Shown here: positions 1 through 64,000 of the stretch, in pieces
How positions within the stretch are numbered: position 1 is the stretch's first letter
Layout of the letters: the number at the start of each line of letters is the position of its first letter
From: Synergistes jonesii
GTDB taxonomy: Bacteria > Synergistota > Synergistia > Synergistales > Synergistaceae
Reading direction: 5' to 3'
Assembly (NCBI RefSeq): GCF_000712295.1
Contig: NZ_JMKI01000004.1
Coordinates: 1-64,000 of the forward strand
Length of the DNA: 64,000 nt
Translations under genes and position numbers: made by a program
Notes under the pieces: generated by a model
The model's database searches: none
What the model saw: only the letters and a program-made list of their open reading frames with translations
What the model was told of the DNA's origin: nothing

Positions 1-105
1 GGAATCCACCGAAGACGTGATACAGGCGGCGATCAGCCCCGGCATCACGAGCAGGAAAATAGCCTTGAGCGAATCGAACGCGTCCTTTACCTCCTGCTGG
101 CTCAC
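1..105 (-). CDS. Partial small membrane protein, probable phage holin (cut by left edge)
   Basis: Only the first 35 codons are in the window. The frame opens with GTG at 105 after an in-frame stop just upstream, a few bases beyond the stop of the M15 peptidase gene. The visible N-terminus has a short polar stretch (SQQEVKDAF) followed by a hydrophobic run containing AIFLLVMPGLIAA, which fits a membrane segment. Its place directly after two murein-degrading genes suggests a holin, but that is inference from position and hydrophobicity. The ribosome-binding site is weak. Confidence 0.45.
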   Translation of the reverse strand, partial: MSQQEVKDAFDSLKAIFLLVMPGLIAACITSSVDS

Positions 106-111
106 CTCACC

Positions 112-489
112 TCACCGCCCCCTGTAATCCCAGCGCGCGCGCCTGCCGCGCACGTCCACGTGGATCCCCCAGTCGTACAGGCCTATGCCGCCTTTGTCGA
201 ACTCTGGGATCATAGCGGCGAACTTAGCAAATTCCTTCGGCGAAAGCTTCGGGCAGTAAATATCGGCGGCTATGCCCTCCAGATGCCGGCTGTTCCGCAC
301 GCCGCCGACGCGCCTGTTGTGCCGGACGCATCTGACCGCCGAATTGATGATGATGGGGACGCCGATCAGATCCCTCAGCGCCTGTAAAGCCGTCACCAGC
401 TTCATGTCGATCGGCGCCGCGTCGCAATCTTTCCTTCCGCACCTACAGCGGAACTCCTTCCGCGAGAAATCCTTCGTTAGGTCTCCCAA
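112..489 (-). CDS. Phage endolysin, peptidase M15A-like (D-Ala-D-Ala carboxypeptidase fold)
   Basis: A 125-residue protein with the M15A zinc-peptidase pattern: SRHLEGIAAD near residues 67-76 and GIHVDVRG near 107-114, giving the His/Asp and His ligands expected of the fold. It probably cleaves peptide cross-links of peptidoglycan at lysis. It begins with TTG at 489, with AAAGAGG about eight bases upstream, directly after the stop of the transglycosylase gene. It has no signal peptide, so it would need the adjacent putative holin to reach the wall. Confidence 0.85.
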   Translation of the reverse strand: MGDLTKDFSRKEFRCRCGRKDCDAAPIDMKLVTALQALRDLIGVPIIINSAVRCVRHNRRVGGVRNSRHLEGIAADIYCPKLSPKEFAKFAAMIPEFDKGGIGLYDWGIHVDVRGRRARWDYRGR

Positions 490-492
490 CGC

Positions 493-1041
493 CTACGCCT
501 CTTTCAAGCGCCCTTCATACAGCCGCCACAGCGCGCAGACGTTCCGCGCGTAAGCGCTCCCGCTCCCAGCGCCATTGAAGCGGCCGGCGGCGGCGCGCAC
601 GATCGCGGCGTCGATCCCCCCGCCCGCTCCGAGCGCCAGGCGCACCGCATCATTGTGGCGCGCAAGCTCCTTGCGGAGCAGCACGCCCAAATGCGCCGCG
701 CCGAAGCGCACATTCTGATCCGGATCAAGCAGCGCCGCGACAGGGTCCTTCCTGGCCGCAGTCCCCATATAGCCCCAGGCCAGCGGCAGCATCAGCTGCA
801 TAAGCCCGTAGCTCGTGGCCACATCCTCGAGGGACAAGCCGCATGCATGGGCTATCTCGCGGCAGCGCGCCTCATACCTTTCCATATACTCCGGCTCGTG
901 CCGCGTTGCCTCTGGGCCCCCGCCCGACTCCTGCTCGATCACCGCCAAAATCAAAGCCGGCGGACATCCAGTCTGCCGGCCCCACTTCTCCGCAAGCTCC
1001 CGCCAGCGGAACACCTTCATATTCGGCTTCCATACGCTCAT
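493..1041 (-). CDS. Phage lytic transglycosylase (SLT domain)
   Basis: A 182-residue protein with the goose-type/SLT lysozyme signature: catalytic Glu in ILAVIEQESGG (about residues 31-41), SYGLMQLML (about 78-86), and a late AGRFNGAG..YARNV segment. It would cut the glycan strands of murein either during DNA entry, as a virion component, or at lysis. AGGAGG lies just before the ATG. Its place between the tail spike and the M15 endolysin allows both roles. It has no signal peptide. Confidence 0.85.
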   Translation of the reverse strand: MSVWKPNMKVFRWRELAEKWGRQTGCPPALILAVIEQESGGGPEATRHEPEYMERYEARCREIAHACGLSLEDVATSYGLMQLMLPLAWGYMGTAARKDPVAALLDPDQNVRFGAAHLGVLLRKELARHNDAVRLALGAGGGIDAAIVRAAAGRFNGAGSGSAYARNVCALWRLYEGRLKEA

Positions 1042-1074
1042 AGCCTTACCTCCTTTCGCTTCCCTCCGCCGCCT

Positions 1075-3717
1075 CTACACCACAGCGCGGGAAAGTATCA
1101 CATTCTGCCCGTTGGGGATGTAGATAAAATTCTCTCCGTCCGCTATGCGTAGGTTTTCCAATTTCTCCCGCAGCGCCTGCGGGAGAGGCGTCCACGTTAT
1201 CCCGCCGTCCACCGTGACGCTGTACACTCCGTTCTTAGAACCTATGCTGTAGCTCTGGGCGCTTCCGAGCGGGAGTTCAGAGAGCGCTATGTGCGCATAC
1301 GAGTGATACCCTTGGCTGAAAGCCCTGTATTTGGCTACAGTGCTCGACGAGCCGTCGTAGTACGCCTTCACCGCGTCGTAAGCCAATCTCGGCTTAGCCT
1401 GCCCGGTGACTTTCACCTGTCCGGAGACTATCGCACCGACCGTTTTAGTCACGTCCGGCTGTACGGCTACGAAGAAGTTGAAACCAGCCAGCTCATGTGA
1501 TGTGAAATCGCCCGCTTCGTTCAGTATGCCGTAGCAGTAGCGGACGTATTTCGCCCCTTCCGGTATCACGCCTTGGCGCGACGATATGAGCCCACTTATG
1601 GGGTTCAAGGCCCCGTCGTAGAAGTAGCGCGTAATGAGGGAGAAGCGATTGGTCATGCTTTGTGTCCAGTCACTGAGGTCGGTTGTGTCGATATAGTTTT
1701 GTACCTTCCACGACGCCGGCATAAATCCCGAACGTACTCTTTTGGGGTTTTCTGTTTCCATGCCCGTGCTGCTGTTGATGCCGCCTATTTCCCATACGGC
1801 GGCGTTCATGCCGTTGTAGACGTCGATGCGCAAGTCACCGTCTGAGACTTTGCCGCTGACGTAAACGGAGGGCCTGTAGCTGGCCGAATAAATAACGGCG
1901 TCGCTGTCCCTCAATACGGCTTCTTCCAGCGTGTTGCGACGGCCGTCGGCGCTGTTGTATTCGGAGTACGGGGATTCGAGCGGCACTCTCGCGAACATGC
2001 ATTCTAGCGCGGGCGACGACGACGTGGATGTGCCGTGCTCGGCGTCGTATGGGTTGATGCGGTCGAGGAAGCGGCGCATTATAAGATTTTCTTTCACAGC
2101 TTTCCCGTCCGGCCCGACCGTGAGCGTCGGCCCGTAGCCGCCGGACTCTATGCATTCGGGGTGCAGCCTGCCGTCGGCGGCGTCGGTCGGCGTGCTTTCC
2201 ACCCAGCGCCCTGTGAACATAGCCACGTGGTCCCACATGCGGAATAGGTTTTTGAACGAGGGGTATTCCGGCTTGTACGGGTTAGTGCGCCAGAATACCA
2301 GATCTCCGGCCTGTAGCTTGCTGTAGTTTATACCGGGGTCTATCGCCCAGCCGTTTTTGTAGAGCCATTCTATACTGGAGGAAGCTCGAAGGTTGTCTAC
2401 ATACTTTCCCCACGGATAAAAGTGCGTCCCGCGCCAGCGGTTGGTCAACTGCTCGTACCTGCTCTGCCAGTACGGTATACCGCGGATCGCGAGAAATATC
2501 GGCGCTCCGCAGTCGCATGATTTCTCGCACGCGGACGGGGAGCCGCCGCTGTACGCGCTGACGGTGTAAAGGCCGTCGTCGGCCGGCCCCTTGAAGTTCA
2601 TTTCAAGGCTGTCGTTGTTCTCCTCGATGTGCGAACGCCCGTATACCCACGAACGGCCGGCGTAGCTTTCCATGCAGCTTACGAGCTGTCTTGCCGCGAC
2701 TGGGTCGTTCAGTGGTCTTTCGTTGGAAAGTATCGAGTAGGCGTTTATTGCGTTGCAGTCTTTAGGGTTGGGGGTGAAGGCGGTGGGGAACCGGCCTTTT
2801 TCGAGTTTGAAGAGGTGTTTGTCGCCCAAGTCGAATATCGATGCGGCCGTTACGCTGCCGGAGTCGTTTAGGACGTAGCTGTAGAGCCGCATGTAAGTCG
2901 CTTCCGCCGGCACCGTGAAGGTATAGCCTTTTTGCAGCAGCTCTACAGCCGCGGACGACGACGTCTCGAGCAGCCTGCCTACACATTCGTCGTCCGATAT
3001 GTCGATGTCTTCGTAGTGTTCGAGGTGCGCCGGGGCGGGCTGCCTCTCGGCCTCCCTGTAGAAGAAGAGGCGGCAGCCTGCGGAGCCCCACGCTTTTATC
3101 GTATACGTCCCCCCCGCCGTCACCGGTATTTTGCGCCTGTACCTCAGTGCGGCGAATTTCAAGTTGTCCCTGTTGTAATCCGAGCCGACGGGGCCTTCGG
3201 ACTCCGTCACGCACATGCGCCCGCGCTCCCAGCAGCTTACGTTGTGGCGTATGAGGTTTTCGCCCGGGACGCGACTGCGCCCGGCGTTGTCGACGAGCGT
3301 CCCCCCGCCTGTGTTTGTAACCGTCCACATGTCCGCTTCGCAGTCCAGTGTAAGCGTTTTGCCGGCCGCCACATTGAACACGGCTCCGTTGTCTATTTCC
3401 AGATAGACGTTCGCAGGCACCGTCAGGTCGTTCAATACGTTGTACGTCCCCGCCGGCAGCCGCAGCTTTATCGCCGAGCCGTCCGCCCTGTTTATCCACC
3501 AGGCCAGCGAAAGCGGGGAAGAGGCCTCCGCCTGATCCGGCCACACGGCCACCACGTTGTCCGGCGTGAGCGTGTATCCGCCCGCTTTGTTTCCGTCTCC
3601 TACGAGGAGCTTTTTTACGTCTGTCAATACGCCGAGCTCGTTTTCCATCAAGACCGAGGCGGCGGCCTGTGAAGAGGTGCCGCCGCGCTCCGTGCGGCGC
3701 ACTATGTTGGTAGTCAT
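1075..3717 (-). CDS. Large tail spike/fibre with an embedded NlpC/P60-like cysteine peptidase domain
   Basis: An 880-residue protein transcribed after the short tail fibre gene. The N-terminal third (about residues 45-170) looks like a tailspike head with an incipient beta-helix (LRLPAGTYNVL, DNGAVFNVAAGKTLTLD). Around residues 380-520 an NlpC/P60-like unit is visible: CDCGAPIFLAIRGIPYW carries the candidate nucleophile Cys (about 401), LQAGDLVFW is the usual GDLVFF strand, and WDHVAMFTG (about 496) carries the candidate His. The C-terminal part is beta-rich with no recognised domain. The protein probably binds the cell surface and locally hydrolyses wall peptides during infection. AGGT lies before the ATG. 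Confidence 0.75.
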   Translation of the reverse strand: MTTNIVRRTERGGTSSQAAASVLMENELGVLTDVKKLLVGDGNKAGGYTLTPDNVVAVWPDQAEASSPLSLAWWINRADGSAIKLRLPAGTYNVLNDLTVPANVYLEIDNGAVFNVAAGKTLTLDCEADMWTVTNTGGGTLVDNAGRSRVPGENLIRHNVSCWERGRMCVTESEGPVGSDYNRDNLKFAALRYRRKIPVTAGGTYTIKAWGSAGCRLFFYREAERQPAPAHLEHYEDIDISDDECVGRLLETSSSAAVELLQKGYTFTVPAEATYMRLYSYVLNDSGSVTAASIFDLGDKHLFKLEKGRFPTAFTPNPKDCNAINAYSILSNERPLNDPVAARQLVSCMESYAGRSWVYGRSHIEENNDSLEMNFKGPADDGLYTVSAYSGGSPSACEKSCDCGAPIFLAIRGIPYWQSRYEQLTNRWRGTHFYPWGKYVDNLRASSSIEWLYKNGWAIDPGINYSKLQAGDLVFWRTNPYKPEYPSFKNLFRMWDHVAMFTGRWVESTPTDAADGRLHPECIESGGYGPTLTVGPDGKAVKENLIMRRFLDRINPYDAEHGTSTSSSPALECMFARVPLESPYSEYNSADGRRNTLEEAVLRDSDAVIYSASYRPSVYVSGKVSDGDLRIDVYNGMNAAVWEIGGINSSTGMETENPKRVRSGFMPASWKVQNYIDTTDLSDWTQSMTNRFSLITRYFYDGALNPISGLISSRQGVIPEGAKYVRYCYGILNEAGDFTSHELAGFNFFVAVQPDVTKTVGAIVSGQVKVTGQAKPRLAYDAVKAYYDGSSSTVAKYRAFSQGYHSYAHIALSELPLGSAQSYSIGSKNGVYSVTVDGGITWTPLPQALREKLENLRIADGENFIYIPNGQNVILSRAVV

Positions 3718-3739
3718 TTAAAAACCTCCCTGCACAAAA

Positions 3740-4582
3740 TCAGAAAGAGCCGCCCGAAACGAAGGCGGCCGCGGCGTCCCCGAAAGTCCCGCCGCTTTCC
3801 ATATCGTACGTCCCCGCCTGTTGGATCACGGTGACGCGCACCCACATATCCGACTCCGGAGGATACGCGCCGGAGACGTCCGTCCCTATGCACCTGTACG
3901 TATGGCCGTCCACGCAGCAGACCGTATCGGGGTAGCCGTAGACCGTCGACGCGTCCCACGGCGGCACGGAAGAGGCCGAAAGCACGGCGTCCCTGGCCGC
4001 CTCCGCGGCCTCCGCGCTCATCTCCGCCGACGCCTTGGCGGCAAGCGCCGCGTCGGCCGAACTTACGGCCGACGAAGCCGACAGCTGCGCCGCGTCGCGC
4101 GCCGAAAGCGTCTCCCCGTGCTTCTGCGCTATCTCCTCGTAGCGCTCGTGATTCTCCACCACCTGCGCCGCCAGCTCCTCCGCGGAAAGCGAATCGTCCA
4201 CCGGCGCCGTTATCGCGCGCCCCGCGACTTCCGCCAGCTGCTGGATCATCATCACGCCGCGGTCCAGCCCCTTTTCCGTGTCGTCGGCGAAAAAGCGCCC
4301 CTGCTGATTCAGCAGCTTTACCGGCTGCAGCAGCGGCAGCTCCCTCATCAGCGTCAGAGTCCACCCCGCGGGCAGCGCGTCCGCGTCCGCGGAAGCGGGG
4401 TAGACCACCCGCCTCGCTTCGGCGTCCACCCTATAGCCGGACGAAATAAGCTCCGGCGTCCCGCCGGGCCCCGAAACATACACCTTCATATACGAGACGT
4501 CCGGCAGCGGGAAATCGTAACTCCATTCGCGCGTCAGCCCGTTGCCGGCGTGGACCTTCTTACAGCTTTCAAAATCCAGCAT
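3740..4582 (-). CDS. Tail fibre/adaptor with T7-fibre-like N-terminus, Ala-rich coiled coil and carbohydrate-binding-like end
   Basis: About 280 residues. The N-terminal 110 residues resemble the T7 gp17 N-terminal domain that docks fibres to the tail (YDFPLPDVSYMKVYV; later QGRFFADDTEKGLDRGVMMI). The middle (about 150-200) is an Ala/Ser-rich heptad-like coiled coil typical of trimeric fibres. The end has a chitin-binding-like module (WDASTVYGYPDTVCC..Y..W). ATG at 4582 is preferred over the overlapping GTG because AGGAGG is then correctly spaced. It probably anchors the larger spike encoded next. Confidence 0.8.
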   Translation of the reverse strand: MLDFESCKKVHAGNGLTREWSYDFPLPDVSYMKVYVSGPGGTPELISSGYRVDAEARRVVYPASADADALPAGWTLTLMRELPLLQPVKLLNQQGRFFADDTEKGLDRGVMMIQQLAEVAGRAITAPVDDSLSAEELAAQVVENHERYEEIAQKHGETLSARDAAQLSASSAVSSADAALAAKASAEMSAEAAEAARDAVLSASSVPPWDASTVYGYPDTVCCVDGHTYRCIGTDVSGAYPPESDMWVRVTVIQQAGTYDMESGGTFGDAAAAFVSGGSF

Positions 4583-4591
4583 CACAGCCTC

Positions 4592-7231
4592 CTAACCCGC
4601 CGGCGCCACGTCGGCCGTAAGCGCCAGCACCGAACAGGGCAGCGGATGCGGCGCGTAAAGCACCATCCGCCCCTCGTCATAAGAAGAATCAAAGAAAATC
4701 TCGTGGTCGCAGGAAAAGAGCCGCGTAGCCTCCCCGCTCTCCTCATCAGAGCGCTCCGGCACCTCGAAAAGCAGAGCTTTCTGCGCTTCCGAGACCCCCG
4801 GACCGGTATAGACGGCGTTGCCCGGGCCTCCGGCGGCGGCGCCGGCCGAAAGCCCGCGCGTCCTCTCCACGCGCACGCGGACGGAGGCGACGCGGCTCTT
4901 CCGCGTAAGCTGCGCGCCGTCCCTCCTCTGATACGAAAGATCCAGCGTCTCCGCCACAGCGGCGTAGGGCAGCCCCACGTGCACGACGCGCGCCGCCTCC
5001 GGCAGCATTACTCGGCCGTCCTCCACGACCAGCCCCTCCACCGCGTCGCCGTCGGCGTTCGCGCAGACCGTGCGCCCGTTCAGATGCGAAAGCCCGGAGA
5101 CCTCCCTTTGCGCGGACGCGGAGACCCTCGTGATCCCCGCGTCCACCATAAAGGCCTCCGCGGCGGTGGAGGCCTCCATCGGCTCCATCACCTCTATAAA
5201 GCGTTCGGCCCCGCGCCGCACGCAGAGATACACCAGGTCGGAGCCGCGCGAAATCACCGAAGCCACGCGCTCCACGACCCCGTCAGTCGGATAGCGCGCC
5301 CAGGCCACCACCTCGTGCTCGCGTATATACGTCATCCCTATCAGCAGCCCGTCGTCGCGCACCGCCCAGCACATCGAATCCGGCTCCAGCGCGAAAGCCC
5401 AGTCTACGATCTCGCGCCCTTCGAAAAGATGCCTCGCCAGCACCGTCAAGTCGTTGCCCGTATAGCTGTCGGAGGCGTATTCATAGCCCAGGTCGCGGAT
5501 GCGCAGGCCCCGGGCCTGCACGAAAAGAATCATATTGCCCACGACGATCGGCTCTATCGCGGCGCAGCCCCTGTTGCCCTGCAGCCCTACGTCGACGTTG
5601 GAAGGCGTCACTGCGCCCCCCGCCGCTCCGGAAGAAAGCTTCCACTCGCCGCCGGAAGTCATCACCAGCAAGTCTCCCAGCGAGACGAAATACCTGAGGT
5701 CGAACATCTTCCGCGAAACCAGCGTGCCGGAAAGCGCCTCGTCGTCCAGCGCCTCGAACGACGCGCCGAAATCGTAATAATCGCCCGTCTTCGACATCCA
5801 CCAGCTCTGCGGCTGCTCCCGCGTCGAGCCCATAATCAGGCGCTCCTGATAAAATCCTGCGGCCGACGGCCAGCCCTGCGCGTCGCTCCACGCGCCCTCC
5901 TCCCAGTTGACGGTGGCCTTCGTAGCGGCCGCCGCGGTGAGCACCCGCGCCGCCGCCGAAGTGGGGGAGTAGACCGCCGTGATCTTCATCACCGCCCGGT
6001 GCTCGGCCGCGTTCGCCGCCAGCTGGAAATAGCCGCGGTCCTCCTCGCTGTTGCCCTCGGGCACGAAAGTAGTGAACGACGCCGCCCTCACGCGCAGCCG
6101 CGTCGGCTTGTCCACCACGTCCTGATCGCTGTAATTCTTCGCATTGCCGCAGGAGGACGACGTCCCCTCGGCATAACTTTCCGAAATATAAGTCTTATAC
6201 TTCACCCAGGCCGACTCATCCTCGTCGTAATACTCCAAAAACACCGTTCCGCCCCAGAAGCCGCCGGACTCCAGCCGCCAGCCCTTATAGGCCGTCACCT
6301 CGAGCGTCCGGCCGCCGGATGAGGCCGGGACGAAGACCGAACAGTCCACCGCGCCGACGCGCACCGGCGCCGGCGGGGAAAAGGTCACGACGCCCTCCTC
6401 CGAAAGAGAGGAGACGGAGCAGTCGGTATAGCCGTCGCCGCTTACGGCGCTGTAGACGCGGCACCTGCGCCCGACCGCGAAATATCCCCTGTACGCCTCC
6501 GGGACCGTGTAATAATAGCTGTACGTGGGGCCACCCTCGCCCGACGACCCCGTCTCTTCCTGGACCCCGGTGATCGAGGCGGAGGCCCAGGCGCCGCCGG
6601 CGTCTCCGGAGGACTTCACCGAAACCTCGTCCACATGATGAATGACCGAAAAAAGCCCGCCAACGTGCCCCGACTTAAAGAGCGGCGCCGAGGCGGTAAG
6701 GACGATATTTCCCGTCTTGGCCGAGAGCCCTACCGCGACCGCCTCTATATCGGCCCCGTGCCCGCGCCAGGGGCCGTTCTTAAAGGCGAAATCCGCCAGC
6801 ACCCAGTTCGTGTCATTGACGCGGTACAACTCACGCGGCCTGTGATTCTTATGCACGATATAAAGCACGTCCGCCGACTGCGTGAACGACAGCCCGTCGA
6901 TATCGGCCGCCGAATAGGGCGTCGCCACCTCGTACGGCTCCGACCCCGACTGGATCTGCCTTCCGTCGCGGTAAAAGCGCACATACCTGTCGCCGAACTC
7001 CAGCACATACGTCTGATCTATCGAATACTCGAACTCCACCAGCCGGCACTTCCCCTTAGCCTTGGCCACGAACCTCATCCCCGCGCGCTTAGTGATCCCG
7101 CCGTGCGGATGTATCACGAAATTCTCGCATCTCCGCAGCCCGGCGGCGTACTTCGCTAAGTCCGGCCGTCCGAAAAGCGCCGGAGAAATCTCGCCCGAAG
7201 CGAAAGAAGTCTGCAAAGTGCGTATGCTCAT
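4592..7231 (-). CDS. Tail tubular protein B / tail nozzle (T7 gp12-like)
   Basis: An 879-residue structural protein starting SIRTLQTSFASGEISP, the typical opening of podovirus nozzle proteins, followed by AGLRRCENFVIHPHGG and FEYSIDQTYVLEFGD, both family hallmarks. It forms the nozzle of the short tail through which DNA exits and to which fibres attach. Its start overlaps the stop of the tail tubular protein A gene by four bases, indicating coupled translation. Length is within the normal range for this family. Confidence 0.9.
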   Translation of the reverse strand: MSIRTLQTSFASGEISPALFGRPDLAKYAAGLRRCENFVIHPHGGITKRAGMRFVAKAKGKCRLVEFEYSIDQTYVLEFGDRYVRFYRDGRQIQSGSEPYEVATPYSAADIDGLSFTQSADVLYIVHKNHRPRELYRVNDTNWVLADFAFKNGPWRGHGADIEAVAVGLSAKTGNIVLTASAPLFKSGHVGGLFSVIHHVDEVSVKSSGDAGGAWASASITGVQEETGSSGEGGPTYSYYYTVPEAYRGYFAVGRRCRVYSAVSGDGYTDCSVSSLSEEGVVTFSPPAPVRVGAVDCSVFVPASSGGRTLEVTAYKGWRLESGGFWGGTVFLEYYDEDESAWVKYKTYISESYAEGTSSSCGNAKNYSDQDVVDKPTRLRVRAASFTTFVPEGNSEEDRGYFQLAANAAEHRAVMKITAVYSPTSAAARVLTAAAATKATVNWEEGAWSDAQGWPSAAGFYQERLIMGSTREQPQSWWMSKTGDYYDFGASFEALDDEALSGTLVSRKMFDLRYFVSLGDLLVMTSGGEWKLSSGAAGGAVTPSNVDVGLQGNRGCAAIEPIVVGNMILFVQARGLRIRDLGYEYASDSYTGNDLTVLARHLFEGREIVDWAFALEPDSMCWAVRDDGLLIGMTYIREHEVVAWARYPTDGVVERVASVISRGSDLVYLCVRRGAERFIEVMEPMEASTAAEAFMVDAGITRVSASAQREVSGLSHLNGRTVCANADGDAVEGLVVEDGRVMLPEAARVVHVGLPYAAVAETLDLSYQRRDGAQLTRKSRVASVRVRVERTRGLSAGAAAGGPGNAVYTGPGVSEAQKALLFEVPERSDEESGEATRLFSCDHEIFFDSSYDEGRMVLYAPHPLPCSVLALTADVAPAG

Positions 7232-7827
7232 CCCCTGCCCCTCACATACTCATCCGCCCAATCGTCGCCCATATCCGCCGGAACCGCTTCATTCGCGTCG
7301 TTCCACGCCGCGCGCTGCACCGCCTCGTTATAAAACCTCGCCAGATGCTCGCGCATATTCACGTCGCCGCCCTGCAGCGAGACGCATATCTCCATAGCCA
7401 GCCGGTATGCCAGAGCCTCCGCGAAGAGGTCCGGCATAAAAGGCGGTATCGCGCTTGAGCGGAACTCCGCGTAAGCCCGATAGAGATCCGTCGCGACCGC
7501 CGCTTCGAACACGCCCTTGCGCGCCTCCACCGTCAACATCCTGAAAGGGGCGTTCCCCGCCTCCTCGTTGAACACCCGGCAGAGCACGGCGCAGTCCTGC
7601 GGCGGCGTATAAAGATACTTCCACCCCGGCACAGAGACATCCATCTGTTCCAGCGTGCATATCCTGACCGTCCAGCTCCACGGATGCGCCGCCAGCAGAG
7701 AACGGAAAGCCGGCAGATAGACTCTTTTGCAGACCGCCGCCTCGGCGCTCTTCTCATCCATCGAACTTATGCCGCGCGAGCAGCCGCAGAGAATCAAAGC
7801 CCTGTTGCAAACTTCGGTCTCTCCCAC
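7228..7827 (-). CDS. Tail tubular protein A (T7 gp11-like adaptor)
   Basis: A 199-residue protein with the gp11 pattern: TEVCNRALILCG near the start, the SAEAAVCKRVYLPAFRSLLA helix and the HPWSW motif that follows. It forms the ring joining the portal to the nozzle. The start is GTG at 7827 with AAGGAGGG six bases upstream. It lies just beyond a strong terminator, so part of the late transcript probably reads through or initiates here. The gene order A then B matches T7-like tails. Confidence 0.88.
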   Translation of the reverse strand: MGETEVCNRALILCGCSRGISSMDEKSAEAAVCKRVYLPAFRSLLAAHPWSWTVRICTLEQMDVSVPGWKYLYTPPQDCAVLCRVFNEEAGNAPFRMLTVEARKGVFEAAVATDLYRAYAEFRSSAIPPFMPDLFAEALAYRLAMEICVSLQGGDVNMREHLARFYNEAVQRAAWNDANEAVPADMGDDWADEYVRGRG

Positions 7828-7847
7828 ACCCGTCCCTCCTTTCCGTT

Positions 7848-7880
7848 ATAAAAAAGGCGGGGCTTTCGGCCCCGCCTTCA
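7848..7880 (-). terminator. Intrinsic terminator after head genes
   Basis: Read on the minus strand, a 10-bp GC stem (AAGGCGGGGC with GCCCCGCCTT, loop of five) is followed by TTTTTTATAA. It lies between the last head-region gene (7900) and tail tubular protein A (7827), separating head and tail transcription units or attenuating the tail genes. Confidence 0.85.
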
Positions 7881-7899
7881 ACAACGCTTTTATCTTTCG

Positions 7900-8145
7900 C
7901 TATTTTCGCGTGCTCACGTCGATGCGCGGGGGCACGGTCTTAGGGCTCGGCCTGCCGACGGGCCCGATCCCGTTGTCCATCAGCCAGCGCGCCTGGAGCC
8001 TGCGCCCCTCGCGCTTCGCCTCCGAAACATCCTCCCAGCCCTCATAACAGTCGCCGTAGGGATTGACGGAGGCTCCGTTCTTCACGGCCGCCGCCCCCGC
8101 CTCGTGCAGCAGCTTCGCGAAGGTCTCCACATTCCATTCGCTCAC
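7900..8145 (-). CDS. Hypothetical phage head-region protein, 81 aa
   Basis: An 81-residue basic protein that I do not recognise. It starts at GTG 8145, four bases downstream of the cement protein stop, and ends just before the terminator at 7848-7880, so it is the last gene of the head block. It contains WNVETFAKLLHEAGAAAVKNG and a WEDVSEAKREGRRLQARWL helix. Its position suggests a minor head or head-completion protein, but the sequence itself gives no function. Confidence 0.6.
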   Translation of the reverse strand: MSEWNVETFAKLLHEAGAAAVKNGASVNPYGDCYEGWEDVSEAKREGRRLQARWLMDNGIGPVGRPSPKTVPPRIDVSTRK

Positions 8146-8148
8146 GGC

Positions 8149-8547
8149 CTACAGATCCTCATAAGAGTGATGGTCTCCCTCTACAAGGAACATATCCACC
8201 TTGCCCGCCGTAAAAGTCCCCGTCACGTCGATATACCCGCGCAGATACCTCTTGCAGCCGCGCGGGACGCGCACCGCGAAGAGCTTCTTCCCGGCCGTGA
8301 GCTCCGCCAGCGTGACTTCGTCGCTCCTGTAAAGCGCCTTCTTCGTCGAAAAATCGCTTGCGTCCGAAGTTTCAAGCGAAAACACCGCCGAAGTCCCGCC
8401 GGCTCCGGCGGCGGAGCAGACGCCGACGAAATACATCTCGTCGCCTATCGCGTCGCCGCCCTTCACGAGATCTATGACGTCCGTCGCCGCGTCTCCTCCG
8501 GAGAGCTCCTTACCCTCGCAGAAAATAAGATCCTTCTCAAGTATCAT
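8149..8547 (-). CDS. Capsid cement/decoration protein, Bbp16-like
   Basis: A 132-residue beta-rich protein opening ILEKDLIFCEGKEL, followed by DVIDLVKGGDAIGDEMYFVG. This is the layout of the Bbp16 cement proteins that bind the shell of BPP-1-type podoviruses and stabilise it. It directly follows the major capsid gene, as expected. AGGAGG precedes the ATG. The function is inferred from family resemblance recalled for this gene order. Confidence 0.7.
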   Translation of the reverse strand: MILEKDLIFCEGKELSGGDAATDVIDLVKGGDAIGDEMYFVGVCSAAGAGGTSAVFSLETSDASDFSTKKALYRSDEVTLAELTAGKKLFAVRVPRGCKRYLRGYIDVTGTFTAGKVDMFLVEGDHHSYEDL

Positions 8548-8561
8548 CTTTTCTTACCTCC

Positions 8562-9569
8562 TTAAGCTACCGCCGCTTCGTTGTTCTTGATGGTGTCCAC
8601 CTGGCGGATGGGCACGCCCCAGAACGAAGTGACCGGCTTGCCGCCCACCTCGTCCACCTTCAGCGCCAGCGTCGAGCGGTTCGCCGCCTGTAAATTCAGC
8701 GCCGTCATCACCGTGCGGTTGCAATAGATGACCCGCCTGCCCATATCGGCCTTCGGGAACTTGCCGAACGCCGTAATAAGCAGGTTGATGAGATCCGCGC
8801 CGGCGTAGCCCGACGAGCCGGAGCCCGCGAGATCCGATACGTCGATATTGGCGATGCGCACGCCGTAGCGCCAGTCGCGCACGCAGAAGCCCATATCCCA
8901 CTTATAATGCGTCACATACGCCTCATACTTCTTGTTGCTCGCGTCGCGCACCGTCTGCTGCCCGCGGAAGTCGACGGAAATCCCCGCCTTGCTCCCGCGC
9001 GGATAAAGGCCGTGCATCGTCTGCGTCCCCCAGTTGAGGATATAGATAGACGTGTTGTCCGTCCCCGAGCCGCCGCCGTCTACGACGTTGAAGCCGATCT
9101 TCTTCTCGTCCGTCGAAAGCGTGCAGTAGCGCGCCGCAAGCCCGGTGAACTTCGCCGTATCCTTCTTCTCGTTGCCGTAGATCAGCGTATCCGCCATCTC
9201 GATATTCATACGCTCCAAGAACGAAGAACTCTCCGAAAGCAGAAAGGCCGCCTTGTCGGGCGCCATATCTGCAAGAGCCTTGTCAATCTCGCTGTAAGTT
9301 TCAAGCATGCCGCAGGAGTCCTGAATCTGCTCCGTCTCGCTCTTCGACGACGGCACGCCTTCGTAGAGCTTGCGCCATGTCGCCTCCGGCAGCCCCGTCC
9401 TCACAGTGGTCTTGTGCGTGTGGCCGCTGTTGCACTGCTCGAAGACCATATCGTCAAGAATCGCGTTCTGCTCCGACAGCATCTCCACGATCTTCGCGAT
9501 CTTCCCGTTCCCGTCGGTGCGACGGGCCACATCCATAAGCGTCGGGTTGTTTCCGCCTAAAATAGCCAT
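8562..9569 (-). CDS. Major capsid protein (BPP-1/Bbp17-like)
   Basis: A 335-residue protein with the expected length and pattern of the major capsid protein of this podovirus group: NNPTLMDVARRTDGNG at the start, QNAILDDMVFEQCN, a LPEATWRKLYEG segment, and a C-terminal KVDEVGGKPVTSFWGVPIRQVD strand region. The fold is presumably HK97-like. It follows the scaffold gene and precedes the cement gene. A strong AGGAGG lies before the ATG, consistent with high expression. Confidence 0.88.
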   Translation of the reverse strand: MAILGGNNPTLMDVARRTDGNGKIAKIVEMLSEQNAILDDMVFEQCNSGHTHKTTVRTGLPEATWRKLYEGVPSSKSETEQIQDSCGMLETYSEIDKALADMAPDKAAFLLSESSSFLERMNIEMADTLIYGNEKKDTAKFTGLAARYCTLSTDEKKIGFNVVDGGGSGTDNTSIYILNWGTQTMHGLYPRGSKAGISVDFRGQQTVRDASNKKYEAYVTHYKWDMGFCVRDWRYGVRIANIDVSDLAGSGSSGYAGADLINLLITAFGKFPKADMGRRVIYCNRTVMTALNLQAANRSTLALKVDEVGGKPVTSFWGVPIRQVDTIKNNEAAVA

Positions 9570-9582
9570 TTACCGTTCCTCC

Positions 9583-10332
9583 TTAAGACAACTTCCCATA
9601 TATGAGCTCCGCGGCTTCCTTCACCGGATCGCCGCCGCTTCCTCCGCGTCCGCCGGGTATGAACCTGTCGTCGGAGAGGTCCTTCGCCATCTTCACCATC
9701 GCCTTGACGAAAGGCGGGTAATTTCCGAGGTTGGACCTGTCCAAATACGCCACGAACTCCGGCCCCGCGTACTTCGCCAGCACGCGGGAGACTGTCGCCA
9801 GGTTCTCCTTCAGCTCAGCTCCGCCGATCTCCGGGTCCTCGCGGATCTCCTTTTCCCACGCCGCGAGCTGCACGCGGTCCGCCTCGAGCTGCGCCTCGCG
9901 CGCCGCCGAGAGGCGCTTGATGTAAAGGTCGGCCACAGCCTGCGCCTGCTCGTTCGTCGCCTTGAGCCCCCGCATGATGGGTGTCAGCTCCGCAAGCCCC
10001 TCTTCGTCCAACGTCCAGCCCTCCGGCATCGTGAGCTCGTACTTCTCAGGGGCCCCCGGCTCCGACGGCGCTTCCTGTTTGCCGCCAGGCGAACATTTAG
10101 AACTTCCTTGGGACGCGCCTAGTGCCGCGTGCGTTTCGCGGCCGCCGCCCTCCTCTGCCGCCGCAGGCGGATCCGTCTCTATATCCTTCGTGAGCAGAGA
10201 GCGCTCGAAAGTTTCCTTCTCTTTCCCTTCGCCGGCCTGCCGCCCCTGTGCCGGCTGCTGTTCCGGTTCGCCGCCCGGAGTGTTTTCCAGCGAACCTTCC
10301 GCCGCCTTAGCCGCCGCTGTTTCGTCTGCCAT
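9583..10332 (-). CDS. Scaffolding/capsid assembly protein
   Basis: A 249-residue acidic protein. Its first 95 residues are low-complexity (Pro, Gly, Glu and Ala rich). The folded part begins near KYELTMPEGWTLDEEGLAEL and continues with a long helical region (EQAQAVADLYIKRL, WEKEIREDPEIGG, NYPPFVKAMVKMAK), the usual layout of phage scaffolds. It immediately precedes the major capsid gene. Within the disordered part, the segment encoded at 10087-10141 matches a dispersed 55-nt element also found outside coding DNA, so this stretch looks like an inserted repeat kept in frame. Confidence 0.8.
   Translation of the reverse strand: MADETAAAKAAEGSLENTPGGEPEQQPAQGRQAGEGKEKETFERSLLTKDIETDPPAAAEEGGGRETHAALGASQGSSKCSPGGKQEAPSEPGAPEKYELTMPEGWTLDEEGLAELTPIMRGLKATNEQAQAVADLYIKRLSAAREAQLEADRVQLAAWEKEIREDPEIGGAELKENLATVSRVLAKYAGPEFVAYLDRSNLGNYPPFVKAMVKMAKDLSDDRFIPGGRGGSGGDPVKEAAELIYGKLS
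10087..10141. repeat. Dispersed 55-nt hairpin element, copy 1 (inside scaffold gene)
   Basis: Aligns without gaps to 17002-17056. The last 26 nt (CGCCTAGTGCCGCG and following TGCGTTTCGCGG) are identical between the copies. It contains a small stem GCCGC/GCGGC around a GTGCGTTTC loop. Here it is in frame with the scaffold gene and encodes RETHAALGA on the minus strand. Confidence 0.65.
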
Positions 10333-10369
10333 CTTTATCTCTCCTTATCCCTCCTGCGTGAATATGTTC

Positions 10370-10648
10370 TCATCTTCGGTGCAGGAGCCCCAAAGATTTA
10401 TCTCTATAGCGCGATAGCCCTTGTCCTTCTTCCTGTTGAAAAAAGCCTCGGCGCGCGGCGGCCTCTCCGGCTTCACGCGCGCGGACTATGGCCCTCTGCC
10501 TGGCGCTCCAAGGGTCTTCCTTTTCCTCCTTGGACATCTTTTCCTCTGGAGGAAGGCACGTCACCGCATAGAGCTTAAGCTCATCGCCCTTAGCCGTAAC
10601 GCTCGGGAAGATCATCTCGGCCGCATTTTCCTCACCCCGTTCCGCCAT
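10370..10648 (-). CDS. Hypothetical phage protein, 92 aa
   Basis: A 92-residue charged protein of unknown function between the Bbp19-like and scaffold genes. GAGGAGG lies before the ATG, and its start overlaps the stop of the preceding gene. The centre (EEKMSKEEKEDPWSARQRAI) is strongly helical and charged. Position suggests a minor virion or assembly factor. Confidence 0.6.
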   Translation of the reverse strand: MAERGEENAAEMIFPSVTAKGDELKLYAVTCLPPEEKMSKEEKEDPWSARQRAIVRAREAGEAAARRGFFQQEEGQGLSRYRDKSLGLLHRR

Positions 10649-10958
10649 AAGAAACCTCCTCTTCTTCCGACTTATTATCGGCTTCTTCGCGAAGCTCGAT
10701 CTCCTTATTCCAGCGCCCGAACTCCTTCATACAGCCCAGCGGCTCCGCGCCGGCGCTGAAGGCCATTTCGAAAACGCGCTGCCCGACGTTGCGCTCGCCC
10801 TCGCGGTAATACGTGTCCTCTACAGTGGGGGAGTCGCGCGCCGAACTTTTGAGAAAGCCCGTCTCCTCGATCAGCAGCCCGACGAAAATCCGCCCCTCCG
10901 GGATTCCCAGAAGGGCGGACATCAGGCGCCTCTCGGCGTTACGCCTCTGTTCGGTCAT
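10632..10958 (-). CDS. Bbp19-like small phage protein
   Basis: A 108-residue protein with the small conserved Bbp19-type domain: ALLGIPEGRIFVGLLIEETGF, then a YYREGERNVGQRVFEMAF segment, followed by an acidic tail. Such proteins sit beside the scaffold gene in BPP-1-type phages; their role is not established. AGGTG lies before the ATG. Confidence 0.65.
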   Translation of the reverse strand: MTEQRRNAERRLMSALLGIPEGRIFVGLLIEETGFLKSSARDSPTVEDTYYREGERNVGQRVFEMAFSAGAEPLGCMKEFGRWNKEIELREEADNKSEEEEVSYGGTG

Positions 10959-11012
10959 ATTTACACCTCAATTCTTTTTTTGTTAAACTACCCCCATAGG
11001 AGGTGATTTGAA

Positions 11013-11201
11013 ATGCCTGAATCCACCAACGGCGATTCCCTTAAAGTAACGGCGTCATTGGTAACGTCTATTGTTGAGCATGGCGGCCCCATAGACGCAT
11101 CAAAGATAGCCGAACTCTTTGAGACTATTTTCCTGACCGTCGAAAAATGCCGCATTATGAATGTTTGCGAAATCCGCAATCGCTTCAACAAGAGCGGCTA
11201 A
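11013..11201 (+). CDS. Small plus-strand ORF within the minus-strand head block, 62 aa
   Basis: A 62-residue ORF with an excellent AGGAGGTG site eight bases before its ATG, reading against all its neighbours. The AT-rich sequence just upstream (TTTTTTTGTTAAACTA) could carry its own promoter. The protein (SLKVTASLVTSIVEHGGPIDAS, then KIAELFETIFLTVEKC) looks helical and matches no family I recognise. An isolated reverse gene with its own start signals resembles a moron. Its stop overlaps that of the 46-aa ORF on the other strand. Confidence 0.55.
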   Translation: MPESTNGDSLKVTASLVTSIVEHGGPIDASKIAELFETIFLTVEKCRIMNVCEIRNRFNKSG

Positions 11202-11338
11202 CTATTCAATACGTCCAGCACCGCCGGCAGAGCCGCGCTCTCCGCCGGCGTGCATTCTCCACGCAGGCAGCGCGCTACGTACTCCTTGACCTCTTCTTTT
11301 ATTTCCGCCGCCTCTTCTTGTGTAAGCCATATCCTCAC
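11198..11338 (-). CDS. Small hypothetical phage protein, 46 aa
   Basis: A 46-codon ORF starting GTG at 11338 just after the portal stop, with GAGGGGTG upstream. It reads RIWLTQEEAAEIKEEVKEYV, then a Cys-containing linker and ALPAVLDVLN. It is an amphipathic helical protein with no recognised family. It is co-directional with the late genes and fills the gap between the portal and Bbp19-like genes. Confidence 0.5.
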   Translation of the reverse strand: MRIWLTQEEAAEIKEEVKEYVARCLRGECTPAESAALPAVLDVLNS

Positions 11339-11352
11339 GCTTCACACCCCTC

Positions 11353-13026
11353 TCAAAGCCCGTTCGTAAACATATCGTTTACGGCGGAAAGCGCCGAGCC
11401 TTCCCTCACGTCGGTGTTGGCCAGCGCCTCAGCGCCCTGCGCCGCCTGCGCGCCCGACTGTATGGCCGCCTGCATCTGCGCGATCTGCTCCTGCTTCTGC
11501 GCCGCCTGGGCGCGCGCGGCGCGTATCTCTTCCACTGCGGCCGGCTCGCGCAGTATCTTTGCCGGCGCTCCCGACAGCCTGCAGTACTCTCGGATCGCGC
11601 CGTCCACATCCAGCGCGTCCGCCGCTTCCGGGAACGACGCGGCGATAGACCCGATAAATGAGACGCTCTGCTCGATCGGCTTCATGCCCTGCATCTTCTG
11701 CGCCTGCGCCAAAATCGATACGAACTCGATATTTATATCCGACGCGCCGCGCAGCGCCTCCGGAGGCTCCGGGATATAACCCGCCTCGTCCATTATGACG
11801 TATATGCGCTCTATCGCCGGAGAAAGCAGCTCCCTTTCCAGCCGTCCGAGCACCGGCCCCAGCACCAGCATCTTCTCCTCGTGCCGCTCGATTATCTCCC
11901 TAGCCGTCATCTGCGGCCTGTCCGCCTGCTGCAGCATAAGGAACAGATCTGCGTACATCGTGCTGCGTATCGATTCCGTCGTCTCCTGGATGATCTGCTG
12001 CAGCCCCGGCAGATTGAGCTGGACGTTGTACAGCGGCAGCACCTGTTGCACCTGCCCGTCGGGGACGAAAGTCACGCCGTTGGGCGCGGAGCGCACCCCC
12101 GAACGCCGCAGCCCTTCCGGGGCCACCAGCGGAGGAGCCACCTGCTTGCGGATCGCAACGGCCCTGTCGCGTATCTGTATCCGCAGCTCCTTGGCGTCCG
12201 GCAGCGCCTCCGCGCCGGGGCCGTATCCGTATATATCGTTGTCGATACAGTGCCACCTCGGAGTCATCGCGGGGAAGTCCGAATAGCCGCGGACGGCCAA
12301 AAGCCTCTCCTCCATGCCGCCGCTCTCCCAGTAGACGGAGCGGAACGGCTTGCGCGTGACATGCTCGTAATCCGGCTCGATCGCCTGATGCACGAGAAAA
12401 CGCGTGAACGGGCTCGATTTCGCCGCCGACCGCACCCCGTCCGAGGCGTTCTCTTCGCCGAATATGGAGACGATCTGCTTCGCGGTGAGGTCGAAATCCC
12501 TATAGACGCAGTCCACGTCGTAGCCGTTAGAGGCCCCCAGCCAATAGCGGCCGCAGGTGAGCGTCCCGCAGCGGATGAAATTCTCATAATCCGGCTCGAT
12601 GAACATTACCCCCGTGCCGAAGGTGACGAGTTCCTCATAGACGTTATGCAGCGCGTGATAGAAGTTGCTGCCCTGCATCACGCGCATCATGCGGTCATGT
12701 ACGTCGTCCAGCCAGTTCCGCACCTCCCAGTCGTCCGACAGGGCATGATCGTGCGTCGAGAGCTTGAACCACTGTCTGGAGGGCGAAGTGAGCCCGGACT
12801 GCATCCCCGCCACCAGCGTCGAACGGGCCTTCATCGGCGCGGAGGAAAGCACCTTGCCCATGTCGGGAAGGACGTCCTTTTCGCCGTCGAAACGCCCGCG
12901 GAACGGATGAATGTAGCTTCGCAGCTCCCGCCAGAGCGGGTCGATGTAAGAGGCTGCGCTGCGCAGCTCCGCGCGCCGCAGTTCAAGCCCGCGCTTAAGC
13001 TCCGCTGCGTTTACCGTTCTTTCCAT
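11353..13026 (-). CDS. Portal / head-to-tail connector protein (podovirus type)
   Basis: A 557-residue protein of the T7 gp8 connector type: YIDPLWRELRSYIHPFRGRF near the start, ARSTLVAGMQSGLTSPSRQWF (about 68-88), WLDDVHDRMMRVM and ELVTFGTGVMFIEPD, all typical. Twelve copies would form the ring at one vertex through which DNA is packaged and ejected. The C-terminal ~100 residues are Gln/Ala-rich helices (the barrel region). It lies in the canonical order after the terminase. Confidence 0.92.
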   Translation of the reverse strand: MERTVNAAELKRGLELRRAELRSAASYIDPLWRELRSYIHPFRGRFDGEKDVLPDMGKVLSSAPMKARSTLVAGMQSGLTSPSRQWFKLSTHDHALSDDWEVRNWLDDVHDRMMRVMQGSNFYHALHNVYEELVTFGTGVMFIEPDYENFIRCGTLTCGRYWLGASNGYDVDCVYRDFDLTAKQIVSIFGEENASDGVRSAAKSSPFTRFLVHQAIEPDYEHVTRKPFRSVYWESGGMEERLLAVRGYSDFPAMTPRWHCIDNDIYGYGPGAEALPDAKELRIQIRDRAVAIRKQVAPPLVAPEGLRRSGVRSAPNGVTFVPDGQVQQVLPLYNVQLNLPGLQQIIQETTESIRSTMYADLFLMLQQADRPQMTAREIIERHEEKMLVLGPVLGRLERELLSPAIERIYVIMDEAGYIPEPPEALRGASDINIEFVSILAQAQKMQGMKPIEQSVSFIGSIAASFPEAADALDVDGAIREYCRLSGAPAKILREPAAVEEIRAARAQAAQKQEQIAQMQAAIQSGAQAAQGAEALANTDVREGSALSAVNDMFTNGL

Positions 13027-13037
13027 TCTCCATCACC

Positions 13038-13259
13038 CTATTCTCCGAACAGTTTCTTTCCGGACGTAGTATCCGAGATGCCGCCGGCGCCGCCCTCGTT
13101 GCGCACCGTGGAGGCGGCCCCTCTGCGCTTCCTCTGGCTCGCCCTCACCCGCGAGAGGTTCAAGAGCGAATCCTCCGGCGAGCCGGACGACACGCTCGTA
13201 GCCCCGGGAACGGCCTTCGGAACGGGCGTCGGCTCATAATTGCTTCCGTTTGAACACAT
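13038..13259 (-). CDS. Small phage head-module protein, 73 aa
   Basis: A 73-residue basic, Ser/Gly-rich protein between terminase and portal, with AAGGGGG before the ATG. The core RVRASQRKRRGAASTVRNEGG and the ending TTSGKKLFGE resemble small proteins often seen at this place in podoviruses, where loop-rich 70-100 aa products end in a KxLLG-like tail. The function is not known. Confidence 0.6.
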   Translation of the reverse strand: MCSNGSNYEPTPVPKAVPGATSVSSGSPEDSLLNLSRVRASQRKRRGAASTVRNEGGAGGISDTTSGKKLFGE

Positions 13260-13274
13260 GGCGTTACCCCCTTT

Positions 13275-13421
13275 CTATGTATAAATGTCGTAATCTTCAT
13301 CCGCCTGCTTCATATCCAGCGCGTCGCTCTCCATCCTTATGAGCTCTTCATCTGTCGGCAGCCGGAACCTTTTGATCCAACCCCTATGAAGCCCTATCGG
13401 CTCGCTCTCTTCCTTATCCAC
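13275..13421 (-). CDS. Small ORF, 48 aa, sharing its C-terminus with the terminase
   Basis: A 48-residue ORF starting GTG at 13421, chosen because GGAGGAG then lies eight bases upstream. It reads EESEPIGLHRGWIKRFRL and ends QADEDYDIYT. The last eight residues before its terminal residue (ADEDYDIY) are the same as the end of the large terminase encoded directly upstream, indicating either a local duplication or a shared short binding motif. Function is unknown. Confidence 0.5.
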   Translation of the reverse strand: MDKEESEPIGLHRGWIKRFRLPTDEELIRMESDALDMKQADEDYDIYT

Positions 13422-13468
13422 CTTGCTCACCTCCTCCGCTCTTCCCCCTTCTGCGTCTGCCGATGCCC

Positions 13469-14875
13469 CTATCTGTATATATCGTAATCTTCGTCGGCCG
13501 TCGCCGCGCCGTCGTCCGGCGCATAGCCCCCGAAGCCGTATTTCGCCTGCACATCCGCGGCGAAAGTGAGCGCCAGCGCATCCGCCAGGTCGGGGGAAGC
13601 CAGCCCGCGCTTCTTCATATCCGCCTTGCGCTCAAGCTGAATAAGATTCTTCCCCGTCGTATACTGATACTCCGGCCCTACGAGGTCGTCGCGCAGGTCG
13701 GGATCGTCGGGGACGGCCCCGCCCGAGAGGAACCACTCGCGCATCTTGTACCAGACTTCCGTGCGCCTGTTCGCACAGTTGGCAAGCAGCGACTTCTCGC
13801 CGGCGTAAAAAGCGATGGGGGAGCGGTGCATCAGCCGCAGGCTCGACATCACCGCTTCCCCCACGCCGGTCGCGTCCACGATCAGCGCGTCCGCCTTGTG
13901 TTCGTCGTAGAGCCTCGCCGCGTGCCCCGCCAGCTGCTCCGGCGTATTGCCGCGCGTCTGATACAATATGTTCGAATACAATCCCTGCCGCAGTACGATC
14001 ACGCTCCGGTCGCCGCCGAACATCGCCACGTCCACGCCAAGTATCTTCGGCGCGAAGTCGAACATCTCGCCGCGCAGATGTTTCCCCATCGCCGCCTCCA
14101 CCACGTCCCCCGGCATGAACTGAGTGACCGAAGCGTTCGGGAACTCGCCCAAGACGCGCACGCGGTACATGTCCGAGTCCTCGCCGTACTCGTCGGCTAT
14201 CTCCGATGCGTAAGCGGGGGAGACGCGCGGCGAATCCAGACAGGAGAACTGAAAACGCGTCCAGAGATCGCGGTTCCTGTGATGGCTGTTGTAAAAATAT
14301 CCCGAGAGCCTTGTAGGGTTCGCCGCCATGAGGATACGCGCCCCTTCTGTGGAAAGCGCGCCGCGGGCCACCTCGAAGACAGTCTCGGGAATGCCGGAGG
14401 CTTCGTCGATCAAGAAGATCATATGGTCTGCGTGGAAGCCCTGCAGCGCTTCGGGGTTCTCCTTCCTGCCCGTGCGGGCGGCCACAAAGCCCGGGGTGCC
14501 GTCCATAGTCACCTTGTCGCCTTTTACGCGGATCGCCGACTTCCACGGTTCCAGCATCCTACTGCGCCACTTCTCGATTTCGGGGAAGAGTATATCCTCC
14601 AGCTGATGGGCCGTAGGAGCGGTCGCAGGAACCTTGACGTCCCAAAAACAGACGAGCGCCCACAACGCGATCCAAGCGAACATCGTCGACTTGCCCGTGC
14701 CGTGCCCAGAACGAATGGAAACGTGCGCCCCCGGCCTGCTGAAAGCGACGAGCGCCGATTCCTGCTGCTTTGTAGGTTCCACGTCGAGACACTCGACGAC
14801 GAAATCCAGAATACTGTCGCGCCAGCGCTCGACGTCGGATATAAGCTTTTCTTCCGGAGTCAGCTCATCGTTCAT
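13469..14875 (-). CDS. terL: Terminase large subunit (DNA packaging ATPase/nuclease)
   Basis: About 468 residues. The ATPase part has Walker A RSGHGTGKST, Walker B MIFLIDEASGI and the coupling motif ILMAANPTR. The RNase H-like nuclease has acidic residues in LGVDVAMFGGD, LIVDATGVG and SPDLADALAL. It packages phage DNA into the prohead. ATG at 14875 is preferred over GTG 14905 because a GGAGGG site is correctly spaced; the gene then overlaps the small subunit stop by 11 bases. Confidence 0.93.
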   Translation of the reverse strand: MNDELTPEEKLISDVERWRDSILDFVVECLDVEPTKQQESALVAFSRPGAHVSIRSGHGTGKSTMFAWIALWALVCFWDVKVPATAPTAHQLEDILFPEIEKWRSRMLEPWKSAIRVKGDKVTMDGTPGFVAARTGRKENPEALQGFHADHMIFLIDEASGIPETVFEVARGALSTEGARILMAANPTRLSGYFYNSHHRNRDLWTRFQFSCLDSPRVSPAYASEIADEYGEDSDMYRVRVLGEFPNASVTQFMPGDVVEAAMGKHLRGEMFDFAPKILGVDVAMFGGDRSVIVLRQGLYSNILYQTRGNTPEQLAGHAARLYDEHKADALIVDATGVGEAVMSSLRLMHRSPIAFYAGEKSLLANCANRRTEVWYKMREWFLSGGAVPDDPDLRDDLVGPEYQYTTGKNLIQLERKADMKKRGLASPDLADALALTFAADVQAKYGFGGYAPDDGAATADEDYDIYR

Positions 14876-15521
14876 CCCGCTCACCCTCCGCGGCTTTCGA
14901 CCCACGTTTCTTTCGACGTTCTTCTATCGTCTGCGTGATACCAGCGGCGGAAACCTCGATATTCACCGTAGTATCCGGAGACTTGAGCCCCCTCATCTCA
15001 GCCAGCAGCTTGATGGCGCTCAACCTGTCTTCTAGGGCGATTTTCGGGGCCAATATTATAGTGTCTTTATTGCCTATGTTTTGTACTTCCATGGACTTTA
15101 TAGCGGTCGTCTTCTTTAAAGGCATGTCGCAAGTCGGATAAAAAATGACGCCGTCGAAGTCCAGATGAAGTTGTCCGTTGTCTTTCCTCGCCTGAGCGTC
15201 AAGCGCTTCCCGTCTGTTCGGGTCGCCGCTCCCATTTGAAATCTGGACGTAATCCGTAACGTCGGAATCTATAAACGCTATGAGCTTGTTCACAAGATAG
15301 CGGTCCAACGCAGCGCCCTTATAGTCTGCGTGGGCAAGCTGTTCAAGCTCTAATTCCCTGATTCTGGCTTTTATGTCAGGCTTTGTCAGGTTCTCGCTCG
15401 CCTGTTGTCTTGCACAGTTTTTCGAATACCCGGCGCGTATCGCCGCTTGTGTGGCGTTGCGCTTGGGGTCGTTGACATACTCTATGCAAAACCGCTCCTG
15501 CATCTCACTGAGCGCCATCAT
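14865..15521 (-). CDS. terS: Terminase small subunit
   Basis: 218 residues from the ATGATG at 15521, which has AGGAGG five bases upstream; the longer open frame has no such site. The N-terminus is the terminase_2-type helix-turn-helix: QERFCIEYVNDPKRNATQAA then IRAGYSKNCARQQASENL. It recognises phage DNA for packaging and hands it to the large subunit encoded next. The C-terminus is basic (RRKKRGSKAAEG). Confidence 0.88.
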   Translation of the reverse strand: MMALSEMQERFCIEYVNDPKRNATQAAIRAGYSKNCARQQASENLTKPDIKARIRELELEQLAHADYKGAALDRYLVNKLIAFIDSDVTDYVQISNGSGDPNRREALDAQARKDNGQLHLDFDGVIFYPTCDMPLKKTTAIKSMEVQNIGNKDTIILAPKIALEDRLSAIKLLAEMRGLKSPDTTVNIEVSAAGITQTIEERRKKRGSKAAEGERDER

Positions 15522-15614
15522 TACCGCCTCCTTCCTACTTTTCATAAAATACGCTATACATTTGCTACTGTTTGAGATACAATATAGAAACATAAAAACA
15601 AAGGGGGAATCGCA

Positions 15615-15929
15615 ATGGCCGGCAAGACAGCCATGCTGCACATAAGGATAGAACCGGACATAAAAGAAGAAGCCGATTACATCTTCGGGCAGATAGGCAT
15701 CACTACCTCCGACGCCGTTAAAATATTCCTGCGCAAAGCCATCTATTCATCCGGCTTCCCGTTTGAAGTGACCGCGCCGACGCCCAACGCGGAAACTATC
15801 GCGGCCATGGAAGAGGCCAAACGCATAGCGCACGATCCGAACGCGAAAACATACGCCGATTTCAGCGAAATACTCAAAGAAATCGACGAAGAAATAGCCG
15901 ACGAGGAAAAAGCCCCGTGTCTAAGCTGA
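15615..15929 (+). CDS. dinJ: Antitoxin, RelB/DinJ family (pair 1)
   Basis: A 104-residue protein with the RelB/DinJ ribbon-helix-helix N-terminus (AMLHIRIEPDIKEEADYIFG, then TTSDAVKIFLRKAI) and an acidic C-terminus that would cover the toxin. AGGGGG precedes the ATG; a TACAAT -10-like box is at 15578-15583. The stop overlaps the toxin start by 13 bases. It would repress its own promoter with the toxin. It reads opposite to the phage late genes, so it is an independent unit. Confidence 0.9.
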   Translation: MAGKTAMLHIRIEPDIKEEADYIFGQIGITTSDAVKIFLRKAIYSSGFPFEVTAPTPNAETIAAMEEAKRIAHDPNAKTYADFSEILKEIDEEIADEEKAPCLS

Positions 15930-16201
15930 CGGTTCGACAGACCAGCCAATTTAAGAAAGAACTCAAAAAGGCGAGAAAACAGGGCAAAGAGATGGCCGCA
16001 ATGGATAAAGCCGTCTCTTTGCTCCAAAACTGTGAGGCCCTGCCGCCTAAATTCAAAGACCACGCCCTCACGGGCGACTGGAAGGGCTATCGCGAGTGCC
16101 ACCTCTCGCCGGACTGGCTGTTGGTTTATATGATAGAAAACGACGTCCTCGTACTCACCCTCACCCGTACCGGCAGCCACGCCGAAATATTCGGCAAATA
16201 A
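15917..16201 (+). CDS. yafQ: mRNA interferase toxin, YafQ family (pair 1)
   Basis: A 94-residue toxin of the RelE superfamily. The YafQ catalytic set is present: His in FKDHAL, His in ECHL, Asp-Trp in PDWLL, and the C-terminal SHAEIF His/Phe. It cleaves mRNA on the ribosome when freed from its antitoxin. It is translationally coupled to the antitoxin and followed by a strong terminator. In a prophage it could serve stabilisation or exclusion. Confidence 0.9.
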   Translation: MSKLTVRQTSQFKKELKKARKQGKEMAAMDKAVSLLQNCEALPPKFKDHALTGDWKGYRECHLSPDWLLVYMIENDVLVLTLTRTGSHAEIFGK

Positions 16202-16224
16202 ATAGTAAAAAAGCCCGACAAAAA

Positions 16225-16260
16225 AGCCGCCCTCCCGATCGGGGAGGCGGCTCTTCGTTT
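16225..16260 (+). terminator. Intrinsic terminator of the toxin-antitoxin operon
   Basis: A long GC stem (AGCCGCC... GGCGGCT around CCCGATCGGG) followed by CTCTTCGTTTCTCTT on the plus strand. It closes the dinJ-yafQ unit and may also insulate it from the converging late-gene transcription. Confidence 0.8.
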
Positions 16261-16489
16261 CTCTTCTCTCTTCGTCTTCTGCCTACGGCAAATTCCATTG
16301 TAGAAAATTATAGCAGAAAAACATGTCAAAAAACTGACAACAATTTAGACACAATTTGACCTTTGAGAGCCTGACCAATGCGCCGTAAAACACACTACGG
16401 AGGATAGAAAGAGGCGGCTCAAACGGCGGCGGGAAACTCTGACCAATGTGGATAACTTGAGAAAAAATTCTCAACAACGGAGGCGAAGT

Positions 16490-16930
16490 TCATTTCAACC
16501 TGCCGGTTCGCCAGTCTTCAAGCAGAGACTGCACAGAAAGCAGCGGCCGGTAGAGGCGGTAAAGCGCGCTGTTGAGCAGCCGGTATACGTGCCTTTCGGT
16601 AAACCCAAGTTCACGGGCGATATCCGACACCTCCATGTTCCGCCAGTATCGCAGCGCCAAAACACGACGTTCCTTCTCCTCAAGCTCGCAGTAGGGCTCG
16701 TAAATACCGGACATCAGGGATTTCAACTTCCTCATCACGGGATCGTTGTATCGTTCCAGATACCTGTCGCCGGCCGCAACGGCGCCGCTTCCGTCCACGG
16801 GCTCGTCCCAGAGGCAGCCGCAGGACATAGCCTGAGCGTCGAGCATCAGCTTGTAGCCGTCGTGGTCCTTCTTAATAGCGGGGAAGTCCTTAATCGCCCC
16901 TTCCACCATCCTGTGCCTGTACGTCGCCAT
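16490..16930 (-). CDS. Phage late-gene regulator, RinA/ArpU-like sigma-region-4 HTH
   Basis: A 146-residue protein. The C-terminal half is a sigma-70 region-4/ArpU-type helix-turn-helix: EEKERRVLALRYWRNMEVSD followed by IARELGFTERHVYRLLNSAL. Such proteins activate terminase and structural genes late in infection. It sits between the replication module and the terminase, the usual place. AAGGAGG precedes the ATG. The gene is separated from terS by the oppositely oriented TA pair, so it may act on a promoter near 15530-15610. Confidence 0.8.
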   Translation of the reverse strand: MATYRHRMVEGAIKDFPAIKKDHDGYKLMLDAQAMSCGCLWDEPVDGSGAVAAGDRYLERYNDPVMRKLKSLMSGIYEPYCELEEKERRVLALRYWRNMEVSDIARELGFTERHVYRLLNSALYRLYRPLLSVQSLLEDWRTGRLK

Positions 16931-17001
16931 TTGACGGTCCTCCTTCTTCGCTGTTTTCCGCTATGTGTGCGTTTCGCGCGACGGCGCGCCCTCTTCGCCG
17001 T

Positions 17002-17056
17002 AGGCGAAGCTGAAAAATCACCTTAGGGCTCGCCTAGTGCCGCGTGCGTTTCGCGG
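17002..17056. repeat. Dispersed 55-nt hairpin element, copy 2 (origin region)
   Basis: Ungapped match to 10087-10141; the final CGCCTAGT plus stem GCCGC/GCGGC and loop GTGCGTTTC are identical. Here it is noncoding and abuts the first iteron at 17058. A partial further copy (GTGCGTTTCGCG) lies at about 16966-16977, with a perfect seven-base hairpin CTTCGCC/GGCGAAG at 16992-17008. Confidence 0.65.
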
Positions 17057-17057
17057 C

Positions 17058-17389
17058 GCGAACATGTGCACCTGTTCGCAACATGTTCGCAAATATGTTC
17101 GCGCCCTCGAAGCCTTGCAGTTACTGGAAAAATCGGCGGTTGCGAACATTGCGAACATATTTACCCCTTATTTTTAGAAAATCATTTAAAGAAGAAAAAA
17201 TCTTTTTTATACGGTTTTTTCGTGTCTGCTGTTCGCAGGGTACAGTTATCCCCTGTGATACCAACGGTTTTTTTGCGCGAACATGTTTGCGAACATGTTG
17301 GAAATATGTTCGCGCCGGTATCGCTGAAGCCTTGCTGTCACCGGCTTTTTTAATGCGAACATGTTTTGTTGACTATATGAATTGTTCGC
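17058..17389. other. Iteron array with AT-rich core: candidate phage replication origin
   Basis: About 330 bp without a gene. The heptamer GCGAACA or its complement TGTTCGC occurs about twelve times: 17058, 17073, 17084, 17096, 17142, 17151, 17230, 17277, 17289, 17307, 17355 and 17383. The first two form an almost perfect 22-bp palindrome (17058-17079). Units near 17078-17128 and 17289-17345 are ~50-bp direct repeats (shared AATATGTTCGCGCC and GAAGCCTTGC). Between the two clusters, 17158-17220 is strikingly AT-rich. Iterons flanking an AT-rich stretch next to a primase-helicase gene is the layout of a replication origin; operator function is the alternative. Confidence 0.6.
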
Positions 17390-17400
17390 GCTATCTTTTG

Positions 17401-19749
17401 TTACAAATCATCTTCCGACACCTCCAGCGGGATCGTGCGCTTGGGCGGCACGCGCCACATTCTGGCGTTGGAATGCCCCATCGGCCTGGACTTCCCCCCG
17501 GTGAGTTTCGCCAGCACTTTGCCCGCCTTTATCACGTCGCCCGGCTTGGGCGTGGAGCTGGGAGGGTAGCCGCAGTCGTACAGCACCTGGGTGGTCGTCG
17601 CGTATCTCCAGATTTCGGGCATGGCTTTCCATTCAAGGCCGACGGCTATCATTTCCTCTATGCTGGACGGGACTTCGAATTCCTGGTTGAGTTCCGCGAG
17701 CAGCGCGTCTTCTTCTTTCGTCAGCCACCAGCGGTATTCGTCGTTTTTGGGCTCTTTTAAGTGCATGAGGTAGTAACGTTCGTAGACTTCCCGCCACATC
17801 TGCTGCATTTCGCCGCGGTCGAGCGGCATGATCTTGACTAGGGGGATGCACCACCAGCGGGAATTGCCCGTGTCGTCGATGAGGAATTGCCGCTGGTTCA
17901 CCGTGGCGCCGTATATCGTGCGGCGCTGGAAGTCCGATTCCCTGCGGCTCCACGGCATGCGCAGCTTGTCCGAGCCGCGCGTCAGAAAGGCTTTCAAGAT
18001 GGGCACTTCGGAGCGGTTGAAGGTGCCTTCTAATTCTCCGTATTCCACGCCCCAGGCCGATATGGCGGCTTTCACGCTGTCTTTGTCTTTCAGGTTGAGC
18101 CCCACGCCTTCGGAAAAGAATTCGTCTTTCCCGAAGAGGATGCGGAACCAGGTGGTTTTGCCTATGCCCTGTCCGCCGACGAAGGTCAGCACTCCGCGAC
18201 AGCGGAAGCCGCTTTGCATGAAGACGGCCGCTACGCCGGAGATGAGCCAGCGGCGGATGAGCGTTTCTTTGAAGCCGCGCGGGAAGTCCCTCTCCTCCAC
18301 AAGAGAATCGTAAACATTTTGCAGACGCGAAAAGCCGTCCCAGGGTTCGGAGAGTATCCAATCTTTCACCGGGTTGACGATGTTCTGCGAACCTATGTTG
18401 GAAATAAGGGGGTCGATGTCGCCTTTCGGCATGCGCCAGCGCGAGCAGAGGGAGAGTATTTCGCCCATCGCGGCGTTTTTCGCGTTGTCGCCGCACCATG
18501 TGCGCCCCGGCATGGAAAAGACTTCTTCTTTTTTTATTTCGTCGTAGGATACGGTCATGCCGGCGAAGGCCAGCAGCGCCCGCAGGTTTTCCACGGTGCC
18601 CAGCGGCCGGCCGCCTTCCGTCAGGTCTACGAATTGGGGCTCTCTGTGTTTCAGCTTGTAGAGGCCCTCGTTTTTGAAGGCCTCCAGTTTTTTCAGCATC
18701 AGCGCCCTCGTCTTTTTCAATCCGTTTTTGACGGCGTAGTCGTTCCAGTCCGTGCCTTCGTCGTCTTGGGCGAAGTCCGGATAGACGAAGGGGACGCCCG
18801 TTTCTTCAAAGACTTTTATCGCGGCCGTCGCCCCCGGGTTTCCCGCCGTATGCCTGTCATTATCGGCGGCCACGACGAATTCTTTTTCCGGCCAGAGGCG
18901 GCGGACGTTTTTTACCACGGGCAATAGGTTGCCGGCGTCGCAGCCGATTATCACGGCGTCGCCGGTCGCCTCCGCCACTGAGCAGGCCGTCGCCCACCCT
19001 TCGGCGATCCAGACGCGCGCCGATAGGCGCGCTTCGTCGAAGCCCGAAGGGGCGCCGGAGGCTTCAGACCCCTTGTCATCCGCCCGCGCGTCGGAAGGCG
19101 CGGAAGGGGAAGAGGCGGAAGAGGGCCCTCCGCTGGACGGGACGTCCATATAGATCACGCCGAAGTTGCCCCGCTTGGGCGCCGAGGTCTCGAAGAGTTT
19201 TTTGGCGCCCTGCCGCTGCGGTATGGTCTGCACGTTGACGACGGCGCCGCTCGCGTCGAAGAGCGGCCACAGCAGGTCCTGTCCCAATATCCGGGCGCCG
19301 TGGACGGACCGCAGCCGCTTTCTTGAGGCGTATTTGTGCGACGCGTCGGCCGGCGTCGCCGCCGCCCACTTCCGCCGCGCGAGGGCCGAGGCCTCGGCCT
19401 GCGACGACGCCTTCTTCCGCGCGGCTTCGGCCCTTTCCCGCTCCCACTTCTCGGCCAGCGCTTCCCGTTCTGCGGCCGACAGGGAACGAAAATCCGCATC
19501 CCCGCGCGGGTCCCACATGTAAAACTCCCCCGTGCGCCAGTTGTGCAGCCAGCCGCGCGGGAATTCGTCGTTGAATATCCTGTATTCGCCGTTCTTGCTC
19601 CTGGGCTTGTCTCCGGAGAGCGTGCAGCGGTGCTTGCGCCCGTCGATCTTAAGCCCCTCGCCGGAAGCGAGGTAGACTCCCTCGCCTCCGAGAAAATCAA
19701 GAAAAGCCCGCTCGATGTCAAAAATTCCCCAATCGCCCAGATCCCTCAC
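17401..19749 (-). CDS. Phage replication primase-helicase: Toprim plus VirE-type ATPase
   Basis: A 782-residue protein. The N-terminus (1-130) has a zinc-finger-like/primase-associated region (KIDGRKHRCTLSGDKPRS). A Toprim domain covers about 235-330 (RVWIAEGWATACSVAEATGD, VVAADNDRHTAGNPG). A VirE/D5-like superfamily 3 ATPase follows, with Walker A GGQGIGKTTW, an EYGELEG Walker B-like strand and a TIYGATVNQRQFLIDDTGN sensor region. It would prime and unwind phage DNA. The iteron array lies immediately beyond its stop. The start is GTG 19749, the most upstream possible; the ribosome-binding site is poorly spaced, so the start is uncertain. Confidence 0.85.
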   Translation of the reverse strand: MRDLGDWGIFDIERAFLDFLGGEGVYLASGEGLKIDGRKHRCTLSGDKPRSKNGEYRIFNDEFPRGWLHNWRTGEFYMWDPRGDADFRSLSAAEREALAEKWERERAEAARKKASSQAEASALARRKWAAATPADASHKYASRKRLRSVHGARILGQDLLWPLFDASGAVVNVQTIPQRQGAKKLFETSAPKRGNFGVIYMDVPSSGGPSSASSPSAPSDARADDKGSEASGAPSGFDEARLSARVWIAEGWATACSVAEATGDAVIIGCDAGNLLPVVKNVRRLWPEKEFVVAADNDRHTAGNPGATAAIKVFEETGVPFVYPDFAQDDEGTDWNDYAVKNGLKKTRALMLKKLEAFKNEGLYKLKHREPQFVDLTEGGRPLGTVENLRALLAFAGMTVSYDEIKKEEVFSMPGRTWCGDNAKNAAMGEILSLCSRWRMPKGDIDPLISNIGSQNIVNPVKDWILSEPWDGFSRLQNVYDSLVEERDFPRGFKETLIRRWLISGVAAVFMQSGFRCRGVLTFVGGQGIGKTTWFRILFGKDEFFSEGVGLNLKDKDSVKAAISAWGVEYGELEGTFNRSEVPILKAFLTRGSDKLRMPWSRRESDFQRRTIYGATVNQRQFLIDDTGNSRWWCIPLVKIMPLDRGEMQQMWREVYERYYLMHLKEPKNDEYRWWLTKEEDALLAELNQEFEVPSSIEEMIAVGLEWKAMPEIWRYATTTQVLYDCGYPPSSTPKPGDVIKAGKVLAKLTGGKSRPMGHSNARMWRVPPKRTIPLEVSEDDL

Positions 19750-19809
19750 CCGCCTGACTTTTTATCTTAAACCGAAACCGAAGCGAGCGGCCCCATGCGC
19801 GCCGCCGCC

Positions 19810-20055
19810 CTACTTGCCCAGCTCCTGCCCTTCGACGTCCTCGATCCAGAACTTAAGATCGCGGTTCGGCTCCGCCAAAGCGGCCTCCACCGAAGATTCC
19901 ACCATCGGCTCAACGATAGGTATATACTCGTCGGCGATAAGATCCTCGTCGAGCGACACCTCCTCCGGCATCCCCTCGTACCTCTCCAGCAGCTTCTTCA
20001 ACTCATCCAGCTGCCTCTCCGTCACGAAAAACCTTTTCCCGTCATTCATCTTCAT
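19810..20055 (-). CDS. Hypothetical early phage protein, 81 aa (duplicate copy A)
   Basis: An 81-residue very acidic protein (RQLDELKKLLERYEGMPEEV; later DEYIPIVEPMVESSVEAA). It is nearly identical to the 80-aa product of 21089-21331, with only a few substitutions and a different C-terminal tail. AAGGAG precedes the ATG. No known family is recognised. High identity at the DNA level, including the leader, shows a recent duplication within the early operon. Confidence 0.65.
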   Translation of the reverse strand: MKMNDGKRFFVTERQLDELKKLLERYEGMPEEVSLDEDLIADEYIPIVEPMVESSVEAALAEPNRDLKFWIEDVEGQELGK

Positions 20056-20074
20056 GCTATAATCTCCTTGTCTG

Positions 20075-20299
20075 TTATATGCCTGAGTCCCGTGCGCCGC
20101 TATCGCTCGGGGCTCTCTTTTTCCGCCCGCGCGTCTCTGCCGGCAGAAGCTTCTCGGCGTCCATGATCACCGTGCCATGTTCGACACAGCGGCGCATATA
20201 CTCGGGGAAAGAATAAATATCATCCCAGCCGTGCCGCAGGTAGTATGCGTACAGCTCAGACTCAGTGCACTCGATGATTTTGCCTTTTTGCGCTTTCAT
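20075..20299 (-). CDS. Chimeric hypothetical early protein, 74 aa
   Basis: A 74-residue protein whose first ~47 residues (KIIECTESELYAYYLRHGWD, SFPEYMRRCVEHGTVI) match the 56-aa product of 21712-21882. Its last ~22 residues (LPAETRGRKKRAPSDSGARD) match the end of the 116-aa product of 21369-21719. It therefore looks like a fusion created by a deletion in one copy of a duplicated cassette. Its start overlaps the PAPS-reductase-like gene stop. Function unknown. Confidence 0.6.
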   Translation of the reverse strand: MKAQKGKIIECTESELYAYYLRHGWDDIYSFPEYMRRCVEHGTVIMDAEKLLPAETRGRKKRAPSDSGARDSGI

Positions 20300-21084
20300 T
20301 AGTTCGCCTCCTCAAAAATTCTCGCTTGCGGGTTATGGTTCCGGAAAAATGTTTTGTCTTCGATCCACCAGTTCCACACGTCCTGTGCCGTGCGCCACGT
20401 ATCGGACTTTTTGCCTACATCGCGCCTGTGTTGCAGCATTTTGTCGAACGCGCGAAGATAAAGCGCTTTATATTTCGACCAACGTTCAGCATGGCGTATC
20501 CTTGTCTGCACATTTGCCATTGGGCAACAAATGCAACCCAGGCGGGCAAAGCCTTCGTCGTAGAGTCCGCAGTATGACAGGCTGCCCCCGCGTATGTATT
20601 CCCACACTTCGCGTTCCGTCCAGTCGAATATGAGATGCAGGTATTGCCCATTTTTTCTACGCTTCGGCTCTATTTTTTGTCTTTTCGCCCTGTGCACGCT
20701 CTCGTCGCGACGGACGCCTGTTACGCAGATAGTTCTGCCATCTCCGCCGTGCTCCTTGAGTGCCGCACAGCAATAACGCATTATGCGCGTCGGGGGCGTG
20801 TTTTTGGCGACGATTAGCGCCCACATGCTCAGGCGCGGGCTATGCATGGCAACGTCGGGCTGTGCCCGGATGAAGTAGACCAGCTCCGGCGGGTCTACGG
20901 TCGTAACACAGTAGTGCGCGTCATATTTGACTCCGGAGCGCCGCACGAGGTCGAGCACGACGGTGCTGTCTTTACCTCCGGAGTACGCGACATAATAGCC
21001 GTCCGGCGGCTCCATTTCACGTAATATGCCGATAGCCTCGGCTACTTTATCGCGGGGTCCGAAGAGCGTGTTTTCATACAGCAC
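20299..21084 (-). CDS. PAPS-reductase-family (PP-loop ATPase) protein, phage-borne
   Basis: A 261-residue protein with the PP-loop YYVAYSGGKDSTVVLDL near residues 29-45, the MRYCCAALKEHGG motif, a TGVRRDES segment, and a late CICC (GCICCPMANV) pair that, with the earlier CC, could bind an iron-sulfur cluster. These features fit the phosphoadenosine phosphosulfate reductase superfamily, which includes CysH enzymes and the DndC-type sulfur-transfer enzymes of DNA phosphorothioation. No dndB, dndD or dndE is in the window, so the substrate is not known. It is flanked by the duplicated cassette, suggesting separate acquisition. Confidence 0.8.
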   Translation of the reverse strand: MLYENTLFGPRDKVAEAIGILREMEPPDGYYVAYSGGKDSTVVLDLVRRSGVKYDAHYCVTTVDPPELVYFIRAQPDVAMHSPRLSMWALIVAKNTPPTRIMRYCCAALKEHGGDGRTICVTGVRRDESVHRAKRQKIEPKRRKNGQYLHLIFDWTEREVWEYIRGGSLSYCGLYDEGFARLGCICCPMANVQTRIRHAERWSKYKALYLRAFDKMLQHRRDVGKKSDTWRTAQDVWNWWIEDKTFFRNHNPQARIFEEAN

Positions 21085-21088
21085 GACG

Positions 21089-21331
21089 CTATGCTAACTC
21101 CTGCTGCTCGACGTCCTCGATCCAGAACTTAAGATCGCGGTTCGGCTCCGCCAAAGCGGCCTCCACCGAAGATTCCACCATCGGCTCAACGATAGGTATA
21201 TACTCGTCGGCGATAAGATCCTCTTCGAGCGACACCTCCTCCGGCATCCCCTCGTACCTCTCCAGCAGCTTCTTCAGCTCATCCAGCTGCCTCTCCGTCA
21301 CGAAAAACCTTTTCCCGTCATTCATCTTCAT
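21089..21331 (-). CDS. Hypothetical early phage protein, 80 aa (duplicate copy B)
   Basis: An 80-residue acidic protein, paralogous to 19810-20055 and differing by only a few residues (EEDL for DEDL; ending EQQELA). AAGGAG lies before the ATG. It sits just upstream of the PAPS-reductase-like gene with a four-base gap. Function unknown. Confidence 0.65.
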   Translation of the reverse strand: MKMNDGKRFFVTERQLDELKKLLERYEGMPEEVSLEEDLIADEYIPIVEPMVESSVEAALAEPNRDLKFWIEDVEQQELA

Positions 21332-21368
21332 GCTATAATCTCCTTAGTCAGTTCTACTTAGTACAGTT

Positions 21369-21719
21369 CTATTTTGAGTCCCGAGCGCCGCTATCGCTCG
21401 GGGCTCTCTTTTTCCTTCCGCGCGTCTCTGCCGGCAGCGCCTTCACGCCCGTCTCTTTCTCGTACCGTTTGTCTATCTCGGCAAAGCTTTTCCGGAGAAA
21501 AATCGGCGAAAACCTCACCGAAACGCCGCTCTCCCGGATAGACTCCATGATTTTTTTCCACGAATGCCCGGCCATACGCGCAGCGCGTATCTCGGTATAA
21601 AGGGACTCGATGAGCTGCGTCTTCATCTGCTTCTGCCCGTATGAAGCGCGCGGGTTGCGCGCCAGCTCGGTCAAAGCCATACGCGCCCGGCCGAGCCCTG
21701 GGACGTCGAACTCAGGCAT
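21369..21719 (-). CDS. Hypothetical early protein, 116 aa
   Basis: A 116-residue basic protein. ATG 21719 is preferred to 21728 because GGGAGG is then properly spaced. It has an N-terminal helical segment (ARMALTELARNPRASYGQKQ) and a central HTH-like stretch (EIRAARMAGHSWKKIMESIR ESGVSVRFSP). It ends in a basic tail (TRGRKKRAP) that is also found fused to another protein at 20075-20299. It might bind DNA; this is inference only. Confidence 0.6.
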   Translation of the reverse strand: MPEFDVPGLGRARMALTELARNPRASYGQKQMKTQLIESLYTEIRAARMAGHSWKKIMESIRESGVSVRFSPIFLRKSFAEIDKRYEKETGVKALPAETRGRKKRAPSDSGARDSK

Positions 21720-21882
21720 CGCCACCATCCTCCCTGCCCGCCGCCTTAATCACCGTGCCCTGTTCGACACAGCGGCGCATATACTCCGGAAAAGAATAAA
21801 TATCATCCCAGCCGTGCCGCAGCCAATACGCGGTCAACTCCGCCTCGGTGCACTCGACGATCCTGCCTCTGCGTACCTTCAT
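21712..21882 (-). CDS. Hypothetical early protein, 56 aa
   Basis: A 56-residue ORF from ATG 21882 to TGA 21712, overlapping the next gene. It reads KVRRGRIVECTEAELTAYWL then RHGWDDIYSFPEYMRRCVEQ, and is the free-standing version of the N-terminal domain in 20075-20299. Strong conservation between the two diverged copies argues that it is a real gene. Function unknown. Confidence 0.6.
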   Translation of the reverse strand: MKVRRGRIVECTEAELTAYWLRHGWDDIYSFPEYMRRCVEQGTVIKAAGREDGGDA

Positions 21883-22067
21883 CGCCCGCCATCCTTCTTA
21901 GGCGCCCTGTAAACATTGGCCAGATACTCCATGCGCCTCTTCTGCCGGCGGCGGTCTTCCGACCATACGCAAAGCATCTTGCCGACAAAAAACGCCGCTA
22001 CGGCCAACGCCGCGACCACAAGAACGCAGAACGACACGAAAGCCGCTGCGACATACACCCTATACAT
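21879..22067 (-). CDS. Small single-pass membrane protein, 62 aa
   Basis: A 62-residue protein with one clear membrane span (residues about 5-30: VAAAFVSFCVLVVAALAVAA) and a positively charged C-terminus (RRRQKRRMEYL). AGGAG lies upstream of the ATG. It overlaps its neighbours at both ends, as usual in this early operon. Function unknown; small phage membrane proteins of this kind often interfere with host envelope functions or with superinfection. Confidence 0.6.
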   Translation of the reverse strand: MYRVYVAAAFVSFCVLVVAALAVAAFFVGKMLCVWSEDRRRQKRRMEYLANVYRAPKKDGGR

Positions 22068-22299
22068 CCTTCTTCTCCTCCTCGTCGGTCCTCATATAAG
22101 ACACCAGCAGATGCCGGCAGAACTCCTTCATATCCTTCACCCGCGCCGCGTCCCGCTCAAAGCCGTCGCAGTTGTGGCAGGCGAACGCAGCCGCGCCCAT
22201 CGGCAGCAGCCAGACGGCGGGGTAACACTCCTCATGCCCGCAAAAAGCGTGTATCTTCCCAAACCTGCGGCACTTCGCCGCCATCCCGTAACGCGCCAT
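22060..22299 (-). CDS. Small Cys-rich (zinc-binding-like) early protein, 79 aa
   Basis: 79 residues from ATG 22299, which follows the upstream gene stop directly. It contains FCGHEECYP and ACHNCDGFERD, a Cys/His arrangement consistent with a zinc ribbon, then a helical acidic end. The longer open frame upstream overlaps another gene and is less likely. Function unknown. Confidence 0.55.
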   Translation of the reverse strand: MARYGMAAKCRRFGKIHAFCGHEECYPAVWLLPMGAAAFACHNCDGFERDAARVKDMKEFCRHLLVSYMRTDEEEKKDV

Positions 22300-22300
22300 C

Positions 22301-22495
22301 TCAGCGGCCGCCCCCAAACATACGGGCGCACTCTTCAAGCGCCGCCTCCCTATACTCCGCGTTCACGCGCTGCTCCCAGCGGCGCAGCCCATCCGCGCGC
22401 CGTCTCTCGTCGTATCGTTCTATAAGCCAGTAAAAAACCATAAACGCCGCCGCGACGAAAAGCGGCGCCAAAACATCAGCCGTATAAGCCATCAT
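22301..22495 (-). CDS. Small membrane-anchored early protein, about 64 aa
   Basis: Starts at the ATGATG at 22495, with GGAGGT upstream. It has one N-terminal membrane span (VLAPLFVAAAFMVFYWLIER) and a charged helical C-terminus (RRWEQRVNAEYREAALEECA). The start overlaps the stop of the preceding HTH gene. Function unknown. Confidence 0.55.
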   Translation of the reverse strand: MMAYTADVLAPLFVAAAFMVFYWLIERYDERRRADGLRRWEQRVNAEYREAALEECARMFGGGR

Positions 22496-22956
22496 ACGCG
22501 CACCTCCCTGCGCCGCCTCTCCACGTGCCCACACTCGAAAGCGCGCGCCACAGCCGCCGCGTCGAAACGTGCCGTCGCGTTCTTCGCAAGCCCCTCCGGC
22601 TTCAGGGGATTTGGGTAAATATCCAGGTGCCTGTAGTAAGTGGCCTGAGAAATCTTCCATGCCGCCGTGATCTCCTTCATCGTCACCGTGCCCTCGATGG
22701 GGAACGGCACATACTCAAGCGCCGTCTGTGCGGGTTTCGGCTCTGTCCCGGCGGGGCAGGGGAGCGCCTCCTCAGTAGGTTCCGGACGGGAAGCCATGGC
22801 GGCGCGCCGCCCCTCTTCCTTCCTCTCCAGCTGCTCGCGTACCAAAGCGTCGATCGCGTCGCATATCTCAAAACCCGCCTCGCGGCCGACGTGCTTCGGG
22901 AGTCCCACCGTTATCTTCACCCCGAAGTCGGGGCTGTACGTAAAACTCACGCCCAT
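22492..22956 (-). CDS. Early phage DNA-binding-like protein with C-terminal HTH, 154 aa
   Basis: 154 residues from ATG 22956, which has GGGAGG upstream and overlaps the preceding stop. The N-terminus (FTYSPDFGVKITVGLPKHVG) is of unknown fold. The C-terminal 50 residues (TMKEITAAWKISQATYYRHL, then NATARFDAAAVARAF) look like an excisionase/AlpA- or MerR-type winged helix. It could be a regulator or recombination directionality factor; neither is proven. Confidence 0.6.
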   Translation of the reverse strand: MGVSFTYSPDFGVKITVGLPKHVGREAGFEICDAIDALVREQLERKEEGRRAAMASRPEPTEEALPCPAGTEPKPAQTALEYVPFPIEGTVTMKEITAAWKISQATYYRHLDIYPNPLKPEGLAKNATARFDAAAVARAFECGHVERRRREVRV

Positions 22957-23183
22957 AACGCAGACGCCTCCCGTGTCGTCTTCACGGGCGCAAGGCGGAC
23001 GCGCAAAGCGCGGCACGTACCGGGGCGCGCCCCGTCCTCGTCGAAAGCGTCGCACAGTTTACAGCCCAAACGGCGCCCCGCGCGCAGGGCGAGCTCGGCC
23101 GGCACCATCGTCTTGTACCCCTCCGGGAACACGAAACGCTTCCCGCGCAAATCGCAGAACCCCACCATCCGACGTGAAACCAT
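22947..23183 (-). CDS. Small Cys-containing early protein, 78 aa
   Basis: 78 residues from ATG 23183, which has GGAGG seven bases upstream; a longer frame to 23228 lacks such a site. It has FCDLRGKRFVFPEGYKTMVP and GCKLCDAF, so a metal-binding CxxC is possible. It is the most upstream gene of its run, followed by overlapping genes. Function unknown. Confidence 0.55.
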   Translation of the reverse strand: MVSRRMVGFCDLRGKRFVFPEGYKTMVPAELALRAGRRLGCKLCDAFDEDGARPGTCRALRVRLAPVKTTREASALWA

Positions 23184-23234
23184 AACTTTTCCTCCAATCT
23201 CAAATCGTGATAAAATATGACAAACCATTTTTTC

Positions 23235-23297
23235 AAGCCGTCGAACCTCCCGAAGCCGCGCGCCAACACGGCTTCGGGAAACGGCTTTAACTCTTTT
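23235..23297. other. Two-tier hairpin upstream of the early gene run
   Basis: The inner stem is CCCGAAGCCG/CGGCTTCGGG (23249-23278) and the outer stem is AAGCCGT/ACGGCTT (23235-23241 with 23281-23287). It is followed on the plus strand by TAACTCTTTTTTTT. It resembles a plus-strand terminator, but no plus gene ends here, so it could instead shape the minus-strand leader of the downstream operon. Confidence 0.5.
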
Positions 23298-23381
23298 TTT
23301 TAGCTCCCACGTTTCCGCCTTTTATAACTTCAGCAAAACTGCTAAACTATATATGCCGCCGGGGGAAACGAAGGTGATAAC

Positions 23382-23537
23382 ATGAAACATCTGTCTCCGA
23401 TACAGGAACACCAAAACGCGCCTGAAGAGCTAAAAGAAACAGAACGATACATCCATGACTTAAATTGCCATTTTCAAACTCTCTGCCAAGAGCTTGAAGA
23501 AAGGGTAAAAGCTCTCGAAGCTATCCTGAAGAAGTAG
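23382..23537 (+). CDS. Small coiled-coil ORF, 51 aa
   Basis: A 51-residue plus-strand ORF with AAGGTG seven bases before the ATG and an AT-rich TAAACTATATAT upstream that could hold a -10 box. The protein is almost entirely helical (QNAPEELKETERYIHDLNCH; QELEERVKALEAILKK) and probably forms a coiled coil. It converges on the 97-aa gene, with a four-base gap between the stops. Function unknown. Confidence 0.5.
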   Translation: MKHLSPIQEHQNAPEELKETERYIHDLNCHFQTLCQELEERVKALEAILKK

Positions 23538-23541
23538 AATC

Positions 23542-23835
23542 TTAATCTACCCTGGCGGCGCGCCTAGTATCGGATGCGTCTGCCGATGCGGCGGTGTACT
23601 TCTTCAGGATTTCAAGGATCTCCGTCTTCGTGAGTATCTCCTCTTCCAGCTGTCTTGCCGCCTCCAGTACAAGCATCTCTCTGTCGAAACACTCGCGCGG
23701 CACGCCGTAATCGTAAAAAGCGAAACCCAGGCAGGTCTCGGCCCTGCGATCCAAAGAGTAGTAAAAATCCTCCTCCGGCTCCCTTCCCATACACACATTC
23801 AATTCCCTTTTAAGCGCTTCAAAATCCACAGACAT
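23542..23835 (-). CDS. Hypothetical early phage protein, 97 aa
   Basis: A 97-residue acidic protein (FEALKRELNVCMGREPEEDF; LEAARQLEEEILTKTEILEI) with no recognised family. Its last ~14 codons overlap a third copy of the dispersed hairpin element, so the C-terminal SADASDTRRAARVD is probably repeat-derived. It lies second or third in the operon led by the Cro-like gene. Confidence 0.6.
   Translation of the reverse strand: MSVDFEALKRELNVCMGREPEEDFYYSLDRRAETCLGFAFYDYGVPRECFDREMLVLEAARQLEEEILTKTEILEILKKYTAASADASDTRRAARVD
23556..23593. repeat. Dispersed hairpin element, copy 3 (diverged)
   Basis: Shares CGCGCCTAGT and the TGCGTYT loop with copies 1 and 2, but its stem is ATCGG/CCGAT instead of GCCGC/GCGGC. 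Both stem arms changed together, so the hairpin is preserved while the sequence differs. It overlaps the 3' end of 23542-23835. Confidence 0.5.
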
Positions 23836-23837
23836 AA

Positions 23838-24086
23838 CTAAACCTCCTTATCCTCGTCAGAACCAAGACCCTCGATGATAATCAATGTTCTTATAGCAAT
23901 TCTTAAATCGTCTGCTGAAAGCTCGTGCACCACTTTAGCGTGAGAAAGTCTGTCAAACAGACGATTGAAATCCAAGTCCGATAGACTATCGCTCAATAGA
24001 CATAATTCGTTACGCTCAGTCTCTATTGCGTATATTGTGTTTTTGATTAGTCCTCTGATGGTATCAAGCAAAATCTTTTTTTTCAT
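23838..24086 (-). CDS. Hypothetical early phage protein, 82 aa
   Basis: 82 residues from ATG 24086, overlapping the stop of the Cro-like gene by four bases. The longer frame would overlap that gene extensively. It has a basic start (KKKILLDTIRGLIKNTIYAI) and a helical, acidic end (ADDLRIAIRTLIIIEGLGSD). No family recognised. Confidence 0.55.
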   Translation of the reverse strand: MKKKILLDTIRGLIKNTIYAIETERNELCLLSDSLSDLDFNRLFDRLSHAKVVHELSADDLRIAIRTLIIIEGLGSDEDKEV

Positions 24087-24292
24087 TCCTGTGATCTCTC
24101 CTCCAAAATCAGCTCTTTGGCCGAACACCCCAGTGCCTTCGCGATCGCTTCAAGATGCTTCAGCGACGGCACATACCTCCCGACCTCAAAATTATTGAGA
24201 AAAGACTGAGAAATCCCCACCGCTTCCGCCAGCTGCGCCTGCGACATCCTCTTCCCCAGCCGCATCATCCGCATCTTCTCCCTGTCAAACAT
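24083..24292 (-). CDS. Cro-like XRE-family regulator, 69 aa
   Basis: A 69-residue HTH_3 protein (RLGKRMSQAQLAEAVGISQS, then FLNNFEVGRYVPSLKHLEAI). It is the first gene of the leftward early operon and lies opposite the CI-like repressor, the classical Cro position. It is transcribed from a clear sigma-70 promoter at 24327-24355. It would bind the operators between the two genes and favour lytic growth. Confidence 0.82.
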   Translation of the reverse strand: MFDREKMRMMRLGKRMSQAQLAEAVGISQSFLNNFEVGRYVPSLKHLEAIAKALGCSAKELILEERSQE

Positions 24293-24423
24293 CTGAACAC
24301 CCCCTTAATATTCGTATTACGTATATATTATTCACCATGCTTCTATTTATGTCAATCCATATATTCGCTATTATCCCTGTAATAAGATATTAGATACCCG
24401 TATAATTTAAGGGAGGTAGAGAT
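24293..24423. promoter_or_regulatory. Divergent switch region between Cro-like and CI-like genes
   Basis: A 131-bp AT-rich region. Candidate operator half-sites TATTCGTATTA (near 24308) and TATTCGCTATTA (near 24362) flank the leftward promoter. On the plus strand TATAAT (24401-24406) precedes GGGAGGT and the CI-like ATG, giving a very short leader. This is the likely lysis-lysogeny switch. Confidence 0.6.
24327..24355 (-). promoter_or_regulatory. Early leftward promoter (sigma-70)
   Basis: On the minus strand: TTGACA (24350-24355), a 17-bp spacer, and AATAAT (24327-24332). It points at the Cro-like gene starting at 24292, leaving a leader of about 28 nt. Confidence 0.8.
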
Positions 24424-24855
24424 ATGAACATTGGAGACATAATTGCTAAACGCAGGAAAGAAAGTAATTTCAGCCAAGAACAATTGGCTGAAGCTGCTGA
24501 GATTAGCCAGAGCTATATCAGCAGAATCGAACTCGGAAAAGAAAAACCTTCTTTTGAGTTGTTAGAACGTATAGCAGTAGCTCTCAATTGCGAGTTATTT
24601 ATCGATTTAGTGCCTATCGGCGAGCAGCGTCGGCTCTTTACCCCAGATGAATATCCGGTAGAAGACAACGCCGCTCTGCAAACATCGACGCCGACATGGC
24701 TCACCCTTGAAAACGCGCGCGCTCTTACTATTTTCGGCATCGCATATCAAAAATTGGAAATAGAAAAGAATACGCTCTCAACAGCCGAACTCAAGGCACT
24801 TGAAGGCATTATTGAAACATGTTTATCACTGATAACCCCAAAAGGAGGAGAATAA
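24424..24855 (+). CDS. CI-like XRE-family repressor, 143 aa
   Basis: A 143-residue protein with an N-terminal HTH_3 (NFSQEQLAEAAEISQSYISR, then IELGKEKPSFELLERIAVAL) and a C-terminal helical region (LTLENARALTIFGIAYQKLE) that lacks a LexA/CI-type self-cleavage domain. Induction would therefore depend on another signal. It heads a tight rightward operon: one base to the next gene and 23 bases to the third. Those two genes would therefore be expressed in the lysogen. Confidence 0.8.
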   Translation: MNIGDIIAKRRKESNFSQEQLAEAAEISQSYISRIELGKEKPSFELLERIAVALNCELFIDLVPIGEQRRLFTPDEYPVEDNAALQTSTPTWLTLENARALTIFGIAYQKLEIEKNTLSTAELKALEGIIETCLSLITPKGGE

Positions 24856-24856
24856 C

Positions 24857-25231
24857 ATGGAACTTCATACGGGGGACCCCATATTCGAAGAAACCAGCAA
24901 GAAGTTGGGCGTCGGGCTGAAAATTCAGCCCTTCTTTGTAGATGGCGTATGTAGTTACCTCGCCGCTTTCCTTACGCGAAATGACAATAAAAATACTCCG
25001 TTTAAAGAAACTGACGGGTTTAAGAAGATTGCCGCGCTTTTGTACCAATATGATTTTGAGCAGGGACAAAGGGGGACAGAAAGCAGAGGCCCATATGAAA
25101 ACTATATCTTTAAGCGCCACGAGAATATTCCCATAATAAAGGTGAAACAATCAAAAGATAAATTCGTTGTCGAGGACTTCAAACGCGATTATGACCATAT
25201 GCTCGCGGAAAACAGCAAGACAAAAGGATAA
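24857..25231 (+). CDS. Unknown protein in lysogeny operon, 124 aa
   Basis: A 124-residue AT-rich gene starting one base after the repressor stop, with AAAGGAGG upstream of the ATG. It shows GVGLKIQPFFVDGVCSYLAA and FKKIAALLYQYDFEQGQRG, ending with a basic-acidic helix (KDKFVVEDFKRDYDHMLAEN). I do not recognise a family. Co-transcription with a repressor and the DUF4062-like protein suggests a partner or regulator of the latter, by context only. Confidence 0.6.
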   Translation: MELHTGDPIFEETSKKLGVGLKIQPFFVDGVCSYLAAFLTRNDNKNTPFKETDGFKKIAALLYQYDFEQGQRGTESRGPYENYIFKRHENIPIIKVKQSKDKFVVEDFKRDYDHMLAENSKTKG

Positions 25232-25254
25232 TATAGAACGTACAGGGTAATAAT

Positions 25255-26244
25255 ATGTCATATCCAGCTACTGTTTATAAAATTTTCACAGCTTCTCCTT
25301 CCGACACATCAGAAGAGCGCAAAATAGTAGACGATACAATAAAAGAGTGGAATATCGTCAATTCAGAAAAAAATAGAGTGGTGCTTATGGATATGTCTGC
25401 GAAGCAAAACGCCTACGCTGACAGTGGAAAACCGCCACAGAAAATAATCAATAATCAGTTGGTTAAGGACGCGGATATATTAGTTGCCATCTTCAAGCGG
25501 AAATTCGGCAGCCCCACCGACACGCATCCGAGCGGCACTGCGGAAGAGATAGACATCCAAATAAATAAAAAGAAACCGGTTATGCTTTTTTTCTACAACA
25601 GAGAAACAGCAAGAGACGAGTTCGATTCTTGTAAAAATGATATTCAGAAAATTAACGAACTCAAAGATAAGTATAAGAACAATACATACTATCAGCTATA
25701 CCAATCTACTATAGATTTCAAAGACATATTCCGCAAAAACTTATACCAACTTGTTAACCAATACTGCATACACCAGCCTGTTGTCGAAGAAAGCGTTGAT
25801 GACTTCAATGCTCGAATACAAAAAATAATAGACGATCCCAAAATGTTCCGAATCAATATATTTACATATCCCAACAATGGGTATGCAGATGATACATACA
25901 ATTTGTATGACGACGATACTCCGACATCAACAACACAATATTCCGGCACTGGAAATCTGTATTGCTACAAGGAGAAATCTTTAAAAGATATTTTCCCATA
26001 TGTATCAAGTGCTGTTTGTACAAACAGAAAGACGGATGCGGGGGGATTTGAAAATGCAATAAAGCGCGCCGCGCTTGATAACGATTCAATGTCAATGAGC
26101 GATCTTTTTTTAGGCGATGGTATAGCAGATGAAATTATTGGAAGTATGGTAACAAAAGGACTGTTAAAACGTGAAAGTGAAAATGGATTTTTTATTTTAA
26201 CCGATTTAGGACTCGCACTAAGCATACGCCTAGAGAGGACATAA
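25255..26244 (+). CDS. Deoxyribosyltransferase/TIR-like (DUF4062-type) protein with C-terminal winged helix
   Basis: A 329-residue protein. The N-terminal ~120 residues have the Rossmann-like pattern of the DUF4062/nucleoside deoxyribosyltransferase/TIR-like group: KIFTASPSDTSEERKIVDD, a VKDADILVAIFKRKFGSPT strand-helix, and the key GTAEEID with a candidate catalytic Glu, followed by KKPVMLFFYN. The middle is charged and variable. The end (MSMSDLFLGDGIADEIIGSM, LLKRESENGFFILTDLGLAL) looks like a winged helix. Members of this broad group hydrolyse NAD or nucleotides, or form scaffolds in defence. It is expressed in the CI-like operon, so it is a candidate prophage exclusion effector. Confidence 0.65.
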   Translation: MSYPATVYKIFTASPSDTSEERKIVDDTIKEWNIVNSEKNRVVLMDMSAKQNAYADSGKPPQKIINNQLVKDADILVAIFKRKFGSPTDTHPSGTAEEIDIQINKKKPVMLFFYNRETARDEFDSCKNDIQKINELKDKYKNNTYYQLYQSTIDFKDIFRKNLYQLVNQYCIHQPVVEESVDDFNARIQKIIDDPKMFRINIFTYPNNGYADDTYNLYDDDTPTSTTQYSGTGNLYCYKEKSLKDIFPYVSSAVCTNRKTDAGGFENAIKRAALDNDSMSMSDLFLGDGIADEIIGSMVTKGLLKRESENGFFILTDLGLALSIRLERT

Positions 26245-26315
26245 TGTATCTTTAGAAAAATTTCGTCTATTTTTACAGAATCGGTTATGTCCGGGTATTC
26301 ATAAAACCCCATACT

Positions 26316-26337
26316 GAAATAAAAACCTAACCGCCCC
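26316..26337. repeat. 22-bp perfect direct repeat, left copy
   Basis: Identical over 22 bp to 28776-28797 (begins GAAATAAAAACC, ends AACCGCCCC). The pair brackets the block holding the DUF4145 and Clp-fold proteinase genes. Downstream, 26349-26424 is open and ends in NLTPAEAVGFRRPS, possibly the tail of a lost gene; a GC hairpin (CCGCCCCTC/GAGGGGCGG) lies at about 26410-26432. Confidence 0.65.
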
Positions 26338-26475
26338 ACCTGAAAATCCTGTAAAGGAGAGCGACGCCCCCGAAATGGACAACCTGACCCCCGCCGAAGC
26401 CGTCGGCTTCCGCCGCCCCTCCTGAAAACAGAGGGGCGGACGCAGCATAAAAATAGATAATCAGTTGGGAGTGTT

Positions 26476-26661
26476 TTAGTCATAATACTTGAGCATTTTA
26501 TTGAATACCTCAATTCCTTCGCCATAGCCAAGTTCTGTAAGAACTTCACACATGAGTTCATCCGCCGGCCCATGCCCGTCGGCGTTGCAGTGTGGGCGCG
26601 GCTTTCCGCCGGGGCAGTCAAACTCTCTCATTTTAGCCGCGAATTCTTCCGGAGTAATCAT
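26476..26661 (-). CDS. Small conserved-type phage protein, 61 aa
   Basis: 61 residues from ATG 26661 (AAAGGGA upstream). It reads ITPEEFAAKMREFDCPGG, has a Cys/His-containing centre, then ADELMCEVLTELGYGEGIEV and FNKMLKYY. Proteins of this kind are common as small hypothetical products in phages of gut anaerobes. Function is not established. It diverges from the DUF4145 gene. Confidence 0.6.
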   Translation of the reverse strand: MITPEEFAAKMREFDCPGGKPRPHCNADGHGPADELMCEVLTELGYGEGIEVFNKMLKYYD

Positions 26662-26703
26662 AATATCATCCCTTTCTTTATAATTTAATTGGAGGTGCAC
26701 ACT

Positions 26704-27315
26704 TTGAACAAATGGTTTAATGGAGACATTCGCTGGAGTAATACAGAGCGGTTATCCAATCGGGAATATCATTGCCCGTTTTGTTTAAATAAAGTTTCTT
26801 CAAATACAGGATATGGTTTTATTGTAACCTTTGAATATTCGGACAGCAGAATCGGATCTAAGAATGGGGCCATATACATATGCCCTCACTGCCAATATCC
26901 AACACTGGTAATCTTGGATTTCCAGTTTCCGGGAATACCGGAAGTCAAGTCTTTAGATCACCTTCCTGGGGTTATTAAGGGTATTTACGAAGAAGCAAGA
27001 ACCTGTATGAGCAACAACTGCTATACGGCAGCGTCGATGCTTTGCAGAAAAATCATTATGAACACGGCGGTCTCTGAAGGTGCGAAGACCAATTTAAATT
27101 TTTTCACATACGTAGACTACCTGAAAGGCAAAAATTTATTTCATCCAAAATGTGAATCGCTCCTATCAACAATCAAAGATAAAGGGAACGAAGCAAACCA
27201 TGAAATAGAAGATGTAACAAAGAACGACGCTAAAAACGTATTACTATTTACATATTACCTGCTTCTATATGTTTATGAGATACCAGGGAAAATCAACGCC
27301 GAAATCCCGGGATAA
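26704..27315 (+). CDS. DUF4145-domain protein with N-terminal zinc ribbon
   Basis: 203 residues from TTG 26704, chosen for the GGAGGT seven bases before it. The N-terminus has a zinc ribbon (YHCPFCLNK ... ICPHCQYP). The C-terminus is the DUF4145 helical domain (GVIKGIYEEARTCMSNNCYT, then AASMLCRKIIMNTAV; GNEANHEIEDVTKNDAKNVL). DUF4145 proteins occur alone or beside restriction and other defence genes, but the biochemical role is unclear. The gene is AT-rich compared with the phage core. Confidence 0.75.
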   Translation: MNKWFNGDIRWSNTERLSNREYHCPFCLNKVSSNTGYGFIVTFEYSDSRIGSKNGAIYICPHCQYPTLVILDFQFPGIPEVKSLDHLPGVIKGIYEEARTCMSNNCYTAASMLCRKIIMNTAVSEGAKTNLNFFTYVDYLKGKNLFHPKCESLLSTIKDKGNEANHEIEDVTKNDAKNVLLFTYYLLLYVYEIPGKINAEIPG

Positions 27316-27387
27316 ACACCGAAACGCAAATCCAGTTCCGGACAAAAATATCATATGAAGACCGTGGGGAGAAAAGGCCAGAAAACG

Positions 27388-27415
27388 AAGATTCCCCGCC
27401 GAAGCAGGGAATCTT
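27388..27415 (+). terminator. Hairpin between convergent genes, likely bidirectional terminator
   Basis: Stem AAGATTCCC/GGGAATCTT around CGCCGAAGCA, followed by TTACGC on the plus strand and preceded by an A-rich run, so it could act in both directions. It lies between the DUF4145 gene (plus) and the 64-aa gene (minus). Confidence 0.6.
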
Positions 27416-27475
27416 TACGCGCTCTTCCGGTTACTTTACCCTCGCGGGCAGCCGTTGCCGGAAGATTCCTTAAGG

Positions 27476-27670
27476 CTACCTGTTGAATGTCACATCAGAA
27501 ACAGTAGTGCTTGTAGCAATGAAAGGCTCCTCCCTACGGATTATCCCTCTCTCAACAAGCCGCTTATACCGCCTATCCGCACGCTGCATCACACTCTCCT
27601 CGGGCATGCTTACGCCATCGGGAATATTTTTCCGCATCAGCTCCTCATATTCCTTAACGTAATTCATCAT
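27476..27670 (-). CDS. Small protein downstream of Clp-fold proteinase, 64 aa
   Basis: A 64-residue protein (VKEYEELMRKNIPDGVSMPE; RADRRYKRLVERGIIRREEP). Its start overlaps the stop of the proteinase gene by four bases, so the two are translationally coupled. It has a helical, winged-helix-like segment but no family I recognise. It may be a regulator or partner of the proteinase. Confidence 0.55.
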   Translation of the reverse strand: MMNYVKEYEELMRKNIPDGVSMPEESVMQRADRRYKRLVERGIIRREEPFIATSTTVSDVTFNR

Positions 27671-28534
27671 ATAAACCTCCTCGTGTGAAAGAAAGCTCCA
27701 AGTTTTCTTTGTCCTATATAGTCGCGTACAAGTGCATAATATTTATTCAGATTAGACGCCAGATCCGCATCTTCTTCAAAATCGACAATTTCAAGTTTCA
27801 AATCTTGCAAGGTTTTGATATCAAGCCCTCTGCCATGGGACTTCCACCGGTTATTATCGCTCAGATCCGCAGCGATATCCTCGGCTCTCTTTTCCTTCTC
27901 ATCCGGTGTGACTGCCCTGCCTGGATCTGTAGTCCTATGATTATTCCAATTTTTGAATTTATATCGAACTAACCATTTCTTCAACAGTTCGATGCTGAGC
28001 TCCCTTGCCTGCTGATAATAACGCAGATTGGCAAGATCTAATTCCCTTAACATCATAAACTCAGCGTCGGTCAAATTATTTTCCCTTGATTTCTCTATAA
28101 ACTCCCCCACCTTATCGAGATACCCCTGAGCCGGAATATATCGTCCATCCTTATTGGGGACCTGCGGGTCTATTGGGCCAAGCACACTGTAATAATTCAT
28201 ATAAATTTCGTCGCCGCTCATACATAAGACCGTGCCTGCGCTGTAGGCATAATCCGGGATAGCAAAAACAACTTCGTCATAAAAATGGCGGACAACGTTT
28301 ACTATACGTTCGACCTCTTCTATACTCCCACCGTTCGTTGTGAGAATAAAAAATAACTTTCGTTTTTTTGTTCTTATCCTCCTCCAAATCAGCGAGAAGG
28401 TCTTTTATAATCCCAGATAACGTATTGAATATATCTGAATGGATATATATAACATCCGAGTCGGAAATTTTTTCTATTTTCATCAAATAAAAATTAAGTT
28501 GGGATTTTATAGTATCATCTAACGGAAAATCCAC
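27667..28534 (-). pseudogene. Clp-fold serine proteinase of the SDH family, broken by one frameshift
   Basis: Two adjoining frames make one ~290-residue protein. The first (from about 28534) carries SDSDVIYIHSDIFNTLSGII and ends in the wrong frame after KKTKVIF. Dropping one base in the T6 run (A6 at 28348-28353, plus strand) continues ILTTNGGSIEEVERIVNVV, AYSAGTVLCMSGDEIYM and SVLGPIDPQ, the Clp-fold serine proteinase signatures with the nucleophile Ser in YSAGT. The downstream frame is intact to 27667. It may be a real inactivation, a homopolymer sequencing error or slippage. It is coupled to the 64-aa gene. Confidence 0.75.
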
Positions 28535-28658
28535 AACCCCCACCCCTTACATTGCCTATGTCATATAAACCATATTTATATTCTCACACAACAATAAAAA
28601 TATAGCAATGGGTTTTTGCACTACATTTTTCGCCCCATATTTCTATCTTGCCAGCCTA

Positions 28659-28744
28659 TCCAGCTCATCCGCGTACCACTGCATCATCCGCACCCGTTCC
28701 GGCATATACTTCGCCTGGTTATAAATCTCGCGCACGCCTCCGGC
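28659..28744 (-). pseudogene. Remnant of an integrase 3' end
   Basis: Matches 83 of 86 bases of the intact integrase 3' end at 30465-30550, without gaps. It encodes on the minus strand GVREIYNQAKYMPERVRMMQ and WYADEL, i.e. the segment with the catalytic Tyr. No upstream integrase sequence remains. It forms a direct repeat with the intact gene, bracketing the toxin-antitoxin and HAD genes. Confidence 0.85.
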
Positions 28745-28775
28745 TTCCGCAGAACCTACAAATGGACGGGAAATC

Positions 28776-28797
28776 GAAATAAAAACCTAACCGCCCC
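28776..28797. repeat. 22-bp perfect direct repeat, right copy
   Basis: Identical to 26316-26337. It lies between the integrase remnant and the promoter of toxin-antitoxin pair 2. The ~330 bp from 28543 to 28878 hold only these elements and the promoter. Confidence 0.65.
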
Positions 28798-28823
28798 GTC
28801 CGCAACCGGCATAAGAAAAAGCC

Positions 28824-28851
28824 TTGACTTTTTAAATTTTGTAGCTACAAT
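28824..28851 (+). promoter_or_regulatory. Promoter of toxin-antitoxin pair 2
   Basis: TTGACT (28824-28829), a 16-bp spacer and TACAAT (28846-28851), then TATAGACACAT and AAAGGAGG before the ATG at 28879. The -10 region is the same in wording as that of pair 1 (TACAATATAGA). Confidence 0.75.
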
Positions 28852-28878
28852 ATAGACACATAAAAGGAGGTGCGGATC

Positions 28879-29142
28879 ATGGGCACAGTATGTGACAATG
28901 TGGTGCGTTTCCGGATCGACTCGGAAACAAAAGCAAAAGCCGCCGAAGCTTTAGATTGCATGGGACTCACCATATCCGACGCCATGCGCATAACGCTGCG
29001 CAGGATAAGCGAAGAAGGGCGCCTGCCCTTTGATGTGGAAATCCCGAACGCCCGCACCCGCCGCGCGATACGCGACATGCGCGAAGGGCGGACAACCCGC
29101 TTTGAGACCGTCGAAGAAGCTCTGAAAGACTTAGGCCTCTGA
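28879..29142 (+). CDS. dinJ: Antitoxin, RelB/DinJ family (pair 2)
   Basis: 87 residues from ATG 28879, which is correctly spaced from AAAGGAGG (a GTG nine bases earlier is too close). RelB/DinJ-type ribbon-helix-helix: VVRFRIDSETKAKAAEALDC, then TISDAMRITLRRISEEG. The acidic end (VEEALKDLGL) would contact the toxin. It is only distantly similar to pair 1 in this prophage. The stop is one base from the toxin start. Confidence 0.9.
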   Translation: MGTVCDNVVRFRIDSETKAKAAEALDCMGLTISDAMRITLRRISEEGRLPFDVEIPNARTRRAIRDMREGRTTRFETVEEALKDLGL

Positions 29143-29143
29143 T

Positions 29144-29416
29144 ATGTTGGCCATTGAGCTTACAGCCCAATTTAGGCGCGACAAAAAACGAATGGAAAAG
29201 CGCGGCGCCGACATGACAAAACTTCGGGGCGCCATCCTTCTGCTTGCGTCAGAAGCGGAAATACCGCCGAAATATAAAGACCACGCGCTGAAAGGCAATT
29301 GGGAAGGATGCCGCGATCTTCATATAGAAGCGGACTGGCTTCTGATATACGAAATCAAAGATAACACGCTGGGACTTGCCCGTACCGGCACGCACGCGGA
29401 CCTGTTCGGGGGATAA
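29144..29416 (+). CDS. yafQ: mRNA interferase toxin, YafQ family (pair 2)
   Basis: A 90-residue RelE/YafQ toxin. The catalytic set is kept: YKDHAL, DLHI, ADWLL and THADLF. Compared with pair 1 it is about two residues shorter just before the ARTGTH strand, which could alter the final beta strand. It is followed by a terminator. It belongs to the cargo block bracketed by the integrase-derived repeats. Confidence 0.88.
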   Translation: MLAIELTAQFRRDKKRMEKRGADMTKLRGAILLLASEAEIPPKYKDHALKGNWEGCRDLHIEADWLLIYEIKDNTLGLARTGTHADLFGG

Positions 29417-29452
29417 AATTTTATTCCCTCCCTCCTGCAAATACGAAAAAAT

Positions 29453-29480
29453 CCCTCCGGGCTTTCGCGGAGGGGCTTTG
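29453..29480 (+). terminator. Intrinsic terminator after toxin-antitoxin pair 2
   Basis: Stem CCCTCCG/CGGAGGG with loop GGCTTTCG, followed by GCTTTGTATATT. The opposite strand also gives a T-run (GATTTTTTCG), so it may stop the converging HAD gene as well. Confidence 0.75.
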
Positions 29481-29486
29481 TATATT

Positions 29487-30410
29487 CTATCCCATCAAAT
29501 GCTTTGGCGGCTCTATATCTGTATACCTGGCCTGTTTTTGCCTCTCTTCCACGCGAATGCGCTCCGCAAACTCCGTGATCTTATTGCACAGCCACATAAA
29601 AGCCGTTGTCCCCTCAGAATAATCCGCCTCCGCGTACATATTGATCCGGCCATCCGCCCGCATTTGCTCCACCTGCTTCAATGCTTTCATATCACCCTTA
29701 GGGTAAATAGCGAAAGTTGCTCCGCCATTCTGATTTACTACTGAAAACGCCGGCACGTCGCTTGGCCCGTCAGCCACATAAACCATGTTGATAAAATGCA
29801 CCCTGCGGTGCTCCTCCGGTATCTTCGTGTTCACAGTCATATCATCTATCAACCCGACACCCTTATTGATCTCGAAAAGGGCCCTTGTCTTCGTAGTATT
29901 ATCCAGTGAATACCCGACTTCGCTGATAATATATCTGCTTTTGTCATTAGGGTCGGGCCCCTCGATAAATTCACAGCCCCAGATCTGTTTAGCAAACCTG
30001 GCTACGCTTGAACCGCGGATAACCTGGCTGATCCCCGTACTCACGATATAATGCTCCAGCTTTATGTCATACTCCGCATAAATCGGCTCCTTTTCGATCA
30101 GGGCCTGCGTCCTTTCAAAAATATCAGGTATCCCGTCATAAAAACGCAGATTTTTCCCAAGGTCATACAATTTATCATTATTCAGCCCCTCAAACTTCCC
30201 TTCCCTGGCATAACGGATCATATGATTAAGATAAATCGTGTCAGGGTTTACCTTCACCTTCTGTTCTCTCATATACTTTGCCGGCAAAGCATTGACCTCA
30301 TCCCAAAAAACCTTTGGATTCACATTGTAAAACTCAAAAACAGGATCCTCCATATAACCATTGACCAGCGTCTTATCAAAATCCCACACAAGGGCGATTA
30401 TATTTGCCAA
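29487..30410 (-). CDS. HAD-superfamily hydrolase, cargo gene, 307 aa
   Basis: A 307-residue protein with HAD motif I WDFDKTLVNG (residues 9-18), a Ser/Thr motif II candidate (HYIVSTGIS), and motif IV in YVADGPSDVPAF, all three in order. It probably hydrolyses a phosphate ester; the substrate is unknown. The gene lies between the toxin-antitoxin pair and the integrase, reading with the integrase but separated by 26 bases from its stop. Such HAD proteins are seen on mobile elements; a role in nucleotide or cofactor recycling is possible, not shown. Confidence 0.8.
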   Translation of the reverse strand: MANIIALVWDFDKTLVNGYMEDPVFEFYNVNPKVFWDEVNALPAKYMREQKVKVNPDTIYLNHMIRYAREGKFEGLNNDKLYDLGKNLRFYDGIPDIFERTQALIEKEPIYAEYDIKLEHYIVSTGISQVIRGSSVARFAKQIWGCEFIEGPDPNDKSRYIISEVGYSLDNTTKTRALFEINKGVGLIDDMTVNTKIPEEHRRVHFINMVYVADGPSDVPAFSVVNQNGGATFAIYPKGDMKALKQVEQMRADGRINMYAEADYSEGTTAFMWLCNKITEFAERIRVEERQKQARYTDIEPPKHLMG

Positions 30411-30436
30411 AGTCCTGCTGCCTCCTTAGCTAAAAC

Positions 30437-31600
30437 TCAAGAAATCCCGCCGCCTGACAGCCCGTCCAGCTCATCCGCATACCACTGCATCATCCTCACC
30501 CGTTCCGGCATATACTTCGCCTGGTTATAAATCTCCCGCACGCCTCCGGCGCTGTGCGCGAGCTGCGTCTCTATCGCGTCCGCGGACCAAAGCCCGGACT
30601 CGTTGAGGATCGTCGACGCCATATGCCGGAAGCCGTGCGCCGTCATCTTATCCGGACCGAAGCCCATAGAGCGTATCGCGATCCGCACGGTATTCTCCGA
30701 CATCGGCCGTGTCGCCGAGCGCTCCGATGGAAAGACGAACTCCGTCCTGACGCCGTCTTCGTCGAGCAGCCGCCGCTCATCCTCCAGAACCTCCGCCGCC
30801 TGGCGCGACAGCGGCACGACATGCTCTCTGTTTCCCTTCATGCGCTCCGCCGGTATGCGCCACTCCCGCCGCGGCAGGTCGAGCTCGCGCCACAGCGCGC
30901 CGCGCACCTCGCCGGGCCGGCAGAAAGTATACGCCGAAAACAGCAGCGCGTTGCGCACCCGGCGCTGTCTATAATACCTTATTCCGCGCATAAGCTCCGC
31001 TACGTCCCGTCGGTCCGTCAGCGCGGCGAAATGCGCGGCGCGCACCGGCATCAGATTGGCAGACAGGCCCGCGGTGGGATCCGCGGGCACCATACCCGTG
31101 GGAATGCCGAACTGAAAAACCGCCGCGAAAATATCCAGCACGCGATGCGCCGTCTCGATAAACCCCTCCCGTTCGACCTCCTTGCAGAGCGCGAGGATCT
31201 CCTTGCCCTTGATAAACGCCGCCGGCCGTCCCGCAAAGCGCGGCAGCAGATACTTATCCAGGCGCATCCGCACCGTCCGGCTGTAATTCGCCGACAGAGG
31301 CAGGATACGCGTCTTATACCATTCCTCCGCCAGCTCGCCGAAGCGCACGTCAGGCACTTCAAGCCCCGTCGCTATCCCCACCTCCCGCTTCTTAAGCGCG
31401 CACGCCTCGCGCGCAGCCTTCAGCGACAGCTCCGGATACCTTCCAAGGGAAAACTTCCGTCGTTTGCCGCCCTTCTGCGTAACGAACCACCAATACTTGA
31501 TGCCGGACGGCACCACCTCGACATACAGGCCGTCTCGGTCGGCCTTCATAAAGCGCTGCTCCTTCGGGCGAAGGTCCCGCACCGCGATCTCAGTCAGCAT
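30437..31600 (-). CDS. int: Tyrosine integrase, P4-like (DUF4102 N-terminus)
   Basis: A 387-residue integrase. The N-terminal arm-binding domain (residues 1-85) is of the P4 type (DGLYVEVVPSGIKYWWFVTQ; GRYPELSLKAAREACALKKR). Catalytic residues: Arg in FCRPGEVRGALW, His-x-x-Arg in TAHGFRHMAS, a Gln/Leu-x-His in LAHSAGGV, and Tyr in REIYNQAKY. It inserts the phage into the 3' end of ssrA, whose end is about 220 bp upstream of the gene. Repeats at 31618-31777 look like its arm sites. Confidence 0.93.
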   Translation of the reverse strand: MLTEIAVRDLRPKEQRFMKADRDGLYVEVVPSGIKYWWFVTQKGGKRRKFSLGRYPELSLKAAREACALKKREVGIATGLEVPDVRFGELAEEWYKTRILPLSANYSRTVRMRLDKYLLPRFAGRPAAFIKGKEILALCKEVEREGFIETAHRVLDIFAAVFQFGIPTGMVPADPTAGLSANLMPVRAAHFAALTDRRDVAELMRGIRYYRQRRVRNALLFSAYTFCRPGEVRGALWRELDLPRREWRIPAERMKGNREHVVPLSRQAAEVLEDERRLLDEDGVRTEFVFPSERSATRPMSENTVRIAIRSMGFGPDKMTAHGFRHMASTILNESGLWSADAIETQLAHSAGGVREIYNQAKYMPERVRMMQWYADELDGLSGGGIS

Positions 31601-31617
31601 CCGCCTTCTCCTCTCTT

Positions 31618-31777
31618 CGGCACTACAAAAAAGATCGTAGTGCCGAAAATTCGATTTTGTAGTGCTGAAAATTCGTGATTAGGCTTGATTGGACTTGAGA
31701 AGGAATGAGAAAGCACAAACCCGCCGTAATCGCAAATTTTCCAGTATTATACAGTATCGTGAGTGGACTTGAGAAGG
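31618..31777. promoter_or_regulatory. Integrase arm-site region: spaced direct repeats
   Basis: Repeat 1 (GTAGTGCYGAAAATTCG) occurs at 31637-31653 and 31659-31675, exactly 22 bp apart (two helical turns), with an inverted CGGCACTAC at 31618-31626. Repeat 2 (GGACTTGAGAAGG) occurs at 31691-31703 and 31765-31777. These sites between int and the attachment core fit arm-type sites for integrase and its accessory factor. Confidence 0.6.
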
Positions 31778-31790
31778 CTTGAGAAACAAA

Positions 31791-31813
31791 TCAAGCCCCG
31801 TGAGGGGGCTTGA
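31791..31813 (-). terminator. Terminator of ssrA
   Basis: On the minus strand, stem TCAAGCCCC/GGGGCTTGA with a five-base loop, followed by TTTGTTTCTC, eleven bases past the tmRNA 3' end. It is phage-side DNA, so it restores termination of the host gene after integration. Confidence 0.75.
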
Positions 31814-31823
31814 TAAAGCGTTC

Positions 31824-31860
31824 TGGTGGAGACGCGGGGAATCGAACCCCGGTCCAACAG
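31824..31860. other. Phage attachment site (right end), within the tmRNA 3' end
   Basis: The T-arm and acceptor end of ssrA (GGTTCGATTCCCC and the CCA end) is the likely crossover core. The matching left att copy is not in this window, as expected if the prophage continues beyond position 1. The exact core length cannot be read from one end alone. Confidence 0.6.
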
Positions 31861-32176
31861 AAGACAATCTGGAGGGCGCTACGTGCGTAGCCTACATTTT
31901 AAATTTCAGGGCTGCGGCTCCCACAGGCAGGATACGCTTTCCCAATCCCCTCCTGTATCTCGGACGGCAGCCGAAGGGCTCTGCTGCGGCCCCAGCCGTC
32001 TTTGTGACGCCCTTCCGGTACCCGACGGCGGAAGCGCCGGAGAGCGCGCTGCTTAATTAAGCAGCGAGTGCGTAATTGTCTTCGACAATTATTGTTTTGG
32101 AGCCGGATTTACGAGGTTTCCCCATCCTCGGCACGCTCCCCCCGACCCTCCGCTGTTGTCGAAACCTGTCGTCCCC
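31824..32176 (-). ncRNA. ssrA: tmRNA (transfer-messenger RNA)
   Basis: A 353-nt one-piece tmRNA. The 5' end GGGGACG pairs with the 3' CGUCUCC ahead of ACCA, forming the acceptor stem. The T-arm reads GGTTCGATTCC. The tag frame ends in IVEDNYALAA followed by TAA (stop at 32057-32059), giving the proteolysis tag ending ALAA. It rescues stalled ribosomes with SmpB, encoded 73 bases upstream. Its 3' end is the prophage insertion site and stays intact. Confidence 0.95.
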
Positions 32177-32248
32177 GGAGAAGCTCAATATGCGCGCCGT
32201 GCGCTTATATTGGCTTGCGGCATAAAAGCCGCGGGCGGGAATAGTTCC

Positions 32249-32725
32249 CTAATAATCGTCTTCGCCGCGTGACCTGCGGCGCAGCGCCCTTGACATCTCG
32301 CGCTCCGCGTCACGCTCTGCGGCGCTGCCGCGCTTGTCGTGGAGCTGCTTTCCCTTAGCTACGGCAAGCTCTATCTTTGCGCGCCTGCCCTCTTTAAGGT
32401 ACATTTTCAACGGCACGAGCGTCAAACCTTTTTCGCGCGTCTTTTCGACGAACCTGCGTATCTCAGCTTTGTGGACAAGCAGCTTGCGCGCGCGAAGCGG
32501 GTCTTTGTTGTAGATCGTACCTTTTTCGTAAGGCGAGATGTGAACGTTGTAGAGCCACAGCTCGCCCCTTTCGACGGCCGCAAAGCCGTCTTTGAGGTTA
32601 ACTCTGCCGTCTCTGACGGATTTTATTTCCGTTCCCGATAAAACAATGCCAACTTCGAAGGAGTCCAATATAAAATATTCATGTCTCGCCTTCCGATTCT
32701 GCGCGACTGTTTTATCATCAGGCAC
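32249..32725 (-). CDS. smpB: SsrA-binding protein SmpB
   Basis: 158 residues from GTG 32725, where GAGGTG is six bases upstream; GTG 32734 is less well placed. Family signatures are [40 protein letters not shown] and the basic tail [20 protein letters not shown]. It binds tmRNA and delivers it to stalled ribosomes. It is transcribed toward ssrA from a good promoter; both form one functional locus. Confidence 0.96.
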
Positions 32726-32745
32726 ATTTTTCACCTCGTTGCAGG

Positions 32746-32774
32746 ATTATACCTTTTTGAGCAAAATTAGTCAA
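32746..32774 (-). promoter_or_regulatory. smpB promoter (sigma-70)
   Basis: Minus strand: TTGACT (32769-32774), 17-bp spacer, TATAAT (32746-32751). It gives a leader of about 15-20 nt to the smpB start. Confidence 0.8.
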
Positions 32775-32922
32775 ATATTATTTCAGATAAGCGCAACCCT
32801 GCCGAAAGAAAACGAAAAAGTTGCGTTCCACCGTCTAAGCGATACGAATTTCCGCTGGACATCGTGCGACTTTTAGTCAAAAATATATCTGAGACAAATT
32901 TGTATTTTAGGAGGCTTTTCCT

Positions 32923-35730
32923 TTGGATATAAACGACATCTTCCGTGCGATGGGCAGGAGGCGCGAGTGGACTCAGGGCGACGGCGACAACGGCGAAGGC
33001 TGGGAGGCCCCCCCACGCGTGCCGACGGCGCTGCCGCCGGTCAAAAAAACGTGGTTCGCCGTCGCCGCGATATTTGTACTCTTCGGCGTCGCGCTCCCGT
33101 GGCTCGCCTCCTTTCTGACGGAGCTCTGCTGGTTTGAGTCACAGGGCTTCGAATCGGTGTTCTGGCGGCGCTTCTTCGCGTGGTGGGAGCTCTTCGCAGC
33201 CGCAGCGGCCGTCGCTTTCGCGATATTCGCGCTGAACTGGACGGCCGCGCTTCGCAGCGCGTCCGCACAGGACGGAGAATTTTCCGGCGCGCAGCTGCGA
33301 AGGCTCAGGCGCGTCGCGCTCGGCGCGGCTTTCGCCTTCGCGCTGGTGAACGCCTTCTCGGCGGCGGGGATGTGGCCGGAATTTTTGAAGTTCGCGCACC
33401 CGACGCCGTTCGGCGAAAAGGATCCTCTCTTCGGTATAGATGCCGGCTTTTACGTCTTCACTCTGCCGTTCCTCAGCTTCATACAGGAATGGCTGCGCGG
33501 TGTTCTTATATTCGCGCTCGTTGGCACCGCCGCGGCGTACTTTGCGGCGCGCGCCGCTTCTTTCGCTCCGGGGAGATTTTTCGTCGCCCCTCGCGCCCGC
33601 CTGCACCTTACGGCCTTGGCTTCCGCGGCGCTCGCGCTGTGGGGCGCCGGCTGCTGGCTCGCGCGCTATGAGCTGCTCTTTTCGCCGACCGGCGTCGTCT
33701 TCGGCGCGGGCTACACGGACGAACATGTGATACTACCGGCCCTCACCGTGCTGGCCTTTGCGCTGTTCGCCGCCGCGGCTCTGCTCTTCGTGAACTTTTT
33801 CAAGCCGGCCTGGAAGTTCTCCGCAATCCTCATCGGCGCGCTGCTCGTTGCGGGCTTCGCGTCGCGCACGCTTCTGCCCGGAGTGGTGCAGCAGTACGTC
33901 GTCAAGCCGAACGAGTACGAGAGGGAGAAAAAATATCTTGACTTCCATCTCGAATTTACACGGCGGGGCTTCGGGCTCAACCGCGTGACCTCGGTGGCCT
34001 TTACGCCGGAAGCGGAGGTGACGGCCGCCGAGCTCGCGGCCGAGAACGAAACTGTGCGGGATATACGCATGTGGGATTACTCGCCGCTGCTGCGCACCTA
34101 TAAGCAGCTCCAGGCGATAAGGACCTATTACAACTTCCACGACGTATTCATCGACCGCTATTCGGTCAACGGACGCGGCCGTCAGGTGATACTCGGCGTG
34201 CGCGAGCTCGACCTTTCGAAGCTTCAAAATCCGACGTGGGTGAACACGCATCTTGAATTCACGCACGGCTTCGGCGTCGTGATGAACCCGGTCAACGAAA
34301 TAGCGGAAGGGGGGATGCCCCTATTCTTCATGAAGGATATCCCGGTGCGCTCGACGGTCGACATACCGCTGTCGCGTCCCGAGGTCTATTACGGCACGGG
34401 GCGCTACTCCTACGTCCTCGTCAAGACCGGCGTCAAGGAATTCGACTACCCAATGGGAGATTCTAACGTGCGCACGACTTACGACGAGAACGGCGGGGTG
34501 CCGATAGGCTCGCTGTGGAAGAGAATCCTTTTCGCGCTCCGCTTCCACGATTCCGAGATACTCTTCACCGGAGCCCTTAATAAAGAAAGCCGCATACTTT
34601 ACAACAGAAATATTCGCGAAGCCTTCGCGAAGGTGGCGCCATTCCTTATATACGACGCAGAGAGCTATCCGGTCCTCGCCGGCGGGCGCATCAAGTGGGT
34701 GCAGGAGGCTTTCACGTGGACGGAGCGCTATCCATATTCTAAGCCCTTTGCCGCGAACGACGCGACTCTTTCGCACTTCTTCGGCGTGAACTACCTGCGC
34801 AACAGCGTCAAAGGAGTCGCCGACGCCTACACGGGGCAGCTGGAATTCTTCGCCTTCGACGAGAGCGACCCGATCCTTTGCACGTGGAAGAAGATTTTCC
34901 CCGCGCTATTCAGGGACAAATCGGGAATCTCCGATGAAATGCGCGCGCATCTGCGCTACCCGGAGGATTTCTTCGAGGTGCAGACGGAGGTCTATACGAC
35001 CTATCATATGACGGACACGAACACTTACTACAACCGCGAGGACGTCTGGGAGGTCACGCCGGTCGGCCGCGAGAAGCGCATAGAGCCGAACTACGTGACG
35101 ATGAAGCTGTGGGGACAGAAGTCGCCGGAATTCGCGATAATCGTCCCCTACATGCCGCTCGGGCGCGACAACCTTATAGGCTGGATGGCCGGACGCTGCG
35201 ACCCGGAAAATTACGGCGAACTGCTCGTCTACCATTTCCCGAAGCAGAAGCTGATATACGGCCCGGGGCAGGTCGAAGCCCTTATCGATCAGAACCCGGA
35301 GATATCCGCGCAGCTTTCGCTGTGGAGCCAGCGCGGCTCGGACGTTATACGCGGCGATCTGCTCGTCATCCCTATAGGCAGATCGCTGCTCTACGTGCAG
35401 CCCCTCTACCTTAAAGCGGAGAAGGGGGAGCTGCCCGAGCTGAAGCGCGTCATCGTCTCAACGGGAGGACGCGTAGCGTGGGGCGAGAACTTCGGCGCGG
35501 CGCTAGAAAAGCTGATGGGGCGTAAAGTGGCGACATCCGCGGCCCCGAAGGCGAAGGCCGCCGAAGAGGGCGCCGCCGAAGCGCCGGATATAAAATCTCT
35601 CGCGCGCAAAGCCGCGCTCCTCTACGACGAGGCGATCTCGGCGCAAAAGAACGGAGAGTGGGCGGCCTACGGAGAAAAGATAAAGAAGCTGGGGGAGGTG
35701 CTGTCTAAGCTGAAGGGGCCTGAAGAGTGA
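32923..35730 (+). CDS. UPF0182-family large membrane protein
   Basis: A 935-residue protein. The first ~320 residues hold about seven membrane spans (for example AVAAIFVLFGVALPWLASFL, ALVGTAAAYFAARAA), and the rest is a large extracytoplasmic part with the UPF0182 landmarks QYVVKPNEYEREKKYLDFHL, TYYNFHDVFIDRY and NPEISAQLSLWSQRGSDVIR. The family's function is unknown. TTG 32923 is the start, with AGGAGG eight bases upstream. The next gene overlaps its stop. Confidence 0.9.
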   Translation: MDINDIFRAMGRRREWTQGDGDNGEGWEAPPRVPTALPPVKKTWFAVAAIFVLFGVALPWLASFLTELCWFESQGFESVFWRRFFAWWELFAAAAAVAFAIFALNWTAALRSASAQDGEFSGAQLRRLRRVALGAAFAFALVNAFSAAGMWPEFLKFAHPTPFGEKDPLFGIDAGFYVFTLPFLSFIQEWLRGVLIFALVGTAAAYFAARAASFAPGRFFVAPRARLHLTALASAALALWGAGCWLARYELLFSPTGVVFGAGYTDEHVILPALTVLAFALFAAAALLFVNFFKPAWKFSAILIGALLVAGFASRTLLPGVVQQYVVKPNEYEREKKYLDFHLEFTRRGFGLNRVTSVAFTPEAEVTAAELAAENETVRDIRMWDYSPLLRTYKQLQAIRTYYNFHDVFIDRYSVNGRGRQVILGVRELDLSKLQNPTWVNTHLEFTHGFGVVMNPVNEIAEGGMPLFFMKDIPVRSTVDIPLSRPEVYYGTGRYSYVLVKTGVKEFDYPMGDSNVRTTYDENGGVPIGSLWKRILFALRFHDSEILFTGALNKESRILYNRNIREAFAKVAPFLIYDAESYPVLAGGRIKWVQEAFTWTERYPYSKPFAANDATLSHFFGVNYLRNSVKGVADAYTGQLEFFAFDESDPILCTWKKIFPALFRDKSGISDEMRAHLRYPEDFFEVQTEVYTTYHMTDTNTYYNREDVWEVTPVGREKRIEPNYVTMKLWGQKSPEFAIIVPYMPLGRDNLIGWMAGRCDPENYGELLVYHFPKQKLIYGPGQVEALIDQNPEISAQLSLWSQRGSDVIRGDLLVIPIGRSLLYVQPLYLKAEKGELPELKRVIVSTGGRVAWGENFGAALEKLMGRKVATSAAPKAKAAEEGAAEAPDIKSLARKAALLYDEAISAQKNGEWAAYGEKIKKLGEVLSKLKGPEE

Positions 35731-36161
35731 TGTTACTTCTCTTCGGGGCCTTCGCGGCGCTTGTAGCCGCGCTCTTGGGGCTGTGCTTTTACGTCTTTTC
35801 CGCCTATGTGATGTACAGGATAGGGGATAAATTCGGAATTGGCTCCTTTTTCGAGTTCTTGATACCTTTTTACAACCTGCTGCTGCTCTGCGACTGTGCG
35901 GGGGTGACGCGATGGACCGCCGCGGCGATGGCCTTCGCTCCTTTTGCCGCGCTCTTGTCTCTTTTTGCGCGCGGCGCCTTTCGCAGCGTCGTGCTGTGCT
36001 CTGCCGCGGCGCTCTTTATTTTTTCGTGGGGCTATCTGTGGGGAAGCGTCGCGCGCAGGCTCGGGAAAAATTTTCTGCTCTGGGGAGCGAGCTCCGTTCT
36101 CTTCGGAGGCATACCCGTCCTCTTCCTCGCCTTCGACCAATCGCTGCCTCCGAGGCGTTGA
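35727..36161 (+). CDS. Small integral membrane protein, 144 aa
   Basis: A 144-residue protein with about four membrane spans (ALVAALLGLCFYVFSAYVMY; AMAFAPFAALLSLFA; VVLCSAAALFIFSWGYLWG; VLFGGIPVLFLAF). Its ATG overlaps the UPF0182 stop, so the two are translationally coupled and likely work together. The GIGSFFEFLIPFYNLLLLC motif resembles small DUF5684-type membrane proteins. Function unknown. Confidence 0.75.
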   Translation: MMLLLFGAFAALVAALLGLCFYVFSAYVMYRIGDKFGIGSFFEFLIPFYNLLLLCDCAGVTRWTAAAMAFAPFAALLSLFARGAFRSVVLCSAAALFIFSWGYLWGSVARRLGKNFLLWGASSVLFGGIPVLFLAFDQSLPPRR

Positions 36162-36185
36162 CAGCGCACGGCATAAATATAAAAT
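36158..36185 (+). promoter_or_regulatory. Promoter for the exported-protein pair
   Basis: TTGACA (36158-36163), 16-bp spacer, TAAAAT (36180-36185). Transcription would start near 36192. This excludes the ATG at 36191 and supports the GTG at 36221 as the start of the next gene. Confidence 0.7.
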
Positions 36186-36220
36186 ACGTGATGAAAAAGA
36201 TTATATATTGGGGTGTTTCT

Positions 36221-37078
36221 GTGAGATTCTTTAAAATACTTTTTTTGACGATAGCAGTGACGGCGCCCTTTTCTCTCCGGGCTTCCGCCGCCTCGACCGC
36301 GAGCCTGGACGCGATGATACACGAACAGATGTCAGGCGAGACGCAGGGCGCGCCGCTTTCGCACGACGCGGCGCAGGGGGACGGCGCTCATAATAGCAGC
36401 GAAGCGGCGAAGGGCGCCGAAGAGGCGCGGCCGCAGGCGCATGAGGAAGGGGCGGCCTCTCCCGCGGAGCAGCCGGCGGCGAGCGCAGCGCTGGAGGAGC
36501 CGGCGCCGGCCGAGCTGCCGGAGGTATACGAAATATCGCTCGGGCTTATCGCCGACGCAGACAGGCGCGGAAAGACGCGCTCTCTCTCCGAAGAATTTTA
36601 CGCGTCAGGGCGCCGCGACAAGGCCGCGTCCGTTATCGGACGCGCGCTCGGAGAGGAGAATGATTTTTCCCTTCACTACCTCGGCTCCTTCTGCCTGAAG
36701 ACCCTTCCGGCCGCAGGCGACAGGGAGGCGCAGGCGGAATTCCTGACCGGGCTGATGCGCGGCTATTCGAGGTGCGGCGTGCTGATGTTCACGACAGATG
36801 CGGTCAAGGCTTTCGCCGTTTATCCTCCGAGCCGCGGAAGCGCGTGGAAGGCCGTTCCCGACGGCGCCGCGCGGGCTGCCAAAGGCGAACGCGTTTACAA
36901 AGGCGACGCAGTCGTCTTCATCCCCTTCCCCTACGGCACGAGATTCACAGTAGACCTTACCGCGAAGAACGGCGCGAACGTGAAGATGTGGAAGATTCTT
37001 CCCGGGAGCTCCGTCGTCAGAAACTGGCAGGGCGGAGTATGGGAAAAGGAGATCACCGTTGTAGGAGCGGTGAAATGA
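36221..37078 (+). CDS. Exported protein of unknown function, 285 aa
   Basis: Starts at GTG 36221 (GGGGTG upstream). It has a signal peptide (RFFKILFLTIAVTAPFSLRA), then a 70-residue Ala/Glu/Pro-rich linker, then a folded part with VYEISLGLIADADRRGKTRS and a C-terminal beta-rich region (AVVFIPFPYGTRFTVDLTAK). No family recognised. It is followed 19 bases later by a second exported protein gene. Confidence 0.65.
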   Translation: MRFFKILFLTIAVTAPFSLRASAASTASLDAMIHEQMSGETQGAPLSHDAAQGDGAHNSSEAAKGAEEARPQAHEEGAASPAEQPAASAALEEPAPAELPEVYEISLGLIADADRRGKTRSLSEEFYASGRRDKAASVIGRALGEENDFSLHYLGSFCLKTLPAAGDREAQAEFLTGLMRGYSRCGVLMFTTDAVKAFAVYPPSRGSAWKAVPDGAARAAKGERVYKGDAVVFIPFPYGTRFTVDLTAKNGANVKMWKILPGSSVVRNWQGGVWEKEITVVGAVK

Positions 37079-37097
37079 CAAAGGAGGCGATGCTCTT

Positions 37098-37841
37098 ATG
37101 AAAAAATTTATCGCGCTCGCAGCCGTTGCGCTCGTAGCGATGTCCGGCACGCCCTCCGCGGCGCCCGCCGACACGTGCTGGGATGAGTTCATCGCGCGCG
37201 AGGCGGAAAGAGAGAAAATCCGCGCCGAAGGGCCGGAATATTTTTCGAAGATAGCGCTGCTTGCGCCGCAGGGCGGCGACGCCGAGCTGTGGAGGCTCTC
37301 CTGCTCGGCCCCGACGCAGGAGATGCGCGCCGCCGCTTCGGCGGCTCTTGTAAAAAAATGGTTTCCCGGCGGCGATCCGGCCAACTGGGAATCCGTGACG
37401 GGATTTTTCCCGAGCTCAAGCTTCACGCCGAAGCAGCTCGTAGCGGTGAACGCGCTCTTTAACGCGGTGGATGCGCTCTCGCGTGTCGAGGGGGGAAAAT
37501 ATTCCGCCGCCTGGCTGATGACGCGCTTCGCAAAATCGTCGCGGGCCAAGCTCTGCTTCATAGACGAGATGCCGGAGTATTTCAGAAAAGTCCTCGACGA
37601 TCTGATCGCCGAGACGAAAATGCCCGGGGACTGGTCGAGCAGCAGAATTGCAGGGCCTTACCCCTTTGTGCCGCTCTATGGCGGAGAGAGGTCGATGAGT
37701 TACGCGACGGCTAACGGCCTGCAGTTCCTCGACGGCGCCGGAGCCGTGGCGAACTTCGGCCCCTACGCCTGGGACAGGGCGCGCGGCTTCGTCTACCGCA
37801 TCGTAGACCGTAGCGACCGAGGATTCTGGCTGCGCGACTGA
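37098..37841 (+). CDS. Exported protein of unknown function, 247 aa
   Basis: 247 residues with a clear signal peptide (KKFIALAAVALVAMSGTPSA). The mature part has WDEFIAREAEREKIRAEGPE, a helical repeat-like middle (ALVKKWFPGGDPANWESVTG) and ends DRSDRGFWLRD. No family recognised. It forms an operon with the preceding exported protein and ends before a convergent hairpin. Confidence 0.7.
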   Translation: MKKFIALAAVALVAMSGTPSAAPADTCWDEFIAREAEREKIRAEGPEYFSKIALLAPQGGDAELWRLSCSAPTQEMRAAASAALVKKWFPGGDPANWESVTGFFPSSSFTPKQLVAVNALFNAVDALSRVEGGKYSAAWLMTRFAKSSRAKLCFIDEMPEYFRKVLDDLIAETKMPGDWSSSRIAGPYPFVPLYGGERSMSYATANGLQFLDGAGAVANFGPYAWDRARGFVYRIVDRSDRGFWLRD

Positions 37842-37875
37842 TCCGCGCAGACAGATGCGTCGTAAAGCAAAGTCT

Positions 37876-37906
37876 GCCGCGCCATGGCGAAATGCCTTGG
37901 CGCGGC
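37876..37906. terminator. Convergent hairpin terminator
   Basis: Stem GCCGCGCCA/TGGCGCGGC with a 13-nt loop between two convergent genes (37841 and 37935). T-richness after the stem is modest on both sides, so efficiency is uncertain. Confidence 0.55.
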
Positions 37907-37934
37907 GGCTCGTCCGTTATAGGCGTAAAAATTT

Positions 37935-38852
37935 TTACCCTTCGTCCATTTCTTCGAGGATGTCGGCGGTTTCCGACAGCGCTTCGGCTTCGATCTCGTC
38001 GGTGTCCCTTCCATCCTTTTCCATCTTCGCAAGACGCTTTTTCGCCTTTTCGATCCGATCGAGGATTCCCGCGTCCTCGTAGCCTTCGCGCAGCGCTTTT
38101 TTATCTTTTTCATCGGAGAGGTTGTCGGTCAGGTAGGCGAAGAGAAAGGCCGGCGCGCTTATCGCCGTGAGGCGCTTGTCAGTCTTGCACCACGGGTCAG
38201 CGAGGTACGCCGCGTCGTTCACCGCGTCCTCCATGTCCTCGTCGATCTCGTCGTCTGTGTCCGGGAAATCCCAGATGCCGGTGATGAAGAGGGGGACGCA
38301 GGGAGAGAGCGATATCGCGTAGTTCGTCGCGTCGCGTACCTCTTCGGGGGAGGCGCTCTTTTCGAGCAGCGCGATCGCGCGCGCGTGCTCGCCGGCGACT
38401 GACTCTGCCGAATCCGTTTCAAGATATGTCATTATGTCGTCGTAGAGCTCAAGGTCGAGCATCGTGCGGTAGAGCAGGGTACGGCTCGGGTAAAGCCCCT
38501 CTTCGTCGAAGCTCGCGAACTCCTTGGCCGTTTCGTAAGCTTCGTCGACGTGCCCCTCCGCGAGAAGAGAGTAGCCGAGATTCGTCAGCACCGTCATGTA
38601 GACGAGCGCGTCCCTGTCGCCCTCGACGAAGGCCGGGATCTCTTTGGCGTCGACTACAGCGCGTATCGAATCGAGAGCCTCCCTCAGCATGTCGAGGTTT
38701 TGGACGCCGTCCTCGTACGCCATCGACTCCCATACGGCGAGTTTGCCGTATGGGCTGTTGGGGTCGAGCGTGAGGAGCTCTTCGCCGATTTTTTTTATTT
38801 CCTCGTCGCTCTCGGCTTCGTCGAGTCTGTTCAAAAGCTCTTCTTTTGTCAT
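37935..38852 (-). CDS. Cytoplasmic TPR-like helical protein, about 305 aa
   Basis: A strongly acidic, all-helical protein starting at ATG 38852 (GGAG six bases upstream; ATG 38864 is an alternative). Repeats such as SDEEIKKIGEELLTLDPNSP, ALVYMTVLTNLGYSLLAEGH and LLYRTMLDLELYDDIMTYLE resemble tetratricopeptide units. The end is a charged coiled coil. It probably mediates protein contacts; no specific role is visible. Confidence 0.65.
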   Translation of the reverse strand: MTKEELLNRLDEAESDEEIKKIGEELLTLDPNSPYGKLAVWESMAYEDGVQNLDMLREALDSIRAVVDAKEIPAFVEGDRDALVYMTVLTNLGYSLLAEGHVDEAYETAKEFASFDEEGLYPSRTLLYRTMLDLELYDDIMTYLETDSAESVAGEHARAIALLEKSASPEEVRDATNYAISLSPCVPLFITGIWDFPDTDDEIDEDMEDAVNDAAYLADPWCKTDKRLTAISAPAFLFAYLTDNLSDEKDKKALREGYEDAGILDRIEKAKKRLAKMEKDGRDTDEIEAEALSETADILEEMDEG

Positions 38853-38901
38853 CAGATACTCCATCCTCTCGGTTTGTTTTAAATCGTCCGCCTATTATAC
38901 G

Positions 38902-39456
38902 TTAAACGCCGGATACGACCAACAGCAATGTGTTGCCCCCTTGGAGCTTCATTATATAGGCGAGGTCGCCGTGCCTGAGCTGCCTCTGTCTGCCGTCGAG
39001 CGCCGGCCCGTTGATGCCTAACTGCTCGAGCAGCTTCTGCGCCTCTTTTGCCGAGGTCTGAGGTTCGAAGGACATTATCAGCTGCTGGCAGAGACTTGCG
39101 AATTCTTCGTCTTCGTCCGGTCCTGCGGCGCCGAATCTATGCGCTTTGGGCACACGCCGCTCGACGGCGTAGGAGACCGCGGCGTTCTTGATCATTTTCG
39201 TCTCCGGCGCCGTGTTGAAGAAGAGCTGTATCGATTCGTTGTAGTCTATTGCGTAGCTCCCGCCGTCAAAATGCAGGATTTCCTTTTCTATGCGCTCGTC
39301 CGAAAGAGGATATTTTACCCTTTTTGCCGCGATCTTCAAATTCATCGTGAATATGGAAAGCGAGACGCCCGTTCCTTCTTTTTCGTCGCAGCAGCCTGCG
39401 TAGGGGCGCAGCGCGCAGGCGGCGACGACCAGGCAGAGCAGAAAAAATTTTTTCAT
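38902..39456 (-). CDS. Exported protein of unknown function, 184 aa
   Basis: Starts at ATG 39456 with GAGGTGG upstream. It has a signal peptide (KKFFLLCLVVAACALRPYAG) and a mature part with SLSIFTMNLKIAAKRVKYPL and IQLFFNTAPETKMIKNAAVS. The C-terminus LGINGPALDGRQRQLRHGD then LAYIMKLQGG is beta-like. No family recognised. Confidence 0.65.
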   Translation of the reverse strand: MKKFFLLCLVVAACALRPYAGCCDEKEGTGVSLSIFTMNLKIAAKRVKYPLSDERIEKEILHFDGGSYAIDYNESIQLFFNTAPETKMIKNAAVSYAVERRVPKAHRFGAAGPDEDEEFASLCQQLIMSFEPQTSAKEAQKLLEQLGINGPALDGRQRQLRHGDLAYIMKLQGGNTLLLVVSGV

Positions 39457-39595
39457 TGTGACGGCCACCTCATTTCTCAGCTAAGTATCCCGGGCGCGAG
39501 ATTTAGCGGATTTCAATCCAGATTATAGCAGACGCGCAGGTTAAAATAGTTTTTTTAGGGTAGAATATCATTTGAATTGCGGAAGGAGTGTTGCA

Positions 39596-41038
39596 ATGAA
39601 AGGAAAAGTTAAAAAATTTCTTGCCGCCTCGGCGTTGGCGCTGCTCTGTGCGCTGCGCTGCGCTGCAGCCTCAGCGGCCGACGGCGACGTGCCGCTCGCT
39701 GCGGCGTACGAGGACGAAAGCGGCTCGCGCGTCGCGCTGCCCGAGGGAGCCTTCGTCAGGAGCGGCGCGCTTTGGGCGCCGCTGGACGCGCTTAGATTGA
39801 TGGGGGCGCCGGCGGCGCTCGGCGAAAACAAAAAGAGCGCCGTGATAAAGGTGGAAAATCCCGCCGATGCCTTCGACATACCGGCGCTCGCCCAGCTGGC
39901 GGGCGGCGCGCTGTCGCTCGACTTCCCGCTGATCCGCGTCGGCGAGGCGTATTTTTTCAACATGACGGGGATGCAGAATCTCGTCAAGCTCGATTACAGA
40001 ATCGAAAGCGGCAGCGTGATATTCACGCCCAACGCCAGCGCAAAAGCCTACCTGCGCGGCGAGGCGGCGAAGCCTGAGCCGAAGGACGGCAAACTCACGC
40101 TCGTATGGGAGCACGTCGCCGCCGAAAATCCCGACCTCGGCGCGCAGGCACCGATTCCCGGGCTCGACGTGATCTCGCCGACCTGGTTCAATCTAAAGGA
40201 CGCCGGAGGCGGCATGGCGAACAGGGCCTCCTTCGCCTACGTCGAGGCGGCGCACAGAAGGGGCTATCTCGTATGGGCCCTCGTCTCGAACAGCTTCAAC
40301 GCTCAGATGTCGTCGTCGTTTTTCAGAAACGCACGTGCGATGAATCTTTTTATCGCACGCCTGCTGATTTACGCGAAGCTCTACGGGCTCGACGGCGTCA
40401 ACCTCGACTTCGAGGGGCTCGACGAGGTGGACAGGGCGAACTTCGTCGGCTTCGTATCGCGGCTATCGGAGTTCCTGCGCACGGAGGGGCTGACTTTTTC
40501 CGTCGACGTCTTCATACCGGCCAACACGAAGTCGTCGCGCAGCCACGACCGCGCGGCGCTCGCGAAGTACGCCGACTATATAATGCTGATGGCTTACGAC
40601 GAACACTGGCGCACCTGCAAGGTGGCCGGCTCCGTCGCGTCGCTGCCGTGGGTCGCGCGCGCGGTGGAGGGCGCCCTCGCCGAGGGGGTGCCGGCGGAGA
40701 AGCTCGTGCTCGGGGTGCCCTTCTATATGAGGCGCTGGGAGGAGACGCGCGGTCCCGGCGGCGTAAGCGTCAAGGGCTACACGCTGACGATGGCCGGCGC
40801 CGAAGAGATTTTGGCGCGGCGCGGGCTGACGATGCAGTGGCTCCCGTCGGCCGGGCAGAATTATTTCGCCTATTCGGCCGACGGCAAGGTGCAGAAAATA
40901 TGGGTCGAGGACGCCGCGTCGATAGCCAAAAAGCTCGAACTCGTGCAGAAGCACGGCCTGGCCGGGATGGCGGCCTGGCGCAAGGGGCACGAAAAGCCGC
41001 AGGTGTGGGACGTGATTTCCGAGATGATGGGAAAATAA
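39596..41038 (+). CDS. Exported GH18-like glycosidase with copper-amine-oxidase-like N-terminal domain
   Basis: 480 residues from ATG 39596 (AAGGAG upstream). A signal peptide (LAASALALLCALRCAAASA) is followed by a copper amine oxidase N-like domain (about 30-150; FVRSGALWAPLDALRLMGAP) and a GH18 catalytic domain with the acid/base Glu in YGLDGVNLDFEGLDEVD (DxxDxDxE pattern partly kept: Asp, Asp, Glu). It resembles YaaH/SleL-type enzymes that act on muramic-delta-lactam or GlcNAc linkages of peptidoglycan. This organism is not known to sporulate, so wall remodelling is more likely. Confidence 0.82.
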   Translation: MKGKVKKFLAASALALLCALRCAAASAADGDVPLAAAYEDESGSRVALPEGAFVRSGALWAPLDALRLMGAPAALGENKKSAVIKVENPADAFDIPALAQLAGGALSLDFPLIRVGEAYFFNMTGMQNLVKLDYRIESGSVIFTPNASAKAYLRGEAAKPEPKDGKLTLVWEHVAAENPDLGAQAPIPGLDVISPTWFNLKDAGGGMANRASFAYVEAAHRRGYLVWALVSNSFNAQMSSSFFRNARAMNLFIARLLIYAKLYGLDGVNLDFEGLDEVDRANFVGFVSRLSEFLRTEGLTFSVDVFIPANTKSSRSHDRAALAKYADYIMLMAYDEHWRTCKVAGSVASLPWVARAVEGALAEGVPAEKLVLGVPFYMRRWEETRGPGGVSVKGYTLTMAGAEEILARRGLTMQWLPSAGQNYFAYSADGKVQKIWVEDAASIAKKLELVQKHGLAGMAAWRKGHEKPQVWDVISEMMGK

Positions 41039-41116
41039 AAGATTAAAAGCGCCTGCAGAAGCGTCGTGCCGTAGCGTTCGTCCAGCGCTCCGGCATGGCG
41101 TTTTTAATCGTTTTTA

Positions 41117-43033
41117 TTACCAGCCGGAGCCGCCGCCCCCGCCGCCTCCGCCGCCGGAGAAGCCCCCGCCGCCGGAGCCCGATGATATTGTCGGCGAGAA
41201 TTCCGGCTTCGGCATGCCGGCCGCGACGCTCGACGATAGCGAGTCCGTGAAATTCCCGAAGCCGCCGCTCATGAAGAGGTACGGCGACGGGCCGTCGTAC
41301 CACTGAGGCGTGTAATCCGCCGCTTCGAGCACCTTGGCGAAGCGCTCTCCCCACGTTTTCGCGGCGCCCATCGCCACCGCGTAAGGCAGCAGCCTCTCGT
41401 AGACCTCCGGCGTATCCTCCGGAGCGTTGAACATTTCCAGCCGCTCCTTCTCGGCCGTCGCGACGTACATATAAAGCCCCTCTATCTCGCTGTGAAGCTC
41501 TTTGCCGCGCTTAGTCCTGCGCAGCGAAAGGGGGCGCAGCGTCGCGGTCTGCGCCGCAGAGGCGATAAAGGGCAGCACCGTCAGCAGCGGGCCCCTCTCT
41601 CCGCCGTAGGCCGCCGACGCGAAAAAGGCCGCGATCACGGCCGGCAGCAGCGACGCGAGCGTTCCCTTCGCCTTCGCCGCTAAGCTGTCGGCCGGCGCCG
41701 GCTTCCTCGCAAAGGAGATCAGCATCACGCCGCCGCCGAGCAGAGCGGCGGCGGCCGCTGCGCCCCACGACTGTCCTGTGAAGGGCAGCGTCGACGCGAC
41801 GCCCGCCGCGAAGATAAGCGCTCCCGTGACGCAGAAGCTGAAATTGTCCACCGTAAGCCCGCGCGCAAGCGCGTTGACGGCGCCGCGCAGCGCTGCGTTC
41901 GCACGCGCTATGCTCTCTGAGTTGTTTTTGTCGATGGCAAGCTCCTCCCGCCCCGAGCTTGCTGGGAAAAGTCGGCGCAGCAGGACTTCCTCGTCGTGCG
42001 TCAGCTTGGCGTCGCTTTCGAGCCTGTGCAGGTAAAACTTTTTGTCCTTCCCGATGCCGAAGAGACCGCCTCCGCTCTCCCTTTCCTCGATCTTCAGCGC
42101 CCCCTTGACCGCGAGATCGATCAGATCTGCCGAAATGGAGATGCGGTCGAACACGGAATTTCTGACGCGGCGCACGAACGCCGGCGAAGAGGCGTCGGGC
42201 GGGTAGAAGCGCGGTATGACGGCGGGAGCGTCGTCATCCTTCAGCTTCGACAGAGAGAAGAAGAACCAGACGCAGGAGAGCAGCAGCGTGCCGAAGGCTA
42301 TCGCGTGCTGCGCGCGCTCGTTGCCGAAGGGCGACGGAGGCGGCGCTACGATTCCTTTTTTCCACGTGTAGACTACGGTGAGCCCCTCGCCGGCCGCGAG
42401 GGCGCGGGTCGTCGCGACTCCGTTTTCCCCGACGCGCTTGGCGTCGGCGGCGTCCCCCTTTTCTCCGTAGCGCCCCGTGTACCATTCGACGGAGCGGAAC
42501 TTCTCGCCGGAAAACCTTTCCGGGAGCCGGACTGTGCAGGAGGCGCGCAGAATCGGCCACGACCAGCCGTTGCCGGTGACGTTCCAGTAGAGCTCGTCGA
42601 ACTCGTCGAAGAAGCCGACTTGAAGAGTCGTCTTGTAGCTTATCTCGAAGGTGTGCGGACCGCGCGGGATGATGCCGTTAGGGTCGCCTATCCTGACGTT
42701 CGCGTAGCTCCCGTCGTCCGATATTTCAAATGGCGTGCTTCCGCCGTCGAGCGTCGCGCCCGTCACGCTGAAGCCGACCCTGAAGCTTCGTCCGCCCGCG
42801 TCCTTGCATCTAAGCGGGAAGTGCCTTATGATGCCGCGCTTTATGGAGATATTTTCGACGTTGATCCTTATCGTCTCAGTCACGGAGAGCGAGCTGTCCT
42901 CGTGAATCTGTATACTGCTCTCGAAGTCGGTTATCTCCTCTGAGGCGAGGGAAGGGGGCGCCGCGAAGGCCAGCGAAAAAAGCAGCAGGGCCAAGCAGAG
43001 CATTATTTTTCTTATCTCTTTTGTGCGGCGCAT
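41117..43033 (-). CDS. DUF2207 membrane protein with Gly-rich C-terminus
   Basis: A 638-residue protein with a signal peptide (IMLCLALLLFSLAFAAPPSL), an N-terminal DUF2207 domain (ITDFESSIQIHEDSSLSVTE; GIIRHFPLRC), membrane spans near residues 240-260 and 400-460, and a GGGGFSGGGGGGGGGSGW tail. The family is of unknown function and is predicted to sit in the envelope with the N-terminal domain outside. The tail is typical of the family. Confidence 0.85.
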   Translation of the reverse strand: MRRTKEIRKIMLCLALLLFSLAFAAPPSLASEEITDFESSIQIHEDSSLSVTETIRINVENISIKRGIIRHFPLRCKDAGGRSFRVGFSVTGATLDGGSTPFEISDDGSYANVRIGDPNGIIPRGPHTFEISYKTTLQVGFFDEFDELYWNVTGNGWSWPILRASCTVRLPERFSGEKFRSVEWYTGRYGEKGDAADAKRVGENGVATTRALAAGEGLTVVYTWKKGIVAPPPSPFGNERAQHAIAFGTLLLSCVWFFFSLSKLKDDDAPAVIPRFYPPDASSPAFVRRVRNSVFDRISISADLIDLAVKGALKIEERESGGGLFGIGKDKKFYLHRLESDAKLTHDEEVLLRRLFPASSGREELAIDKNNSESIARANAALRGAVNALARGLTVDNFSFCVTGALIFAAGVASTLPFTGQSWGAAAAAALLGGGVMLISFARKPAPADSLAAKAKGTLASLLPAVIAAFFASAAYGGERGPLLTVLPFIASAAQTATLRPLSLRRTKRGKELHSEIEGLYMYVATAEKERLEMFNAPEDTPEVYERLLPYAVAMGAAKTWGERFAKVLEAADYTPQWYDGPSPYLFMSGGFGNFTDSLSSSVAAGMPKPEFSPTISSGSGGGGFSGGGGGGGGGSGW

Positions 43034-43150
43034 GAAAAAATTCCCCCCGTGTCGTCGAAATACGAGTCGATTATACCGCGAGCGGCGCGTTACGTGTTAA
43101 TATTTACGCTGTAGATACACGACGACTGAATGACTGCGGAGGATTTTACG

Positions 43151-43435
43151 ATGATAGTGAGACTCGTATCAGAAGAAGGGGAGATGCGCACTGCGAAGGT
43201 GGGCTTCAGCTGGACGGTATTCTTTTTCGGCTTCCTCGTCCCGATATGCCGCGGCGACGCCAAATGGGCCGTCATCATGTTCGCCGCTAGCGTGCTGACG
43301 CTCTTCCTCGCGCAGATGGTCTTCTGCTTCACTTATAACGGCACCTATATAAGGGAGCTGCTAGCGAAGGGCTTCCGCCCGGGCGACGATTATTCGCGGG
43401 CCGTGCTTGTAGCGAAGGGGTATATAGCGGGGTAG
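43151..43435 (+). CDS. Small membrane protein, 94 aa
   Basis: 94 residues from ATG 43151, with GGAGG eight bases upstream. Two hydrophobic segments (TVFFFGFLVPICRGDAKWAV; IMFAASVLTLFLAQMVFCFT) and a C-terminal NGTYIRELLAKGFRPG. The pattern of a short N-terminal strand, two close spans and a YIRELLAKG helix resembles small DUF2628-type proteins. Function unknown. Confidence 0.65.
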   Translation: MIVRLVSEEGEMRTAKVGFSWTVFFFGFLVPICRGDAKWAVIMFAASVLTLFLAQMVFCFTYNGTYIRELLAKGFRPGDDYSRAVLVAKGYIAG

Positions 43436-43576
43436 GCCGCCAGTCGCACGCGGCGTTAAGAGCGCTGGAAAAAATAAAAAATTTCCGCGCAGAGCGCCGC
43501 AGATTTTTTGAACGCGGCCGCGCGCGGAAAAATTTTTGCAGGTAAAGGCTTCGTCGCCGATGAGCCGTCGGGCTCG

Positions 43577-44746
43577 TCAGCGGTTTTTTGCCAGCTCTTT
43601 TATCGCATCTACGGTATAATCTATTTCCTCCTTCGTGTTGAAGCAGCCGGGCGACAGCCGCAGCGCGCCCTGCGGGAAGGTGCCGAGCGTCTTGTGGGCG
43701 AGCGGCGAGCAGTGGAGCCCGGGGCGCCCCTCTACCCCGTAACGCTCGGAAAGGTCGCGCGCCAGCAGCCCGTTGTCGATCCCGTCTATGTTGAAGGAGT
43801 AGACGGGCAGCCGCGGAGCTTCGTCGTACAGCGGCCCCGTGAGCCTCATCCCCTCTATCGAAAGCAGCCCCTCTTCGAGGCGCCTTCCCAGTTCGTTTTC
43901 TTTTTCCGCGATAGCGGCCGCGGTCCGCTTTTCGATGTATTCGAACGCCGCGTCGAGTCCCGCGACGCCGGGAAGGTTCTGCGTGCCTGCTTCGAATTTG
44001 TCCGGCATTAGGCTCGGCTGTGTCTCTTCGTGCGACAGGCTGCCGGTGCCGCCCTCGAGGAGCGGCGCGCACTCTTCCGCGAACTCCGGCTTCCATACGA
44101 TCCCCCCAGTCCCCTGCGGCCCGAGCAGCCCCTTGTGCCCGGTGAAGCAGAGCGCCGCTACGCCGAGCGCGCCCGCGTTTATCTCCAGTATCCCGGCCGT
44201 CTGTGCGCAATCGAGCACGAGCGGCACGCCGCGCTTCGCACAGATATGCGCCGCTTCCTCTATCGGCTGGACGGAGCCGCAGACGTTGCTGCAGTGCGTC
44301 ATCACGACGAGGTCCGCCCTTTCGCGCAGAGCTTCTTCGAGAGTTTCGGGGGCGAGGAAGCCGCGCAGGGAGCACTGCATTATCCCGACGTGGACGCCGC
44401 GCGCTTCAAGCTCGCGCAGCGGACGGATCACGGAATTGTGCTCCACCGAGGTCGTCAGCACGCGCATCCCCTCTTTAAGGAAGCCCTTAAGCACGACGTT
44501 CATCGAATGGGTCACGTTCTGCGTCAACGTCACATACTGCGGCGCGGCTTTTTCGTAGCCGCCGAACATTTTCGCCGCGCGCTCTCGCGCCGTGAAGAGT
44601 ATGTCGAGGCTCCTGAGGTCGCGCTCAGACGCCGAGCCGCGCGACGCGTTCGCTCCGGCGAGCGTCATGAATTTGTATACGGCGTCGGAGACCTCCGGCG
44701 GCTTCGGCCACGTCGTCGCCGCATTGTTAAGGTATACGTGCCTCAT
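43577..44746 (-). CDS. Aminotransferase class V, cysteine desulfurase-like
   Basis: A 389-residue PLP enzyme: YLNNAATTWPKP at the start, the PLP Lys in CFTGHKGLLGPQGTGG, and a distal GLHCSPLAHKTLGTFPQGAL with the candidate catalytic Cys. It belongs to the cysteine desulfurase family subgroup (TIGR01977 type) commonly found next to yedF. It would release sulfur or selenium from cysteine or selenocysteine. The gene starts one base after the yedF stop. Confidence 0.88.
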   Translation of the reverse strand: MRHVYLNNAATTWPKPPEVSDAVYKFMTLAGANASRGSASERDLRSLDILFTARERAAKMFGGYEKAAPQYVTLTQNVTHSMNVVLKGFLKEGMRVLTTSVEHNSVIRPLRELEARGVHVGIMQCSLRGFLAPETLEEALRERADLVVMTHCSNVCGSVQPIEEAAHICAKRGVPLVLDCAQTAGILEINAGALGVAALCFTGHKGLLGPQGTGGIVWKPEFAEECAPLLEGGTGSLSHEETQPSLMPDKFEAGTQNLPGVAGLDAAFEYIEKRTAAAIAEKENELGRRLEEGLLSIEGMRLTGPLYDEAPRLPVYSFNIDGIDNGLLARDLSERYGVEGRPGLHCSPLAHKTLGTFPQGALRLSPGCFNTKEEIDYTVDAIKELAKNR

Positions 44747-44747
44747 A

Positions 44748-45320
44748 TCAGCCGAGGACTATCGGCTTTTCCGCTCCGAATACGGACTCGGATATCTCGA
44801 ACATGTTGGATATCGCGCCGACCGCCACGCGCTCGGTTATCCCGAAGTGCTTCGCGCAGGTGCCGCACACGAGTATCTTCACGCCCTTCGCTTCGAGCGC
44901 CTTCAGCGTGTCGCAGACGGAATTTTCGGCGAGGGACATTTTGACTCCTTCGTTCATCAGAGCAATCACCGCCGGAGGAACGTCCGCCTTCGGTAGGGTG
45001 CCGATAAAGGCTTTCATAAGAGATTCGCCGAGGCCGTCCGAAGGGGCGCCGATTCTGTCCGACTTGAAAAGTATCGCCGTGCTCTTGAGCTTTTCACCCT
45101 TTGCCGCTTCGCCGCTTTTGACGCCGTTGATGTATATGCCGTTTTCCGCCTCTTTGCGCGAAGCGGCGTAGCCGCGGCTTTCAAAGAAGCGCGTAACGTT
45201 CCCCGCGGCGGTCTCGTTGTCTACGAGGACATGAATCTCCGTCGCGCCCTTGTCGGCTTCCTCCTTCGTCAGCAGCACCGGCTTCGGGCATTCAAGTCTT
45301 CTCGCGTCTATTTCGATCAT
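44748..45320 (-). CDS. yedF: Sulfur/selenium-transfer protein YedF (TusA plus DsrE domains)
   Basis: 190 residues from ATG 45320 (AAGGAG upstream). The N-terminus is a TusA/SirA domain with the active Cys in RRLECPKPVLLTKEE; the C-terminus is DsrE-like with GVKILVCGTCAKHFGI. This architecture is the selenium-metabolism type of YedF. With the desulfurase downstream it likely channels sulfane sulfur or selenium, for example to selenophosphate synthesis. The link to selenium is from the family, not visible here. Confidence 0.87.
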   Translation of the reverse strand: MIEIDARRLECPKPVLLTKEEADKGATEIHVLVDNETAAGNVTRFFESRGYAASRKEAENGIYINGVKSGEAAKGEKLKSTAILFKSDRIGAPSDGLGESLMKAFIGTLPKADVPPAVIALMNEGVKMSLAENSVCDTLKALEAKGVKILVCGTCAKHFGITERVAVGAISNMFEISESVFGAEKPIVLG

Positions 45321-45418
45321 CGCATATCGCTCCTTAAAAATAAAATCGCCGCCGAACACGAGCCGTCCCCGGCCGCGGCCACGGCGGCTGTTATATTATA
45401 CGTTATGCGGCGCCGCTT

Positions 45419-47071
45419 TTATTCGCCGCCGTGCAGATATTCTATGAATTTTTCTACTATGTGCGGGTCGAGCCGGCTGCCAGCCTTTGCGCGCAGCGCC
45501 GCCGTGACGTCGTCTTTGTCCGGCAACACGCGCCCCGGCCACGGGCGCGTAAGCTCGTTCCATTCTTCGACGACGGCGTATATCCTGGCGCCGAGCGGAA
45601 TCGAGCTGCCGGATATCCTACGCGGGAAGCCGGAGCCGTCCCAGCTTTCGTTCCAGCTGTACGCTATCGGCGCCGCGGGGCGCAGAAGTTCCACACCGTT
45701 CATGAGATCCTTGGTGCGGATGGGATATTTTTTATATTCGCGCTCTTCGGCCGGCGAGAGCGGCGTCTTCTTGTAGAGAAGCGAATGCGGAAGCGTGATC
45801 ATCCCCATTTTGGCGAAGAGCGAACCCGTGTAGATATAAACGAGTTCTTCTTCCTCCATCCCCAAATAAGCGGCGAATTTGCGCGCCTCACGCGCTCCGC
45901 GCAGCACCGCCGAGCGCGACGCCCTGTCGTCTTCGCGCCAAAACACCGTCGCTATATCTTCGAGCGTCTTCATGCAGAGCCGGCTGCCCGCTTCGGAGAA
46001 TCGCTTGTAGACCGAAAGTGTTATGTCGTCCACCCTGTTCTTCTCGCCCTGCCTGAATTCAAAGAAGGCTATGGAATCGTTCAGCGTGCGCTGCAGCTCC
46101 GCAATCTCGTCGCGCTTTTTGTCTACCGTGACGCCGTATGTGTCGCCGCCGTCGCCGCGGATTGTTTCGACCTCGTGCCGCAGGCGGACGAGCCGCGCCG
46201 TGACCTGCTCTTTCATAAAGAGGCCGAAGAGGAAGACCACTGCCGCAGCCGCTGCGCCGAGCGCGAGAAAGAGCATCTGAAGCCGACGCTTCGCTTCGCG
46301 GATGTCGACGTTGGGCGATACGCACGTGATCCAGAAGGCCGGGGCGCCTGTATAGTCGCGGACGAGCGCGCTTCCGCGTATGTAAGAGCTTGAAGGGTCG
46401 TTGTCGAGCCGCCTGCCGGGCAGCTCCATTTCTTTTTCTTTCGGCGTCACCGGTACTATCGCGAAGGTGAAGTCGAGAGAGTTGGAGATGATTTGAATCA
46501 TCTTCGGAGAGAGGGCCATCGTAGCTATCAGGGAGCCGGCTTCCGCGCCTCCTTTGTTGGAGCGGCGGATGCGCTTCACCGCGAAGAGTATCGGTTCGCC
46601 GCCCTTCATGATGACGCCGCTTGCGCCGTCTTCGGGTATGTTCCGCAAAAATTCCGCGCCGCCCTCGCCGGAGAATGCCTCTATCTCGCTTTCGGGCGAC
46701 GATTCGTCGTCTGGGGAGCTGTAGTCGCGGTAGAAGACGGCTTTCCCGTCGTTGTCGAGGAATATCAGGGAAGATACCCCTATCTCCGTGAGCACCGCGC
46801 GGTTCATGTAAATATTCGGATAATCCGGGTTAGCGCCGGTCATGAAATCCCAAGCCTTATCGGAGTAGGCCCAGTTGCCGGCGATAGCGCTGAGCATGCG
46901 CTCTTCGCCCTTGAGCGTCAGATAGGTGCGCGAAAGGTTCCGTTCCATGCGCTCTCTGTCCGTTTGGTCCGCTGAGTCGACCAGAAAGCCTGTAAACATT
47001 ACGTCGAGCAGCAGAAGCGCCGCCAGGAGCACCGCTCCCAATATGATCTGCGCCTTACTTCTGAGAGTCAC
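45419..47071 (-). CDS. Membrane sensor: CHASE4 plus HAMP plus degenerate HD-GYP domain
   Basis: A 550-residue protein. A span near residues 8-30, then a CHASE4 extracellular sensor (WAYSDKAWDFMTGANPDYPN), a second span near 262-284, a HAMP-like linker, then a C-terminal HD-GYP-like domain (about 385-545). It keeps SLLYKKTPLSPAEEREYKKY and IPLGARIYAVVEEWNELT, but the HD pair is replaced (YIYTGSLFAKMG) and the later HH is replaced (YSWNESWDGSG). The metal ligands are therefore absent and it is unlikely to cleave cyclic-di-GMP; a binding or signalling role is more likely. GTG start with GGAGG eight bases upstream. Confidence 0.8.
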   Translation of the reverse strand: MTLRSKAQIILGAVLLAALLLLDVMFTGFLVDSADQTDRERMERNLSRTYLTLKGEERMLSAIAGNWAYSDKAWDFMTGANPDYPNIYMNRAVLTEIGVSSLIFLDNDGKAVFYRDYSSPDDESSPESEIEAFSGEGGAEFLRNIPEDGASGVIMKGGEPILFAVKRIRRSNKGGAEAGSLIATMALSPKMIQIISNSLDFTFAIVPVTPKEKEMELPGRRLDNDPSSSYIRGSALVRDYTGAPAFWITCVSPNVDIREAKRRLQMLFLALGAAAAAVVFLFGLFMKEQVTARLVRLRHEVETIRGDGGDTYGVTVDKKRDEIAELQRTLNDSIAFFEFRQGEKNRVDDITLSVYKRFSEAGSRLCMKTLEDIATVFWREDDRASRSAVLRGAREARKFAAYLGMEEEELVYIYTGSLFAKMGMITLPHSLLYKKTPLSPAEEREYKKYPIRTKDLMNGVELLRPAAPIAYSWNESWDGSGFPRRISGSSIPLGARIYAVVEEWNELTRPWPGRVLPDKDDVTAALRAKAGSRLDPHIVEKFIEYLHGGE

Positions 47072-47230
47072 CGCCGAATACCTCCAAGTAGAAAGAATTC
47101 ACTTGATTATCTGATTATGCATATATTGTAGCAGAAATCATTGAAAAAAACTGGGATTAGTGCCACAATGTCGACGATATACCGCAGGGAAATCATCGGG
47201 CGGAATTGTAATCAGGGGGCTGCTGGTTTG

Positions 47231-48061
47231 ATGGAAGACGGTGTTCTATCGTTTATAAGGGCGCGGTGCGTTTCTCGCGGAAAGCTGCCCGTCGTATCTC
47301 TTTCCGTCTGTCGCGAGGCGGCGGAGGAGTGCGGGGCTACTCTCCGCGAGGTCGAGATCGCCGCGCTTCACGCCGGCATATGTCCGTCGCGCTACGAGCG
47401 CACGATCGGCTCTTTGGGGGCGGAGGGGCAGGCGAGGCTTCTCGAAAGCTGCGCCGCCGTCGTAGGCTGCGGAGGACTCGGCGGCTGGATGATCGAGATA
47501 CTCGCGCGCGCCGGCGTCGGACGGCTCATCCTTATCGACGGAGACACGTTCGCCGAGAACAACCTGAATCGCCAGCTTTACGCGACGGAGGAGAATATCG
47601 GCGCGCCGAAGGCGCGCGCCGCCGCGGCGCGCGTAAAGGCGATCAATTCCAGCGTCGAGGCGGAGGCGCGCGAAGCTTTCATCGACGAGGCGAACGGCGA
47701 GGAACTGCTGCGCGACGCGGACGTCGTGCTCGACGCCCTTGACGGCAACAGGAGCAGGAGCGTTGTCTTCGGTGTCTGCGAAAAAATGAATGTACCGTTC
47801 GTGCACGGCGCCGTAGCAGGCTTCTTCGGAGAGGCCGCCGTGCTCCGCGCCGGCTGCGTCCCGCCGTGGGAGCGCGTAGGCGCGGAGGACAGAGGGATAG
47901 AAGCCGAGGTCGGCACCATGCCCTTCACCCCGCCTTTCGTCGCGTCGCTGCAGGCGGCCGAGGCGGTCAAAATTCTTGCCGGCGTAGGCGGCGGGGCGGA
48001 GCGTACGCTGCTCTGGTTCGACCTGCTGCGCCGCGACATGCAGAAATTAAAATTGATCTGA
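47231..48061 (+). CDS. ThiF/MoeB/HesA-family E1-like adenylyltransferase
   Basis: 276 residues from ATG 47231; the longer frame from 47141 lacks a good site. Nucleotide-binding AVVGCGGLGGWMIEILARAG, then LILIDGDTFAENNLNRQLYA, the E1 signature. An N-terminal ~80-residue extension precedes it. It would activate the C-terminus of a ubiquitin-like sulfur carrier (ThiS/MoaD type). The CxxC zinc pairs of canonical MoeB are not evident. Its carrier partner is not in the window. Confidence 0.85.
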   Translation: MEDGVLSFIRARCVSRGKLPVVSLSVCREAAEECGATLREVEIAALHAGICPSRYERTIGSLGAEGQARLLESCAAVVGCGGLGGWMIEILARAGVGRLILIDGDTFAENNLNRQLYATEENIGAPKARAAAARVKAINSSVEAEAREAFIDEANGEELLRDADVVLDALDGNRSRSVVFGVCEKMNVPFVHGAVAGFFGEAAVLRAGCVPPWERVGAEDRGIEAEVGTMPFTPPFVASLQAAEAVKILAGVGGGAERTLLWFDLLRRDMQKLKLI

Positions 48062-48124
48062 AGCACGCGTGCGTCCGCCGAAAATTTTTCGGCGGACGCG
48101 CCGTCGAAGGCGGAGCTGAAATAA

Positions 48125-49132
48125 ATGAAAGAAAAAATAATCCTTGACGCTCATTTCGATATGCTGCTCGACGTGCTGGCGTTCCGCAGGCGCGGCGAGC
48201 GCTCCGTGCTTGAGAGGCGCTTTTTGCCGGATCTCCGCGCCGGAGGCGTGAACGTGGTCGTCTGCTCGATATTTATCCTCGACGAGCTGCTGCCGGAGGG
48301 AGCTCTGCGCAACGCGCTGGATCAGATATCGGCGCTGCGCGCCGACCTTGACGAATCTCCTTCCTTCGCGCTCTGCGTCAGCGCGCGCGGATGCCGCGAA
48401 GCAGCGGCCTCCGGACGGGTCGCGCTCTTCCTCTCTCTTGAGGGGGTTGAGCCGCTCGGGCGCGACATACTGCTGCTGCGCGTATTTTACGAGCTCGGCG
48501 TGCGGCTAGTCGGCCTTTCGTGGTCGCGCCGCAATTACGCCTGCGACGGAGTCTCCTTCGACGAGGCTGCGCCGGCGTCTTCGCAGGGCTCTCTCACCTC
48601 CTTCGGGAGGGAGCTCGTAGCAGAGGCCTGCCGCCTTGGGATGGTCGCCGACGTGAGCCATCTCAACGACGCCGGCTTTCGCGAGGTCTGCGATATGCTG
48701 GGGGAAAGGGGGCTGCCGTTCATCGCGTCGCATTCGAACTGCCGCGAGCTCGCGCCCTCTCCGCGCAACCTCGCCGAATGGCAGCTCGAAGCGCTTGCCG
48801 CGGCGGGCGGTGCCATTGGGATGAACGCCTACGGCCCCTTCGTCGCGGTCGAGCGGCGTGAACGGACGCCCGAGACCCTATTCGCGCATCTTGATAGTAT
48901 AATAAAGAGATACGGCGCGCGCAGCGCCGGCATAGGCTTGGACCTCTGCGCCTGCCTCGAATCGCTCTCCGGCGGCTATGACGAAGGGGGCGACACGGAC
49001 CTCTTCAAAAATCACGCCGAAGCGGGCGAGCGCTTCATAAAAATGATTCGCGAGAGGCTCAGCGCCGACGACGCGGACGCAGTGCTGGGAGAGAATTTTC
49101 TGCGCGTCTTTGAGAGGGTGATCGGCCAATGA
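48125..49132 (+). CDS. Membrane dipeptidase-like metallohydrolase, peptidase M19
   Basis: A 335-residue protein with M19 zinc-ligand motifs: LDAHFDMLLD (residues 7-16), SLEGVEPLG with the bridging Glu, VADVSHLND, FIASHSNCREL and GIGLDLCACL. M19 enzymes cleave dipeptides, including D-residue ones. It has no signal peptide, so it is probably cytoplasmic. Its stop overlaps the next ATG. Confidence 0.9.
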   Translation: MKEKIILDAHFDMLLDVLAFRRRGERSVLERRFLPDLRAGGVNVVVCSIFILDELLPEGALRNALDQISALRADLDESPSFALCVSARGCREAAASGRVALFLSLEGVEPLGRDILLLRVFYELGVRLVGLSWSRRNYACDGVSFDEAAPASSQGSLTSFGRELVAEACRLGMVADVSHLNDAGFREVCDMLGERGLPFIASHSNCRELAPSPRNLAEWQLEALAAAGGAIGMNAYGPFVAVERRERTPETLFAHLDSIIKRYGARSAGIGLDLCACLESLSGGYDEGGDTDLFKNHAEAGERFIKMIRERLSADDADAVLGENFLRVFERVIGQ

Positions 49133-49395
49133 CTGAAAAATACGTCTATCCGCTGGTTTTATACAGGGAGCGGCGCGACGGCGGAGACGTCTGGATCGGA
49201 AATTTCCCAGGGCTCAACGGCTGCTGGGCGGAGGCCCCGTCGCGCGGGAAGGTGCTCCATTCCGCGCCCTCCGTGCTGCATGAATACGCGTCGGCCTGCC
49301 GCGAGCTCGAATGGCCGCTGCCCGAAGCGCCGTCGGTCGATGAGCTGAAAGAGGCGAACGTCGGAGAGGTCTTTCTCATCGAGGAATCTCAGTAA
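49129..49395 (+). CDS. HicB-like protein, solitary
   Basis: An 88-residue protein with the HicB antitoxin fold pattern (YVYPLVLYRERRDGGDVWIG, NFPGLNGCWAEAPSRGKVLH). There is no HicA toxin next to it and no ribbon-helix-helix DNA-binding tail. It is coupled to the M19 dipeptidase by an ATGA overlap. HicB-like domains occur as stand-alone proteins of unknown role. Confidence 0.75.
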   Translation: MTEKYVYPLVLYRERRDGGDVWIGNFPGLNGCWAEAPSRGKVLHSAPSVLHEYASACRELEWPLPEAPSVDELKEANVGEVFLIEESQ

Positions 49396-49414
49396 GAGCG
49401 CGGGGAAGCTGAAC

Positions 49415-50785
49415 TTGAAATCTGCAACACAAGATAAAAAGAGCCTGCTGAAGTTTTTGATACCCTCGCTGCTGGGAATCTTGATATTTCTCGTCCCCTT
49501 TCCGCTGCGCGGGGAGATGAACACGACGATCGGCCATGCGAAAGAGTTCCTGATGGCGTCGATCGAAGGGCGGCAGCCGTTTATCGTCTCCGCGGTCGTC
49601 CTCATGGCGGCGTTTTTGACGCTGGCCGCAAAATTCTTCAGCCCCAGGTGGATCATGGAGGAGCATATCCTCCTCGAAAATCTCGGCGGCGGCCCCCTCT
49701 GGTTTGCCGCGCGCGTCTGCGCGCTGCCTATCGCCCTTTTCGTACTGCTCGGCGCGCGGTACTATCCCGAAGCCGGCGGGGCTCTCGCCGTTTTTGCGGA
49801 GAAAGCCTCGTTTATAGTCGACAACCTTGCTTCGCGGCTCATTATACTGGCGGTCGTGCTGGGAATATGGGCGCCGCTGATAATGGACTTCGGCCTCGTG
49901 CAGTTTATCGCCGTCTTTGCGAGTCCCGTCATGCGCCCGCTCTTTCGCGTGCCGGGACGCGCGGCGGTCGACTGCGTCGCCTCCTGGCTCGGCAGCAGCT
50001 CGATGGGCGTCGTCTTTACGGCTAAGATGTACGACGCCGGCTACTACACAGACAGGGAGGCGGCGGCGATCGTCTGCGGCTTTTCCCTCGCCGGCATCTA
50101 CAATATCTACGCGATCGCCGAACTCTTTGATATTGAATACGCGATGCCGCAGATACTCTCCGTCGTCTATTTCACGATGGCGCTGCTGGCCGCGGTTATG
50201 CCGCGGGTATGGCCTCTTTCTTCCATACCCGACTCCTACTATCGTGGACGGGACAACTATCACGCGCATAAAGCCGGGCGTCGCGAACATTCGACGTTCA
50301 GCTGGGCGCTGCTGCGTGGGACGGCTTGCGCGCGGCATATGAACGCGAGGAAATATCTGCGCGAGAGCTCGGCTATCATTTGCGCGCTGTTGCTGAGCAC
50401 CGTGCCGCTGATGATCACCTTCGGAACGCTGTTTGTAGTCGTCGCCGAAACGACGAGAATCGTGAGCGTCCTCTCCGTGCCCGCGGCCGCCGTGCTTGAA
50501 GCGCTGGGAGCCGCGGAGGCGGATATAATCGCCGCAGCTACCGTATTCTCCTTCGTAGACCACTTTCTCGCCGCCGCCTGCGGACGCCTGCTTTTGACCG
50601 AACAGGCCCGCTTTATCTGTATCTGCCTCTCTATAACTGGGCTGATAAATCTCACGGAGGTGGGGCTGCACGTCTGGCATTCAAATATCCCGCTGCGTTT
50701 CTGGCAGATGACGGCGGTCTATGTAATGAGGGTCTTCCTGTCGGCGATCGTCGTCATTCCGGCGGCTGACGTGCTTTTCCCGTAA
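49415..50785 (+). CDS. YjiH-type nucleoside-recognition/gate membrane protein
   Basis: A 456-residue polytopic membrane protein with about ten spans (LLKFLIPSLLGILIFLVPFP; ASRLIILAVVLGIWAPLIMD). SWLGSSSMGVVFTAKMYDAG and SLAGIYNIYAIAEL fit the gate domain of the YjiH family. It likely transports a small solute that is not established. TTG start 49415. It is grouped with the dipeptidase and HicB-like genes, which could suggest peptide or amino-acid handling. Confidence 0.8.
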   Translation: MKSATQDKKSLLKFLIPSLLGILIFLVPFPLRGEMNTTIGHAKEFLMASIEGRQPFIVSAVVLMAAFLTLAAKFFSPRWIMEEHILLENLGGGPLWFAARVCALPIALFVLLGARYYPEAGGALAVFAEKASFIVDNLASRLIILAVVLGIWAPLIMDFGLVQFIAVFASPVMRPLFRVPGRAAVDCVASWLGSSSMGVVFTAKMYDAGYYTDREAAAIVCGFSLAGIYNIYAIAELFDIEYAMPQILSVVYFTMALLAAVMPRVWPLSSIPDSYYRGRDNYHAHKAGRREHSTFSWALLRGTACARHMNARKYLRESSAIICALLLSTVPLMITFGTLFVVVAETTRIVSVLSVPAAAVLEALGAAEADIIAAATVFSFVDHFLAAACGRLLLTEQARFICICLSITGLINLTEVGLHVWHSNIPLRFWQMTAVYVMRVFLSAIVVIPAADVLFP

Positions 50786-50810
50786 TCTTTGTTGTAAACC
50801 GGCTGAGCTT

Positions 50811-51308
50811 TTAGGATTTTTTTATTTCGCCCCTCTTGCCGCATGTTATGCGCAGCAGTTCCTCCGGCGATATGGGGAAAAAGGCGTGGTCAGTGCCGGC
50901 CGCGGCCCACACTGTGGCGTAGCGGAAGAGGTCCTCGTCGACGAGCGTCGGCGGCTGTTCGGGATAGCCGACCGGGGGCACGCCGCCGGGACGGAAGCCC
51001 GACCACTCGGCGCAGAGCTCCCTGTTCGCGAAGGAGACTTGCGAAACGCCGAGCAGCTTTTTGATTTTTTTGGTGTCGACGAGATTCACTCCGGACATCA
51101 GCGCGAGCGCGAAGCTCTTGCCGTGATTCACCGAGAGGAGGATGCTTTTTAAAATTTCCTCCTCCGGCGCGCCTACCGCGGCTGAAGCGTCGGCCACCGT
51201 GAAGATCGTCGCATCGGTGATTTTTATCTGCGACGCGCAGCCGCAGCCCCTTAAAAATTTCTTTACGCGTTCCACCGCGTCGAATTCTTCCTCCGGCATT
51301 TCTCTCAA
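50811..51308 (-). CDS. YbaK/ProX-type aminoacyl-tRNA deacylase
   Basis: A 165-residue single-domain protein of the YbaK fold: EEEILKSILLSVNHGKSFAL, the conserved Lys near the strand, SFANRELCAEWSGFRPGGVP then PVGYPEQP, and a final GTDHAFFPISPEELL. It hydrolyses mischarged tRNAs such as Cys- or Ala-tRNAPro. It overlaps none of its neighbours but reads with the lytic transglycosylase, five bases apart. Confidence 0.88.
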   Translation of the reverse strand: MREMPEEEFDAVERVKKFLRGCGCASQIKITDATIFTVADASAAVGAPEEEILKSILLSVNHGKSFALALMSGVNLVDTKKIKKLLGVSQVSFANRELCAEWSGFRPGGVPPVGYPEQPPTLVDEDLFRYATVWAAAGTDHAFFPISPEELLRITCGKRGEIKKS

Positions 51309-51312
51309 CCCC

Positions 51313-52302
51313 TTATTTCTCCTTCAGCGCCGCCATTTTGTTCCCTGCGGGTGGACGCCCCGCGGCGAAGAAGGAGCGCTCCTCTCCGCCGTTTTCTTCG
51401 TCGGTCGCTATATATATCTCGTAGTTCTTCAACACGGAGCGCACGTAGACGCGCGTCTCGCGGTACGGTATCTCTTCTATCCACTCTACCCAGCTGCCGG
51501 CGTACAAAGCCCAGCTCGATACGCTGCCCGCTCCAGCGTTGTAGGCCGCGAGCGCCATGGGTAGACGCCCCGCGAATCGTTCGTTCAGATGCGCGAAGTG
51601 CGAAGCGCCGAGCATGATGTTGTGAGCGGGGTTGCTCAGCGAGAGCCCGTCGTTTTTCAGGCGCGACGCGGCCTCTCTCGCCGTTGGCGGCATCAGCTGC
51701 ATCAACCCGACAGCGCCGCTCCTGCTCACGGCGCGCTCGTTGAAATTGCTTTCCTGCCGCACCATTGCGAAGAGGATGTTTTTTGAGACGCCGGTCTTCG
51801 CAGAGGCCGCGGATATTTCTTTTTCCCAGCGGCGAGGATAGGAAGAATTCCCACAGGCCTCGAAGACGGCGCGCGTCAGAAATGGGTAATGCCCCTCGTG
51901 CGCGAGCGCGATGCTGTAAAAATCGAGCGGGAAGCGCAGCGCCATCATCGACGCGGTGGTTGCCGCCTCTTTTTCGCGCCCCAGCTTTTCGAGCGCGCGT
52001 ATCTTCCAGTAGTATATCCGCGGAGCGCCGGTGTTGAAGGGAGCCGAGAGCGGCCTTGACGACCACTCCTTCGCGGCCGTAGCCGCGTCGCCCGCTCTCC
52101 ACGCCCGCCATCCGCGGGCCCATTTTTCGCCGCCGCACTGCCTGGCCGCGCAGAAAGCCGCCGCCAGGCAAAGGAGCATCGCGCAGAGGAGCGGTGCGCA
52201 CGACGAAGAGGAGCCGCGCGTCTTTTTATCTCTCTTGCGGCTTTCGGCGTTTTGCGCTATTTTATTCGGACAGACCTTGACCCCGGAGGGAATTGCGTGC
52301 AT
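51313..52302 (-). CDS. Soluble/periplasmic lytic transglycosylase (SLT domain)
   Basis: 329 residues from ATG 52302, with AGGAG upstream; the longer frame is less likely. A membrane or signal segment (LLCAMLLCLAAAFCAARQ) follows a basic N-terminus. The SLT domain has the catalytic Glu in FAMVRQESNFNERAVS, GLMQLMPPTAREAA, and ALAAYNAGAGSVSSWALYAG. It cleaves peptidoglycan glycans with formation of 1,6-anhydro ends. It is a host gene, not phage. Confidence 0.9.
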   Translation of the reverse strand: MHAIPSGVKVCPNKIAQNAESRKRDKKTRGSSSSCAPLLCAMLLCLAAAFCAARQCGGEKWARGWRAWRAGDAATAAKEWSSRPLSAPFNTGAPRIYYWKIRALEKLGREKEAATTASMMALRFPLDFYSIALAHEGHYPFLTRAVFEACGNSSYPRRWEKEISAASAKTGVSKNILFAMVRQESNFNERAVSRSGAVGLMQLMPPTAREAASRLKNDGLSLSNPAHNIMLGASHFAHLNERFAGRLPMALAAYNAGAGSVSSWALYAGSWVEWIEEIPYRETRVYVRSVLKNYEIYIATDEENGGEERSFFAAGRPPAGNKMAALKEK

Positions 52303-52361
52303 AGGGACGATACTCCTCTTTGTAAAATCAAGACATTTCATAAGTATGCGGCCATAAGGCT

Positions 52362-53219
52362 ATGAAGTCAAGCCGGAGCGCGAAGACGCTTGCCGCCGCG
52401 GCGCACGAGGCGGCTGTGAAGGAGGTCATGACGACTCCTAAGCCCGGGCTGGTGGACGCGGAGGGGCGCGGCTGCCACGAGGACATGGACTGCGCCATGT
52501 TCATAAAAAGCGCGGAGGCCATCGCGCCTTTCTGGGAAATCCAAGCCGAAGCGGGGCTTTCCCTCTTGCCGCCGAAGGAGGCCTTAGCCAAGCTGAGGGA
52601 GGCAGGCGCCGAGGCCGAGCTCGCGATGTTCCGAGCGACCGGCGGGATAAACACGCACAAAGGCTTGATCTATCTCATGTCTCTGCTGCTCTACGGCGCC
52701 GGCTTCGCGGCCGCGGCCGGAGGTGGGGCTGCGCGCGCGGCGGAAGCAGCGTCGCTCGTGGTGCGCGGCAGCGTCGCGTCGGAGCTTGCCTCGCTTGCGT
52801 CGCGTCCGCCTGACAGGCCCCTGTCGAACGGCGAAAAATTATTTTTGGCGCACGGCGTGACGGGCATACGCGGCGAAGCCGAGGGAGCGTTCCCGTCGGT
52901 GACGCGCCACGGGCTCCCCGTTCTGCGGAAGAGCGTCGCCTCAGGCGCGTCGGAAAACGACGCGGGGCTGGCGGCGCTGCTTGAAATAATGGCGGTCTGC
53001 TGCGACAGCAATGTGATTCACCGCTCCGGCTTCGATTACTGGAAAAATATTTATCCCCCTTTAGTCGCGGAGGCGCGGAGAAAATTCGACCCGCTGCGCC
53101 CCGACTACCGCCCCCTGCGCGAGCTGGAAAAAAAATTTCTGCCTCTGCGCGTGAGCCCCGGGGGAGCCGCGGACCTTTTGAGCTGTACCTATTTCCTCTA
53201 TTTATTTGAAAAGATATAG
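52362..53219 (+). CDS. citG: Triphosphoribosyl-dephospho-CoA synthase CitG-like
   Basis: A 285-residue protein with CitG signatures: AAVKEVMTTPKPGLVDAEGR, MDCAMFIKSA, a MFRATGGINTHKGLIYLMSL block, and LEIMAVCCDSNVIHRSG. It makes the prosthetic-group precursor of citrate lyase (or malonate decarboxylase). No citrate lyase subunits are in the window. The start lacks a strong ribosome-binding site. Confidence 0.9.
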   Translation: MKSSRSAKTLAAAAHEAAVKEVMTTPKPGLVDAEGRGCHEDMDCAMFIKSAEAIAPFWEIQAEAGLSLLPPKEALAKLREAGAEAELAMFRATGGINTHKGLIYLMSLLLYGAGFAAAAGGGAARAAEAASLVVRGSVASELASLASRPPDRPLSNGEKLFLAHGVTGIRGEAEGAFPSVTRHGLPVLRKSVASGASENDAGLAALLEIMAVCCDSNVIHRSGFDYWKNIYPPLVAEARRKFDPLRPDYRPLRELEKKFLPLRVSPGGAADLLSCTYFLYLFEKI

Positions 53220-53310
53220 TCTGTCAGTTGTCATAATTCTGATGTTGTTATAATATATTGACAGTTGGTCTACGGGAAAATTCACGCAGTGCGAAAGGAT
53301 GTCGTAAAAA

Positions 53311-53685
53311 ATGAGCCTCGGCAACAGAATCAAATCGCTTCGAAGGGCGCACCACCTGACGCAGCAGAAGCTGGCCGACAAGGTCGACGTGAGCCGCATA
53401 TATGTTCAGGCGTTGGAGAGCAACCGCAGGCTTCCGTCGATGAAGCTGCTGCAGAAGCTCGCGCCGGCTCTCGACGTCGAGCTGAACGACCTGCTCGCCG
53501 ATTTTTCGAACACGAAGGAAAAGCCCGCGCGCGTGCAGCTCGAGACGATGCTCGACAGCGGCGAGCTGGAGATCTGGTACCGCAGCAAAAAGCTTACCGA
53601 AAAAGAGCTTCGCCGGGTCTACCGCGTCGTGCAGGCGGCCCTTGACGACTGGGACGAAGAGGATGCTTCCGAGGAGCAGCGCTGA
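53311..53685 (+). CDS. XRE-family regulator paired with ImmA-like peptidase
   Basis: A 124-residue protein: N-terminal HTH_3 (AHHLTQQKLADKVDVSRIYV, then QALESNRRLPSMKLLQKLA) and a helical C-terminus (EKELRRVYRVVQAALDDWDE). AAAGGATG lies upstream of the ATG. The downstream gene encodes an ImmA/IrrE-like metallopeptidase and overlaps its stop. Such pairs control mobile elements or stress responses by cleavage of the repressor. Confidence 0.85.
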   Translation: MSLGNRIKSLRRAHHLTQQKLADKVDVSRIYVQALESNRRLPSMKLLQKLAPALDVELNDLLADFSNTKEKPARVQLETMLDSGELEIWYRSKKLTEKELRRVYRVVQAALDDWDEEDASEEQR

Positions 53686-54136
53686 AACGCTCGGCGGAGA
53701 GCCCTGCGATGACGTCGAAGAGCCGGGCGGCGCCGCTGAAGAGTATCCGTCGCCGCCCGAGCGCATACCCGAGTGGGCGAGCGTGGAGAGCAGAGAGTGG
53801 CGCCGCCTCGACGAGTTCGACATCCTCGCTAAGGCCGAGGCGCTGACGGGGCTGACGCTGGAAATAAAAAATGCTCTTCTTCCCTCCGGTGTCTGGGGCA
53901 TCCACCTCGTGCGCGGCGAACGCGGCCGCATAATAGTTAACGCGGCGCTCTCCCCCTTCTGGCGTCGCTTCGCAGTCTTTCACGAGCTTTATCATCTGCT
54001 TCACAATACTAAAGGCGCGCGCTTCTGGCAGAGCACCTTCTTCTCGATGGAGAGCTTTGAGAACAGGGCCGACACATTCGCGTGGGCGGCGGTGTGGCCT
54101 GAGTGGGAGGAAAACCAATATTGCGACTGGAATTGA
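53663..54136 (+). CDS. ImmA/IrrE-family metallopeptidase
   Basis: 157 residues from ATG 53663 (a TTG at 53642 is possible). HExxH is seen in AVFHELYHLLHNT, with a downstream FENRADTFAWA where the third ligand is expected. It likely cleaves the XRE protein encoded upstream in response to a signal. The first 40 residues are acidic and Pro-rich. Confidence 0.85.
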   Translation: MLPRSSAETLGGEPCDDVEEPGGAAEEYPSPPERIPEWASVESREWRRLDEFDILAKAEALTGLTLEIKNALLPSGVWGIHLVRGERGRIIVNAALSPFWRRFAVFHELYHLLHNTKGARFWQSTFFSMESFENRADTFAWAAVWPEWEENQYCDWN

Positions 54137-54158
54137 AATATTTCAGGGGCGCGCGGCT

Positions 54159-55106
54159 ATGCTGAAAAAATATCCCTTCTTCCTGCCCCTCGCCGGCTGC
54201 CGGGGGCAGTGCGTCTACTGCGACCAGCGCGCTATCACAGGGATAACCGAAGTCCCTTCGCCGGAATTCGTCCGCCGCGAATTGAAAAAATTGACCGAGC
54301 CGCGCGAGATATGCTACTTCGGCGGCTCGTTCTGCCGTTTCCCCAAAGAGAAGATAAAAGAATATCTCGACGCCGCCGTGCAGGCTTCTCCTAAGGGAAG
54401 CACGCTGCGCTTCTCGACCTATCCTGGAGACCTGCGCGACGACGAGCTGCGGGCCCTCGTGAAGGGCTACCCCATCTCCCGCGTCGAACTCGGCATCCCG
54501 ACGCTCGACCCCGCCGTCCTCGCGGCATGCCGCCGCGAAGCCGACCCGCAGAAAGTATTCGAAGACATCGCGCTTCTGATGGAGGATTCTCTGCCGGTGG
54601 GGGTGCAGATGATGATAGGGCTGCCCGGGCAGAGCCGCGAAAGCAGCCTGAATGACCTTGAGAGGCTCGCGACGCTGAAAGGCGCGCAGAGGTGGGAGCT
54701 GCGCCTCTATCCCTGCCTGGTGATCGCAGGGACGGAGCTCGAGGCCCTGTGGCGCGGCGGAAAATATATCCCTCTGACGGTGGAGGAGGCCGCGCTATGG
54801 GGCGGAGAGTTCATCGAGCGCGCTCTCGTCCTCGGCTTCGTGCCGATAAGAATCGGCCTGCAGGAGACCGAAGCGCTCGCCGCCCGCGCCGTCGCCGGTC
54901 CGCACCATCCGGCGCTCGGCGAATTGATTCTGGCCGAGGCGGAGGCGAGGCGGCTGGCAAAAAATTCGCCGAAGGGGCCTTGGCGCGTGCCTCGCCGCGG
55001 CCTCTCGATGTTCACCGGACATGGGCGCTTCGGAATAAAACGCCTTGCAATACACGCGGCTATGACGGAAAATGAAGCGGAAGAGCGCATAATATTCGAA
55101 CGCTGA
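54159..55106 (+). CDS. Radical SAM protein, 315 aa
   Basis: 315 residues from ATG 54159. The cluster motif is C-x3-C-x2-C in LAGCRGQCVYCDQRAITG (residues about 11-28), followed by ICYFGGSFCRFP and VGVQMMIGLPGQSRESSLND, the YhcC/Elp3-type radical SAM core. The C-terminus (RGLSMFTGHGRFGIKRLAIH) is uncharacterised. Elp3-like proteins of this length often act on tRNA or small molecules; the substrate is not visible. Confidence 0.85.
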   Translation: MLKKYPFFLPLAGCRGQCVYCDQRAITGITEVPSPEFVRRELKKLTEPREICYFGGSFCRFPKEKIKEYLDAAVQASPKGSTLRFSTYPGDLRDDELRALVKGYPISRVELGIPTLDPAVLAACRREADPQKVFEDIALLMEDSLPVGVQMMIGLPGQSRESSLNDLERLATLKGAQRWELRLYPCLVIAGTELEALWRGGKYIPLTVEEAALWGGEFIERALVLGFVPIRIGLQETEALAARAVAGPHHPALGELILAEAEARRLAKNSPKGPWRVPRRGLSMFTGHGRFGIKRLAIHAAMTENEAEERIIFER

Positions 55107-55143
55107 TCTTGCGCGCGGAAAAATACAGCAAAGGATGTTTTGA

Positions 55144-56298
55144 ATGAAAGAGACAGACGAACGGGAAAAGATAATGAAACTTTTTATGCCGTTTGAGAAT
55201 AAAATTTTTCCTGTGAGGAACCGTTTCGTGAGGGCGGCGACCTGGCTTGCCGCGTGCCGCGGCGACGGGCGAGCGACGTCCGCTTCGATATCGCGGCAGG
55301 TCGAAGCCGCGGCCGGGGGGGCCGGAACGGTGATCTCGGAATTCGCATACATAAGCCCCGAGGGCAGGGCTCTCGACAAGCAGTGGGGAATCGACGGCGA
55401 CGACGCGCTCCCGGAAGTGCGCGCGCTGGCCGACGCGATACACGGGGCCGGCTCGAAGCTGATCGTCCAGATATGCCACGCCGGCTGCGCCGCGGAAGCG
55501 AAGGAGGGCGCGCGCCCCTATTCGCCGAGCGGCGGAAGATGTCCTGGAAACGATTCGGAGACTGCCGCGATGACGCTCGAAGATATAAAAAAAGTCTGCC
55601 GCGACTTTGCCGCGGCGGCGAAGAGGGCGATGGATGGCGGAGCCGACGGCGTTGAGATTCACGGAGCGCACGGCTTTCTGCTGACGCAGTTCATGTCGCC
55701 GCTGATCAACAAAAGGACGGACGAATACGGCGGCTCGTTCGAGAACCGCCTCCGCGCGATGCGCGAGGTCTATTCCGCCGTGCGCGGCGCGGTAGGAGAG
55801 GACTTTTCAGTTTGGCTCAAGCTGAGCGCTGTAGAAGGCGCGGATGGGGGCTACGGAGCGGAGGAGGGGATAGGAGCGGCGCTCACTCTCTTAGCGGACG
55901 GCGTTGACGTGCTCGAAGTCTCCTCCGGCACGGGCTACTCGAAGCCGCAGCACGCGCCCTCGGTCGTCGGAGTCTCCTCCGGCGAATCGGAGGCTCCCTT
56001 TGCGAAATACGCGGCCGAAATAAGATCAAAGGCGCCTAAGAATTCTCTGGTTCTCCTCACCGGCGGGCTGCGTTCGCTGCCCGTCATCGCCGCACTGCTC
56101 GACGACGGGACGGCCGACCTCTTCGGAATGAGCCGTCCGTTCATAGCGGAGCCGGACTTGATAAACCGCTGGGCCGAGGATGACGCGCGCCCCTCGGCCT
56201 GCGTCTCCTGCAACGCCTGCTTCAGGACCTCGGAGTACGGCGCGATAGACTGTCCGATCATGCGCGACCGTCAGGAAGGGGACTGGGATCCGCTTTAA
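55144..56298 (+). CDS. NADH:flavin oxidoreductase, old yellow enzyme type
   Basis: A 384-residue FMN TIM-barrel enzyme: PVRNRFVRAATWLAACRGDG at the start, the catalytic region VEIHGAHGFLLTQFMSPLIN then TDEYGGSFENRLRAM, and the FMN-binding end LVLLTGGLRS. It ends with CVSCNACFRTSEYGAIDC, a C-x2-C-x2-C pattern that could bind a 4Fe-4S cluster, but it lacks the C-terminal FAD/NAD domains of 2,4-dienoyl-CoA reductases. AAAGGATG precedes the ATG. Confidence 0.87.
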   Translation: MKETDEREKIMKLFMPFENKIFPVRNRFVRAATWLAACRGDGRATSASISRQVEAAAGGAGTVISEFAYISPEGRALDKQWGIDGDDALPEVRALADAIHGAGSKLIVQICHAGCAAEAKEGARPYSPSGGRCPGNDSETAAMTLEDIKKVCRDFAAAAKRAMDGGADGVEIHGAHGFLLTQFMSPLINKRTDEYGGSFENRLRAMREVYSAVRGAVGEDFSVWLKLSAVEGADGGYGAEEGIGAALTLLADGVDVLEVSSGTGYSKPQHAPSVVGVSSGESEAPFAKYAAEIRSKAPKNSLVLLTGGLRSLPVIAALLDDGTADLFGMSRPFIAEPDLINRWAEDDARPSACVSCNACFRTSEYGAIDCPIMRDRQEGDWDPL

Positions 56299-56422
56299 GC
56301 GCGCGAAGGAAAGCGGCTTGCCCGCCTCGGCGCGCGCTTGCGTAAAGCCGTGCGGCATGGCTTTAACGTATTGCAATGCTATCTCTCTATAATGAACTTG
56401 CATAAAATAAACTTGACCGCGG

Positions 56423-56451
56423 TTGACAGATGAGCATAAACAAACTAAAAT
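56423..56451 (+). promoter_or_regulatory. Promoter of the RpiR-family regulator
   Basis: TTGACA (56423-56428), a 17-bp spacer and TAAAAT (56446-56451), about 70 bases upstream of the ATG. The leader has AAGGAG before the start codon. Confidence 0.75.
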
Positions 56452-56519
56452 TCATGTAAAATTTTTAATAAAACGAATATGCAAAACGGGAGAAGCCAAA
56501 AATTAAGGAGTGTATTTGT

Positions 56520-57395
56520 ATGGATAAGATGGATAGCACGCAGCTCCAGACCATTTTGATGGAAAAGGCGCACACGATGCCGAACAAGGCGCGCCGCGTA
56601 GCGGAATATCTTCTGACGAACATGCGCGAGGCGTCGTTCCGCTCTATAGGCGATATTGCGGACGAACTGAAGGTCTCGAAGGCCCAGCTCGTGCGCGTGG
56701 CTCAGATGCTCGGCTTTACCGGATACGCCGAACTGAAGGCCTGCATGCAGAAGACGATCCTCGAACAGATCAACCCCGCGGCGCTTCTCGCCAGAGCGGT
56801 GAATTCTAACGATTCGTTCCCGGAAAGCGTTTTCAAGGCGGAGCACGCCAACCTCGACGACACGATGGCGCAGATGTCGCCAAACGACACCGAGCGCTTC
56901 AACGAGCTGATCAAAGGCGCGAACAACATCTACTGCATAGGCTGGGGCATCTCCTCGCTTGTAATGGAGCTGATGCAGATACGCCTGACGGTCATGGGCT
57001 GCCGCGCGATACTCTGCCGCCGCGGAGGCCTGTCGCTCTGGGAGCAGGTGCGCGGCGTGCGCAAGGGCGACGTCGTGATCGTCTGCGAGCTTCCGAGCTA
57101 CGCTGTGGAAGTCACGGAATCCGTCGAGATAGCTCACAGAAACGGCGCGAAGGTCATAACGCTGACGGACAGCGCCGCGGCTCCGGTCTGCCGTTTCGCC
57201 GATTTGCAGCTCAACGTCTCGGCGAACAGCCCGACCTTCGGCAGCAGCATAATCGGTCCGATATTCCTGACGCACGTGCTGACGTCGGCTCTCGCCGTGT
57301 CGTTGGGCGCGGCGGCGAAGCGTTCTTTCGAGGAGCAGGCAAACTTCCTGCACGACGAAAGAATCTTCCACCCGATCTTCGGACTGAAATATTAA
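56520..57395 (+). CDS. RpiR/MurR-family transcriptional regulator
   Basis: A 291-residue protein with the RpiR N-terminal HTH_6 domain (MPNKARRVAEYLLTNMREAS; ADELKVSKAQLVRVAQMLGF) and a C-terminal SIS sugar-phosphate-binding domain (IYCIGWGISSLVMELMQIRL; ALKKGD-like VRKGDVVIVCELPSY). It probably senses a phosphosugar. It has its own promoter and no evident target operon alongside. Confidence 0.87.
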   Translation: MDKMDSTQLQTILMEKAHTMPNKARRVAEYLLTNMREASFRSIGDIADELKVSKAQLVRVAQMLGFTGYAELKACMQKTILEQINPAALLARAVNSNDSFPESVFKAEHANLDDTMAQMSPNDTERFNELIKGANNIYCIGWGISSLVMELMQIRLTVMGCRAILCRRGGLSLWEQVRGVRKGDVVIVCELPSYAVEVTESVEIAHRNGAKVITLTDSAAAPVCRFADLQLNVSANSPTFGSSIIGPIFLTHVLTSALAVSLGAAAKRSFEEQANFLHDERIFHPIFGLKY

Positions 57396-57501
57396 TTCTT
57401 TTTTTGACGGCGCACATTCAGAAGACGGCGCAGCCGTTGTGGCCGCGCCGCACTTTTTTGCGGGGCGCCGGCGGATGAACGCCCGGCGCGTGGATTTGAT
57501 T

Positions 57502-58260
57502 ATGAATCTCAGCTTTGATGCGAAGCTTGCGCAGAATTACAAAAGCCGTTCGCAGCAGATACGGGTCATGAGCGAAGCATGGGGCTCGGATAATTTGTAC
57601 TGTCCTTGCTGCGGGGGAGAGAAGTTGCAGCGTTTTGAAAACAACAGGCGCGTCGCGGATTTTTTCTGCGATGAGTGCGGCGAGGAATACGAGCTGAAGA
57701 GCAAGGGCGGAAACATCGGCAGAAAGATAGTCGACGGCGCGTACGCTTCCGCGATCGAAAGGATAAACTGCAGCTCAAACCCGAACTTGCTTGTGCTGCG
57801 CTATTGCGGCCTGATTGTCTCAGAGCTCGTATTCGTTCCGAAATTCTTTTTTGTCCCTTCCGTGATCGAAAGAAGAAAAGCCCTTTCAAAGAACGCACGC
57901 CGCGGTGGATGGGAAGGGAGCAACATCCTCTATTCCAAGATTCCGCCGGACGGCAGAATCAGCATTATAAAAGAGGGCTACGAAACGGATAAGGGCTTCG
58001 TCCTCGAAAGCTATCGGAGGATAAAGCCGCTTGAGACGAAGGATATAAAGAAACGCGGGTGGCTGCTTGACGTCCTGTCGTGCGTGAACGGCGTTGGCGA
58101 AGAGTTCGCCCTGAAAGACATATATAAATTTTCAGAAGCGCTGAAAGCGAAACACGCGGAGAACAACAACGTCGAAGCCAAAATCAGACAGCAGCTTCAG
58201 CTTCTGCGCGACAAGGGCTTCATAGAATTCCTTGGCGGGGGTCGCTACCGCAGGCTATAA
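57502..58260 (+). CDS. dpnI: DpnI-like methyl-directed restriction endonuclease (orphan)
   Basis: 252 residues from ATG 57502; DpnI itself has 254. It matches the DpnI pattern: FDAKLAQNYKSRSQQIRVM at the start, a zinc site YCPCCGGEKLQRFENNRRVA then CDECGEEYELKSK, NARRGGWEGSNILYSKIP, and the C-terminal winged helix IRQQLQLLRDKGFIEFLGGG then RYRRL. DpnI cuts GATC only when adenine is methylated, so such enzymes are compatible only with hosts lacking Dam methylation. No methylase or dpnII-type gene is adjacent. Confidence 0.9.
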   Translation: MNLSFDAKLAQNYKSRSQQIRVMSEAWGSDNLYCPCCGGEKLQRFENNRRVADFFCDECGEEYELKSKGGNIGRKIVDGAYASAIERINCSSNPNLLVLRYCGLIVSELVFVPKFFFVPSVIERRKALSKNARRGGWEGSNILYSKIPPDGRISIIKEGYETDKGFVLESYRRIKPLETKDIKKRGWLLDVLSCVNGVGEEFALKDIYKFSEALKAKHAENNNVEAKIRQQLQLLRDKGFIEFLGGGRYRRL

Positions 58261-58281
58261 CCGGCGCGTGCAAGGTATTTT

Positions 58282-59085
58282 TTATTTTTTCCACGACAGA
58301 GTTTCTATTTTTTCCATGGGGAAATTCAGCAGCGTATCGGCCTGCGGGGCTTTGCCTTCGGCTAAGCGGTTGAACTCCGTCAGCATCTTGACGTAGGCCA
58401 TCCTTTTGTTCGGCGACGTTTCACCGTGCATACCGGCTCTGAGCAGCACGGAGAGTTGTCCGTAGACTGAGGGCACGGGGACGAACGCCGGCCCCTCGGG
58501 CGTCATCATTATCGTATATATGAATGAATAGCTTTCCGTACCGCCGTACTGCTTTTCAAGAAGCTTGTAGAATGGCGCGGCGGGCGCTATGTATATGCTC
58601 GTGCCCTTAGGCACTTCGATCTTCGCCGGCAGCGCGTGCCATCTCGTGTACTGGAAGGGCGCGGAGGTCACGAAAACGTGTGGTGACTGGGTCGTCATGC
58701 CTATCCACAGATGTGTCCCGCTGCCCTCGAAGTTCATGAAGGAAAGATTCCACAGAAGGTCGTCCTTTGAATCCTGATCGACCTTTGAAAGTATCGCGTT
58801 TTCGGAAATGAACGAAAGCCCCTCGAGCCTTTCGAGGCCCCGCGCTCCGGCCGGCGTCCTGAGCCACGCCGAATTTATCGTTCCGGCCTCCTGTTCGAGG
58901 ACGAGAATCATCGGAAAGCCCGGTACCTCGAACGTGCGCAGGCTTACGTTTTTATCGCTGCCTTCCTCGGCCGGCGCGGCGATCAGTATGAAGGCCGCGG
59001 CTGCCAGCATCAGCGGCAGGAAGAGCATCCCGAGCTTTTTGCCGCCGGCGAAGGCGGGGATATTTTTTATATTTTCGTTATCCAC
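58282..59085 (-). CDS. Membrane-anchored extracytoplasmic protein, 267 aa
   Basis: A 267-residue protein with an N-terminal anchor (LGMLFLPLMLAAAAFILIAA) and a beta-rich outside part (SLRTFEVPGFPMILVLEQEA; THLWIGMTTQSPHVFVTSAP). No family recognised. Its start overlaps the end of folK by 19 bases, so it lies at the end of the folate operon without an obvious link. Confidence 0.65.
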   Translation of the reverse strand: MDNENIKNIPAFAGGKKLGMLFLPLMLAAAAFILIAAPAEEGSDKNVSLRTFEVPGFPMILVLEQEAGTINSAWLRTPAGARGLERLEGLSFISENAILSKVDQDSKDDLLWNLSFMNFEGSGTHLWIGMTTQSPHVFVTSAPFQYTRWHALPAKIEVPKGTSIYIAPAAPFYKLLEKQYGGTESYSFIYTIMMTPEGPAFVPVPSVYGQLSVLLRAGMHGETSPNKRMAYVKMLTEFNRLAEGKAPQADTLLNFPMEKIETLSWKK

Positions 59086-59567
59086 GTCATACCCTCCTTT
59101 TCAGAATCTGGGAGCGCGTCATACAGCTCCTTTACGCTTTTTTTAAGGACGGGGTGAACGTCGTCCGGTGCGATCTCGGCGAGCGGCGCGAGCACGAAGC
59201 CGCGCTCGTGCATGCGCGGATGCGGGATCGCCATTTCTTCGCTTTCGAAGCGGAGCGAGTCGAAAAATATTATGTCGATGTCGATCTCCCGCGGCCCCCA
59301 TCTTTCTCCCGCAGAGCGCCCGAGCTCCGCCTCGGTCTTTTTAAGCAGAAATAACAAATCTTCCGCCGCGAGCCTCGTAAGCGCCTTGGCGCAGATGTTG
59401 AGGAAGAGAGGCTGCTCCGTCACGCCCCACGGCTTCGTCTCGCAGACGCGGCTCGCTGCGGTTATCGTCACGCCTCCCTCTTCGAGCTTCGCCAGCGCGC
59501 TCCTCAGCATCCCCAGCCTGTTCCCTAGGTTGGAGCCGAGAGAGAGGGTTACCGCGTGCTCACTCAT
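59067..59567 (-). CDS. folK: HPPK, 2-amino-4-hydroxy-6-hydroxymethyldihydropteridine pyrophosphokinase
   Basis: 166 residues from ATG 59567, whose ATGAGTGA overlaps the folP stop. LSLGSNLGNRLGMLRSALAK near the start, ETKPWGVTEQPLFLNICAKA, and the Mg/ATP motif GERWGPREIDIDIIFFDSL are family hallmarks. It pyrophosphorylates the pterin used by DHPS, encoded directly upstream. Confidence 0.93.
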   Translation of the reverse strand: MSEHAVTLSLGSNLGNRLGMLRSALAKLEEGGVTITAASRVCETKPWGVTEQPLFLNICAKALTRLAAEDLLFLLKKTEAELGRSAGERWGPREIDIDIIFFDSLRFESEEMAIPHPRMHERGFVLAPLAEIAPDDVHPVLKKSVKELYDALPDSEKEGMTWITKI

Positions 59568-60774
59568 AGTCCGCTCCAATAATGGCTTCCGCCATCATTA
59601 TAGCCTCTTTGTTCTCCTTTACGTCGTGGACTCTGATTATATCGGCGCGGGCCGCGGCGCAGAGCGCCGTCACGGCAAGCGTGCCGGCTAAGCGTTCGGC
59701 CGGAGTTTCCTTTTTTGTCGCGGCGCCCACGAATCTTTTGCGCGACGCTCCGATCAGCAGAGGATAGCCAAGCGCCTTGAAGCTTTCGCAGTGGCGCAGG
59801 ATCATAAGGTTTTGATTGTAATTTTTCGCGAAGCCGATGCCGGGGTCGATTATTATCTTTTCTTTTTCGACGCCGGAGTCGATCGCTTTGCGCGCCGCGC
59901 CGCGCAGGAATTGGCAGACGTCGGATATGAGGTCTTCGTAGCCGCACTGTTCCTGCATGTTCTGCGGCGTGCCGCGCGTATGCATCACGCAGAGCAGCGC
60001 GCGCCCTTCGGCGGCGGCCTCCGCGATCTTTTCGTCGAACTGCAGCCCCGAGATGTCGTTTATGAGATCCGCGCCTTCGGCGAGCGCCGCGCGCGCCGTC
60101 GACGAACGGGTCGTGTCTATAGAAAGCGGCATTTTCGGCAGCTCTTTTCTTATCGCCCTGACGGCGGCTGAGATGCGCGACATCTCCTCCTCCTCCGGAA
60201 CGCGTCCGGAGCCCGGGCGCGTCGATTCGGCGCCGAGGTCCAGTATGTCAGCGCCCTCCTCGGCCATTTTCAGCGCGCGGCGCAGCGCCTGCGAAACGTC
60301 GTCTCCGCAGCGGCTGCCGGCGAAGAAGGAATCGTCGGTAAGGTTGATTATCCCCATCAGCAGCATTCTCGATCCAAACGAGAGCTCTGCGCCGCAGGGC
60401 GTTTCCACCCTGCGCGGCTCGAAGGGCGCTACGAGGGAACGGATGTCCGCCGCGAGCTCCGGCAGCTTCCACCACGGCATCTTTTCCAGCTTCTCAGCGA
60501 GGAAGCCGAGCTGCTTGGCCGTGCCGAAAATTATCACGTCGCTTTCCTTGACGCCGCAGGTTATGACCTGTGCGTGGACGGCCGCATCCCCGCCGCGCGA
60601 AAGCATCTCCTGCTTGATGACGGCGGCGGCCGGCGACGGCGCTCCAGTCACGTATATCTGAAGCATTTCGCGGCGCGCGTCGAAATAGCTCAGCGATCCC
60701 TCGCCGCAGCCGATCTTTACCGCAGCCTGTTCGAGCTCTTTTTTGTCTCCTAAGCGAATCAAATGCGCCTGCAT
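59560..60774 (-). CDS. folP: Dihydropteroate synthase with ~130-residue N-terminal extension
   Basis: 404 residues from ATG 60774 (AGGAG upstream), well above the usual ~280. The DHPS barrel begins near residue 137 with MLLMGIINLTDDSFF, where the common TPDSF is TDDSF, then GADILDLGAESTRPGS, LSIDTTRSS, LINDISGLQ, VMHTRGTP, DPGIGFAKNYNQN and GASRKRFVG. The N-terminal part is a separate small domain seen in some anaerobe DHPS. It joins the pterin with p-aminobenzoate. Coupled to folK. Confidence 0.92.
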   Translation of the reverse strand: MQAHLIRLGDKKELEQAAVKIGCGEGSLSYFDARREMLQIYVTGAPSPAAAVIKQEMLSRGGDAAVHAQVITCGVKESDVIIFGTAKQLGFLAEKLEKMPWWKLPELAADIRSLVAPFEPRRVETPCGAELSFGSRMLLMGIINLTDDSFFAGSRCGDDVSQALRRALKMAEEGADILDLGAESTRPGSGRVPEEEEMSRISAAVRAIRKELPKMPLSIDTTRSSTARAALAEGADLINDISGLQFDEKIAEAAAEGRALLCVMHTRGTPQNMQEQCGYEDLISDVCQFLRGAARKAIDSGVEKEKIIIDPGIGFAKNYNQNLMILRHCESFKALGYPLLIGASRKRFVGAATKKETPAERLAGTLAVTALCAAARADIIRVHDVKENKEAIMMAEAIIGADYE

Positions 60775-60775
60775 A

Positions 60776-61429
60776 TCAATCAAACTCCTGAACGATGGGA
60801 AGTCCCGCCAGATGCTCTGTGAAATTCAGCCCCATTAGGCAGTAGCCGTGAAGCGAGTCGAAGGTCAGCAGGCTGTATGAAGCGGTGTCGAAATGTATCC
60901 TCCAGTACGACGGACGGCGGATGCCGAGCGCGCCGCCGATGAGCGGCTTGAGCACGCCTCTATGCGCGATGAGCGCGATCGTGCTGCCTCGGCGCTCTTC
61001 TATTATTTTATTGAGATCGGTGAGGGCCCTGTCGCGTACCTGGTCGAGAGTCTCCGCGCCTTCGAGCTTCCACTCCTCCGGCTGCGTGAGCCACGTATGC
61101 CACAGCTCGGGCTGTTCGACTGCGAGCTCGGCTTTTATTCTGTTTTCCCATGCGCCGATGTGTATGTTGCAGAAGCCGTCGCGCGTTTCGTAGGGCAGGC
61201 CGATCGCGTCTCCGAGAATCTTCGCTGTCGTCGTCGCGCGCGAAAGCGGGCTCGAATAAATATATTCGATGCCCTTATCCTTGAGGGCCGACGCCAGCGC
61301 GTGCGCCTGCATAAGCCCGTTGTCGTTCAGGGGGAAATCTATGCAGCCGCGGATGCGCCTTTCTTTGTTGCCGGCGCACTCGCCGTGGCGAATCAGATAT
61401 ATGAATGTCTTGTCTCCGTCTTTGTTCAA
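60776..61429 (-). CDS. Histidine phosphatase (phosphoglycerate mutase/CobC-like)
   Basis: A 217-residue protein with RHG in IYLIRHGECAGNKERRIRG, a second His in ALIAHRGVLKPLIGGALG and the Arg/Glu set between (SSPLSRATTTAKILG). It acts on a small phosphate ester; with folate genes next to it a CobC-like or pterin-phosphate role is conceivable but not shown. TTG start. It heads the folP-folK operon (stop and ATG nearly overlap). Confidence 0.88.
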   Translation of the reverse strand: MNKDGDKTFIYLIRHGECAGNKERRIRGCIDFPLNDNGLMQAHALASALKDKGIEYIYSSPLSRATTTAKILGDAIGLPYETRDGFCNIHIGAWENRIKAELAVEQPELWHTWLTQPEEWKLEGAETLDQVRDRALTDLNKIIEERRGSTIALIAHRGVLKPLIGGALGIRRPSYWRIHFDTASYSLLTFDSLHGYCLMGLNFTEHLAGLPIVQEFD

Positions 61430-61595
61430 AAGTTGTCACTCCCGCCGCGGCGGCGCGCGGATAAAAAAACAATGCGGCGCGTCTGCCGCAAAACATTTTT
61501 TTATTATACATCAAACACCGGCGAAGAAAACCGCGCAGCGCGCCGCGCGAAAAAAATTCCGGCGAGAAAATCCGCAAAAATTTTTTTGACCTGTA

Positions 61596-61624
61596 TTGAC
61601 AAAAGCCATTATGACGATTATTAT
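61596..61624 (+). promoter_or_regulatory. Heat-shock operon promoter (sigma-70 type)
   Basis: TTGACA (61596-61601), 17-bp spacer, TATTAT (61619-61624). The CIRCE operator starts about 12 bases downstream of the predicted start point. Confidence 0.88.
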
Positions 61625-61642
61625 TTACTTGTCGTTGGGGTG

Positions 61643-61669
61643 TTGGCACTCGATGTCATCGAGTGCTAA
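61643..61669. promoter_or_regulatory. CIRCE operator for HrcA
   Basis: TTGGCACTC - nine bases - GAGTGCTAA. It differs from the CIRCE consensus inverted repeat only by G for A at the third base of the left arm. It lies between the promoter and hrcA, so HrcA would block its own operon. Confidence 0.95.
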
Positions 61670-61704
61670 CAAATAGAGGCAGACGATACGGAAGGTGAGG
61701 CGGA

Positions 61705-62709
61705 ATGATCACGGAAAGACAGTTGGAAGTCGTCCTCTCCGTAGTGTACGAGTACATAAAGAGCGGCGAGACCGTCGGTTCGCGTACCGTTTCGCGCCGC
61801 TACCTCACGGGGCGCAGCTCCGCTACGATAAGGAACGAGATGTCCGACCTTGAGGACATGGGCTTCCTGACGCAGACCCACGCGTCCTCCGGACGCATCC
61901 CGACGACTCAGGGATACAGGCTCTACGTCGACTCGGTGCTCCAGCGCATGAGTAGCGCCGGCCCGTCTGTGAAGCTGTTGCAGAAAATGATGGAGCACAG
62001 GCAGGGGCTCGGCAAAATGCTGGAGCTGGCCTCCGAGATGCTGAGCCGCGTATCCGATTATGTCGGCATCGCCGCGATCACGCCGCTCGACACGGTACGC
62101 TTCCAGCATGTCAGCTTTGTCCGTCTCGGCGAGAGGCGCGTGCTGCTTCTTATCGTTTTGCAGGGCGGCCTCGTGCATCAGAAGTTCATCGACATGACGA
62201 CGGACATGCCGCAGGAAGAGCTGGACAAGCTCGCGGCGGGCCTCAACCGCTATTCCGGCAGGCCGTGGAGCGAGATAAAAGCTTCGCTGAAGACCTCTCT
62301 GACCGCTGGACTCAACAGCTGCCGTGAGGCCTGCAGCAGGGCCCTTGCCGCGATAGACGGAATGCTCTGCGCGCCGAAGACGAGAATCTTCACCGGCTCG
62401 CTGAGTGGCATAATGAAGCTGCAGGATTTTCAGGATCTGGGTAAGATTCAGGCTCTCTGTTCCTTTATAGAAGAAGAAAGCAGCATGACGGCTCTCGTCA
62501 ACCGCTGCTCTATGAACGAGATGAACGTGATGATAGGCAGAGAAAACGGCGTTCCGGGCATGGAAAGCTCGGCGCTTGTGGCCGCGACGGGCGAGGCCGG
62601 GGGGCAGAAGGCCGTGGTGGGCGTCATCGGCCCCGAGAGGATGGATTACGAAAAAGCTATCAGCGCGATAGACGGGGTGCTGCGGGAGCTGGACTCCGAC
62701 CAGAGCTAA
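61705..62709 (+). CDS. hrcA: Heat-inducible repressor HrcA
   Basis: 334 residues with the HrcA N-terminal winged helix (ITERQLEVVLSVVYEYIKSG; SSATIRNEMSDLEDMGFLTQ, then THASSGRIPTTQGYRLYVDS) and C-terminal GAF-like/insertion parts (MNVMIGRENGVPGMESSALV). It represses the operon by binding CIRCE and needs GroEL for activity. It is the first gene, followed by grpE 14 bases on. Confidence 0.95.
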   Translation: MITERQLEVVLSVVYEYIKSGETVGSRTVSRRYLTGRSSATIRNEMSDLEDMGFLTQTHASSGRIPTTQGYRLYVDSVLQRMSSAGPSVKLLQKMMEHRQGLGKMLELASEMLSRVSDYVGIAAITPLDTVRFQHVSFVRLGERRVLLLIVLQGGLVHQKFIDMTTDMPQEELDKLAAGLNRYSGRPWSEIKASLKTSLTAGLNSCREACSRALAAIDGMLCAPKTRIFTGSLSGIMKLQDFQDLGKIQALCSFIEEESSMTALVNRCSMNEMNVMIGRENGVPGMESSALVAATGEAGGQKAVVGVIGPERMDYEKAISAIDGVLRELDSDQS

Positions 62710-62723
62710 AGAGGAGAATAGAT

Positions 62724-63272
62724 ATGGACGAGCAGAAAAAACCTAACGCCGAAGAGCCGCAGGCCACGGAAGAAGTGCTGGAAGCCGCCGAAGAGGCGGA
62801 GCAGCGTCCTTCCGAGTGCGACGAGCTCAAAGAAGAGGTAAAAAAATTAAAGGAGGAGGTCGCGCGCGGCAGGGCGGATTATTTCAACCTGCGCACGAGG
62901 ATGGAGAGAGACCGCGAGATCAACGCGAAGCTTGCGGCGGAGCAGGCGGTGAAAGAAATGATACCCGTCTTTGAAAACCTCGAAAGAATCGCTGACGCCG
63001 TGACGGATAAGGAAAGCGCCCTGGCAAAGGGGATGGCGATGGTCATCAAACAGTTTGAAAATGGCCTCTGCAATCTGGGGCTGGAATTCATCCCGGTAGA
63101 GGGAGAGTTCGACCCGTCGCTTCACGAAGCTGTGTCGATGGAGCCGGTCGACGACGCGTCAAGGGACGGACACATAATCGGCGCGCTTTGCCGCGGCTAC
63201 AAGCTGGCGGGGCGTGTGCTGAAAGCGCCGCAGGTGCGCGTCGGAAAGTACAGCGGCGGACAGGATAATTGA
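62724..63272 (+). CDS. grpE: Nucleotide exchange factor GrpE
   Basis: 182 residues: acidic, disordered start, long coiled coil (CDELKEEVKKLKEEVARGRA; YFNLRTRMERDREINAKLAA), then the GrpE beta domain (IPVEGEFDPSLHEAVSMEPV; ALCRGYKLAGRVLKAPQVRV). It releases ADP from DnaK. GAGGAG precedes the ATG. Confidence 0.96.
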   Translation: MDEQKKPNAEEPQATEEVLEAAEEAEQRPSECDELKEEVKKLKEEVARGRADYFNLRTRMERDREINAKLAAEQAVKEMIPVFENLERIADAVTDKESALAKGMAMVIKQFENGLCNLGLEFIPVEGEFDPSLHEAVSMEPVDDASRDGHIIGALCRGYKLAGRVLKAPQVRVGKYSGGQDN

Positions 63273-63319
63273 TAATTAAGGAAACAAAAGGGGCGGCAGC
63301 GCCCGTTAAAAATTTATAA

Positions 63320-64000
<681 letters not shown>

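Follow-up and report, generated by a model that had tools for sequence, protein, structure and literature searches.

An NlpC/P60-CHAP-like domain between binding-type modules in a podovirus-type prophage spike of Synergistes jonesii

What does a domain resembling a cysteine peptidase do in the middle of the tail spike of a short-tailed phage? That phage tails can carry NlpC/P60 domains is well established. The question is raised by a gene in the window, a stretch of 64,000 nucleotides from Synergistes jonesii whose first base is also that of an 88-kb contig in a genome of 2.74 Mb. An earlier note on this DNA had described an open reading frame on the minus strand (1075..3717) for a spike of 880 amino acids with an internal NlpC/P60-like domain. 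The reading frame starts with ATG and is genuine, and its coordinates were given correctly; the gene order and the relatives identify it as the spike gene. All features of the window given with coordinates below lie on the minus strand.

The spike gene belongs to a prophage which extends from a tmRNA gene (31824..32176) and the adjoining tyrosine integrase (30437..31600; PF00589) leftwards to the contig edge. The tmRNA gene is the probable attachment site; a second att copy was not found in the stretches compared. The late genes follow in the order large terminase (13469..14905; phrog_2), portal or head-tail connector (11353..13026; PF12236), GP7-type major capsid protein (8562..9569; PF20911), tail tubular protein (7228..7827; phrog_394), nozzle-like tail protein (4592..7231; phrog_376 with E 2e-202, Phage_nozzle weakly), tail fibre/spike adaptor-like protein (3740..4585; phrog_1640 with E 4e-10), spike, SLT lysozyme (493..1041; PF01464) and M15 endolysin (112..489; PF08291 and phrog_894). 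Because tubular and nozzle proteins were matched, we read the prophage as a short-tailed (podovirus-type) temperate phage; annotation of the 15-30 kb interval was partial. LpxC is encoded in the host genome, and hence the host probably has an outer membrane with LPS. The lysis cassette to which the SLT lysozyme belongs recurs in another prophage of the same genome, C2 (L041:1035-2064), with 99.8% DNA identity to window 3-1033 over 1031 bases, and contig C4 starts inside this repeat common to both prophages.

The spike begins with an anchor (residues 1-127; 3337..3717) that contains an Mtd_N-like stretch at residues 11-43 and leads into the start of the spike head. Its match to Mtd_N (PF18454; E 4.3e-4) lies below the cut-off, which is cleared by the 87% identical anchor of the related phage L023 (28.3 vs 26.3 bits). 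Residues 25-141 are 47% identical to a protein of G033 which continues as a right-handed beta-helix spike; this anchor was also hit in G033 when 60 relatives were searched with the single protein. Residues 151-316 (2770..3267) align at an hhalign probability of 97.4 with a tail-protein repeat of Bacillus phage Palmer that is annotated as galactose binding. The same repeat is matched at 90.9 by residues 605-762 (1432..1905), which are probably a second galactose-binding-like module, less certain than the first. Compared with each other, the two modules reach a probability of only 20.1, and controls with unrelated modules 0.1. The conserved C-terminal segment (residues 795-880; 1078..1335) is 53-57% identical to relatives and recurs at the end of the L025 protein (probability 86.8).

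The NlpC-like domain thus lies between two flanking modules, behind an Mtd_N-type anchor, and the flanks are of the tailspike N-terminal and receptor-binding type that had been proposed from the sequence. Beta_helix gave no match in the spike, the match to phrog_2234 (tail spike) is confined to residues 81-128, and the AlphaFold model of the full-length protein (3 alignment rows; pLDDT 34, pTM 0.26) was of no use. An identity as a siphophage tail-associated lysin (Tal) was rejected, as PF06605 (Prophage_tail) is absent from the spike and its neighbours are the nozzle, tubular and adaptor proteins of a podovirus-type tail. A major tropism determinant (Mtd) diversified by a DGR was dismissed because a reverse transcriptase is absent (no RVT_1 in this genome at E <= 0.01); only the Mtd_N-type anchor is shared.

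Relatives of the domain were found in three more genes of the same genome, C60 (650 aa), C34 (594 aa) and C2 (456 aa), and in the viral contigs L023 (741 aa), L025 (924 aa), L026 (755 aa) and L036 (516 aa), with L037 as a canonical NlpC protein. Judged by their N-termini, the L025 and L036 proteins are presumably fibre proteins. As the C60 prophage encodes a tape measure protein and Dit, it is long-tailed. Closest outside the host group are L026 and the Terrisporobacter phage TVCOM_ph1, in both of which the domain is at the C-terminus of a Prophage_tail-type tail protein. Peptide-pattern scans of the genome contigs (two) and the first scan of the viral contigs yielded no relatives, the phage and plasmid records held no full-length relative of the spike, and of the genomes searched with one alignment each (180 of the order, 185 of the phylum) none but the window's own gave a match.

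Some of these relatives have particular surroundings. The C34 gene (L011:7320-9104) sits within a surface-glycan cluster with AMP-binding, acyltransferase, DegT aminotransferase, RmlA/RmlC-type, glycosyltransferase, glycerophosphotransferase and ABC transporter genes. Its start and 62 upstream bases (733 bases in total) are 100% identical to the end of the prophage contig C60 (L010:11707-12439), which is either a recent copy or an assembly artefact. Directly upstream, an O-acetyltransferase-like reading is split in two overlapping frames (L011:6064-7168) and is perhaps a decayed gene. The C2 prophage also encodes a protein of 1454 aa (L041:6686-11050) that matches phrog_9880, a family of unknown function, with E 3e-170.

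Within the spike, the domain covers residues about 334-580 (1978..2718). The motifs follow each other in the order that had been claimed: D402-C403 in CDCGAPIFLAIRG, the GDLVFW strand (residues 471-476; 2290..2307) as placed by the eight-sequence alignment A4, and D496-H497-V498 within DHVAMF. The pattern DC-x(55,95)-GD[LIV][VI][FY]-x(10,40)-HV, which was drawn up only after the spike sequence had been seen, occurs once in the spike and in none of 20000 shuffles. The candidate catalytic residues had been sought near 401 and 496. Cys403 (2509..2511), the candidate nucleophile, and His497 (2227..2229), the candidate base, are indeed conserved, being invariant in A4 (8/8) down to 21% identity, and Cys401 is not. 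Hence, a disulfide of Cys401 with Cys403 as a conserved pair is disfavoured, and we rejected this reading. Across all eleven sequences read out, the Cys is kept in ten and the His in every one. The exception is TPDSL_ph2 (L021, end of CDS 1-3567), where the Cys is replaced by Asp; inactive versions of the domain therefore probably exist. Glu524 (2146..2148) is a candidate third residue, a position at which 8/11 sequences have Glu; C2 has Asp, L023 Gly and L037 His.

Residues about 334-580 are very likely a divergent member of the NlpC/P60-CHAP superfamily. Five lines concur: the eight-sequence alignment, the PDB profile search, the comparison with a canonical phage NlpC protein, the Pfam matches among the relatives and an AlphaFold model of low confidence. 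Searches of the spike against Pfam, NCBIfam and PHROGs reached no NlpC model, and no library profile exceeded its curated cut-off. Among the relatives, the C34 protein scores 13.7 bits on NLPC_P60 (PF00877), under the curated cut-off of 23 bits, and the L026 protein clears that of CHAP (PF05257; 26.8 vs 26 bits). A profile of four relatives (L025, L026, TVCOM_ph1 and C2), built solely from proteins of other architecture than the spike, gives the spike 54.4 bits vs 6.9 for the best of 2000 shuffles.

Searches of the PDB with the single spike sequence gave no match. With a five-sequence profile, dipeptidyl-peptidase VI entries alone were returned (E 0.013 and 0.045). With the A4 profile, dipeptidyl-peptidase VI came first at E 0.001, followed by Spr/MepS and Tn916-type hydrolases among chance rows; as such we take the virus coat proteins and polyproteins in rows 3, 5 and several later ones (E 0.018 or worse). 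L037 (PF00877, 8e-33) aligns with A4 at an hhalign probability of 97.2, and an unrelated lysis protein at 0.4. The match is good at GDLVFF and HV; the DCSG of L037 is paired with residues past an insertion, and therefore the two Cys are left unaligned. A mixed alignment with L036 and L037 (A8) was discarded, as it placed the Cys of L037 in a wrong column.

The AlphaFold (AF2) model of the domain has a mean pLDDT of 57 and a pTM of 0.65. At this confidence it predicts a helix at model residues 78-85 (spike 405-412), just after the DC motif, and strands at 146-151 and 171-180 (spike 473-478 and 498-507), which match the GDLVF strand and the His strand. Two features of the superfamily are accordingly present in the spike: a Cys after the DC motif at a helix start, and the GDLVF strand followed by the strand bearing His497. 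Foldseek gave no match at E <= 0.001, and in both libraries NlpC/P60 or CHAP structures take its top two places. With VIA-align, the rows at Z >= 4 are mostly NlpC, CHAP, amidase, endopeptidase or phage lysin structures. These matches cover 109-140 residues and take in both Cys403 and His497; the best Z is 6.8, and values under 8 would not be convincing by themselves. The prediction and superposition proposed in the earlier note hence agree with its NlpC/P60 assignment as far as the best matches go, at a low model confidence; together with the other lines, they bear out an NlpC/P60-like domain mid-spike.

As the Cys and His are kept throughout A4, the domain of this spike is probably active. 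The kinship of the domain, its conserved Cys and His, the order of the modules and a sharp boundary between near-identical phages are observed; activity, substrate and timing we infer. Peptidoglycan is the less obvious substrate because the spike sits outside the outer membrane of an LPS-type host; a peripheral spike would meet glycan there, not murein. We assign a probability of roughly 50% to the reading in which the target of the domain is a surface polymer rather than peptidoglycan.

The exchange of the spike head fits this reading. Compared with the window, the DNA of the L023 phage reaches 95.6% identity at 3-1060 and 91.4% at 3333-8801; in between, at 1061-3332, one 50-base pocket can be aligned and nothing more. 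The border of divergence falls near residue 128, where the anchor gives way to the head, and the head of some 750 residues has been exchanged as a block on a shared anchor. Part by part, the head proteins are 28% (first module), 48% (NlpC-like domain), 38% and 53% identical, and thus the NlpC-like domain has diverged less than the first flanking module. The C2 prophage has another spike, which likewise includes a member of this domain family. That four genes of differing architecture bear the domain in a single genome indicates a target shared on that host. The block exchange, these four carriers and the beta-helix seen on a related anchor agree with a host-specific surface target. Against a surface hydrolase speak the Gly of L023 at the Glu524 position, the absence of any Pfam, NCBIfam or PHROGs NlpC model among the matches of the spike, the Asp for Cys in TPDSL_ph2, structural Z values that all stay under 8 on a model of low pLDDT, and the Prophage_tail type of TVCOM_ph1 and L026, for which peptidoglycan would be expected.

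The best surviving alternative, although a less likely one, would make the domain a virion-associated endopeptidase which cuts peptidoglycan to open the murein at DNA entry, like the tail lysins of long-tailed phages. The PDB matches named above are peptidoglycan peptidases, TVCOM_ph1 and L026 carry the domain at the C-terminus of Prophage_tail-type proteins, and a survey states that enterococcal podoviruses carry NlpC/P60 proteins, likely as part of the tailspike (PMC10194240). However, murein is out of reach for a peripheral spike without extra steps if the host has the probable LPS outer membrane, and the domain is placed between binding-type modules, within a part of the spike that is swapped as a block. 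A second alternative, distinctly less probable, is that the fold is kept as a non-catalytic scaffold or lectin. Such a role would suit the Asp of TPDSL_ph2, the lack of an acidic third residue in L023 and the scores far below the Pfam cut-offs; it is at odds with a Cys and a His that do not vary in A4 and with a domain better conserved than the first flanking module. That the motifs match by accident in a different fold, as the low-confidence model and the Foldseek result alone would permit, is highly improbable given that profile, PDB, L037 and structural evidence converge.

For the surface-hydrolase reading, the following mechanism may be proposed. The N-terminal residues (about 127) would fix the spike to the tail via the upstream adaptor, as homology and gene order suggest. 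The remaining residues (about 750) would form an exchangeable head of a galactose-binding-like module, the cysteine hydrolase, a probable second module and the C-terminal segment. The binding modules would grip a glycan on the host surface; an amide, peptide or ester bond in the surface structure would be cut at the Cys403-His497 site. In other spikes, beta-helix depolymerases and SGNH deacetylases play such a part, and cleavage here may likewise clear the way or commit the phage. Tentatively, the domain could stand for a novel class of receptor-processing phage enzymes: a spike-borne NlpC-like hydrolase which fills the place of the beta-helix depolymerase on an anchor common to both, attacks amide or acyl bonds at the outer surface of an LPS-bearing host, and has spread among the prophages of one host, short-tailed and long-tailed alike, while another copy lies in a surface-glycan cluster of the host.

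Phage host range is usually read from beta-helix depolymerases and lately from SGNH esterases. Such screens would miss a cysteine hydrolase in the same place that scores below the Pfam cut-offs. In the favoured reading, the spike would be a counterpart of the tailspike depolymerase rather than a peptidoglycan drill, and action at the outer surface would widen the range of targets known for NlpC/P60-like enzymes. If the four carriers share a target, each purified spike should alter the same surface structure.

The mid-spike position had been called unusual for a podovirus-type spike, and in the open-access library searched we found no description of a divergent NlpC-like family that is flanked by galactose-binding-like modules and carried on an Mtd_N-type anchor. 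With NlpC/P60 and CHAP hydrolases (PF00877, PF05257), the spike shares the order DC, GDLVF and HV, the Cys and His, and the structural matches. It differs in the 68 residues from Cys403 to Gly471, with a Y.WG segment between them, where dipeptidyl-peptidase VI has about 40. The TVCOM_ph1 siphophage lysin (PF06605) belongs to the same divergent catalytic subfamily (21-24% identity), but carries the domain C-terminally in a phage with a tape measure gene, whereas in the window it is mid-spike, between binding-type modules of a podovirus-type phage. The beta-helix tailspike of G033 (L012:5298-7325) has a homologous anchor and, presumably, the same role in the tail; its beta-helix stands where the window spike has the binding/NlpC head. 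The enterococcal proteins also belong to podovirus tails, but those of phages with Gram-positive hosts, and are likened here by their description in the survey (PMC10194240). SGNH hydrolases, presented as alternative receptor enzymes of Klebsiella prophages (PMC13123978) and known also from gp63.1 of phage G7C, likewise place a hydrolase other than a depolymerase on a receptor-binding protein; theirs is a serine esterase fold, whereas that of the window spike is a cysteine hydrolase fold.

Follow-up and report, generated by a model that had tools for sequence, protein, structure and literature searches.

Candidate replication origin with paired iteron clusters beside the Toprim-VapE primase-helicase gene of a Synergistes jonesii prophage

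The repeat array at 17058-17389 in a Synergistes jonesii prophage is very probably the replication origin of that prophage, bound by the C-terminus of the product of the neighbouring gene 17401-19749, which would melt the AT-rich core of the array and load itself there (all positions are those of the window, that is, the whole 64-kb stretch of DNA that was analysed). The steps from binding through hexamer assembly, melting and self-loading to the activity of the origin itself are all proposed here by analogy with the SaPI/PICI initiators: after induction, the Toprim-VapE protein would bind the GCGAACA iterons through a C-terminal winged helix, assemble as hexamers on both iteron clusters, melt the AT core of roughly 70 bp, and then load itself as helicase, after which its Toprim domain may supply primers and the phage DNA would be copied by proteins of the host. 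The array was found by computation, as were its conserved position and order in relatives, the joint change of its iterons, and the match between the iteron word and primase residue 761. An origin had been proposed in the initial annotation, and the proposal is strengthened by this conserved position and order, by the tie between the word and the predicted DNA-binding domain of the primase, by a layout shared with SaPI/PICI origins, and by the occurrence of the same module on plasmids.

The array contains exactly 12 copies of the heptamer GCGAACA/TGTTCGC, in agreement with the dozen or so counted initially, out of 23 in the whole window, where shuffled windows give an expectation of 12.4 per 64 kb. 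From the frequency in the S. jonesii genome (454 copies per 2,741,240 bases), 0.054 copies are expected in 332 bp; the density in the array is ~220-fold the host-genome rate (Poisson P about 1e-24), which answers the initial concern that the heptamer might be equally dense elsewhere in the host. When the whole array was used as a genome query, the single matching place was 17058-17389 itself. Six iterons lie on either side of an AT-rich core of ~70 bp (Table 1), the spacing between adjacent iterons often being 9-12 bp. The strongly AT-rich stretch described earlier (17158-17220) is 81% AT, and the near-perfect 22-bp palindrome at the low end of the array (17058-17079) matches at 20/22 positions. 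Two direct-repeat units of ~50 bp had also been described; direct repeats are present, at a smaller size, as a 36-nt pair (17070-17105 and 17281-17316, 72% identity) followed by a 19-nt pair, D4 (84%). Two + strand open reading frames that overlap the array (17044-17760 and 17066-17353) were taken as spurious, the flanking genes running the opposite way. GC skew showed no inflection at the array, and is uninformative here because the prophage genes mostly run one way.

Table 1. Features of the array and its neighbouring genes, in window coordinates.
Feature	Position	Strand	Basis or remark
Iteron cluster distal to primase	17058..17157		six GCGAACA; order kept in relatives
Distal-cluster iterons	17058-17064(+), 17073-17079(-), 17084-17090(-), 17096-17102(-), 17142-17148(+), 17151-17157(+)		
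AT-rich core, predicted DNA-unwinding element	17158..17229		between both iteron clusters
Iteron cluster proximal to primase	17230..17389		six iterons
Proximal-cluster iterons	17230-17236(-), 17277-17283(+), 17289-17295(+), 17307-17313(-), 17355-17361(+), 17383-17389(-)		
Type II repeat (second class), copy 1, CCAGTAACTGCAAGGCTTC	17109..17127	-	direct repeat D4; kept in relatives
Type II repeat, opposite orientation, CCTGTGATACCAACGG, reverse strand CCGTTGGTATCACAGG	17252..17267	+	TTGGTATNAC box
Type II repeat, CCGGTGACAGCAAGGCTTC	17326..17344	-	direct repeat D4
Toprim_3 + VapE-like primase-helicase, 782 aa, predicted initiator	17401..19749	-	domain matches, model, fold match
C-terminal winged helix, residues about 713-770, predicted iteron-binding domain	17440..17613	-	model, column scan
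Wing residue Asn761 codon	17467-17469	-	column scan
Sigma-70 region 4-like regulator (phrog_36), downstream of array	16490..16930	-	candidate secondary regulatory target

The array lies directly 3' of the primase gene, with 11 bp between the primase stop codon and the first iteron. The gene product (Toprim_3 plus VapE-like, phage DNA primase family) gave an AlphaFold2 model with a mean pLDDT of 84.8, ending in a C-terminal winged helix with a helix at residues 736-750 and a wing loop at 758-761. This winged helix is the predicted DNA-binding part of the protein, in place of the N-terminal part named in the initial annotation. The top match among solved folds is PriRep1 with dsDNA (7pds; E 2.8e-20, TM-score 0.62 on target), which was deposited as similar to D. 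nodosus vapE and which we take to be a SaPI protein.

The closest known systems are the SaPI/PICI replication modules (pri-rep-ori; e.g. in SaPIbov1, SaPI5 and EcCICFT073). PICI origins always contain two iteron sets around an AT-rich region and support plasmid replication in E. coli (PMC6092414), and the C-terminal domain of SaPI Rep recognises iterons directly downstream of its own gene (PMC7581432). The S. jonesii locus resembles these modules in having its array immediately 3' of the gene for the initiator helicase (PMC6092414, PMC7581432), in the two iteron sets around an AT-rich region (here six plus six around an 81% AT core), in the VapE-like helicase fold, for which PriRep1 is the closest match, and in the C-terminal winged helix seen in the model; binding of the iterons through the C-terminal domain (PMC7581432) may be a further parallel, as the match between wing residue 761 and the iteron word would suggest. 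By contrast, the S. jonesii locus belongs to a full-size prophage that encodes head and tail proteins of its own, its protein carries a Toprim primase domain where the SaPI primases belong to the AEP family (PMC7581432), and a second conserved repeat class is present in its close relatives. The locus would work like a SaPI/PICI origin, but the element is not a PICI: PICIs lack a full virion gene set and are helper-dependent, whereas terminases, adaptor, major head and tail proteins are all encoded here. The term "new", applied initially to the candidate origin, does not suit its layout, since the two-cluster AT-core arrangement is shared with SaPI/PICI origins. Cch2 of SCCmec is also similar, in that the C-terminal domain of this initiator helicase, when isolated, binds direct repeats located on the 3' side of the gene (PMC7581432), but Cch2 and its putative origin differ in having a Primase_Cterm/D5-related helicase, only three iterons, and a separate A-family polymerase primase. 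The P4 alpha protein with ori/crr is likened by description, as a fused primase and helicase with a cognate origin (PMC6092414, PMC7145576).

A query with the single primase-helicase protein returned none of the relatives' contigs, which were found with an aligned query. Sequence comparison brought in, as relatives with a name, Candidatus Caccocola faecipullorum, a Synergistaceae genome and Fretibacterium fastidiosum; in a viral contig, a primase of 99% identity is accompanied by an array that is nearly identical as well. The array follows the related primase gene in the same order in six other Synergistaceae/Fretibacterium-type genomes (G138, G170, G127, G128, G132 and G039; primase identity roughly 39-74%), with an AT-rich segment at the equivalent place, so the array is not absent beside the same primase in related prophages, a possibility that the initial annotation had raised against an origin. 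The iteron word changes as a set, from GCGAACA (window, G138, G170) to GCGAGCA (G127), GCGGACA (G128, G039) and GCTGACA (G132). The type II repeat reads roughly GTNATANCAANGNTT (TTGGTATNAC in reverse) and persists in the five closest relatives through the changes in the iterons; among close relatives, its three copies vary less than the iterons do. The type II box was rejected as a feature of VapE origins in general, being present outside the Synergistaceae group in L113 and L324 only.

The array also lies directly upstream of the regulator gene 16490-16930, which would suit the second suggestion of the initial annotation, that of a large operator controlling the late regulator. In the strict form of this suggestion, the regulator itself or a different HTH protein of the phage would occupy the heptamers to control the late switch, and the array would have no role in replication. 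We consider this unlikely. It would fit phage KA2-1, where the array sits before a late activator, and it would fit the G127/G128 pair, in which regulator and iterons differ alike: the two primases are 94% identical overall and 75-84% identical in residues 661-780, the regulators are 80% identical, and the arrays have similar AT cores and type II boxes, with the same two-base exchange shared by the iterons. Because the regulator diverges too, this pair alone cannot separate initiator from regulator as the owner of the array, and a single recombined block may have carried the primase end, the array and the regulator. The window and G138, by contrast, share the word GCGAACA, yet their regulator HTH is 57% identical, against 81% for the primase recognition helix plus wing and 91% for the wing.

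Further evidence on the choice of binding protein comes from a wider survey of VapE-type loci, in which a locus was scored as having an array when a single heptamer occurred at least five times no more than 420 bp from the stop codon of the primase gene. Such arrays were found at 46/201 distinct loci, compared with 33/2592 background windows, and in the final set 77/283 loci have an exact array within 420 bp; thus, the arrangement is not universal. The array is not always next to a regulator gene, since the next sizeable gene after it encodes a transposase in L159, a dATP/dGTP diphosphohydrolase in L063, and a VRR-NUC-like protein in L288 (below the Pfam cut-off). In the F. fastidiosum locus L159, the IS4/5-type transposase ORF (8533-9072) comes right after the array, where close relatives have the regulator.

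Arrays lacking such a regulator are also found on plasmids. E. coli and Salmonella harbour closed circular plasmids (9.1 and 9.3 kb) in which the Toprim-VapE protein is the only recognisable replication protein (for the E. coli plasmid, the scan covered 9/11 genes) and is accompanied by 11 TGACACC iterons in two clusters; the rep-array stretch has matches on plasmids only, and none on E. coli chromosomes. Similar arrays are present in pPSEST02, pAURM-2 and pTM2, in the last case 1.3 kb from the gene. These three, together with pSCU-121-2 and pR17.0904_9.3k (proteins 35% identical to that of the window over residues 246-770), are small circular plasmids with Toprim-VapE or VapE proteins. They resemble the S. 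jonesii locus in having iteron arrays downstream of a gene for a VapE-type protein, and differ in their iteron words (TGACACC, GGTGGGA, TGAACCA, TGGGACA) and in not being virion-forming as far as annotated. These plasmid relatives suggest that the array and primase module may support autonomous replication. The 9.1-kb E. coli plasmid pSCU-121-2 (L379) carries a phage minor-tail gene besides its Toprim-VapE replicon (3364-5655), and may be a phage satellite that is maintained in plasmid form.

The varied downstream genes, the plasmid arrays, and the lower identity of the regulator HTH compared with the primase wing favour the initiator over the regulator as the array-binding protein. Arrays without a regulator thus weaken the operator suggestion as a sole role, while a secondary regulatory role may exist alongside replication. 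Such a dual site, at which the bound initiator would also repress or delay the adjacent late regulator and so tie late expression to replication, overlaps with the origin reading, and is a possibility to be entertained tentatively. The array lies between primase and regulator in the window and close relatives, and in KA2-1 and Alexa it has late genes nearby. Its distance from the primase is 2.3-3 kb in phages KA2-1 and Mica, where it is close to late genes, which makes a joint role with late regulation possible. Arrays without a downstream regulator count against a dual site as well, and in the array region promoter-like sites occur at chance level only, with no terminator-like sites found.

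A scan of 707 primase columns covered the 15 long-wing loci that possess an array. Residue 761, in the wing of the winged helix, was the only column to match the iteron word perfectly (normalised mutual information 1.0; next 0.717), with Asn accompanying GAACA/GAGCA (4/4), Arg accompanying GGACA (5/5) and Gly accompanying TGAC (6/6), the word classes having been named after the pattern was seen. The maximum from 300 label shuffles was 0.77, but label shuffles ignore relatedness, and a tree was therefore built on residues 360-700, without the winged-helix domain. This tree shows five changes of iteron class and five of residue 761; no fewer than four changes on supported branches are required for the GGACA label, and all independent pairs are concordant, though too few for a significant sign test. 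A fresh scan for further long-wing loci yielded L270 as the only testable addition to the 15, and it has Gly and, as the rule predicts, eight copies of AGTGACA, which lie in a 420-bp segment that starts about 1.2-1.35 kb downstream. Initiators with a short wing lack an aligned position 761, so the rule is limited to the long-wing clade; GKERAK-type relatives have no clear array near the primase. A bulk Mantel-type correlation between iteron similarity and primase-segment identity over 37 loci was weak and not specific to the winged helix (partial r 0.13 for the winged helix, 0.17 for the N-terminus), and was discarded as a line of evidence. The comparison of relatives suggests that one primase residue tracks the exact spelling of the repeat. 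Within the wider origin reading, we lean slightly towards the view that, in one clade, initiator and all iterons switch specificity together, residue 761 going with the word. In a literature search, neither the spread of a satellite-type origin to full phages nor the one-residue correlation was found.

Iteron arrays act as incompatibility, partition or packaging sites in some plasmids, and a small terminase gene lies about 1.4 kb from the S. jonesii array. That the array is such a site, and not a replication start, is nevertheless highly improbable: no partition gene was found among the scanned proteins, the word tracks the predicted DNA-binding domain of the initiator, and the same layout stands 3' of the rep gene on a plasmid without a recognised terminase.

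Beyond the regulator, the prophage contains genes for small and large terminase, head-tail adaptor, major head and tail proteins, and no further replication genes were recognised among the prophage proteins scanned, which included part of the small ORFs. A tmRNA gene (31824-32176, tag VEDNYALAA) directly adjoins the integrase gene and is the probable attachment site of the prophage. Two nearly identical ORFs of 80-81 aa (MKMNDGKRFFVTERQ..., 19810-20055 and 21089-21331) flank a PAPS-reductase-like gene (20299-21084), and are a recent duplication. Two toxin-antitoxin-like gene pairs (15615-16201 and 28870-29416), each with a RelE-like second gene (phrog_7251), run against the phage genes on the other strand; the former is located between the late regulator and the terminase genes. 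The segment 24000-29000 is AT-rich (GC 0.38-0.44, compared with about 0.6 nearby), contains a Cro/C1-type regulator (24424-24855) and unassigned ORFs, among them 25255-26244, without a PHROG match, and looks like a cargo or defence segment.

If the origin reading is correct, it would locate the replication start in a poorly studied group of Synergistaceae prophages, and would extend the satellite-type origin to whole phages and small plasmids. It would also supply a natural example of an initiator whose specificity shifted in step with that of about ten repeats in its origin, and the accompanying prediction, which concerns one residue, is testable in vitro.
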